Positions 1 through 34,016 of a stretch of DNA of 34,016 bases are shown here, piece by piece. Position 1 is the stretch's first letter, and the number at the start of each line of letters is the position of its first letter. A model generated the notes under the pieces. That model saw only the letters and a program-made list of their open reading frames with translations, was not told the origin of the DNA and did not search any database. The stretch is from Candidatus Ornithomonoglobus merdipullorum (GTDB lineage: Bacteria; Bacillota; Clostridia; UBA1381). Both the position numbers and the translations under genes were made by a program. The stretch spans positions 1 to 34,016 of the forward strand of contig DVNB01000040.1 in assembly GCA_018714695.1 (NCBI GenBank). Reading direction: 5' to 3'.

Positions 1-162
1 GTATTTATGCGGGATATCCGATATTAAATCTTCGGCAAATTACGTAAAAAAAAACTTAAAATGAGTAAAGAACAGACAAAATATATGGTAAATATATAAA
101 TTTTACGTATAATTTAAGCGCATTGAACAAAAAAAAGAAATAATTTTATTCAAATTATAGTC

Positions 163-191
163 TTTACTCACAAAGTAATTTGTGTTATAAT
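163..191 (+). promoter_or_regulatory. Putative sigma-A promoter of the glgBCD operon
   Basis: TTTACT (163-168) lies 17 bp before a perfect TATAAT (186-191). Transcription would start near 198 and give a leader of about 120 nt before the glgB start at 319. The leader holds short self-complementary stretches (for example CGCTG/CAGCG near 251-271) and a T6 run near 232, but no riboswitch I recognise. The -35 match is only moderate. The rest of 1-318 is AT-rich and shows no gene. Confidence 0.6.
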
Positions 192-318
192 TGTTATAGA
201 ATAATCTTGGTGTCGTGTTGCCGACGTGCGTTTTTTCACTTTTTCGGAAAGGCGCTGCGGCAATGTACAGCGTTTGCTGCGCGGCGTTTTGATCGGGATT
301 AATAGTGAGGTGAAGTTG

Positions 319-2232
319 ATGGAAGACAAAAAAGAAGTATTGGGGATCAGTGATTTCCAGACATATTTGTTCAATTCCGGCGACAATTTCAGATCGTACG
401 AGCTGCTCGGCGTTCACCGTATAAAAGACGGAGGCCGCGAGGGCTGGCGCTTTGCGGTATGGGCACCTAATGCGCAGGCGGTGAAGATCGCCTGTGATTC
501 CAACGGGTGGACGGGCAACGGCAAGGAGCTTTCAAAGTACGGCAAGACCGGGATCTGGTACGGATTTTTCACGGATTTTAGCAAGGGAGATCTGTACAAA
601 TATGCGATAACCGCTCCGGACGGAACGGTATATATGCGTTCGGATCCGTACGCGTTCCGCTGTGAGATGCGGCCGGGGACTGCGTCCGAGGTATACGAAT
701 GTTCGAATTTTAGGTGGAGTGACAAAGGCTGGCTCACAAAAAGGGCAAAGAAGGACAATGTCCATAAGCCTATGAATATATATGAGTGTCATGCCGGCTC
801 TTGGAGGATCCACGAGGATGGAAGCTTTTATAATTATGATGAGCTTGCGGACGAGCTGATACCGTATCTCAAGGATATGGGCTATACGCATCTTGAGCTT
901 ATGCCGCTCACGGAGTATCCGTTCGACGGCTCTTGGGGATATCAGGTAACTGGTTACTTTGCCGCTACATCGCGCTACGGCACACCGGAACAGCTGAAAA
1001 GCTTCGTTAATAAGTGCCACAAAGCCGGAATAGCCGTTATCATGGACTGGGTACCGGCGCATTTTCCGCGTGACGCTCACGGTTTGAGACTGTTCGACGG
1101 TACTGCCTGCTACGAGTATGCCGACTGGAGAGAAGGCGAGCACAAGGATTGGGGAACGATGGTGTTTGACTTTGCGAAGGGTGAGGTCATCTCGTTTTTG
1201 TCGTCGTCGGCGCATTTCTGGGCAGAGGAATACCATATGGACGGACTGAGGGTTGACGCCGTGTCGTCCATGCTTTACCGCGATTATTCCAGAAGAGACG
1301 GAGAGTGGGTCGCGAACAAGTACGGCGGCAACGGAAATCTTGAGGCGGTAGATCTGCTGAGGAAGATAAACAAGATAATGGGCGTTGAATCGCCCGGATT
1401 TATAATGATCGCCGAGGAGTCGACCGCATGGCCGCTTGTTACGGCTCCGCCGGAAAATGATGGACTCGGATTCAACTTCAAATGGAACATGGGATGGATG
1501 AACGATACTTTAAGATACGTTTCGATGGATCCGTATTTCAGAAGGGATAATCATTCGCTTCTGACGTTCCTCATGATGTACGCTTATTCGGAGAATTTTA
1601 TACTCCCCCTCTCGCATGACGAGGTCGTGCACGGAAAGAAATCTCTGATAGATAAAATGTACGGTACGTACGAGGAAAAGTTCGCGGCATACAAGACTTT
1701 TCTTACGTATTTTATGACGATGCCGGGCAAAAAACTAATGTTTATGGGAGGTGAAATAGGTCAATTCCTTGAATGGCGTTATGACGATCAGCTTGAATGG
1801 AATGTTCTTGATCTTGAGCCGCACAAAAAGCTCCATGATTATATAAGAACACTCAATCATCTCTATGTTGAAAGCAAGGCGCTTTGGGAGCTTGAGCAGA
1901 GCTGGGACGGCTTCAGATGGATAAACGAGGCCGACAACGAGAACTCGGTGGTTTCTTATATAAGGAGGGGAAAGAGACCGGCGGAGCTGCTCGTTATCGC
2001 CGCAAACTTTACGCCATGCGACAGATTGGGCTATAAGCTCGGTGTTCCGTATGAGGGTGAGTACGAAGTCATACTTCATTCGAATTCAACGGAATTCGGC
2101 GGCAGCAGGAAAATAAATAAGATGGTGTATCATACCCAGAAACTGCAGTTCAGCGATATGGATTACACATTGTCTGTGCCTATCGACGGAAATTCTGCGA
2201 TGATTTTAAAAAGAAAAATTGTAAAGAAATAA
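319..2232 (+). CDS. glgB: 1,4-alpha-glucan branching enzyme GlgB
   Basis: GlgB cuts alpha-1,4 chains and transfers the piece to an alpha-1,6 position, making glycogen branches in the cytoplasm. The protein is 637 aa, the usual length. An N-terminal CBM48-like beta domain is followed by a GH13 barrel with all four signature regions: DWVPAHF; DGLRVDAVSSMLY with nucleophile D313; IAEESTAWP with acid/base E366; and LPLSHDEVVHGK with D434. A C-terminal beta domain ends in MILKRK. I chose ATG 319 because GAGGTG lies just upstream and MEDKKEVLG starts a normal GlgB; the frame is open back to 226, but those 31 codons look like leader. It is first in an operon, 27 bp before glgC. Confidence 0.97.
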   Translation: MEDKKEVLGISDFQTYLFNSGDNFRSYELLGVHRIKDGGREGWRFAVWAPNAQAVKIACDSNGWTGNGKELSKYGKTGIWYGFFTDFSKGDLYKYAITAPDGTVYMRSDPYAFRCEMRPGTASEVYECSNFRWSDKGWLTKRAKKDNVHKPMNIYECHAGSWRIHEDGSFYNYDELADELIPYLKDMGYTHLELMPLTEYPFDGSWGYQVTGYFAATSRYGTPEQLKSFVNKCHKAGIAVIMDWVPAHFPRDAHGLRLFDGTACYEYADWREGEHKDWGTMVFDFAKGEVISFLSSSAHFWAEEYHMDGLRVDAVSSMLYRDYSRRDGEWVANKYGGNGNLEAVDLLRKINKIMGVESPGFIMIAEESTAWPLVTAPPENDGLGFNFKWNMGWMNDTLRYVSMDPYFRRDNHSLLTFLMMYAYSENFILPLSHDEVVHGKKSLIDKMYGTYEEKFAAYKTFLTYFMTMPGKKLMFMGGEIGQFLEWRYDDQLEWNVLDLEPHKKLHDYIRTLNHLYVESKALWELEQSWDGFRWINEADNENSVVSYIRRGKRPAELLVIAANFTPCDRLGYKLGVPYEGEYEVILHSNSTEFGGSRKINKMVYHTQKLQFSDMDYTLSVPIDGNSAMILKRKIVKK

Positions 2233-2259
2233 TTAATTGATTTAGGAGATGATTATATT

Positions 2260-3468
2260 ATGGTATCAAAAAACTGTGTAGCTATGATACTGGCAGGGGG
2301 ACAGGGTTCGAGACTTGGAGCTCTTACCAAGAATGTTGCCAAGCCGGCGGTGCCGTTCGGCGGCAAATACAGGATTATAGACTTCCCTCTTTCAAACTGT
2401 GTTCATTCCGGAATAGATACCGTTGGTGTGCTTACTCAGTATGAGCCGCTCGAGCTCAACACGTATATAGGCAACGGTAATCCGTGGGATCTCGACCGTT
2501 CGCACGGCGGCGCTTACGTGCTTCCGCCCTATCAGAGCGGTGATACGGGAGAATGGTATAAGGGTACAGCAAACGCTATATACCAGAATCTCGGTTTCCT
2601 TGAGGGCTTCAATCCGAAAAACGTTCTGATCCTTTCGGGAGATCACATATATAAGATGCACTATGGTGAGATGCTGAAGGCTCATATCGAGTCCGGCGCT
2701 TCCGCGACCATTGCCGTAATGCCGGTTCCGTGGGAGGAAGCGAGCAGATTCGGAATAATGAATACCGATGAAGAGGGACAGATCGTTGAATTCGAGGAAA
2801 AGCCTGCAGAGCCTAAGAGCAACCTTGCTTCGATGGGTATATACATATTTAAATACGAGACCTTGAAGAAGTACCTCACCGATGACGAAAGAGATGCGAG
2901 CTCGTCAAACGACTTCGGAAAGAACATAATACCGAAGATGCTTGCCGACGGCGAGAAGATGATGTCATACAGATTTGAGGGCTATTGGAAGGACGTAGGT
3001 ACGATACAGTCTCTCTGGGAGGCAAATATGGATCTTATAGACGATCCTCCGAAATTCGACTTGAATGACAGGAGCTGGGTCATCTATTCGAGAAATTATG
3101 CGCTTATGCCTCACTACATGGGTGAGACCGCGCAGATAACAAGATCCACCGTTACAGAGGGCTGCACGATCGACGGAAAGATAGAGCACTCAGTGATATT
3201 CAGCGCGGTAACGGTCGGCAAGGGTGCGGTTATAAGGGATTCGGTAGTAATGCCCGGCGCGGTTATAGGCGACGGAGCGGTTGTAGAGAAGTCGGTCATA
3301 GGTTCCGGCGCGGTTATAGGCGCGAATGCGAAGATAGGAGTGAACCACGAGTCGGAGGATAATCCGTATAAGTCGAAGTACTGCACTCACGGAATAGTTC
3401 TGATAGAGGGCGGAGCAGTTGTTGAAGACGGAGCTGACATATTAAAGGGATCCATGTACCAGGCGTGA
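2260..3468 (+). CDS. glgC: Glucose-1-phosphate adenylyltransferase GlgC (ADP-glucose pyrophosphorylase)
   Basis: GlgC makes ADP-glucose and pyrophosphate from ATP and glucose-1-phosphate, the committed step of bacterial glycogen synthesis. The 402-aa protein opens with the nucleotidyltransferase signature [11 protein letters not shown] and [20 protein letters not shown]. It keeps [22 protein letters not shown], the sugar-phosphate loop around EFEEKP, and EGYWKDVGT. The last 110 residues or so are hexapeptide repeats of a left-handed beta-helix (repeated [10 protein letters not shown]-like units). AGGAG at 2244-2248 supports ATG 2260. It sits 27 bp after glgB and 47 bp before glgD. In Firmicutes GlgC usually works as a heteromer with GlgD, which fits this order. 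Confidence 0.97.
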
Positions 3469-3515
3469 TGAGAGTCCCTCTCTGAATTTAGTTATTGAAA
3501 GGAATGAATTGAATT

Positions 3516-4634
3516 ATGAGACATGATACAATGGGTATTATCCTTACGGGAGATGAGAAAATAGCGCCGTTGACCGATATAAGAGCGAACAGTGCTGTGC
3601 CTATTGCGGGAAGATACAGGATCATAGATTTTGTGTTATCAAATATGGTCAATGCGGGAATAGTTAATGTGGGTGTTGCCACCGAGTCGAACTACTCATC
3701 GCTTATGGATCATATAAGATCGGGTAAGCCGTGGGATCTTGACAGGAAGAAGCAGGGCCTTAACATCCTCCCGCCGAACCTTGAGAAGCAGCAGTTCGGA
3801 CTTATAAAAGGAAATATCGACCTTCTCGCCGGCATCAGCGATTACATACACAGGAGCAACCAGACCTATGTTATTCTGTCACTCGGGAATATGGTTTACA
3901 ATATGGATTTCAATGCGGTATTGGATGCGCATATAGAAAAGCAGGCTGATATAACGGCTGTTTACAAGAACCTCAAAGGAGTTCCCGAGAGCGATCTGAC
4001 TCATTACACTTTGCTTGAGCTCGATGAGGAGAACAGAGTAAAGGATGTTGAGGTACAGCCGTATTATCCCAAGACAACAAATGCGAGCATGGAAATATAT
4101 GTTATGGAGAAGGCTCTTCTTGAAAGCATAGTAGACGAGTGCTCGGCAAGGGGCGACGTTGATTTTGTAAAGGACGCGATCATAAAGAAGATGGGCGGAA
4201 TGCGCATATTCGGCTATGAATTCGAGGGCAAGTGCTACAAGATAGATTCAATGAAATCGTACTACAAGACGAGCATGGATTTCCTGAATGCCGACTACCG
4301 CAAGGAGCTCTTTAATCCGGAGCGTCCGATCTATACAAAGACGAAGGATCAGAGTCCGACAAAGTACGGGGATGAGGCTGTATGCACAAACAGCTTCATA
4401 TCCGACGGATGCGTTATAGAGGGAACGGTAATAAACTCGATACTCTCAAGAGGCGTAAAGATCGCAAAGGGAGCCGTTGTTCAGAATTCCATCATAATGC
4501 AGGACAGCGTTATAGAGGAAGGCGTTGAGCTCAATCACGTCGTATTTGACAAGGAAGTCTGCATAACGAGCGGAAGAAAGCTGATAGGACAGGAGAGCTA
4601 TCCGCTTGCTATAGCAAAGGGAACAAAGATCTGA
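3516..4634 (+). CDS. glgD: GlgD, non-catalytic regulatory partner of GlgC
   Basis: GlgD is the Firmicute paralogue of GlgC that lacks catalytic motifs and modulates the GlgC/GlgD heteromer. The 372-aa protein keeps the fold (RYRIIDFVLSNMVNAGI, PWDLDR, a C-terminal beta-helix) but the N-terminal loop is degenerate: MGIILTGDEKIAPLTDIR replaces the glycine-rich GGQGSRL type, and SLGNMVYNMDF replaces SGDHIYKM. It has the typical YYPKTTNASMEIY stretch. A GAAAGGA site near 3498-3504 precedes ATG 3516. It is the last gene before a GC-rich palindrome and a terminator, so glgBCD probably forms one transcript. Confidence 0.93.
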   Translation: MRHDTMGIILTGDEKIAPLTDIRANSAVPIAGRYRIIDFVLSNMVNAGIVNVGVATESNYSSLMDHIRSGKPWDLDRKKQGLNILPPNLEKQQFGLIKGNIDLLAGISDYIHRSNQTYVILSLGNMVYNMDFNAVLDAHIEKQADITAVYKNLKGVPESDLTHYTLLELDEENRVKDVEVQPYYPKTTNASMEIYVMEKALLESIVDECSARGDVDFVKDAIIKKMGGMRIFGYEFEGKCYKIDSMKSYYKTSMDFLNADYRKELFNPERPIYTKTKDQSPTKYGDEAVCTNSFISDGCVIEGTVINSILSRGVKIAKGAVVQNSIIMQDSVIEEGVELNHVVFDKEVCITSGRKLIGQESYPLAIAKGTKI

Positions 4635-4654
4635 TAAAACAGTGCCGGCGAAAG

Positions 4655-4699
4655 CGGAGAAACCGCGGCTGCAGTCATGGGCAGCCGCGGAGGTCTCCG
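4655..4699. repeat. GC-rich inverted repeat after glgD
   Basis: CGGAGA (4655-4660) and CCGCGGCTGC (4663-4672) pair with GCAGCCGCGG (4681-4690) and TCTCCG (4694-4699). The long hairpin has an 8-nt loop and a small asymmetric internal loop. Flanking bases (GCCGGCGAAAG before, TTTGGCGGGC after) extend the symmetry loosely. No T-run follows directly, so it is probably a 3' mRNA-protecting hairpin or part of a two-stage terminator with 4714-4742. Confidence 0.75.
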
Positions 4700-4713
4700 T
4701 TTGGCGGGCTGTG

Positions 4714-4742
4714 ATATTATGTATTTTACATAATATTTTTTT
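4714..4742 (+). terminator. Intrinsic terminator after glgBCD
   Basis: A perfect 10-bp AT-rich stem, ATATTATGTA (4714-4723) with TACATAATAT (4727-4736), has a 3-nt loop and runs into a T-tract of seven (4736-4742). The stem is weak in GC, so termination may depend on the GC-rich hairpin just before it. Confidence 0.65.
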
Positions 4743-4789
4743 GACGTAAAGGCAATAAACAGTCAAAACAACCGTTTTTTGCAATTTAA

Positions 4790-4818
4790 TTGACAAAGAG
4801 CGAAAAACATAGTAAAAT
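4790..4818 (+). promoter_or_regulatory. Sigma-A promoter of glgA-glgP
   Basis: A perfect TTGACA (4790-4795), a 17-bp spacer and TAAAAT (4813-4818) lie 47 bp before the glgA start. With the terminator upstream, this makes glgA-glgP a second transcription unit separate from glgBCD. Confidence 0.85.
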
Positions 4819-4865
4819 AAAATTGTAAGCATAACGGCAGATTTTCCGGGAAAGGAATTTAGAAG

Positions 4866-6686
4866 ATGAAGGTATTATTCGCAACCTCAGAGTGTGCTCC
4901 GTTTGTGAAGACGGGTGGTTTGGGAGACGTAGCCGGCTCTCTGCCGCAGGCGCTCAGAGAAAAAAATGTTGACGCGAGAGTTGTGCTCCCGCTCTACAAT
5001 TGTATACCGCAGCAGTACAAGGATCAGATGAGATATATAGACCATATATATATCGATATGGCGTGGCGTAAACAGTACTGCGGTATATTTGAATTGGAAT
5101 TCAACAACTGTATATATTATTTTATAGACAATAAGTTTTATTTTAACGGTGATAAGCCGTATGACTATATTCATCTTGACTGCGAGAAATTCATATTCTT
5201 CTCAAAGGCAGTGTTGTCTATTCTTCCGACGATAGGTTTCAGACCTGATGTTATAAACTGCAACGATTGGCAGACAGGCCCTATCCCGGTATTTCTGGAC
5301 ACATTCCAGGACAACCCGTTCTTCAGAGGTATCAAGACCGTTATAACCATTCACAATCTTAAGTTCCAGGGACGCTGGGATTTTAAAGGCATCAAGGATG
5401 CGATGGGCATTTCGGATTATTATTTCACTCCGGACAAGATGGAGTATTACAAGGATGCCAATCTGTTAAAGGGCGGCATGGTATATGCCAATAAGATATC
5501 CACGGTTTCGAACACATATGCCGATGAGATAACGACTCCGCAGTACGGAGAGGGTCTTGACTCGCTCCTGCGTGCAAGACGCGGTGATCTTGTCGGGATA
5601 GTAAACGGTATATCATACGATGACTGGAACCCGTCAAAGGACGGTTTTATAACAAAGAAATATAACACAAGAACAATAAAGGCAGGCAAGGCCGCGAACA
5701 AGGCGCAGCTTCAGCGCGAGATGAGTCTGCCGGAGGATCCGGATAAGATGCTGATAGGTATAGTGTCTCGTCTTACGGATCAGAAGGGCTTTGACCTCAT
5801 AGCGTATAAGCTTGAGGACCTCTGCAACGGCGGCGCACAGATAGTTGTTTTGGGAACCGGGGAAGAGCAGTATGAGAACCTGTTCAGACATTATTCATGG
5901 AAGTATCCGGATAGGTTTGCCGCGCGCATAACATATTCGAATGAGCTTTCGCATAAGATATATGCGGGATGCGATGCGTTTTTGATGCCGTCGGCATTTG
6001 AGCCGTGCGGTCTGTCGCAGCTCATATCGATGCATTACGGAACTGTTCCGATCGTCCGCGAGACCGGCGGACTTAAGGATACGGTAATACCGTATAACAA
6101 ATACACCGGCGAGGGAACGGGATTCACGTTTGCAAATTACAACGCGGACGATATGATCCAGTGTGTATGGCGGTCTATGGATGTTTATTATAACAACAAG
6201 GATGCATGGTACTCGATCGCCAGACACGGTATGGATGCGGATTACTCATGGGGCGTGTCGGCTGAAAAATATATAGATATGTACTGTGAGCTCACCGGAC
6301 TTGAGAGACCGTCTTCCGGGGATATAAAAAAAAACAGTAAACCCGAGTGGGATCTAGAAAACTTGCCTGATTTCGCCGAGCGTATCCGCGGAGATTTCGC
6401 GAATTCGGAAAGCGCTCTTGAGCAGCTGGCGGCAGAACGAGGCGTGATAGAGGTGCCCGATCCGTTCGGCGGCGACGGTCCCGAGGCGGATCCTCGCGAG
6501 GTGAAAAAGCCGGCTAAAAAAACGGCAAAGAGTACAAGATCGAAAAAGACGGGGACCGCGGCGTCAAAGAGCAGGACAACGAAGCCAAAGGCAAATGTCG
6601 GTGATGCTGTGGAAAGACTTGAAAAGGCAGTTTCGGCAACGACAAAAACAGCTAAAAAGACCACGAAAAGGACAAAAAAGTCCTGA
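4866..6686 (+). CDS. glgA: Glycogen synthase GlgA with a lysine-rich C-terminal tail
   Basis: GlgA (family GT5) adds glucose from ADP-glucose to the non-reducing end of glycogen. The N-terminal ADP-glucose loop KTGGLGDVAGSLP, TPQYGEGLDSLLRAR, SRLTDQKGFDLI and the catalytic-site stretch EPCGLSQLISMHYGTVPI with RETGGLKDT are all present. The catalytic core ends near residue 480 (MYCELTGLERP), the normal length of the family. About 125 further residues follow: an acidic/polar linker (481-545), then from about 546 a stretch dominated by Lys, Ala, Thr, Ser and Arg (KKPAKKTAKSTRSKK and similar to the stop) that resembles histone-H1-like tails. The codons match the rest of the gene and no frameshift is visible. 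AAAGGAA precedes ATG 4866. Confidence 0.95.
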   Translation: MKVLFATSECAPFVKTGGLGDVAGSLPQALREKNVDARVVLPLYNCIPQQYKDQMRYIDHIYIDMAWRKQYCGIFELEFNNCIYYFIDNKFYFNGDKPYDYIHLDCEKFIFFSKAVLSILPTIGFRPDVINCNDWQTGPIPVFLDTFQDNPFFRGIKTVITIHNLKFQGRWDFKGIKDAMGISDYYFTPDKMEYYKDANLLKGGMVYANKISTVSNTYADEITTPQYGEGLDSLLRARRGDLVGIVNGISYDDWNPSKDGFITKKYNTRTIKAGKAANKAQLQREMSLPEDPDKMLIGIVSRLTDQKGFDLIAYKLEDLCNGGAQIVVLGTGEEQYENLFRHYSWKYPDRFAARITYSNELSHKIYAGCDAFLMPSAFEPCGLSQLISMHYGTVPIVRETGGLKDTVIPYNKYTGEGTGFTFANYNADDMIQCVWRSMDVYYNNKDAWYSIARHGMDADYSWGVSAEKYIDMYCELTGLERPSSGDIKKNSKPEWDLENLPDFAERIRGDFANSESALEQLAAERGVIEVPDPFGGDGPEADPREVKKPAKKTAKSTRSKKTGTAASKSRTTKPKANVGDAVERLEKAVSATTKTAKKTTKRTKKS

Positions 6687-6760
6687 GGTCTTGAACATAC
6701 AAATCGGCAGCAGCCGATAAAAAAATCCGTGTTAACGGAAACTAAGGAGAGTATAAAAGC

Positions 6761-9232
6761 ATGGCAGTAAAAACAACCAAGAAGCTCACTCCTCAGCAGG
6801 AGGCGCTTAAAAGCGACATCATAGGAAAAGTAAACAGACATTTCGGAAAGATCCTTGAGGAAGCTACACCGCATATGATATATGCGGCATGCGCGCTTAC
6901 CGTACGAGACAGAATCATGGAAAAATGGGCTGTTTCGCATCAGGAAGTAAAAAAAGAGGGATCAAAGAAGCTGTATTATTTGTCCTTTGAATTCCTTATG
7001 GGAAGACTCCTTTGCACGAATATACTGAACCTTATGCAGACCGAGGATTATAAGGCGGTTCTTGAGGATCTCGGGTATTCGCTTGAAGAGGTGGCGGAGC
7101 TTGAAAATGATGCAGGTCTCGGAAACGGCGGACTGGGACGTCTTGCGGCGTGTTTCATAGATTCGCTCACGACGCTTGATCTTCCGGCGTACGGATGCAC
7201 ACTCAGATATGAGTATGGCCTGTTCAGGCAGAAGATCGTTGACGGATATCAGACGGAGCTCCCGGATTCATGGCTGGAGTACGGAAATGCATGGGAAGTA
7301 GCGCGTCCCGAGGAGGCTGTGAAGGTCACATTCGGCGGCGATGTTCACACGACCTGGGAAAACGGATCGATGAAGATCAGCTACAGCAATGAGAGATCGG
7401 TTATAGCTATGCCGTATGATGTTCCGTTATGCGGATATGACTCAAAGGTCGTAAACAAGCTCAGGCTCTGGAGCGCAAAATCAGCGACCGATTTTGATAT
7501 GCGCGCATTCAATCAGGGTGATTATGTAAGAGCTATGGAGGAAAAAGAGCTTGCGGAGGTCATCTCCAAGGTTCTTTATCCCGAGGATAATCATACAGAG
7601 GGAAAGGAGCTGCGCTTAAAGCAGCAGTATTTCCTTGTTTCGGCAACACTGCAGTGGATACTCAAGGAATTTGAGATGAGAAACGGAGAGGATTGGGATC
7701 TGCTTCCCGAGAAGGTCGTTATCCACATAAACGATACTCATCCTACCATGGCTATCCCGGAGATGATGCGTCTGCTTATGGACGAAAAGGGACTCGGCTG
7801 GGATGAAGCATGGGAGATCGTTACGCATGTGTTTGCGTATACGAACCATACGGTAATGAGCGAGGCGCTTGAGAAATGGCCGCAGGATATGTTCAGAAGG
7901 ATCCTTCCGAGACTGTACATGATCCTTGAGGAGATGAACAGACGTCTTATGGAAAGGCTCGAGGCGTCCTATCCCGGAGACAGCGCAAAGCACAGATACA
8001 TGGCTATACTTGCCGACAATCAGGTATCGATGGCTAATACATGTCTTGCAAGCTGCTTTGCTGTAAACGGTGTATCGAAGCTTCACACGGATATCCTTAA
8101 GAATGATATATTCAAGGATTATTATCTGATGGATAAGGACAGATTCCATGCCATAACAAACGGTATAACGTTCAGAAGATGGATAGCAAACTGCAATCCG
8201 GCGCTTACAAAGCTTATAGACGATACTATAGGAGAGGGCTGGCTCAAGGATGCCGACAAGCTTTCCAAGCTTGCCGACTATGCCGAGGATCCGGTGTTCC
8301 AGAAGAAGTTTGACGCGATAAAGAATGCGAATAAGAAGATGGTGGCGGACTATATCCTTGAACACAACGGCATCAAGGTAGATCCCAATTCTATCTTTGA
8401 CATACAGTGTAAGAGACTGCATGAGTATAAGCGCCAGATGATGAATGTTCTGCATATATTGGCGGAGTATAACAGGATACTCAGTGACAAGGCATACGCG
8501 GAAAGCTATTATCCGAAGACGTATATCTTCGGCGCCAAGGCTGCGCCGGGTTACAAGAGAGCAAAGCTTATCATCAAGCTTATCAACTCTGTGGGTGAGC
8601 TTATCAATAATGACGAGCGCATAAATGATAAGATAAAGGTCGTATTTGTGGAGAACTACGGTGTATCGATCGCTGAAAAGCTCGTAACTGCGGCGGATGT
8701 TTCGGAGCAGATCTCAACTGCCGGAAAAGAGGCATCCGGAACAGGAAACATGAAGTTTATGCTTAACGGCGCGGTTACGGTAGGGACCATGGACGGTGCG
8801 AATGTTGAAATGTATGAGCAGGTAGGCGATGACAACATCTATATATTCGGACTGCGTTCGGATGAGGTCGCTGCAAGAGAGCGCATACCCGGCGGAGACG
8901 AGGTAAAGAATATCTATGCCACGAACGCTGTGCTGCGTCACGCACTTGAGCAGCTTATAGACGGAAGCATCGTTCCAGAGAATACAAATCTGTTCATGGA
9001 TCTGTATAACACACTTCTTTTCGGAGATTACGGATATCCGGATACCTACATGGTCCTCAGAGATTTTGAGGATTATATGAAGACTCAGGAACAGATATCC
9101 AAGGATTATCAGGACAGATCAAAGTGGATCGCTAAACAGATCATGAATACTGCAATGTCGGGATATTTCTCGAGTGACAGAACTATTCGCGAGTATAACG
9201 ATCAGATCTGGCATCTGGAGCCTATCAAATAA
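6761..9232 (+). CDS. glgP: Glycogen/alpha-glucan phosphorylase GlgP
   Basis: GlgP releases glucose-1-phosphate from glycogen chains by phosphorolysis with pyridoxal phosphate as cofactor. The 823-aa length is standard for GT35. Recognisable stretches include YLSFEFLMGRLL near the N-terminus, GNGGLGRLAACF, INDTHPTMAIPEMMR, FDIQCKRLHEYKRQ and the cofactor site EASGTGNMKF, where K665 should carry PLP. AAGGAGA (6746-6752) precedes ATG 6761. The gene follows glgA by 74 bp without a clear promoter or terminator; the gap has only two short hairpins (ATCGGC/GCCGAT at 6703-6718 and TCCGT/ACGGA at 6726-6739). Co-transcription with glgA puts glycogen synthesis and breakdown under one promoter. Confidence 0.97.
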   Translation: MAVKTTKKLTPQQEALKSDIIGKVNRHFGKILEEATPHMIYAACALTVRDRIMEKWAVSHQEVKKEGSKKLYYLSFEFLMGRLLCTNILNLMQTEDYKAVLEDLGYSLEEVAELENDAGLGNGGLGRLAACFIDSLTTLDLPAYGCTLRYEYGLFRQKIVDGYQTELPDSWLEYGNAWEVARPEEAVKVTFGGDVHTTWENGSMKISYSNERSVIAMPYDVPLCGYDSKVVNKLRLWSAKSATDFDMRAFNQGDYVRAMEEKELAEVISKVLYPEDNHTEGKELRLKQQYFLVSATLQWILKEFEMRNGEDWDLLPEKVVIHINDTHPTMAIPEMMRLLMDEKGLGWDEAWEIVTHVFAYTNHTVMSEALEKWPQDMFRRILPRLYMILEEMNRRLMERLEASYPGDSAKHRYMAILADNQVSMANTCLASCFAVNGVSKLHTDILKNDIFKDYYLMDKDRFHAITNGITFRRWIANCNPALTKLIDDTIGEGWLKDADKLSKLADYAEDPVFQKKFDAIKNANKKMVADYILEHNGIKVDPNSIFDIQCKRLHEYKRQMMNVLHILAEYNRILSDKAYAESYYPKTYIFGAKAAPGYKRAKLIIKLINSVGELINNDERINDKIKVVFVENYGVSIAEKLVTAADVSEQISTAGKEASGTGNMKFMLNGAVTVGTMDGANVEMYEQVGDDNIYIFGLRSDEVAARERIPGGDEVKNIYATNAVLRHALEQLIDGSIVPENTNLFMDLYNTLLFGDYGYPDTYMVLRDFEDYMKTQEQISKDYQDRSKWIAKQIMNTAMSGYFSSDRTIREYNDQIWHLEPIK

Positions 9233-9274
9233 TCTGCTGTAAGATAGATTTAACAAGCAATAATGAGATCAAGA

Positions 9275-9338
9275 CCTATAAGGCGGGGGGTTCCGCCTTA
9301 TAGGCCGATAAATCCCGGCGTATTGTTGGGATTTTTTT
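9275..9338 (+). terminator. Double hairpin terminator after glgP
   Basis: A perfect 12-bp stem CCTATAAGGCGG (9275-9286) / CCGCCTTATAGG (9293-9304) is followed by a second hairpin AATCCC (9311-9316) / GGGATT (9328-9333) that ends in a T-run (9332-9338). The second is a typical intrinsic terminator; the first probably protects the 3' end. Confidence 0.85.
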
Positions 9339-9418
9339 GCGGTCAAGCGGATCCGGCTCTGTTATTTGCATATAGCAGCCGTAGATGCTGATCGGAAATA
9401 TGAAGTCAAGGAGGAATT

Positions 9419-11356
9419 ATGGAGATAGAGCACAATTCCAGACAGGAGTTTTTTCGCTCTCCGTTCGGCGCCGTAACGTGCGGTACGGAGGTGCGCTTGA
9501 GACTGTCGGCCAACGGCATGGGGATACCGCGGGCGGTAAAGCTGATATATAAGACTGACGGAGGCGAAGAGACATATCATGATATGCCTTATGTGTTCTC
9601 CATTTTGGGAAGCTGTATATACGAGACAACGATCCGTGTTCCTGATATGGCGGGACTGATCTGGTATTACTTTCAGCTTGAGACCGATAACGGTGTAGTG
9701 TACTATGGCAACAATTCCGAAAATCTCGGCGGAAAAGGCGAAACGAGCTTTCAGTCACCGTCGCATTCTTTTCAGATAACTGTTTACGATGAAAAATACA
9801 AGACCCCGGAATGGTTTAAGGACGCCATAGCGTATCAGATATTCCCCGACAGATTTTATAACGGGAATGAAGACGGCTCATTTTTATATGAAGGCGATGA
9901 TATGATACCGAGGAAATGGGGCGAGCAGCCGTATTATAAGGCTGAGCAGTTCGGCGGCGATTACAAAAACAACGATTTTTTCGGCGGTAATCTCAAGGGC
10001 ATAATAAAGAAGCTCCCGTATCTTGAGGAGCTGGGTATAACGGTCATATACCTGAACCCGATCTTCAGATCGTGTTCAAACCATAAATACAATACAGGAA
10101 ACTATGAAGAAATAGATCCGATGTTCGGTGATGAAAGGACTTTCAAGGAGCTTTGTATAAAGGCCAAGGAACGCGGGATAAGGATCATTCTTGACGGTGT
10201 GTTCAATCATACAGGCTCAGACAGTAAATATTTTAACAAATACGGAAATTATGACAGCGTCGGCGCGTATCAGTCAAAGGATTCGCCGTATTACAGCTGG
10301 TATAATTTTGTGGAGTATCCTGACGTGTACGAGTCCTGGTGGGGGATCGACACTCTTCCGCAGATCGTTGAGACGAGTCCGGAGCTGAGGAAGTATCTGC
10401 TTTCCGGCAAGAATGCGATAATAAAGAAGTGGCTCAGATGCGGCGCTTCGGGCTGGAGGCTTGATGTGGTCGACGAGCTTCCCGACTTTTTTGTGAAGGA
10501 GCTTAGGGAAAATGTGAAGAAGACCGATCCGGATGCGGTGATCATAGGCGAGGTCTGGGAAGACGCGTCCAACAAGATCGCGTACGGTGAGCGCCGCCAG
10601 TATTTTTACGGCGAGGAGCTCGATTCGGTAATGAACTACCCGTTGAGAAACGCTTTGATCGATTTTGCTCTGTGCAGGATAGACGCTTATGAATTTAACA
10701 GGCGTATAATGAGTCTTAAAGAAAATTATCCGATGCCGGCGTTTTATTCGCTGCTGAATATGCTTTCGTCACATGATGTCGAAAGGATAGTAACGCTCAT
10801 GGGCGGTGTGCCAAACCGGCATGAGATCGGCCGTGAGGAGCAGGCCGCATTCAGCCTCAACGGGTACGCGTTGAATATGGCAAGGAAAAAGGTAAAGCAG
10901 CTTATCGGCATGATAATGACAATGCCGGGTGTACCGTGTCTTTTCTACGGCGATGAGCTGGGTGTTCAGGGCTACGGGGATCCGTTTTGCAGAAGTACAT
11001 TCCCATGGGACAGCATGGATGAGGTCGATCCCGGCGCGGAAATGAGAAACTGGGTAAAAGCGCTTACCTGTCTTAGGAAATCGTCAAAGGCGTTCAGCAC
11101 GGGAGAATTCAACTATGTGTACAGGATAGGATACACGTATGCATATATCCGTGAATACGAGGACGAAAAATACATCGTGCTTGTAAATTTTGATAGTACG
11201 TACAAGGATATTAGGCTCGACGCCGCAAAATACGGGGTGACGGGGCTCAAGGCTATGCTTTCGACAGATTCGGCAAATTCGGAATACGAGTCCTGCGACG
11301 GAGTATTCTTTATAAAGACGCCGCCTCAGTCGCTTGTTATATTTAAAGAAGTGTAG
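9419..11356 (+). CDS. Intracellular GH13 alpha-glucan hydrolase (neopullulanase/alpha-amylase-like)
   Basis: This is a 645-aa GH13 enzyme that should cut alpha-1,4 and perhaps alpha-1,6 bonds in glycogen or maltodextrins. An N-terminal beta-sandwich of about 130 residues precedes the barrel, which starts at WFKDAIAYQIFPDRF. The four conserved regions are DGVFNHTG, GWRLDVVDE (nucleophile D349), IIGEVWED (acid/base E378) and LSSHDVER (D453). MPGVPCLFYGDELGVQG and a C-terminal beta domain follow. There is no signal peptide, so it is cytoplasmic. AAGGAGG (9408-9414) supports ATG 9419. Its place after glgP, with no glgX in the window, suggests it handles limit dextrins or imported maltodextrins. 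The exact bond specificity cannot be read from the motifs. Confidence 0.9.
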   Translation: MEIEHNSRQEFFRSPFGAVTCGTEVRLRLSANGMGIPRAVKLIYKTDGGEETYHDMPYVFSILGSCIYETTIRVPDMAGLIWYYFQLETDNGVVYYGNNSENLGGKGETSFQSPSHSFQITVYDEKYKTPEWFKDAIAYQIFPDRFYNGNEDGSFLYEGDDMIPRKWGEQPYYKAEQFGGDYKNNDFFGGNLKGIIKKLPYLEELGITVIYLNPIFRSCSNHKYNTGNYEEIDPMFGDERTFKELCIKAKERGIRIILDGVFNHTGSDSKYFNKYGNYDSVGAYQSKDSPYYSWYNFVEYPDVYESWWGIDTLPQIVETSPELRKYLLSGKNAIIKKWLRCGASGWRLDVVDELPDFFVKELRENVKKTDPDAVIIGEVWEDASNKIAYGERRQYFYGEELDSVMNYPLRNALIDFALCRIDAYEFNRRIMSLKENYPMPAFYSLLNMLSSHDVERIVTLMGGVPNRHEIGREEQAAFSLNGYALNMARKKVKQLIGMIMTMPGVPCLFYGDELGVQGYGDPFCRSTFPWDSMDEVDPGAEMRNWVKALTCLRKSSKAFSTGEFNYVYRIGYTYAYIREYEDEKYIVLVNFDSTYKDIRLDAAKYGVTGLKAMLSTDSANSEYESCDGVFFIKTPPQSLVIFKEV

Positions 11357-11389
11357 CCAAAAATCGAACAAAATAGTCTGTTTTTTATA

Positions 11390-11418
11390 TTGATATTCTG
11401 TAGGACTTGTTATATTAT
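11390..11418 (+). promoter_or_regulatory. Candidate sigma-A promoter for the small secreted protein
   Basis: TTGATA (11390-11395), a 17-bp spacer and TATTAT (11413-11418) each match consensus at five of six positions, 65 bp before the start at 11483. The region is very AT-rich, so a chance match is possible. Confidence 0.55.
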
Positions 11419-11482
11419 ATAATAAAATAGGAAAGAGTGTAGGACAGTATTATAAGGTATTACTGCTAAAGGAGAGATTATT

Positions 11483-12259
11483 ATGAATAAGAAATTCGTT
11501 TCACTGTTTGCTGCGGCTGTGCTGAGCATTCAGGCTGCGGCAATGCCGATCATTGCCAATGCTGAGGCGAGTGTTACGTACATCACGGATTCCGACTTTA
11601 CCGACTGCGCGGTGGGAGGAAATACCGGTCAGGGAATATACGGACTGAACATCATTCAGGACGGTGCTCCGTGGCTTACGAAAGGATCGGCAAGCGAACA
11701 TTATGAGACATATATGCATGATGACGAGCGTGATGTGAATTACTGCAATATGTACTCGAACAGTGACAAATCGGGTACAGATGACGGTGCGGGATCGATG
11801 TATATGTATCAGAGAGATACTACTACAACGTTTTCGCAGACATATGGCTATTGCCAGTTTGACATAAGAATGAATTCCGGAAAGTTTGCTCTTATGATAG
11901 GCTCGTTTACAGACCCGACCTCATCGACAGATTATCTTGCCAATACGATAACCTTCGGTGACGGCGCTATAACCGCTACCGATGGAGCAAGAACATCGAC
12001 AGTTGCTTCCATCAAGGAAGGAGAATGGTATACGGTCAAGGTAATGGTAAACAATGTTCTCCAGTCTGTAAGCATTTCCGTAACGGATATGGATGGTACG
12101 GTAATAGGCACACTTACGGATGCCGCTTATCAGCAGGCTGACTGTGACAAGGTAAGGATCTGGTGCTTCGGTTACCTCCGCGGCAACAAATATGATTACG
12201 ATCTTACGAACGTAACTATACATAACTCAACAGATGCGGAGAATCCGTTCTCTATCTGA
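11483..12259 (+). CDS. Small secreted beta-sandwich (lectin/LamG-like) protein
   Basis: The 258-aa protein starts with a clear signal peptide (MNKKFVSLFAAAVLSIQAAA, with cleavage likely after ANA near residue 27). The mature part is rich in Thr, Ser, Asp and Tyr and has alternating beta-strand patterns, with YGYCQFDIRMNSGKFALMIG and EGEWYTVKVMVNNVLQSVSI typical of concanavalin-like jelly-roll domains in Clostridia surface proteins. There is no SLH domain, sortase signal or transmembrane anchor, so it is probably released or held by binding glycan. AAGGAGAG near 11469-11476 precedes ATG 11483. It has its own candidate promoter and terminator. I see no catalytic motif. The fold assignment is by pattern only; the function is unknown. 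Confidence 0.8.
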   Translation: MNKKFVSLFAAAVLSIQAAAMPIIANAEASVTYITDSDFTDCAVGGNTGQGIYGLNIIQDGAPWLTKGSASEHYETYMHDDERDVNYCNMYSNSDKSGTDDGAGSMYMYQRDTTTTFSQTYGYCQFDIRMNSGKFALMIGSFTDPTSSTDYLANTITFGDGAITATDGARTSTVASIKEGEWYTVKVMVNNVLQSVSISVTDMDGTVIGTLTDAAYQQADCDKVRIWCFGYLRGNKYDYDLTNVTIHNSTDAENPFSI

Positions 12260-12285
12260 TAGAGGGATGATTTAACAGGAAACAT

Positions 12286-12324
12286 CTGCCGGATATATGT
12301 TATATATCCGGCAGAATTTGATTT
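12286..12324 (+). terminator. Hairpin terminator after the small secreted protein gene
   Basis: A perfect 13-bp stem, CTGCCGGATATAT (12286-12298) with ATATATCCGGCAG (12302-12314), has a 3-nt loop and is followed by AATTTGATTT. The T-tract is broken, so termination may be partial. Confidence 0.65.
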
Positions 12325-12374
12325 ATGAAGATAAATTTGAGAAAAATAACCTCTTTGTCAAAAACCGTCATATG

Positions 12375-12413
12375 CAATATATTGTGTCGAAGATATAGTG
12401 AACACAATATATT
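12375..12413. repeat. Paired CAATATATT sites (candidate operator) upstream of the AraC gene
   Basis: AATATATTGTGT (12376-12387) and ACACAATATATT (12402-12413) form a perfect 12-bp inverted repeat with a 14-nt spacer. Because the core is itself palindromic, CAATATATT also appears as a direct repeat at 12375 and 12405, exactly 30 bp apart, close to three helical turns. The sites lie about 50-90 bp upstream of the -35 box. This could be a regulator site or just an AT-rich hairpin. Confidence 0.6.
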
Positions 12414-12464
12414 ATATGTGTAAAAAAAATTTAAAATTTTTGCTGGATTTTAATAAACTTTTAC

Positions 12465-12493
12465 TTGAATTTCGGTTACAGATAGTGTATAAT
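12465..12493 (+). promoter_or_regulatory. Sigma-A promoter of the AraC-SLH operon
   Basis: TTGAAT (12465-12470), a 17-bp spacer and a perfect TATAAT (12488-12493) lie 75 bp before the regulator start at 12569. No other promoter is visible between here and the first SLH gene. The remainder of the 12260-12568 gap is AT-rich and shows nothing else. Confidence 0.8.
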
Positions 12494-12568
12494 TAGAATG
12501 TGGTGTAGATTTTATACCTTCGAAGACATGTAAAAAAACATATGAAGATGCGGAGGGAGAGAGACTTT

Positions 12569-13831
12569 ATGCGTCAGAAAGAAGTTTTTTCACATGACCT
12601 TTGTGACAATGAGGCGAATGAAAGCTTTGAAAGACTTGTTTTGCAGGATGCCAGGCTGGTAAAGCCCATACTCAGAGAGCGATTTCTGAAGGATTACATA
12701 CTCGGCACGGGAGATGCCGATGAGGCTTTTAATATGTACTGCAGTGCTTTTTCCGTGGACAGGCGTACGCCTGTCAGAATGGCTGTAATAAAACCGGACA
12801 GACCAAGCTCGTATGATGATCTGTTTTACATAAAGAATACGGCGGGCGGTTATCTGGGGGAGGACCGGGTCATTCTGAACACATCGATGCAGGACTGCAC
12901 ACTGCTTATTACAGACAAGCTCAGTGAAAAAGAGATGGATGAGCTTTTACAGCATATAGCTTATGTTGTGCGCGAGTGCTATGATATGGATATTATATCT
13001 GTGTACAGCCGGATGATACCTATCCAGGACGCTCCGGAAACCTTTAAAAGAATGAGAGCATGCACAGAGTATTCGTTTTATTCAGAGTCTGCCAGGGTAA
13101 TATGTGAAAGCGACATTAAGATCAGCAGAGATTCGGTTACGCTCACGCCGCAGTACTCCGGTATTGAGGAGGCTGTTTCGAGCGGAAACGAAAATAAAAC
13201 ATTAGTCCTGTTAGAGGAGTTTTTTTCAGAGCTTGAACGCTCTATGCCCACTCCGGCGGTGGCAAAGACCTATTGTCTTGAGCTCTATGTGTGCATAATC
13301 AGATGCTGCGAGACCGATAAGATCGATATCTATATGAAGGGTATCGTATCTATTCAGGAGGGCAGAAGCTTTAACGAGATCAAGGAGTTCATTAAAACAA
13401 AGGCTGCGGAGATAGCGCGTTCAAACACGCCGAAAAACATCAATATTTACAGTTCACTCATCAAGGATACGATCCGCATCATAGACGAGAATATCGGAAA
13501 CGAGAAATTATCGCTGAGATGGATCGCAAGCACAATTTTATATACCAATGTTGATTACTTAGGAAAAATATTCAAAAAAGAAACCGGTATGAATTTCTCT
13601 CATTATGTTATGGAAAAGCGGATGGAGCTTGCCAAGACACTTATAATGGAGGGAAAAAAGGACAGGATCTACGAGGTGGCGGAAAAGGTCGGATACGGTT
13701 CAAATTCGCAGTATTTCAGTCAGGTATTCAAAAAATACACAGGTATATCGCCGCTCGAATACAAGGAAATAACGAGACTGTCTTCAAAGAACAAATTAAA
13801 TTCAGATTCAAAAAAGGCAACAGCTTTTTGA
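12569..13831 (+). CDS. AraC-family transcriptional regulator
   Basis: A DNA-binding regulator of 420 aa. The last 100 residues or so hold the double helix-turn-helix of the AraC/XylS family: LRWIASTILYTNVDYLGKIF for the first and IYEVAEKVGYGSNSQYFSQV followed by FKKYTGISPLEYKE for the second. The N-terminal 300 residues have no receiver domain, no signal peptide and no membrane segment; they resemble the middle region of YesN-like regulators and probably sense a ligand or partner. ATG 12569 is preferred over the in-frame ATG 12542 because GGAGGGAGAG lies at 12552-12561. It ends 25 bp before the first SLH gene with no promoter between, so it likely shares a transcript with, and may control, the surface proteins. 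Confidence 0.88.
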   Translation: MRQKEVFSHDLCDNEANESFERLVLQDARLVKPILRERFLKDYILGTGDADEAFNMYCSAFSVDRRTPVRMAVIKPDRPSSYDDLFYIKNTAGGYLGEDRVILNTSMQDCTLLITDKLSEKEMDELLQHIAYVVRECYDMDIISVYSRMIPIQDAPETFKRMRACTEYSFYSESARVICESDIKISRDSVTLTPQYSGIEEAVSSGNENKTLVLLEEFFSELERSMPTPAVAKTYCLELYVCIIRCCETDKIDIYMKGIVSIQEGRSFNEIKEFIKTKAAEIARSNTPKNINIYSSLIKDTIRIIDENIGNEKLSLRWIASTILYTNVDYLGKIFKKETGMNFSHYVMEKRMELAKTLIMEGKKDRIYEVAEKVGYGSNSQYFSQVFKKYTGISPLEYKEITRLSSKNKLNSDSKKATAF

Positions 13832-13856
13832 ATATAAACTAAATGGAGGTATTGTA

Positions 13857-16800
13857 ATGAGTAAGAAAATAAAAGGGCTTATCTGTGCCCTGCTCGCAGG
13901 AATGATGGTGACTACTTCATGCGGACTCACATCTCTTGCTGCGGATGAAGATACATCTGCCGAAACAACGGCGGAGACAACCGCAACAGAGGAGCCTACT
14001 GAAGAGTCCACATTGGAAGAAGGGGCAGCGGATGCGGATATAACCGATGAGGAAAAGGAAGCGCAGGATGCGGCAGAAGCAACAGCTACTCCGTCTGCCA
14101 CAGAGGAAGCGGCAGCAGAGGCAACTGAGGCGCCCTCGACCGGTGCGTATGACGATGATACATATTATCAGAATGCCTTGCAGCTCTGTTCCGCTCTGGG
14201 GATCATCCAGGGATATGAGGATGGTTCGGTACAGCCGGAATCGACTGTAACGAGAGCGGAGATGGCAACCATCATTTTGAGAATGCTCAATACTACGTCA
14301 ACTTCAACATATGCGAATGTGTTCCTTGACGTTGCCGCGGATCATTGGGCAGCAAACAATATACAGACTGCGGTTGAACAGTCTATCGTAAACGGTATGG
14401 GCGACGGAACGTTCCAGCCGGACGGAAGCGTAACGTATGAGCAGGTAATAAAGATGCTCGTATGCGCTCTTAACTACGGAATAGATGCGGAGAGAGCCGG
14501 CGGATATCCGAACGGATATATATCGGTAGGCGGGTCATCTCTTTCGCTCCTCTCGGGTGTAAAAGGTCAGACCGGACAGGCTATGCAAAGAGGAGAGGTA
14601 ATAAAGGCGGTATATAACGCCATAAACGCTCCATACAGAGAGATTGTAAGATTTGACAACAACAGTCCCGTATATTCCGCGGTAGACACGCTGGGGATCG
14701 CGAAGTTCGATCTTTATGAGGATGACGGTATCCTTACGGCAACTCCGAACATGACCATAACAGCGGGAACGCAGACAAAGGACGGAAGAGTTGTCATTGA
14801 CGGTGTTGAGTACATATGCGCTCTTACAGGAATAGACGATCTTCTCGGAACGCCGGTAGAGTTTTACTATATAGACTCGAATACGGATGATCCTGAGATC
14901 ATAGCTATGTATGCTGACGGAGACAGCGATTCATTCACTTTCGACGCCGATATGATAAGTGAGATGGATTACGAGGCAGGAGATCTCAGGGTCTATACAT
15001 CGGAGACGGGAACTAATACAAAAAGATATAATATCGGTTCCGCTACCGTTATGTACAATGGGACGGTAATGACAGCGGCAGATTTTGCGGCTTCCGAGTA
15101 TGCGGATGATATGTCATTCAATGACTTTATAGTGCCTGAGGTGGGAAATGTTCAGATCATAGACTATGACGGTGACGGCGCGTATGATGTTCTCATGATA
15201 AACAAGTATGAGACGATGCTTGTAACAAATGCTACATCAGAGAGACTTTCAGGTAAGATAGATAATGTAACTACCGTAATTGATGTTGAAGAAGACGCTG
15301 ACAGAACAATAACCGTAACAAAGAGCGGTTCCGAGGCTACTGTAAGAAATCTCCGCAAAAATGATGTCGCTTCTATAAAGAGAAACATTGATGATACGAT
15401 GATAGATATCGTTGTCACGGGCGAGACGATCACCGGAACGATCGAGAGCGTTATGCAGGATGAGGAAGACGGCACAGAGATCGTTGTAAACGGTCAGGAG
15501 TATGAAGTCGATGCAAATGCTGAGGAAAATGTCAGAAATGGGGCATCGGTTATATTGTACCTTGATATGTTTGACAGAGTTGGATATATTGAGTCTTCCA
15601 CGGGAAGCATGTTAAGTTCCAGTGAAAAGTACGCTGTAGTTGCAAATGCATATGTTGAAGACAATGGCGATGCGGTTGTGAAGCTCATAAATCAGGACGG
15701 CGAATCACTTACGCTCACAATGGCTGATACAGTCAGGTTCTGGGGACCTAGAGATACGGAATCGTCAACTGTAAGCAGTTCCGAAGTCATTGATATTGCA
15801 AGTTCCGATGAATTGTTCGTACAGTGCGATAACATGCCGGTAAAACTTTGCAAATATAGAGATAATTCAGAAGGTAAAATAACGATGTTGTATTTTGCAA
15901 CAGCAGCTACAGATGAAAATGAATCTACGGATGCTCTCAGAATTTATACTAATAACAGCGGTAATGCATCGCTTGCAAATACGTCATCGGTGGGCGGTGC
16001 TGTAGCTGGATATTATATTGAAGATGGAATAGTGGAATTCACCATTCCTAATACAGAAGCGGATAGGCGTAATCCGGCCAATTACAGCGTTGGAGAGGTA
16101 AGCAGTTCTTCATATACTATATATGATGGAGGTACAACAGTATCGTTTGCAATAGCCGATTTTGTGAATTCAAGATATCCGTCTGTACTTGTTAAATTTG
16201 AAGCGGGTTCAAATACAGTTACACCTCTTAGTGATATAGATACAGCCGGAAACAACCCAACGTTCATCCTTTCCAGAATAGTCGAGGCTGTGGATGAAGA
16301 AGATAATAGAATCTTTAATTTAGTGGGTTATTCGGGTGGTGCAGAAGTAACATATACAACTTCTTCAAATACGGGAGTATATGATATTGATGTAGCTGCA
16401 ATGCCTGACGATAGACAATACACTGGTGAATGTATATTTGATGCTACGAAGGATGATGCTGAGATATTGACAGATCTTATTCAGCCCGGTGATATCTTCA
16501 TTGTGGCAAATGGAGGTAAAACACTTGGACGGCTCATAAATATAGAGGATGTTGCAAGGACAGCAGTGACCGGATCGACTGATGCTGTAGTAGCTGTAAA
16601 TGGTGTAAGCTACAACCAGGGCTCTCGTGATACGTATTTTGCGGGATTTGCGACACAGGTGGATATAGCTGATTCGGCATTCATAACGATTTCTGACTAT
16701 GCAAGAAGTGCGGAAGGCGGCGTTGCTTATGACACGTCGGCGTTATTCAATTATGTAACGCTTACTGTAGATTCAAACGGCAATATCATTGATACAGAAG

Positions 16801-16940
16801 TGGACGAGTCGGGCGGTATGGAGCCGGGTGAGATACTTTGTTACGGTGATGATCCTGCAGAGTTTGATTATGGATTCTTTAAGCTGTTCAAGGGTAGCAT
16901 GCAAAATGGTTATATAATAAGGATTCAGATAGAAGACTAA
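13857..16940 (+). CDS. Large S-layer homology (SLH) surface protein, N-terminal anchor
   Basis: A 1027-aa exported protein, possibly a main S-layer component. A signal peptide (cleavage likely after SLAA, residue 29) is followed by an acidic Glu/Thr/Ala-rich stretch to about residue 95, then SLH repeats: about 100-147 (LGIIQGYEDGSVQPESTVTR), about 155-212 (DHWAANNIQTAVEQSIVNGM) and a degenerate third to about 262. SLH repeats bind pyruvylated cell-wall polymers. The remaining 760 residues are beta-rich with no catalytic motif; DYDGDGAYD (near 436) looks like a calcium-binding Asp-rich loop. TGGAGG precedes ATG 13857. Base composition falls from about 50% GC over the SLH part to about 40% in the second half. 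Cys21 is not in a good lipobox, so I do not call it a lipoprotein. Confidence 0.88.
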   Translation: MSKKIKGLICALLAGMMVTTSCGLTSLAADEDTSAETTAETTATEEPTEESTLEEGAADADITDEEKEAQDAAEATATPSATEEAAAEATEAPSTGAYDDDTYYQNALQLCSALGIIQGYEDGSVQPESTVTRAEMATIILRMLNTTSTSTYANVFLDVAADHWAANNIQTAVEQSIVNGMGDGTFQPDGSVTYEQVIKMLVCALNYGIDAERAGGYPNGYISVGGSSLSLLSGVKGQTGQAMQRGEVIKAVYNAINAPYREIVRFDNNSPVYSAVDTLGIAKFDLYEDDGILTATPNMTITAGTQTKDGRVVIDGVEYICALTGIDDLLGTPVEFYYIDSNTDDPEIIAMYADGDSDSFTFDADMISEMDYEAGDLRVYTSETGTNTKRYNIGSATVMYNGTVMTAADFAASEYADDMSFNDFIVPEVGNVQIIDYDGDGAYDVLMINKYETMLVTNATSERLSGKIDNVTTVIDVEEDADRTITVTKSGSEATVRNLRKNDVASIKRNIDDTMIDIVVTGETITGTIESVMQDEEDGTEIVVNGQEYEVDANAEENVRNGASVILYLDMFDRVGYIESSTGSMLSSSEKYAVVANAYVEDNGDAVVKLINQDGESLTLTMADTVRFWGPRDTESSTVSSSEVIDIASSDELFVQCDNMPVKLCKYRDNSEGKITMLYFATAATDENESTDALRIYTNNSGNASLANTSSVGGAVAGYYIEDGIVEFTIPNTEADRRNPANYSVGEVSSSSYTIYDGGTTVSFAIADFVNSRYPSVLVKFEAGSNTVTPLSDIDTAGNNPTFILSRIVEAVDEEDNRIFNLVGYSGGAEVTYTTSSNTGVYDIDVAAMPDDRQYTGECIFDATKDDAEILTDLIQPGDIFIVANGGKTLGRLINIEDVARTAVTGSTDAVVAVNGVSYNQGSRDTYFAGFATQVDIADSAFITISDYARSAEGGVAYDTSALFNYVTLTVDSNGNIIDTEVDESGGMEPGEILCYGDDPAEFDYGFFKLFKGSMQNGYIIRIQIED

Positions 16941-16957
16941 TGTTGTGATTGAGTATA

Positions 16958-16999
16958 ATGATGGTATGAGGGGGACCTAAAAGCGCCTCATACCATCAT
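16958..16999 (+). promoter_or_regulatory. Strong leader hairpin just upstream of the second SLH gene
   Basis: A perfect 14-bp stem, ATGATGGTATGAGG (16958-16971) with CCTCATACCATCAT (16986-16999), encloses a 14-nt loop. It ends 13 nt before the ribosome site AGGAGG (17013-17018). There is no T-run after it, so it is not a standard terminator. It fits an mRNA-stabilising, processing or translation-control element. Confidence 0.7.
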
Positions 17000-17023
17000 C
17001 TCTAATCCTGATAGGAGGAAAAT

Positions 17024-19762
17024 ATGGTTAATTTAAAAAAGATAATTGCTGCAGCGGCATCTTTATGTATTGCATGTGTATCATTTAATCTTGTATTTGC
17101 CGCTGATGAAGGTGACTCGGCAGAGGTTATAGTAGGTGGCTATAATTTCGATAATTTCACCGATTATATAGGAGAAAGATTTCTTCAAGCCAAGGAAGAG
17201 CAGACTTTGGATCTCGAAGGTGGAGTTCAGGTAGCTTTAGGAGCTCGTAGTGATGGCGCTAATGGGAATACAGGATGGTATTCATCAGAGATAGATGCAG
17301 AACACGGTTCGAGTGGGCAGGCGAATCTAGGACAATATGTAACTTCTGCAAGAGGTCCTCTGGTTAAATTCAATATAGAAAGCAATGTTACCGCTGGCAA
17401 AAGGGTTGGAATGAGATTTGAATATTATCCTGTAAATGGTACAGGAAACACGGCTGATCTTATATTATATGATGCTAGTGCAGCGTTGCAGATAGCTTAT
17501 CTTACAGTTGGTCAGGAACTTATAGAGAACGCTTGGAATAGTATTGAGTTAATGGTAGAGACATCGGGTTCAACGACTTTGATAGTTAATAATAATATTA
17601 TTGACTCATCAGATATGACACCTTCCACCTACCCTCAGATAAAGTTTACAGAAGTTGCTTCAGATAAAGATTTACAGTCCAGAGGTAATATTGATAACAT
17701 TGAGTTATATACTGGCGGAAAATTGACAGATGAACAGCTGCTTAATATTTATGCATCGAATATTGTTATTGATACCGAGCAAAATACTGTAAATGAATCC
17801 GCTGATGGTAACGCTTACGATGTGTATGGTAACTTCAGCTTGCCGAGTTCAACTGATGTTCAGATTGAATGGAGAGTAGAGCAGAGACTGAAGGATACAG
17901 ACGATCAGTGGGAGCAAAGTCAATATGTCTCAATTGCCGGAAGAAATTTAACAATATCGGATATTAATGAGGCTAGTAAATATGATACGAGATTGGTTGC
18001 TATAATTTCATACAATGAAGCTTCGATGGAGAAATATTTTTCTCTTAATCTTAAATCGGAAATGACCGCTTTACAGGAATATGCCGACTCTATGCAAATC
18101 AAGGATGCAATAACAGGCACTGATTTGACGCCTGGTGAAGATAATATTTATAGAATCGACAGCGATATAAGTCTTGATAATGGAAATGAGCTTATAAATG
18201 TTAATTGGGCATGCTACAAGGAAGAGACGGTAGTTGAAACTGATGAAAATAATGAACAGGTCGAGAGAACGGAATGGGTTGAATCTTCAATAATAGACGC
18301 TAATGGTGAATTTTATCCAACAGATTACGTCGGTACGTTAAAACTTACGGCTACGCTCAGTTTTAATAGTACAGAATTAACAAAAGACTATTTTGTTGCA
18401 TCAACAGTAAATGCCGTAACGGATTATATAGATCCTACAATAAATGGAATTGTAGTAACATCAGCAGACGATACTACTGTTGTGTATGAAGACGCAAAAA
18501 ATATTGGTATTGTAAATCGTGATTTACAGTTCCCGACGAGTGTTAAAGTGGCGGATGGAGATGTTGAAATCGTCTGGGAAGTTATTTCGGGAGAGGAATA
18601 TGCTAGCATTGATAAAAATGGTCTTCTCACGATTATGACATCAGATAATTCAGCGCATGAAGTTGAGATGAAAGCCACATTTACATATGTAAAGAACTCA
18701 AAAGATATCATTTCGAAAACTGAAGAAGGATATAAGTTCTCGATTCAGTTCACTGAAGATGATGCAAACAGCGATGATGCCGCGCTTGACAAGTACAAGG
18801 TTCGTTTTGATGCGGCAAATGAAGACCAGTTTGATATTCCATCATCTACGTCTTCGGATATCGAGCTTATCACTGAAGGTGAGTTCGGATCGAGCATCAA
18901 ATGGACTTCGAATGCTCCCACAATAATATCGAACAGCGGAGACTTCACAAGACCGAGTACAAACAGAAACGTAACGCTCACAGCATCGATAATGAGTGGT
19001 GCATTTTCTGAGACAAAGACGTTTGAAGTAACTGCAAGAGCCAGAAGCACATCAAGCGGCAGCGGCGGCGGTGGCGGCGGCGGTTCGACATCGTCGACAG
19101 GATCAACATCGAACATCGATACAAGCGGCACTATCGCGCAGGCAAATCCCGGCACGATAACTACTCCGCAGTCATCGCAGGAGATCGTTGACGAGCTTAT
19201 CCAGCAGAGAGAAGAGGCTGAGAATAGATTCACCGATATAGGCGGTGTTTCATGGGCAAGAGACGCTATAAACGGCCTTTACGATGCAGGCATAATAAAT
19301 GGTAAGACAGAAACGACGTTTGCTCCGAACGACAATGTAACACGCGCTGAGTTTGCAAAGATGCTTATGGGTGTGTTTGGACTCACGAGCTCAGGCTTCA
19401 CAACATCAAGCTTCTATGATGTACCGACGGACGCATGGTACTTCCAGAGCGTTGAAAGTGCATATAACCTTGGTATAATTAACGGTGTAAGTGCGGGATA
19501 TTTTGATCCGGATGCAAATATCACAAGACAGGATATGGCTGTTATGGTAATGAGAGCGGCTACGGTTGCGGGTCAGTCAGTAACGGCTGTAGAAGAGGCA
19601 GTAACATTTGCTGATGATGCAAGTATTGCGGATTATGCGAAAGAGGCAGTTTCAACACTGCAGGCAGCAGGTATAATCAACGGTGTATCCGATACAGAGT
19701 TTGCGCCGGTAAGCAATGCTACAAGAGCACAGGCTGCTCAGATATTGTACAGCTTCTTATAA
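17024..19762 (+). CDS. SLH-anchored surface protein with lectin-like and atrophied Ig-like domains
   Basis: A 912-aa exported protein. The signal peptide ends at VFA (near residue 27). Residues about 35-235 form a beta-sandwich, LamG-like region. Residues about 240-670 contain several atrophied bacterial Ig-like (aBig) repeats; the last is clear, with IKWTSNAPTIISNSGDFTRP and VTLTASIMSGAFSETKTF. A Gly/Ser linker (about 678-700) leads to three SLH repeats at about 736-785, 797-850 and 862-912, each with AGIINGxSxxxF-like and TRAxxA motifs. So the anchor is C-terminal, the reverse of the preceding SLH protein. No catalytic domain is visible, suggesting a structural or glycan-binding role. AGGAGG precedes ATG 17024. 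DNA up to about 18775 is AT-rich; the rest has host-like composition. Confidence 0.9.
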   Translation: MVNLKKIIAAAASLCIACVSFNLVFAADEGDSAEVIVGGYNFDNFTDYIGERFLQAKEEQTLDLEGGVQVALGARSDGANGNTGWYSSEIDAEHGSSGQANLGQYVTSARGPLVKFNIESNVTAGKRVGMRFEYYPVNGTGNTADLILYDASAALQIAYLTVGQELIENAWNSIELMVETSGSTTLIVNNNIIDSSDMTPSTYPQIKFTEVASDKDLQSRGNIDNIELYTGGKLTDEQLLNIYASNIVIDTEQNTVNESADGNAYDVYGNFSLPSSTDVQIEWRVEQRLKDTDDQWEQSQYVSIAGRNLTISDINEASKYDTRLVAIISYNEASMEKYFSLNLKSEMTALQEYADSMQIKDAITGTDLTPGEDNIYRIDSDISLDNGNELINVNWACYKEETVVETDENNEQVERTEWVESSIIDANGEFYPTDYVGTLKLTATLSFNSTELTKDYFVASTVNAVTDYIDPTINGIVVTSADDTTVVYEDAKNIGIVNRDLQFPTSVKVADGDVEIVWEVISGEEYASIDKNGLLTIMTSDNSAHEVEMKATFTYVKNSKDIISKTEEGYKFSIQFTEDDANSDDAALDKYKVRFDAANEDQFDIPSSTSSDIELITEGEFGSSIKWTSNAPTIISNSGDFTRPSTNRNVTLTASIMSGAFSETKTFEVTARARSTSSGSGGGGGGGSTSSTGSTSNIDTSGTIAQANPGTITTPQSSQEIVDELIQQREEAENRFTDIGGVSWARDAINGLYDAGIINGKTETTFAPNDNVTRAEFAKMLMGVFGLTSSGFTTSSFYDVPTDAWYFQSVESAYNLGIINGVSAGYFDPDANITRQDMAVMVMRAATVAGQSVTAVEEAVTFADDASIADYAKEAVSTLQAAGIINGVSDTEFAPVSNATRAQAAQILYSFL

Positions 19763-19812
19763 TCATAATTTTATTACTCCATTAGTTAAAGGACGAGCGG
19801 AAACCGTGCATT

Positions 19813-19833
19813 GACGAGTTCTGCTCGTCTTTT
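19813..19833 (+). terminator. Intrinsic terminator after the SLH genes
   Basis: GACGAG (19813-19818) pairs with CTCGTC (19824-19829) across a 5-nt loop and is followed by TTTT. An upstream copy of GACGAGC (19792-19798) could pair with the same 3' arm, giving an alternative fold. Confidence 0.7.
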
Positions 19834-19857
19834 AATATAATCGAATTGGTTTCAAAC

Positions 19858-19894
19858 AAAAAATAAAGGACCGCGTCAATATGCTGACGCGGTC
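19858..19894 (-). terminator. Intrinsic terminator of the thiC-lipoprotein unit
   Basis: GACCGCGTCA (19869-19878) and TGACGCGGTC (19885-19894) form a perfect 10-bp stem with a 6-nt loop. On the minus strand it is followed by a U-rich run (complement of 19858-19868). It lies 6 bp beyond the lipoprotein stop codon. Confidence 0.85.
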
Positions 19895-19899
19895 ACTTG

Positions 19900-20307
19900 C
19901 TATTCTGCCTTTTCAAATATAAGCTGCAGATCGTCTCTTACAAGCACAAGTCTGTCATCTAAGAATCCGATGGAATAATCCTCAGTGACTTCACCGCCAT
20001 AGTAGGTGAGCGTCAGAGTGTTTTTATCGAGAGTATAATTCCCCTCAATGGAATCATTGACATATGTGCCGTCATCATTGAATGTGATTGAGACGGAGTT
20101 CTCATCATTTTCCCATGTTCCAATAATGCTTGTATTCTCAACGGGAGTTTCAAAAACTTCACTGCTCACCGCTTCCCTGGATGATACCGGACCGGAGGAC
20201 GGCGAGGCTGCCGGCGAAGCCGACGGCTGTTCTTCCCCATTGCCGCCGCATGCGGAAAGCGACACGCAGAGGGACAGCGCTGCAGCAGCTGCAAATAGTT
20301 TCTTCAT
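19900..20307 (-). CDS. Small lipoprotein with a lipocalin-like beta domain
   Basis: A 135-aa lipoprotein of unknown function. The signal peptide MKKLFAAAAALSLCVSLSAC ends in a lipobox with lipidated Cys20. A low-complexity Ser/Pro/Ala linker runs to about residue 55. The rest (IIGTWENDENSVSITFNDDG, then NYTLDKNTLTLTYYGG and strands to the end) is the pattern of small lipocalin-like or DUF5640-like beta barrels. Minus-strand AAAGGTGATG precedes the ATG. The gene starts 13 bp after the thiC stop, with no room for a terminator, so it is probably on the TPP-riboswitch-controlled transcript. A link with thiamine is inferred from position only. Confidence 0.85.
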   Translation of the reverse strand: MKKLFAAAAALSLCVSLSACGGNGEEQPSASPAASPSSGPVSSREAVSSEVFETPVENTSIIGTWENDENSVSITFNDDGTYVNDSIEGNYTLDKNTLTLTYYGGEVTEDYSIGFLDDRLVLVRDDLQLIFEKAE

Positions 20308-20320
20308 AAGATCATCACCT

Positions 20321-21622
20321 TTATTTTACGTCTACCTTTTCACCGGCAAGTACCTTTGTCATTGTTCGCACAGCACACATTTTTCCGCACATTGAGCATG
20401 TATGCTTTTCCTCAGGAGGAAGCTCATTATAATATCTCTGCGGCTTTTCCGGTTCGATAGCATACGCGAACATCTCATCCCAGCAGACCCTGCGGCGGGC
20501 GTCACTCATCTTGTCGTCTATATCGCGCGCGCCGGGTATACCCTTGGCAATATCGCCTGCATGTGCCGCTATCTTTGCCGCTACGATTCCCTCTTTAACA
20601 TCGTCTGCATTCGGCAGTCTTAAATGCTCTGCCGGTGTAACATAGCACAGAAAATCAGCTCCGTGCGCAGCAGCCACAGCACCGCCGATAGCTGATGTTA
20701 TATGGTCATATCCGGGCGCAATATCGGTCACAAGAGGTCCGAGAACATAGAATGGCGCATTATGGCAAAGGCGCTTTTCGAGCTTCATATTGGCCTCTAT
20801 CTCGTCTATAGACATGTGACCCGGTCCCTCTACCATTACCTGAACATTGTGAGCCCATGCGCGCTCCGTAAGTATGCCCAGCTCTATGAGTTCAGCTATC
20901 TGTGACGCGTCTGTCGCATCCTTTGTACATCCCGGGCGGCACGCGTCGCCGAGGCTGATAGTAACGTCATACTTTTCAAGGATGTCAAGTACCTTGTCGT
21001 AGAATTCGTAAAACGGATTTTCATTTCCGGTCATCTCCATCCATGCGTAAATGAGCGATCCGCCGCGTGAAACGATATTGGTAAGACGCTTTGTATCCTT
21101 AAAATATGAAGCTGTTCTGCGGTTTATCCCGGCGTGGATAGTCATAAAGTCAACGCCTTCCCTTGCATGAGCCTCTATGACCTCAAGAAATTCATCAGCG
21201 GTTATGTCGGCAAGCTCCTTGTCGAGATATCCAACAGCATCGTACATAGGTACAGTGCCTATCATTGCGGGACAGGTATCAATGACCTTTTGGCGGAAAT
21301 CATGAGTCTTTCCATAGCAGGAAAGATCCATTATAGCCTCTGCTTTCATCTTGACAGCCATATTGACCTTTTCCATCTCAACTTCATAGTCCGTGCAGTC
21401 CTTTGAGATACCGAGGTTCACATTGATCTTTGTGCGAAGACCCTCTCCCACTCCCTCCGGGCTGATCGACTTATGATTTTTATTGCATGGGATAGCTACC
21501 GTTCCCCGTGCAACGCGGTCACGGAGTGTCTCGGGTGAAATATTCTCTTTCTCTGCAACGATCTTCATTTCGGGCGTTATAATGCCCTTTTTCGCCGCAT
21601 CCATCTGAGTCGTGTAATCCAT
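20321..21622 (-). CDS. thiC: Phosphomethylpyrimidine synthase ThiC
   Basis: ThiC is a radical-SAM enzyme that rearranges aminoimidazole ribotide into hydroxymethylpyrimidine phosphate for thiamine synthesis. The 433-aa protein has [49 protein letters not shown] and near the end the cluster-binding motif [11 protein letters not shown], which matches the ThiC CxxCxxxxC spacing. The length is that of the short bacterial type without the N-terminal domain. I set the start at ATG 21622 because CAAGGAGG lies just upstream and [13 protein letters not shown] is the usual beginning; the frame is open back to 21766, but that stretch is the riboswitch leader. Expression should fall when thiamine pyrophosphate is plentiful. 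Confidence 0.97.
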
Positions 21623-21678
21623 TGAAGAAAACCTCCTTGTGTATTTTGAAATATGATTTTCGGGAGGAATAAAATTAT

Positions 21679-21703
21679 AAAAAATGCCGTCATACAGACA
21701 GCA
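21679..21703 (-). terminator. Riboswitch expression-platform terminator upstream of thiC
   Basis: On the minus strand UGCUGUC (21703-21697) pairs with GACGGCA (21691-21685), with one G-U pair and a 5-nt loop, then U6 (21684-21679). It lies between the TPP aptamer and thiC, as expected for control by premature termination. Confidence 0.8.
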
Positions 21704-21713
21704 AAACCAAACC

Positions 21714-21798
21714 TGAACTTCCCGTACCGGCATTATCCGGCAAACGGTCAATGGGTCGGAACGCATTCCCTCTCAGCCTTAAGCTCCCCGTGTATTCA
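21714..21798 (-). promoter_or_regulatory. TPP riboswitch (THI element) controlling thiC
   Basis: Read on the minus strand, the leader has the conserved parts of the thiamine-pyrophosphate aptamer in order: CGGGGAGC, then GGCUGAGAGGG (complement near 21768-21778), GACCC, and GGAUAAUGCCGG followed by UACGGGAAG (complement near 21718-21738). The outer P1 stem can be drawn between UGAAU (21798-21794) and GUUCA (21718-21714). The aptamer starts within about 10 nt of the predicted transcription start. A U-tailed hairpin follows, so the likely mechanism is transcription termination on TPP binding. Confidence 0.95.
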
Positions 21799-21811
21799 TA
21801 TTGTTACATAC

Positions 21812-21840
21812 ATTATATATTATATAGATGCGGATGTCAA
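21812..21840 (-). promoter_or_regulatory. Consensus sigma-A promoter of thiC
   Basis: On the minus strand, perfect TTGACA (21840-21835), a 17-bp spacer and perfect TATAAT (21817-21812). This full-consensus promoter would run at a high rate and leave control to the riboswitch directly downstream. Confidence 0.92.
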
Positions 21841-21864
21841 GGAATTCTTAAAAATTATTTCCTT

Positions 21865-21890
21865 AAAAAACGCATCCCCGAAGGGATGCG
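21865..21890 (-). terminator. Intrinsic terminator of ppdK
   Basis: A perfect 8-bp stem with a UUCG tetraloop: CGCATCCC and GGGATGCG (21871-21878 and 21883-21890), followed on the minus strand by U6. It starts 18 bp after the ppdK stop and separates it from the thiC promoter. Confidence 0.95.
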
Positions 21891-21908
21891 CTGTGGATAT
21901 TCACTTTA

Positions 21909-24542
21909 TTATTTAGCAGCTCTGTCCTGCTTGATCTTAGCCTGTGCAGCTGCGAGTCTTGCGATCGGAACTCTGAACGGTGAGCATGAAACATAGTTCA
22001 AGCCAACATTGTGGCAGAATTCGATAGTTGACGGATCACCGCCGTGCTCGCCGCAGATACCGAGTGTGATATCCGGACGAACCGAACGTCCGAGCTCGGC
22101 AGCCATCTTAACGAGCTTGCCTACGCCTGCCTGGTCAAGCTTAGCGAACGGATCCGACTCATAGATCTTCTTTGCATAGTAATCCTCAAGGAACTTACCT
22201 GCGTCGTCACGTGAAAGACCGAAGGTCATCTGTGTAAGGTCGTTTGTACCGAATGAGAAGAACTCAGCTTCCTTAGCGATCTCATCAGCGAGGAGAGCGG
22301 CTCTCGGGATCTCGATCATTGTACCCACCTCATACTTGAGGTCTGAGCCTGCCTCTGCTATGATAGCGTCGGCTGTATCGCAAACTACCTTCTTGACATA
22401 CTTGAGCTCATTTACATCGCCTACAAGCGGGATCATGATCTCAGGTGTAACTGCCATGCCCTCTGAGTTTACCTTGAGTGCAGCCTGAATAACAGCAGTT
22501 GTCTGCATCTTAGCGATCTCAGGATATGTTACGGCGAGACGGCAGCCTCTGTGACCGAGCATCGGGTTGAACTCCTTAAGTCCGTCACATGTGGCCTTGA
22601 GCTCCTCAAATGTGAGACCCATGTCGTCTGCAAGTGCCTTTATATCGTCATCGTCCTGCGGAACGAACTCGTGAAGCGGCGGATCGAGGAATCTGATGAC
22701 AACGGGATGTCCCTCAAGAGCTCTGTAAAGCTCCTCAAAATCACCCTGCTGCATCGGAAGGATCTTAGCAAGCGCCTTCTCTCTCTGCTCAACAGTCTTT
22801 GAAACTATCATCTCACGAACTGCAGCTATTCTTGACTCCTCAAAGAACATATGCTCTGTACGGCAAAGTCCGATACCTTCAGCGCCGAATGCAGCAGCCT
22901 GCTTAGCGTCTCTCGGAGTATCAGCATTTGTTCTTACCTGAAGAGTTCTAACTGAGTCAGCCCACTCCATGAATGTCTCGAAGTCACCTGAAATATTGGC
23001 TTCCTGTGTCTCTATAGCGCCCTCGTAGACGTTTCCTGTCGAACCGTCGAGTGATATAACGTCACCCTCCTTGAATACCTTGTCGCCGCATGTAAATGTC
23101 TTTTCTGCCTCATTTACCTTTATAGCGTCAACGCCGGCTACACAGCATCTTCCCATGCCGCGGGCAACAACTGCCGCATGCGATGTCATACCGCCGCGTG
23201 CTGTCATGATACCCTGAGCAGCGTTCATACCTTCGATATCCTCAGGTGATGTTTCCTGTCTTACGAGTATTACTTTTTCACCCTTTTCTGCTGCAGCAAC
23301 AGCCTCTTCAGCAGTGAAGTAAACCTTACCCGCTCCTGCGCCGGGTGATGCCGGAAGTCCCTTACAAAGAACCTTAGCGCTCTTCAAAGCGTCTGCGTTG
23401 AAGGTCGGATGCAGAAGTGCATCAAGCTGCTTCGGGTCAACCTGGAGAAGCGCGTCTTCCTTCGATATCTTGCCCTCAGCAACGAGGTCAACTGCTATTT
23501 TAAGAGCTGCCGCAGCTGTTCTCTTACCGTTTCTCGTCTGGAGCATGTACAGCTTTCCGTTCTCGATGGTATACTCCATATCCTGCATGTCGCGGTAGTG
23601 ATCCTCAAGCTTCTGAGCGATGTCCACAAACTGCTGATATACCTCGGGCATATCCTCAGCAAGCTTAGCGATCGGCTTCGGTGTTCTTACACCTGCAACA
23701 ACGTCCTCGCCCTGAGCGTTTATAAGGTACTCACCGAAGAGTGCCTTCTCACCTGTGGACGGGTTACGTGTGAACGCAACGCCTGTGCCTGATGTGTCAC
23801 TCATGTTACCGAATGCCATCATCTGAACGTTTACAGCCGTACCCCATGAACCCGGGATGTCGTTCATTCTTCTGTATACTATAGCTCTCGGGTTGTTCCA
23901 TGAACGGAATACAGCCTTTACTGCGCCCATGAGCTGTTCTTTAGCGTCTCTCGGGAAATCTGTTCCCACCTTTGATTTGTACTCAGCCTTGAACTGCTCT
24001 GCAAGAGTCTTAAGGTCGTCAGCGGTAAGATCAACGTCCTGCGTAACTCCCTTTTCTTCCTTCATCTTGTCGATGAGTTCCTCGAAGTAAGCCTTGCCCA
24101 CTTCCATAACAACGTCCGAATACATCTGGATAAATCTTCTGTAGCAGTCATAAGCCCATCTCGGATTACCCGACTTCTGAGCCATGACCTCAACTACCTC
24201 TTCGTTAAGACCGAGGTTGAGGATCGTATCCATCATACCGGGCATCGAAGCTCTTGCGCCCGAACGAACCGAAACGAGAAGCGGATTTTCGAGGTCACCG
24301 AATTTCTTGCCGGTGATCTCCTCCATTTTGTCGATGTATTCCATGATCTGAGCCTGGATCTCATCGTTGATAACTTCTCCGTCCTCGTAATACTGAGTAC
24401 AAGCCTCGGTAGTGATCGTGAATCCCTGCGGAACCGGCATACCGAGCTTTGTCATTTCTGCAAGGTTGGCGCCTTTGCCGCCAAGCAGATTTCTCATGCT
24501 TGCGTCACCTTCGGAGAAAAGGTAAACGAATTTCTTAGCCAT
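21909..24542 (-). CDS. ppdK: Pyruvate, phosphate dikinase
   Basis: PPDK interconverts PEP, AMP and pyrophosphate with pyruvate, ATP and phosphate; in anaerobic Clostridia it often runs toward pyruvate in place of, or beside, pyruvate kinase. The 877-aa protein has the N-terminal nucleotide-binding domain (GGKGANLAEMTKLGMPVPQG), the phospho-histidine swivel domain (GGMTSHAAVVARGMG, His455, the same number as in the Clostridium symbiosum enzyme), and the C-terminal PEP barrel (SFGTNDLTQMTFGLSRDD, and GICGEHGGDP with active-site Cys830). The start is ATG 24542, preceded on the minus strand by GAGGAGGAG; the frame is open 21 codons further up without a better site. The gene is monocistronic, with its own promoter and terminator. 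Confidence 0.98.
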   Translation of the reverse strand: MAKKFVYLFSEGDASMRNLLGGKGANLAEMTKLGMPVPQGFTITTEACTQYYEDGEVINDEIQAQIMEYIDKMEEITGKKFGDLENPLLVSVRSGARASMPGMMDTILNLGLNEEVVEVMAQKSGNPRWAYDCYRRFIQMYSDVVMEVGKAYFEELIDKMKEEKGVTQDVDLTADDLKTLAEQFKAEYKSKVGTDFPRDAKEQLMGAVKAVFRSWNNPRAIVYRRMNDIPGSWGTAVNVQMMAFGNMSDTSGTGVAFTRNPSTGEKALFGEYLINAQGEDVVAGVRTPKPIAKLAEDMPEVYQQFVDIAQKLEDHYRDMQDMEYTIENGKLYMLQTRNGKRTAAAALKIAVDLVAEGKISKEDALLQVDPKQLDALLHPTFNADALKSAKVLCKGLPASPGAGAGKVYFTAEEAVAAAEKGEKVILVRQETSPEDIEGMNAAQGIMTARGGMTSHAAVVARGMGRCCVAGVDAIKVNEAEKTFTCGDKVFKEGDVISLDGSTGNVYEGAIETQEANISGDFETFMEWADSVRTLQVRTNADTPRDAKQAAAFGAEGIGLCRTEHMFFEESRIAAVREMIVSKTVEQREKALAKILPMQQGDFEELYRALEGHPVVIRFLDPPLHEFVPQDDDDIKALADDMGLTFEELKATCDGLKEFNPMLGHRGCRLAVTYPEIAKMQTTAVIQAALKVNSEGMAVTPEIMIPLVGDVNELKYVKKVVCDTADAIIAEAGSDLKYEVGTMIEIPRAALLADEIAKEAEFFSFGTNDLTQMTFGLSRDDAGKFLEDYYAKKIYESDPFAKLDQAGVGKLVKMAAELGRSVRPDITLGICGEHGGDPSTIEFCHNVGLNYVSCSPFRVPIARLAAAQAKIKQDRAAK

Positions 24543-24628
24543 TGGAATCTCCTCCTCTTTATTTCCTTTAGCATACCGCGAAAAGCATGTCCGCGGATGC
24601 TGCATAAGCTATATTTGCCTGTACTTAT

Positions 24629-24656
24629 ATTATATCATAAATTTTAAAAATGTCTA
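24629..24656 (-). promoter_or_regulatory. Extended -10 promoter of ppdK
   Basis: On the minus strand TAGACA (24656-24651), a 16-bp spacer and TATAAT (24634-24629), with TGA directly before it forming an extended -10 (TGATATAAT). It lies about 87 bp before the ppdK start. The rest of the 24543-24863 gap is an AT-rich stretch with A and T runs near 24710-24725; I see no gene or convincing plus-strand promoter in it. Confidence 0.78.
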
Positions 24657-24863
24657 TAATAAATTGTGATTTTTTTCTCATACTTTTAATTTTTATGTAA
24701 TATTCATAGAAAAAAATTTTTTTTCAATATAAATAGCACAAAAAACAGTTGCCGTAAATATCATATATAAAAGAGCGAAAGAGAGCAAAAATACAGAGAT
24801 ATGGCATATGATTTTAGGATAAACTGCCCAAAGACAGGTTATCGTAAATGAGAGGTGAGAAAG

Positions 24864-25349
24864 TTGAGATATAACAGAATGCTTGCTGTTGAATATGCGC
24901 GTAAATGGGCATACGGAAGAAATCCGGCGTATTTTGATTTTTCGGACATCGGCGGCGACTGCACGAATTTTGCTTCGCAGTGTCTCTATGCCGGGAGCGG
25001 GATAATGAATTATACGCCGCTTTACGGCTGGTTTTATATAAGCACGAACAACCGCACTCCATCATGGACCGGTGTGAACGAGCTTTACCGTTTTCTTATA
25101 GGGAACCGGGCTGCGGGACCGCAGGGCGTTGTAGTGCCGCTTAGGGAGATAGAGCCGGGAGATATAGTACAGCTGAGATTCGGGAACGGAGACCGGTTCG
25201 ATCATTCTCCGGTGGTATTGAGCACAGGCTTGGGAACTCCCGAGACTATAGAGGTCGCGGCGCATTCAAATGACAGCAGCTGCAGACCGCTTTCAAGCTA
25301 TGCCTACAGGGAGCTTCGGCCGATACACATATATAATGTAGGGGAATGA
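24864..25349 (+). CDS. Amidase_6-type (putative cysteine amidase) domain protein
   Basis: A 161-aa protein that is essentially one domain of the putative amidase family (Amidase_6, NlpC/CHAP-like cysteine hydrolases). It begins YNRMLAVEYARKWAYGRNPA, has the nucleophile motif GGDCTNFASQCLYAG (Cys33) and the histidine motif FDHSPVVL (His114), and a later AAHSNDSS. Related domains often sit in exported wall-active proteins, but no signal peptide or anchor is visible here, so substrate and location are unknown. I prefer the TTG start at 24864 because GAGGTGA (24852-24858) is well spaced from it; GTG 24855 and ATG 24879 are alternatives. It stands alone between divergently read ppdK and the MarR operon. 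Confidence 0.82.
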   Translation: MRYNRMLAVEYARKWAYGRNPAYFDFSDIGGDCTNFASQCLYAGSGIMNYTPLYGWFYISTNNRTPSWTGVNELYRFLIGNRAAGPQGVVVPLREIEPGDIVQLRFGNGDRFDHSPVVLSTGLGTPETIEVAAHSNDSSCRPLSSYAYRELRPIHIYNVGE

Positions 25350-25459
25350 AATATACAGTCATAAACAGGCGGTTTGTTACATTGTTTGAATTTTGTTTCA
25401 GCAAGTATCTGCCGCCTCAAATTCATTGTGAATAATCTGTGAATAATTAAAATACAGTC

Positions 25460-25488
25460 TTGACTTTGCTTAAATATTGTTTTAGAAT
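25460..25488 (+). promoter_or_regulatory. Sigma-A promoter of the MarR-ABC exporter operon
   Basis: TTGACT (25460-25465), a 17-bp spacer and TAGAAT (25483-25488), both five of six to consensus. A palindrome starts at the next base (25489), overlapping the expected transcription start. Confidence 0.85.
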
Positions 25489-25516
25489 ATAAATACGTAG
25501 CATACTACATATTTAT
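25489..25516. promoter_or_regulatory. Candidate MarR operator palindrome
   Basis: ATAAATACGTAG (25489-25500) and CTACATATTTAT (25505-25516) form an inverted repeat with 12-bp arms, one mismatch and a 4-nt spacer. It abuts the -10 box and covers the likely start of transcription, the usual place for a MarR-family repressor site. The 28-bp size suits a dimer of winged-helix proteins. Confidence 0.78.
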
Positions 25517-25576
25517 AGGGCGGCTGAAACTGCAATTTTTCGGTCCCCTCTATTTTTTTCGGAGGAGGTGACAAAA

Positions 25577-26047
25577 GTGGACAAGCCGAACAGCATCGGT
25601 TTGTACATCAAGCTTATAGGCAATGTAATGACAGCCCATATGGATACGTGCCTGAAGCGTTATGATCTGACGTTTTCTCAGATCGGATTGCTGCATCTTC
25701 TCAAGTCTAACGGAGGAATAATGCAGCAAAAGACGATCGAAGAAACATACGGAGTAAAGCATACATCGGTCATCGGGATACTTCAGCGTATGGAAAAGAA
25801 GGGATTTCTGACGGTCTCGGTAGATCCAAACGACCGCCGGAGGCGTATAGTGATGCTGTCAGAGAGCACAGCCGGCTTTTTTGAAGAAGCGGAACATATG
25901 CGCGACGAAATGGAGCTGACGCTCATAAATGCACTGTCGCCCGATGAGAGGGCTTGTCTTCTTGAGCTTCTGCAGAAGCTCTATCACAATTTGTTAACTG
26001 GAAAGGATGACGCAAATGATCAAAAAACTGATGAAGTCGATCCGTGA
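25577..26047 (+). CDS. MarR-family transcriptional regulator
   Basis: A 156-aa winged-helix regulator, likely a repressor of the exporter genes behind it and of itself. The family shape is clear: N-terminal dimer helix, LTFSQIGLLHLLKSNGGIMQ, the recognition-helix region VKHTSVIGILQRMEKKGFL, and the wing VDPNDRRRRIVMLSE, then a C-terminal dimer helix. I chose the GTG start at 25577, five bases after GGAGGTGA; the GTG at 25568 lies inside that ribosome site. The 3' end overlaps the first exporter gene by 32 bp, showing translational coupling. Such regulators commonly respond to small toxic or phenolic ligands; the ligand here is unknown. Confidence 0.93.
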   Translation: MDKPNSIGLYIKLIGNVMTAHMDTCLKRYDLTFSQIGLLHLLKSNGGIMQQKTIEETYGVKHTSVIGILQRMEKKGFLTVSVDPNDRRRRIVMLSESTAGFFEEAEHMRDEMELTLINALSPDERACLLELLQKLYHNLLTGKDDANDQKTDEVDP

Positions 26048-27740
26048 ATACAAGCGCGAATCGATCCTGACCCCGGTCATCGTTATACTGGAGGTCTTCA
26101 TGGAAATTCTCATTCCGTTCCTGATGGCGACTCTTATTGATCACATTGAGGCGGGACAAATGGATAAGATCGTGCAGTACGGCATAGTTCTTATCATATG
26201 CGCGGCTTTGGCGCTGTTGTTCGGCGGACTTGCCGGAAAATATGCCGCAACCGCGTCTGCGGGCTTTGCAAAGAATCTAAGATTTGATATGTTCAAAAAA
26301 GTGCAGGGATTTTCGTTTGCGAATATTGACCATTTTTCAACCGGTGGTATTGTAACGCGTCTGACGACGGATGTGACGAACCTGCAGAATGCGTATCAGA
26401 TGATAATACGTATAGCGGTAAGAAGCCCGTTTACGATGATATGCGCTCTTATAATGGCGTTTGTGGTAAACCAGAAATTATCGCTTATATACCTTATAAT
26501 CATTCCGGTGCTCGGATTTATCTTGTATCAGATAATGACGCATGCACATCCGATATTCGAGAAGATGTTCCACGTATACGATGTTCTGAATGATGTCATA
26601 CAGGAAAATCTGCACGGTATCCGCGTGGTAAAATCGTTTGTGCGTGAAAAGCATGAGGAGGAGAAATTCAACAAGCAGGCAGAGGGCATATATGATTATT
26701 CAACAAAAGCCGAAAAGCTTTTGGCATTTAATGCGCCCGCGATGCAGTTTTGTATCTATACCTGTATGATCGTTATATTCTGGTTCGGTTCGAAGTTTAT
26801 AGTAGGCGGAGAGCTCACGACGGGACAGCTTACAAGTATGTTTACATATACGATGCAGATACTCATGAGCCTTATGATGCTTTCAATGGTATTCGTAATG
26901 ATCACAATGGCGCGTTCATCGGCTGAACGTATAAGTGAGCTGCTCGATACCGAGAGTGACATTAAGGATCCGGAGAAGCCGGTCACAGAGGTGAAAAACG
27001 GAGATATTTTCTTCGATCACGTTACGTTTGCGTATAAGGGACATGCGCCTTCGCTGCGTAATATACAGCTTGAGATTCCGTCAGGTACCACTGTCGGCAT
27101 AATAGGCGGAACAGGCTCGGGTAAATCATCACTGGTACAGCTTATACCGCGTCTTTATGATACGACCGAGGGCCGCGTAACGGTAGGCGGCGTAAATGTC
27201 AAGAAGTATGATCTTGAGGTTTTGCGTAATTCCGTTGCGATGGTGCTCCAGAAAAATGTATTGTTCTCGGGAACTATCAAAGAGAACATGCGCTGGGGTA
27301 ATGAAAACGCTACCGATGAGGAGATCGCAGCGGCGTGTCATGCGGCATGTGCGGATGAATTTATCGACACATTCCCGCAGGGCTATGATACATATATCGA
27401 GCAGGGCGGAACGAACGTGTCGGGCGGACAGAGACAGAGACTGTGTATAGCCCGCGCGCTGCTCAAGAAGCCGAAGATACTTATCCTTGACGACAGTACG
27501 AGTGCGGTCGATACCAAGACAGATGCAACTATAAGAGAGGCGATGCAAAATGCTATACCAGGTGCGACAAAGATAATTATCGCACAGAGAATATCGTCGG
27601 TAGAGCATGCCGATATGATAATCGTTATGAACGAGGGGCGCATCGACGGCATAGGCACGCATGAGGAGCTCTTGAAGTCCAATGAGATCTATAAGGAGAT
27701 CTATGATTCACAGGTGAAGGGAGGCGAGGATAATGAATAA
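26016..27740 (+). CDS. ABC exporter subunit 1 (permease-ATPase fusion, degenerate catalytic site)
   Basis: A 574-aa half-transporter: six membrane helices (about residues 15-310), then a nucleotide-binding domain. Walker A is GGTGSGKSS (K370) and the signature VSGGQRQRL is intact, but the residue after Walker B is Asp (ILILDDS, D493) where a catalytic Glu is normal, and the switch His is replaced by Gln (IIIAQRIS, Q524). This is the pattern of the degenerate-site subunit in heterodimeric multidrug exporters such as BmrCD, LmrCD or TM287/288. ATG 26016 is chosen over ATG 26007 because AAAGGA overlaps the latter. It overlaps MarR upstream and the second subunit downstream (8 bp). Confidence 0.93.
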   Translation: MIKKLMKSIREYKRESILTPVIVILEVFMEILIPFLMATLIDHIEAGQMDKIVQYGIVLIICAALALLFGGLAGKYAATASAGFAKNLRFDMFKKVQGFSFANIDHFSTGGIVTRLTTDVTNLQNAYQMIIRIAVRSPFTMICALIMAFVVNQKLSLIYLIIIPVLGFILYQIMTHAHPIFEKMFHVYDVLNDVIQENLHGIRVVKSFVREKHEEEKFNKQAEGIYDYSTKAEKLLAFNAPAMQFCIYTCMIVIFWFGSKFIVGGELTTGQLTSMFTYTMQILMSLMMLSMVFVMITMARSSAERISELLDTESDIKDPEKPVTEVKNGDIFFDHVTFAYKGHAPSLRNIQLEIPSGTTVGIIGGTGSGKSSLVQLIPRLYDTTEGRVTVGGVNVKKYDLEVLRNSVAMVLQKNVLFSGTIKENMRWGNENATDEEIAAACHAACADEFIDTFPQGYDTYIEQGGTNVSGGQRQRLCIARALLKKPKILILDDSTSAVDTKTDATIREAMQNAIPGATKIIIAQRISSVEHADMIIVMNEGRIDGIGTHEELLKSNEIYKEIYDSQVKGGEDNE

Positions 27741-29586
27741 AAAACCGAAAAAAAAGACTGCAATGGCAGCACTGGGACGACTTCTGCATTATATTGGCAA
27801 GTACAAGGCGAAATTTATTCTTGTCCTCGTATGCATACTTATAAGCGCTGTGGTAGGCGTTATAAGCTCTGTGTTTATACAGACACTAATAGACAGCTAC
27901 ATCACACCGATGGCCCAGAGCGGCTCGAATGATTTCAGCGCGCTCGGAAGAACTCTTTGCGCTGTTGCGGGAGTATTCCTGATAGGTGTTCTCTCAACGC
28001 TCATGTATAACAGGCTCATGGTAACGGTGGCTCAGGGAATGCTCAAGGACATAAGAGAAGAGATGTTCGAGCATATGCAGTCGCTCACTATAAGATTTTT
28101 CGATACCCATGCTCACGGAGACCTCATGAGCTGTTACACGAACGATACCGATACGCTGCGACAGATGCTTACTCAGAGTGTGCCTCAGATGTTCTCGTCG
28201 GCTATGACTATAATATGTGTGTTCATATCGATGCTTATAACAAGTCCTCATCTTACACTTGTAGTGCTTGTGTTTGTCGCGATAATGATACTGCTGACGC
28301 GTTTCATTGGCGGCAGGAGCGGAAAGTACTTCCTGCACCAGCAGCAGGCGCTCGGTGATGTAAACGGTTACATCGAGGAAATGATAAACGGTCAGAAGGT
28401 AATAAAGGTATTCTGCCATGAGGAAGAGGCGGAAGAAGACTTTAAGGTCAAGAACGACTATCTGTTCAAGCAGGCTGAGGCAGCAAATAAGTTTGCGAAT
28501 ATACTTATGCCTATAATGAACAACCTGGGAAACATCGAGTACGTTACGATAGCGATCGTTGGCGGCGCTCTTGCGATAAGCGGTATAGGCGGACTTACTC
28601 TGGGCGCGATCGTGGCATTTATGAACCTCACAAAGAGCTTTACGATGCCTATAAGCCAGATAGCACAGCAGATGAACGCCATAGTAATGGCACTCGCGGG
28701 AGCAAGCAGAATATTTAATATTCTTGACGCCGAGCCGGAGGCAGATGACGGAGAGGTAACGCTCGTTCGCGGAAGCGTCGGCAGAGACGGATCGTTCAGA
28801 GATGACAAGGACGGCGACTGGCTGTGGAACGATAACGGCAAATACATTCCTCTCCGCGGAGACGTGAAGTTTGAGCATGTTGATTTCGGTTATGTTCCGG
28901 ACAAGACAGTTCTGCACGACATAAATCTTTACGCAAAGCCCGGACAGAAGGTTGCGTTTGTCGGTTCTACCGGTGCCGGAAAGACGACCATAACAAACCT
29001 TATAAACAGGTTCTATGATATAAATAAGGGAAAGATAACGTATGACGGGATAGATATCCAGCGTATAAAGAAGCCGGATCTCAGAAGCTCGCTCGGGATA
29101 ATTCTTCAGGACACGCACCTGTTTACCGGTACGATACGTGAGAATATCCGTTACGGACGTCCTGATGCGACGGATGCCGAGATAAACACCGCGGCAAGGC
29201 TCACCGGCGCGGATGAGCTCATAATGAGCCTACCGGACGGATACGATACGGTCATAGACGGAGACGGCGGAAGTCTTTCACAGGGTCAGTGCCAGCTCCT
29301 CGCGATAACCAGAGCCGCTGTGGCAGATCCGCCGGTAATGATCATGGACGAGGCGACAAGCTCGATCGATACGAGGACCGAGGCTATAGTCCAGCGAGGC
29401 ATGGATGCGCTGATGCACGGAAGGACCGTATTTGTAATAGCGCACAGACTTTCGACTGTACGCAACTCGGATGTTATAATGGTCCTTGACCACGGAAGGA
29501 TCATCGAGCGCGGAAGCCACGATGATCTTATAGCTCAGAAGGGCACATATTACAGACTTTACACAGGCGCATTTGAGCTTGAATAA
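27733..29586 (+). CDS. ABC exporter subunit 2 (permease-ATPase fusion, degenerate signature)
   Basis: The 617-aa partner of the preceding subunit. After six membrane helices and a charged insert of about 35 residues before the ATPase domain (RDGSFRDDKDGDWLWND), it has Walker A GSTGAGKTT (K417), Walker B with a normal catalytic Glu (VMIMDEATSS, E540) and switch His571 (IAHRLSTVR), but an altered signature, LSQGQCQLL, with Gln517 in place of the first Gly. The defects complement those of subunit 1: one full and one impaired ATP site per heterodimer. GGGAGGCGAGG precedes ATG 27733, which overlaps the upstream stop. Likely role: drug, peptide or lipid export. The substrate cannot be read from sequence. 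Confidence 0.94.
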   Translation: MNKKPKKKTAMAALGRLLHYIGKYKAKFILVLVCILISAVVGVISSVFIQTLIDSYITPMAQSGSNDFSALGRTLCAVAGVFLIGVLSTLMYNRLMVTVAQGMLKDIREEMFEHMQSLTIRFFDTHAHGDLMSCYTNDTDTLRQMLTQSVPQMFSSAMTIICVFISMLITSPHLTLVVLVFVAIMILLTRFIGGRSGKYFLHQQQALGDVNGYIEEMINGQKVIKVFCHEEEAEEDFKVKNDYLFKQAEAANKFANILMPIMNNLGNIEYVTIAIVGGALAISGIGGLTLGAIVAFMNLTKSFTMPISQIAQQMNAIVMALAGASRIFNILDAEPEADDGEVTLVRGSVGRDGSFRDDKDGDWLWNDNGKYIPLRGDVKFEHVDFGYVPDKTVLHDINLYAKPGQKVAFVGSTGAGKTTITNLINRFYDINKGKITYDGIDIQRIKKPDLRSSLGIILQDTHLFTGTIRENIRYGRPDATDAEINTAARLTGADELIMSLPDGYDTVIDGDGGSLSQGQCQLLAITRAAVADPPVMIMDEATSSIDTRTEAIVQRGMDALMHGRTVFVIAHRLSTVRNSDVIMVLDHGRIIERGSHDDLIAQKGTYYRLYTGAFELE

Positions 29587-29590
29587 TAAT

Positions 29591-29638
29591 AAAAAACGGT
29601 ATGAACCTGCGCAGAAGCGCCGGTTCATACCGTTTTTT
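29591..29638 (+). terminator. Terminator of the MarR-ABC exporter operon
   Basis: CGGTATGAACC (29597-29607) pairs with GGTTCATACCG (29622-29632), with an inner GCGC/GCGC stem and AGAA loop, and is followed by T6. The A6 run before it makes it able to work on both strands. Confidence 0.95.
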
Positions 29639-29651
29639 GCTGCTTACAGTA

Positions 29652-29690
29652 AAATTAAAAAGCCTCATTATGCAGAGCCGCACAATGAGG
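29652..29690 (-). terminator. Terminator of the HxlR remnant
   Basis: On the minus strand CCUCAUUGUGC pairs with GCAUAAUGAGG (one G-U pair; 29690-29680 with 29673-29663) around a 6-nt loop and is followed by CUUUUUAAUUUU. It lies about 90 bp beyond the HxlR-like stop. Bases 29691-29780 hold nothing I recognise. Confidence 0.7.
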
Positions 29691-29780
29691 GCTGCAGAGA
29701 CGGTCAGGATATTAAAGTCAGCATATCACAAGGTTACTTGTGTATCCTCATGATTTACGTCTTTTGTAGTCCAAGCCCCA

Positions 29781-30023
29781 TTACTCCATAGCCTTTATTA
29801 TCGGCCGCATAGATTCTCCTAATTCGCTTAAAGAATATTCCACTCTCGGCGGAACTTCCGGATAAGCAGTGCGGATAATTATCCCGTCCTCTTCCATGGA
29901 GCGCAGACTGTCAGTCAGCACTTTTTGACTTATGCCCGCTAAATCTTTTCTGAGCTCATTAAAGCGCCACGGGCGTGCGAGTAAATTCCGCAGGATCAAT
30001 AATTTCCATTTGCTGCCGATCAT
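29781..30023 (-). pseudogene. 5'-truncated HxlR-family regulator
   Basis: The readable part is 80 aa and is clearly the HxlR winged helix: MIGSKWKLLILRNLL, FNELRKDLAGISQKVLTDSL, then the wing with YPEVPPRVEYSLSELGESM. Family members normally have 15-40 more residues before (I)GGKWK, including a Cys-Pro motif; here that part is missing and the DNA changes at once into the oxidoreductase remnant on the other strand. No ribosome site precedes the apparent ATG. HxlR genes are often divergent from the oxidoreductase they control, so this looks like the surviving half of such a pair. A short functional protein is possible but less likely. Confidence 0.75.
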
Positions 30024-30566
30024 TCCCGGTATTGAGTGCGTGGGAGAGATCGCCGAGCCGTCTGACAGTCATTTTCAAAAGGGCGAGAAGGTTGCCGCGC
30101 TTATGGGCGGAATGGGCAGGAGTTTTAACGGAAGCTATGCAGAATATGTATTGCTTCCGAAGAGCCATGTATTTTCTGTGCAGACAGATCTGTCATGGAC
30201 AGAAATGGCGGCTGTGCCGGAGACTTGGTTTACCGCTTGGGGTTCCCTGTTTGAATGCTTAGATCTAAAAGGGGGCGACACGCTGCTGATACGCGGCGCG
30301 ACCTGCGCTCTAGGATATGCGGCTGTGCAGATCGCTGAAGCAATAGGCTGCAGAGTCATCGCCGCCACCCATAAAGAAAGCAAGCTGCCGTTATTAAAAG
30401 CGGCTGATGAAGCTGTTTTCGACAACGAGACGCTCGCGGGAACGTTTAAAGGGGTAACAAGATCAAGCCGGATGTTGGCGCTGTCTATTCGTTTGAAAAT
30501 ATTTCCGCTGTGCTTTTTGATATGGATGCTCATAAGGTCGACGGAAAGATCGTTGTAAACCTATAA
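30022..30566 (+). pseudogene. Quinone oxidoreductase/MDR-family dehydrogenase remnant (two deletions)
   Basis: The frame from about 30022 gives PGIECVGEIAEPSDS, ALMGGMGRSFNGSYAEYVLL and the dinucleotide-binding part (LLIRGATCALGYAAVQIAEA), typical of NADPH:quinone oxidoreductase-like MDR proteins. The first 60 residues or so are missing and no start codon fits. After TFKGV (about 30460) the frame changes: a second frame to the stop at 30564-30566 gives IKPDVGAVYSFENIS and DGKIVVNL, the normal C-terminus of the family. About 100-150 middle residues are therefore lost, with a frameshift. The gene cannot make a working enzyme. Confidence 0.82.
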
Positions 30567-30645
30567 AAACGAACACAGAAAGAGGTGCTATGAAAACTGT
30601 CCGGTAAAAGCCATAATGATCCGCAGTTCCCAAATCGCAACAAAA

Positions 30646-30691
30646 GCATAGTTAAAGCGGCTGCCGCAGTTATGCGGGAGCCGCTTTGCTA
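30646..30691 (-). terminator. Hairpin 3' of the importer operon (weak terminator)
   Basis: AAAGCGGCT (30654-30662) pairs with AGCCGCTTT (30679-30687), with an inner CCGCA/TGCGG stem. On the minus strand it follows the ATPase stop by about 35 bp, but the downstream U-tract is broken (UUUAACUAUGCUUUU). Bases 30567-30650 hold a ribosome site followed by a five-codon frame (about 30582-30606), perhaps another gene remnant. Confidence 0.5.
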
Positions 30692-30724
30692 TATTATGAA
30701 TACTGTTGTTTCCGTATTTTTTTT

Positions 30725-31519
30725 TCAGTTAAGCAGTGCGCGGTCGTTAGCGAACTCCTCGCCGCTCAGATCTGCGAATTTCTTTAAGAGATCGTCAACA
30801 GTGAGCTTCTTCTTCTCTTCCCCGCTCACATCGTATATTACACGTCCCTCATGCATCATGATAAGCCGGTTGCCGTGGGTTATGGCATCCTTCATGTTGT
30901 GCGTTATCATGAGGGTAGTAAGGTTTCCTTCTGAAATGAATTTCTCCGAAAGCTCAAGGACAGTTTCGGCTGTTTTCGGATCCAGCGCAGCCGTGTGCTC
31001 GTCAAGCAGCAGGAGCTTAGGCTTTCTCATTACCGCCATAAGCAGTGTGAGCGCCTGGCGCTGACCGCCTGAAAGCAATCCGACCTTGCTTGAAAGCCTG
31101 TCCTCAAGACCGAGCCCGAGCTGACTCAGCATTTCCCTGTACATCTTGCGCTCCTTGGAGGTTATCGCCCACTTGAGACCGCGGCTCATTCCGCGCCGGT
31201 ATGCCAACGACATGTTTTCCTCTATCCACATATCCGCTGCTGTGCCCATCATAGGATCCTGAAAGACCCTTCCGAGATATTTTGCGCGCTTGTGCTCCGG
31301 CAGGCGGGTAACATCCTTGCCGTCTATAACTATGCTCCCCGAGTCTACCGGGAAAACGCCGCAGATACTGTTTAAAAGCGTCGATTTTCCGGCGCCGTTT
31401 CCGCCTATTATCGTAACGAAATCGCCCTCGTTAAGCTCAAGATCCACTCCGTTCAAGGCGCGTTTTTCGTTGATCGTTCCCCTGTTAAAGGTCTTGTAAA
31501 CGCCGTTTATCTTAAGCAT
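30725..31519 (-). CDS. ABC importer ATP-binding protein (TrpZ-like)
   Basis: The 264-aa ATPase of a three-gene importer. It has Walker A GGNGAGKST (K45), Q-loop RVFQDPMMGT, signature LLSGGQRQAL, Walker B LLLLDEHTAALDP and switch His in MITHNMKDA, all intact. The DEHTAALDP form and the MGTAADMWIEENMSLAYRRG stretch are typical of ATPases paired with the TrpX/TrpY-like solute-binding protein and permease. The start codon overlaps the permease stop by one base (TAATG), so the two are translationally coupled. It is the last gene of the operon. Confidence 0.93.
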   Translation of the reverse strand: MLKINGVYKTFNRGTINEKRALNGVDLELNEGDFVTIIGGNGAGKSTLLNSICGVFPVDSGSIVIDGKDVTRLPEHKRAKYLGRVFQDPMMGTAADMWIEENMSLAYRRGMSRGLKWAITSKERKMYREMLSQLGLGLEDRLSSKVGLLSGGQRQALTLLMAVMRKPKLLLLDEHTAALDPKTAETVLELSEKFISEGNLTTLMITHNMKDAITHGNRLIMMHEGRVIYDVSGEEKKKLTVDDLLKKFADLSGEEFANDRALLN

Positions 31520-32421
31520 TACGACACCTCCTTCGGTACCGATGCTCTGCGTTCGGCAATTTTCTTCTTCCAGTAAGGAATGCCGAGGAATACCGCAACC
31601 ACAACAGCTGTCAGAAGCTTCAGATCGTTTGCGTTAAGACCCATCTGCAGAACGAGTGTTATTACTATATAATAGATTATACCGCCTATTACTGCTGAAA
31701 GCAGCTTCAGCGCGAAGTTCTTGAATACCTTGCCGAGCAGTACCTCGCCGATGATAACAGCCGCGAGACCTATCACTATAGCGCCTCGTCCCATGTTGAT
31801 GTCGGCAAAGCCCTGGTACTGAGCCAGAAGCGCGCCCGAAAGCGAAACGAGACCGTTCGAAAGCACAAGACCGATTATCTTGTTTGTGTCGGTGTTTATA
31901 CCGTTTGCTCTTGCCATCGCCTGGTTGCAGCCCGTTGCGCGGAGCGAGTGCCCCAGCTCCGTGCCGAAGAACCAGTACATCACAGCTATTATAACTATTA
32001 CAAATATGGCCGAAACTATAAGTGTCTGAGGGATGTCTCTCAGCGATATTATAAGATCGTATTTATCAACAGACAGCGGCACATTTGCCCTCTGCGACAT
32101 TATCCGCAGATTTATTGAATACAGCGCAAGCTGTGTCAATATTCCCGCTAGAATGGCGGGTATACCGAATTTGGTGTGGAAAACACCTGTTACGAGGCCT
32201 GCCAGGCAGCCGACAATAAATGCGATGACCATAGCGAGAGCCGTGTTCATTCCGCCTGCAACGCATACAACAAGCGCTGCGCCTCCCGTTGCGAAGGAAC
32301 CGTCGACGGTAAGGTCGGCGATATCCATGATCTTAAATGTAATGTACACACCCATTGCCATTATGCCCCATATTATTCCTTGAGCAACTGCGCCGGGTAT
32401 AGAACCAAAGAAGTCCAGCAT
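31519..32421 (-). CDS. ABC importer permease (TrpY-like, BPD_transp_2 family)
   Basis: A 300-aa integral membrane protein with about eight hydrophobic helices, of the branched-chain-amino-acid/ribose permease family. IMDIADLTVDGSFATGGA near the N-terminus and ELGHSLRATGCNQAMARANG, the cytoplasmic coupling loop that contacts the ATPase, are characteristic of the TrpXYZ-like group. AAAGGA lies before ATG 32421 on the minus strand. There is an 86-bp gap from the binding-protein gene, filled by a long hairpin. The lone permease gene implies a homodimeric channel. Confidence 0.93.
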   Translation of the reverse strand: MLDFFGSIPGAVAQGIIWGIMAMGVYITFKIMDIADLTVDGSFATGGAALVVCVAGGMNTALAMVIAFIVGCLAGLVTGVFHTKFGIPAILAGILTQLALYSINLRIMSQRANVPLSVDKYDLIISLRDIPQTLIVSAIFVIVIIAVMYWFFGTELGHSLRATGCNQAMARANGINTDTNKIIGLVLSNGLVSLSGALLAQYQGFADINMGRGAIVIGLAAVIIGEVLLGKVFKNFALKLLSAVIGGIIYYIVITLVLQMGLNANDLKLLTAVVVAVFLGIPYWKKKIAERRASVPKEVS

Positions 32422-32451
32422 ATGTCTATCCTTTCCTTTTATCCTTATTAA

Positions 32452-32495
32452 ATGAAATTTGCAATAACACCCTGAGGCATTACTGCAAATTTCAT
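32452..32495 (-). repeat. Long hairpin between binding-protein and permease genes
   Basis: ATGAAATTTGCA (32452-32463) and TGCAAATTTCAT (32484-32495) are perfect 12-bp arms, extendable to 16 bp with one G-U pair in the RNA; the loop is about 12 nt. No T-run follows on the minus strand, so it is more likely an mRNA-stabilising or partial attenuating element than a full terminator. Confidence 0.75.
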
Positions 32496-32507
32496 ATCGT
32501 TATTCTT

Positions 32508-33524
32508 TTATTCCGCTTCCGCAGTTATTGCCGTATAATCTTCCGGAACGGTTATGCCGAGCTGCTCGCAGCGGTCGGGAACGTATTTCTTTGTAAGACC
32601 GTCAGCGTACTCGATCTGCATTGCTGCGGGATCTGCGCCGTTTACGAGTATTTCGTAAGCCATCTCGCCGGCTTTTTCTCCCAGTGAGTAATAGTCTATA
32701 GAAAGCGTTGCTATACCGCAGCCCTCGCATATTCCCTCTTCACCTGCGATTATCGGAACGCCTGCCGGGAGAGCAACGTTGTTTATTATCTCTGTATTTG
32801 CGGCAGCTGTGTTGTCTGTCGGGATATAAAGAGCATCACTCGCGTCGCATGCGCTAGTTATAACGCTTACGATATCATTCGAGTCAGCGAATGAATACTG
32901 CGTGCATGTGTAGCCGAGAGCCTCAAGCTCCGATTGTACTATGTCCACCTGATACTTCGAGTTGGATTCGCTCGAGCAGTATACGAGACCTATGTTCTGG
33001 GCATCCGGCAGGAGCTCCTGAAGCATTGCAGCCTGTTCCTCAAGCGGAGCAAGGTCTGATGAACCCGTGATGTTTCTTCCCGTAGTGCCTGTCCAGTCTG
33101 CTATATCGAGAGCTGTCGCATAGTCGGTTATGGACGTGCCAACGATCGGGATCTGATCCGTTGCTGCCGCTGCAGCCTGAAGAGCTGCGGTAGCGTTTGC
33201 AAATATCAGATCGACGTCAGTAGAAACGAACTGATTTACTATAGTGGCGCATGTAGCCGAATCGCCGGCAGCGTTCTGAAGATTGAAGCTTACGCTGTCG
33301 CCGAGCAGTTCCTTGAGCTTATCCTGGAAACCGTTTGTCGCGGCATCAAGCGCGTCATGCTGTACAGTCTGGCAAAGACCGATGCTGTATGTCGCATCGT
33401 TTCCGGATGACGTGTTTGATGATGAGGACGTATCGGTTCCGTCCGTGCTTCCGCAGCCTGACAGCATAGAAACAGCCGCAAGCGCACCTACCGTAAGAAG
33501 TGCTGAAATCTTTTTCAATTTCAT
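32508..33524 (-). CDS. ABC importer substrate-binding lipoprotein (TrpX-like, ABC_sub_bind family)
   Basis: A 338-aa solute-binding lipoprotein. The signal peptide MKLKKISALLTVGALAAVSM is followed by the lipobox LSGC (lipidated Cys24), then a Ser/Thr/Asp linker and a two-lobe binding protein: YSIGLCQTVQHDALDAATNG opens lobe one, with IPIVGTSITDYATA and IGLVYCSSESNSKYQVDIVQ later. This matches the ABC_sub_bind (PF04392) family, some members of which bind tryptophan or tyrosine; the ligand here is not established. I start at ATG 33524, preceded by GAGGAA on the minus strand; the frame is open 41 codons further into the leader, but the signal peptide begins here. Confidence 0.94.
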   Translation of the reverse strand: MKLKKISALLTVGALAAVSMLSGCGSTDGTDTSSSSNTSSGNDATYSIGLCQTVQHDALDAATNGFQDKLKELLGDSVSFNLQNAAGDSATCATIVNQFVSTDVDLIFANATAALQAAAAATDQIPIVGTSITDYATALDIADWTGTTGRNITGSSDLAPLEEQAAMLQELLPDAQNIGLVYCSSESNSKYQVDIVQSELEALGYTCTQYSFADSNDIVSVITSACDASDALYIPTDNTAAANTEIINNVALPAGVPIIAGEEGICEGCGIATLSIDYYSLGEKAGEMAYEILVNGADPAAMQIEYADGLTKKYVPDRCEQLGITVPEDYTAITAEAE

Positions 33525-33560
33525 AAAAATTCCTCTTTTCTTAAATTTATAGTTGTTTTG

Positions 33561-33601
33561 CCTGCCCGATGTCACAGTTTTACCGTATTGCTTAGGGCAG
33601 G
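33561..33601 (-). promoter_or_regulatory. Structured 5' leader of the importer operon
   Basis: On the minus strand CCUGCCC (33601-33595) pairs with GGGCAGG (33567-33561). Inside is a 5-bp hairpin ACGGU/ACUGU with an AAA loop, flanked by two asymmetric internal loops (UAAGCAAU and GACAUC). The element lies within a leader of about 88 nt and is not followed by a U-run. It matches no riboswitch class I can name. Confidence 0.55.
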
Positions 33602-33618
33602 ATATAGTTATATAGTAT

Positions 33619-33647
33619 AGTATACCACGTTTTAGCAAAATCGTCAA
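33619..33647 (-). promoter_or_regulatory. Sigma-A promoter of the TrpXYZ-like importer operon
   Basis: On the minus strand TTGACG (33647-33642), a 17-bp spacer and TATACT (33624-33619), each five of six to consensus. The expected start near 33612 leaves a leader of about 88 nt. Confidence 0.85.
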
Positions 33648-33705
33648 GAGAAAAATTTAATATTTGTTTAAATTATATGCAATTTTCATAAAAATAAAAT
33701 AAGAT

Positions 33706-33737
33706 AAAAAAAACACCGCTTTCGCAGTGCTTTTTTT
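33706..33737 (-). terminator. GAAA-tetraloop terminator of the candidate small RNA
   Basis: On the minus strand CACUGC (33729-33724), GAAA, GCGGUG (33719-33714), with one U-G pair, then U8. On the plus strand the same stem has a C-A mismatch, so the orientation is minus. An A-run before the stem extends the pairing with the U-run. Confidence 0.85.
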
Positions 33738-33807
33738 AACAGGTATAGGATAAAAGGGTGAAAAGTAATTTCTTCTCAATATTAACTGATCTTCAATATC
33801 TTTCACT
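33706..33807 (-). ncRNA. Candidate stand-alone small RNA (about 100 nt)
   Basis: A complete small transcription unit sits on the minus strand between the importer promoter and the window edge. A promoter is at 33842-33814, transcription would begin near 33807, and an intrinsic terminator with a GAAA tetraloop ends it near 33706. A frame beginning GTG at about 33804 runs through the terminator stem and lacks a ribosome site, so a protein is unlikely. I do not recognise the RNA family; it is not 6S, tmRNA or SRP RNA by sequence. Confidence 0.5.
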
Positions 33808-33813
33808 TCTATT

Positions 33814-33842
33814 ATTATAACACATATATTTATAAAAATCAA
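33814..33842 (-). promoter_or_regulatory. Promoter of the candidate small RNA
   Basis: On the minus strand TTGATT (33842-33837), a 17-bp spacer and a perfect TATAAT (33819-33814). The surrounding DNA is AT-rich, which raises the chance of a random match; the matched terminator downstream is what makes it credible. Confidence 0.6.
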
Positions 33843-33894
33843 TATCTTTTTTTAAAAATGCAGATAAAAAAGGCGTTTTTTTTATAAAGTTCAA

Positions 33895-33976
33895 TTGCCA
33901 AAGTAAATTCCAGTGTAATAATTTACAAACCAGAATTTAAACTGGCAAATTAAATACCAGAATTTAAATTGGCAAA
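33895..33976. repeat. Iterated palindromic operator-like repeats at the right edge
   Basis: Two 20-bp direct copies, 33930-33949 and 33957-33976, start with CCAGAATTTAAA and differ at one base (CTGG versus TTGG in the second half). Each is partly palindromic (CCAG-N8-CTGG). A third, inverted and weaker copy begins TTGCCA at 33895, and a partial direct copy starts CCAG at 33910. They lie just upstream of an extended -10 promoter. Confidence 0.75.
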
Positions 33977-33995
33977 CCCAATTATAATTCATTTG

Positions 33996-34004
33996 TGCTA
34001 TAAT
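33996..34004 (+). promoter_or_regulatory. Extended -10 promoter reading out of the window
   Basis: TGCTATAAT (33996-34004) is a perfect extended -10; no good -35 lies 16-18 bp upstream. The transcript would start near 34010 and enter a gene beyond the window, which the repeats upstream probably regulate. Confidence 0.6.
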
Positions 34005-34016
34005 GAAATTAGTAGT

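Follow-up and report, generated by a model that had tools for sequence, protein, structure and literature searches.

A conserved C-terminal tail on a clostridial glycogen synthase and a candidate slippage site at its junction

In the Clostridia lineage of Candidatus Ornithomonoglobus merdipullorum, the glycogen synthase GlgA is a two-part protein, made of an ordinary glycogen synthase followed by a tail predicted to be disordered. We analyzed a stretch of 34,016 nucleotides (the whole of it hereafter the window; assembly GCA_018714695.1, contig DVNB01000040.1), in which the glgA open reading frame occupies positions 4866-6686 on the + strand and encodes 606 residues in an unbroken frame. Judged from the sequences of relatives, the tail is almost certainly real and conserved, and a run of nine adenines (A9) at the core/tail junction is probably a selected recoding element. 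The explanation that we consider best, which rests on analogy and to which we give slightly less than an even chance, is that GlgA and its glycogen are positioned by a tail that binds DNA or some other polyanion, with slippage at the run setting the ratio of tailed to tailless enzyme. The conserved module of the tail, the A9 site and the logic of two products go beyond the initial annotation of this DNA, which had pointed out the tail itself.

The tail of GlgA and its relatives

The family model NF001898 matched residues 1-477 of the window's GlgA with 624 bits (cut-off 603), as expected for a full-length GT5 glycogen synthase, and this catalytic core (4866..6296, + strand) was also delimited using Pfam Glyco_transf_5, an AlphaFold model and solved GlgA structures. 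The same match ended at 473-477 in seven of nine listed solved-structure sequences and at 414 and 416 in the other two. The core is modelled confidently, with a pLDDT of at least 90 at 400 of the 606 residues of the protein. The initial annotation had placed the end of the core at about residue 480, in agreement with the end of the match at 477 and a tail that starts at about 479. The gene stands in a row with the order glgB-glgC-glgD-glgA-phosphorylase-amylase-type gene, with glgB, glgC and glgD upstream (226..4634, + strand) and the glycogen phosphorylase gene downstream (6761..9232, + strand).

From the alignment of relatives and AlphaFold pLDDT, we delimited the tail to residues 479-606 (128 residues; 6300..6683, + strand). 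Its first 67 residues have a net charge of -9 and its last 61 a net charge of +18 (17 K, 4 R, 12 T and 9 A). The first part had been described as a polar, acidic linker: it is acidic, but it also contains a conserved module, FAERIRGDFANSESALEQLAAERGVIEVPDPF (residues 503-534; 6372..6467, + strand), which was found by pattern, consensus, profile and AlphaFold and includes a weak predicted helix at residues 503-523. The second part, a histone-H1-like stretch rich in K, A and T (residues 546-606; 6501..6683, + strand), runs to the stop as had been annotated, and has 2 prolines in 61 residues and hence no KPAA repeat. When the C-terminal 60 residues of 22 ORFs of the window were compared, GlgA was the sole protein with such an end (net charge +18, the next highest being +5). 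The pLDDT is below 50 at residues 486-501 and 524-606, which would correspond to disorder. A Pfam scan of residues 479-606 returned no family at an E-value of 1, and a search of its own genome with the tail as a query retrieved GlgA alone, with the proviso that the handling of low-complexity sequence may hide other matches. We also considered the module as docked on the GlgA core and set this aside, the AlphaFold model giving it no confident placement there.

To compare relatives, we searched the 70 genomes of the family and found a GlgA match in 64 of them. We left out G017 and G027, where the gene runs off the contig inside the core, as well as an N-terminal piece from G061, and dropped L010 and L065 as second copies of L064 and L009, yielding 63 distinct genes (62 where L048, identical to L047, was also left out). 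These two loci have identical core and tail in genomes assigned to different genera (L047 in G063, L048 in G055), probably through a binning mix-up. At least 41 residues follow the core in 58 of the 63 genes. The five others comprise L049, L059 and L063, which end 10-22 residues past the core, L039, which is cut by the contig end, and L064, whose tail is out of frame. With the tail in frame at the same locus in so many sister species, a frameshift or assembly error as its origin is ruled out; the view that the tail is no sequencing error thus stood up to the comparison with close relatives that had been proposed as its check, with the single exception of genome G037 (locus L064), where the tail is out of frame at A9.

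Beyond the family, GlgA open frames of families f3 and f4 of the same order spanned 456-519 codons, one being truncated, and family f2 gave no GlgA match, so that in this order a long tail is a mark of the window's family. Outside the family, 58 of 69 GlgA loci had at most 6 extra residues, 8 had at least 71 and 3 were cut by contig ends (that is, long tails in 8 of 66 uncut loci), which bears out for this sample the statement that bacterial GlgA normally ends at the core. Four of the eight long tails (L122, L124, L125 and L126, from other Clostridia) consist of K/A/P/T repeats of 90-174 residues, in which we saw no NPF module by eye and found no run of A8 or longer. The other four (L144, L148, L150 and L175, from Halanaerobiales and Fuchsiella) carry a helix-hairpin-helix domain after the core (HHH_3, PF12836), with E-values of about 1e-20 or lower in the three loci that were scanned (L144, L150 and L175) and assigned in L148 by its likeness to L144. 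The Fuchsiella protein has a DUF4912 domain in addition. Among 38 genomes of the order of L148, 32 have a GlgA core, and a hand count among the matches listed gave 26 of these with the domain on GlgA. Six further outside loci (L108, L165, L119, L135, L170 and L149), chosen as checks or for a tblastn match that seemed long, were inspected for a tail hidden behind the stop and none was seen.

A strict pattern detected the module in 38 of the 63 family tails. From 26 of its copies we derived the consensus FxExIKxDxExSxxAxxxxAxEPxxxEVxNPF (in a shorter form, F..xI..D...S......A.EP..V.V.NPF) and a profile, which matched GlgA in 14 of 16 genomes of the genus with E-values of 6e-13 to 6e-18 and nothing else in these genomes better than 0.3. 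A general targeting peptide common to other proteins is therefore ruled out within the genus, the significant matches being to GlgA alone. By eye, L030 has a looser copy and genus g15 (L043, L047, L053-L056 and L058) a diverged one, F..xI..D..xSE..WA.E...KDK, after which comes a longer stretch that looks helical. The basic part precedes the module in L036, L037 and L038, all of genus g2, and two of these proteins end in NPFEEK; given this swapped order, module and basic part are separable. From eleven close pairs, used where dS was unsaturated (several tail comparisons were saturated), we obtained dN/dS values of 0.008-0.086 for the core, 0.02-0.38 for linker and module and 0-0.25 for the K/A/T part, indicating that the tail is under purifying selection that is weaker than that on the core. 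The K/A/T part changes fast, with insertions and deletions.

The A9 run and the stops beside it

The run lies at 6326..6334 (+ strand) and is proposed as a slippage site from its conservation and from simulation of synonymous codons. The codons of this gene had been annotated as showing no break: the frame is indeed unbroken, but A9 lies within the opening codons of the tail, and its conservation suggests programmed slippage. One clade of the window's genus has exactly A9 in each of its nine species (codons xTA AAA AAA AAC/AAG), and the run is missing in the other 6 of the 15 genus members examined. Ten loci from five other genera also have exactly A9, in another register (GAA AAA AAA ACN), and variants were found in L044 and L061 (A10), L043 (A9 farther in) and L042 (A8 close to the standard site, tail in frame). 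Altogether, 22 of 62 tails (22 of 63 with the duplicate L048) have a run of A9 or longer within their first 75 nt, representing 9 of 16 genera; the run is absent from the other 40, implying that two forms of GlgA are not needed everywhere. No such run occurs later in the same tails, though 35 later sites could hold one, and the out-of-frame tail of G037 likewise has none.

We then redrew synonymous codons from the usage of each gene in 2000 draws. Junction runs were expected in 4.5 tails (maximum 11) against 22 observed, and later runs in 4.3 tails against 0 observed, an absence reached in 0.15% of draws (P 0.0015). These simulations and the contingency statistics below treat related loci as independent, and the main guard against a bias from shared ancestry is the difference in registers together with repeated changes on the tree: on the best tree of the core (61 family rows and 3 outgroup rows), presence of the run changes 10 times, 6 of them forced by well-supported branches. 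The nine A9 species use an identical codon at 34 of the 364 conserved positions of the core and at 3 of its 28 conserved Lys positions. AAA is kept throughout these species at none of the 28 conserved core Lys codons versus both Lys codons of the junction.

The window's own genome has 25 exact A9 places, 4 of which lie in the sense strand of open frames longer than 400 codons, one being glgA and the others L179, L182 and L185. Two further A9 runs are found in the window, at 46-54 upstream of glgB (+ strand) and at 30717-30725, overlapping the end of the - strand ORF 30725-31519.

In silico, addition of one A to the run (+1A), or a -1 ribosomal shift, would lead to a TAA at 6338..6340 (+ strand) and a short form of 491 residues, and loss of one A (-1A) to a TAG at 6355..6357 (+ strand) and a form of 496 residues. 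Such stops accompany the run in the family: at least one of the two other frames meets a stop within 3 codons in 20 of 22 tails with the run versus 13 of 40 without (62 tails; in those without, the comparison place was the longest A stretch near the junction). Setting L043 and L064 aside, we compared the stops of the 20 standard loci, all in frame with A9 or A10, with 1000 draws in which the amino acids were held. A stop within 2 codons in another frame was seen in 20 of 20 loci (simulation mean 7.8, maximum 14), and both other frames were closed within 8 codons in 19 of 20 (mean 4.25, maximum 11). At PEK junctions, the +1A frame closes within 2 codons in all ten loci that have the run and in none of the eight that lack it; of these eight, L058 is only loosely comparable. 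The Thr codon after the run is ACT in 9 of the 10 PEK loci with the run, though ACT makes up 60 of 392 Thr codons in these genes.

Structure in the RNA was also considered. A 6-bp hairpin formed by the codons for TGIYDLPE directly 5' of A9 was found in 6 of 10 A9 loci versus 2 of 13 loci without the run, and allowing wobble pairs gave no better separation (14 of 20 versus 20 of 26). As a specific stimulator, this hairpin is unsupported beyond the amino-acid constraint, the single favourable figure being a p of 0.029 from a permutation among the ten A9 loci. A scan of the window for RNA families gave none at the gathering score.

Proposed recoding and competing readings

In the mechanism that we propose, RNA polymerase would add or drop an A at the junction, and the nearby stops in both other frames would turn one gene into a tailed GlgA (606 aa) and a tailless one (491 or 496 aa), with slippage setting the ratio between the two. 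We infer slippage in the cell, and with it the two proteins, from the pattern of run and stops; the slipped fraction is not a quantity that can be read from sequence. Bacteria differ in the length of run against which there is selection (in the available part of PMC1088944). At L064 (G037:C36:24500-28500) the zero frame stops right after A9 and the tail follows in the +1A frame: production of the tail at this locus would take slippage, unless the assembly dropped a base.

The same two products could arise by -1 ribosomal frameshifting on A_AAA_AAA, which yields the same frame as +1A, such that sequence alone cannot separate the two. The heptamer is in frame in both main registers, and tRNA-Lys(UUU) is the sole Lys tRNA among 28 tRNA places, a feature to which the shift-prone site of E. 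coli dnaX has been linked (excerpts of PMC5009743); with the genome 86% complete, tRNA content is not decisive between ribosomal and polymerase slippage. We regard the ribosomal route as unlikely, since 7 A's would suffice for the heptamer but 19 loci keep 9 and 2 loci keep 10, the nearest stop in L006 and L007 is in the -1A frame, and structure downstream of the run gave no consistent signal over 21 loci (mean z -0.65). We also find it quite improbable that Lys-rich coding by itself produced the run and that the tail is an extension either neutral or serving solubility. That 57% of the Lys codons of the tail are AAA, that the K/A/T parts evolve fast with indels and that L049, L059 and L063 do without a tail all fit such a reading, and a K/A/T tail could serve solubility; the depletion of later runs in the same Lys-rich tails, the co-occurrence of stops with runs, the conserved module and the retention of the tail in most of the family argue against it. 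We give least credence to phase variation at the DNA level, by which replication slippage in the tract would toggle the tail between cells and which we consider very improbable. A9 is mutable in principle, the tail of G037 is out of frame at the run and L042 has eight A's, though in frame; against this, run length hardly varies from species to species (A9 in 19 and A10 in 2 of the 21 loci at the standard site, 20 of them with the tail in frame), and the tract is still A9 in G037, the sole off case. Polymerase slippage at a selected run remains our preferred account of the junction.

What the tail would bind is a separate question. Binding to nucleic acid or another polyanion is plausible from its composition, the low AlphaFold confidence, the helix-hairpin-helix domain on the GlgA of Halanaerobiales and the histone-like character of PhaM, PhaF and AlgP. 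Through such binding, GlgA and nascent glycogen would be held on the nucleoid, a role like that of those three proteins for granules of PHB and polyphosphate. By this analogy we infer a DNA or nucleoid tether, though tentatively and at odds not quite even. Basic disordered tails are promiscuous, and binding to another polyanion or partner in place of DNA (polyphosphate, RNA or ribosomes, the membrane, or a glycogen enzyme through the NPF module) is a real if somewhat doubtful possibility. Besides that promiscuity, it would accommodate a module that is GlgA-specific within the genus, as a dedicated partner might require, and the basic part that precedes the module in the three genus g2 members. 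In favour of DNA, the GlgA of Halanaerobiales has a DNA-binding type of domain in the corresponding position, and the nearest functional analogues bind DNA in the accounts available to us. Taken together with the recoding site, these analogies suggest, as a possibility that we rate below even, a storage-polymer synthase that encodes its own nucleoid tether and, through programmed slippage of RNA polymerase, is made in a tethered and a free form.

Comparison with known systems

We searched the literature by titles, starts of abstracts and term counts, mostly among papers outside subscription, and within that scope found no account of a tailed GlgA, of slippage in GlgA or of a fusion of GlgA with HhH. 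The available parts of recoding papers, checked for glycogen/glgA, and of a glycogen review, checked for tail terms, gave nothing. To our knowledge, the positioning and inheritance of glycogen granules in bacteria have been little studied. Glycogen accumulates at the old pole of an E. coli csrA mutant and excludes the chromosome (excerpts of PMC4836754). If our reading is true, a GlgA that carries its own tether would directly explain how glycogen granules are positioned and inherited, and the A9 site would be a natural means of setting how much of the enzyme is tethered. Where slippage gives a truncated product, predicting function from sequence comparison is difficult (available text of PMC1088944); the evidence assembled here, with a run kept across codon registers, no runs later in the tail and stops that appear and vanish with the run, shows one way to detect such cases.

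Compared with ordinary bacterial GlgA (GT5; NF001898), the window's protein is alike over residues 1-477 and differs by its 128-residue tail and A9 junction. The nearest parallel for the junction is dnaX of Thermus thermophilus, where, in the available parts of PMC1088944 and PMC5009743, A9 and nearby stops in other frames give about half short product (tau/gamma). Both genes have a sense-strand A9 late in the gene, the long form in the zero frame and close stops in the other frames, and the glgA run, of at least 9 A's, is kept beyond codon needs. Whereas slippage and both products were measured in Thermus, the case of glgA is known from its sequence; it is also a different gene, with the run in 9 of 16 genera of a family and in more than one codon register.

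For the tail, the closest parallels are the proteins that tether PHB granules to the nucleoid, PhaM and PhaF through histone-like domains and PhaH through a helix-hairpin-helix (available text of PMC13052382, in which the word glycogen is absent), and AlgP of Pseudomonas aeruginosa, whose KPAA tail is needed for polyphosphate granule positioning (excerpts of PMC9239181). By analogy, GlgA shows the same two kinds of appendage as the PHB tethers, a basic K/A-rich tail or a helix-hairpin-helix on a protein of a storage polymer, which is the best guide to its function. The histone-like tail and the helix-hairpin-helix on the GlgA of unrelated bacteria would then be convergence on glycogen-DNA tethering by two routes. 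PhaF, PhaM and PhaH, likened here without a direct comparison of tail sequences, are separate granule proteins, whereas the GlgA tail is on the synthase itself and the polymer is glycogen. AlgP likewise has a disordered, histone-H1-like C-terminal domain and differs by its KPAA repeats; of the features of such tethers, GlgA has the disordered, Lys/Ala-rich basic C-terminal tail and lacks the proline-rich repeats of KPAA type found in AlgP and PhaF. If the proposal is true, GlgA would be the glycogen counterpart of PhaM, PhaF and AlgP, with a dnaX-style decoding of its tail.
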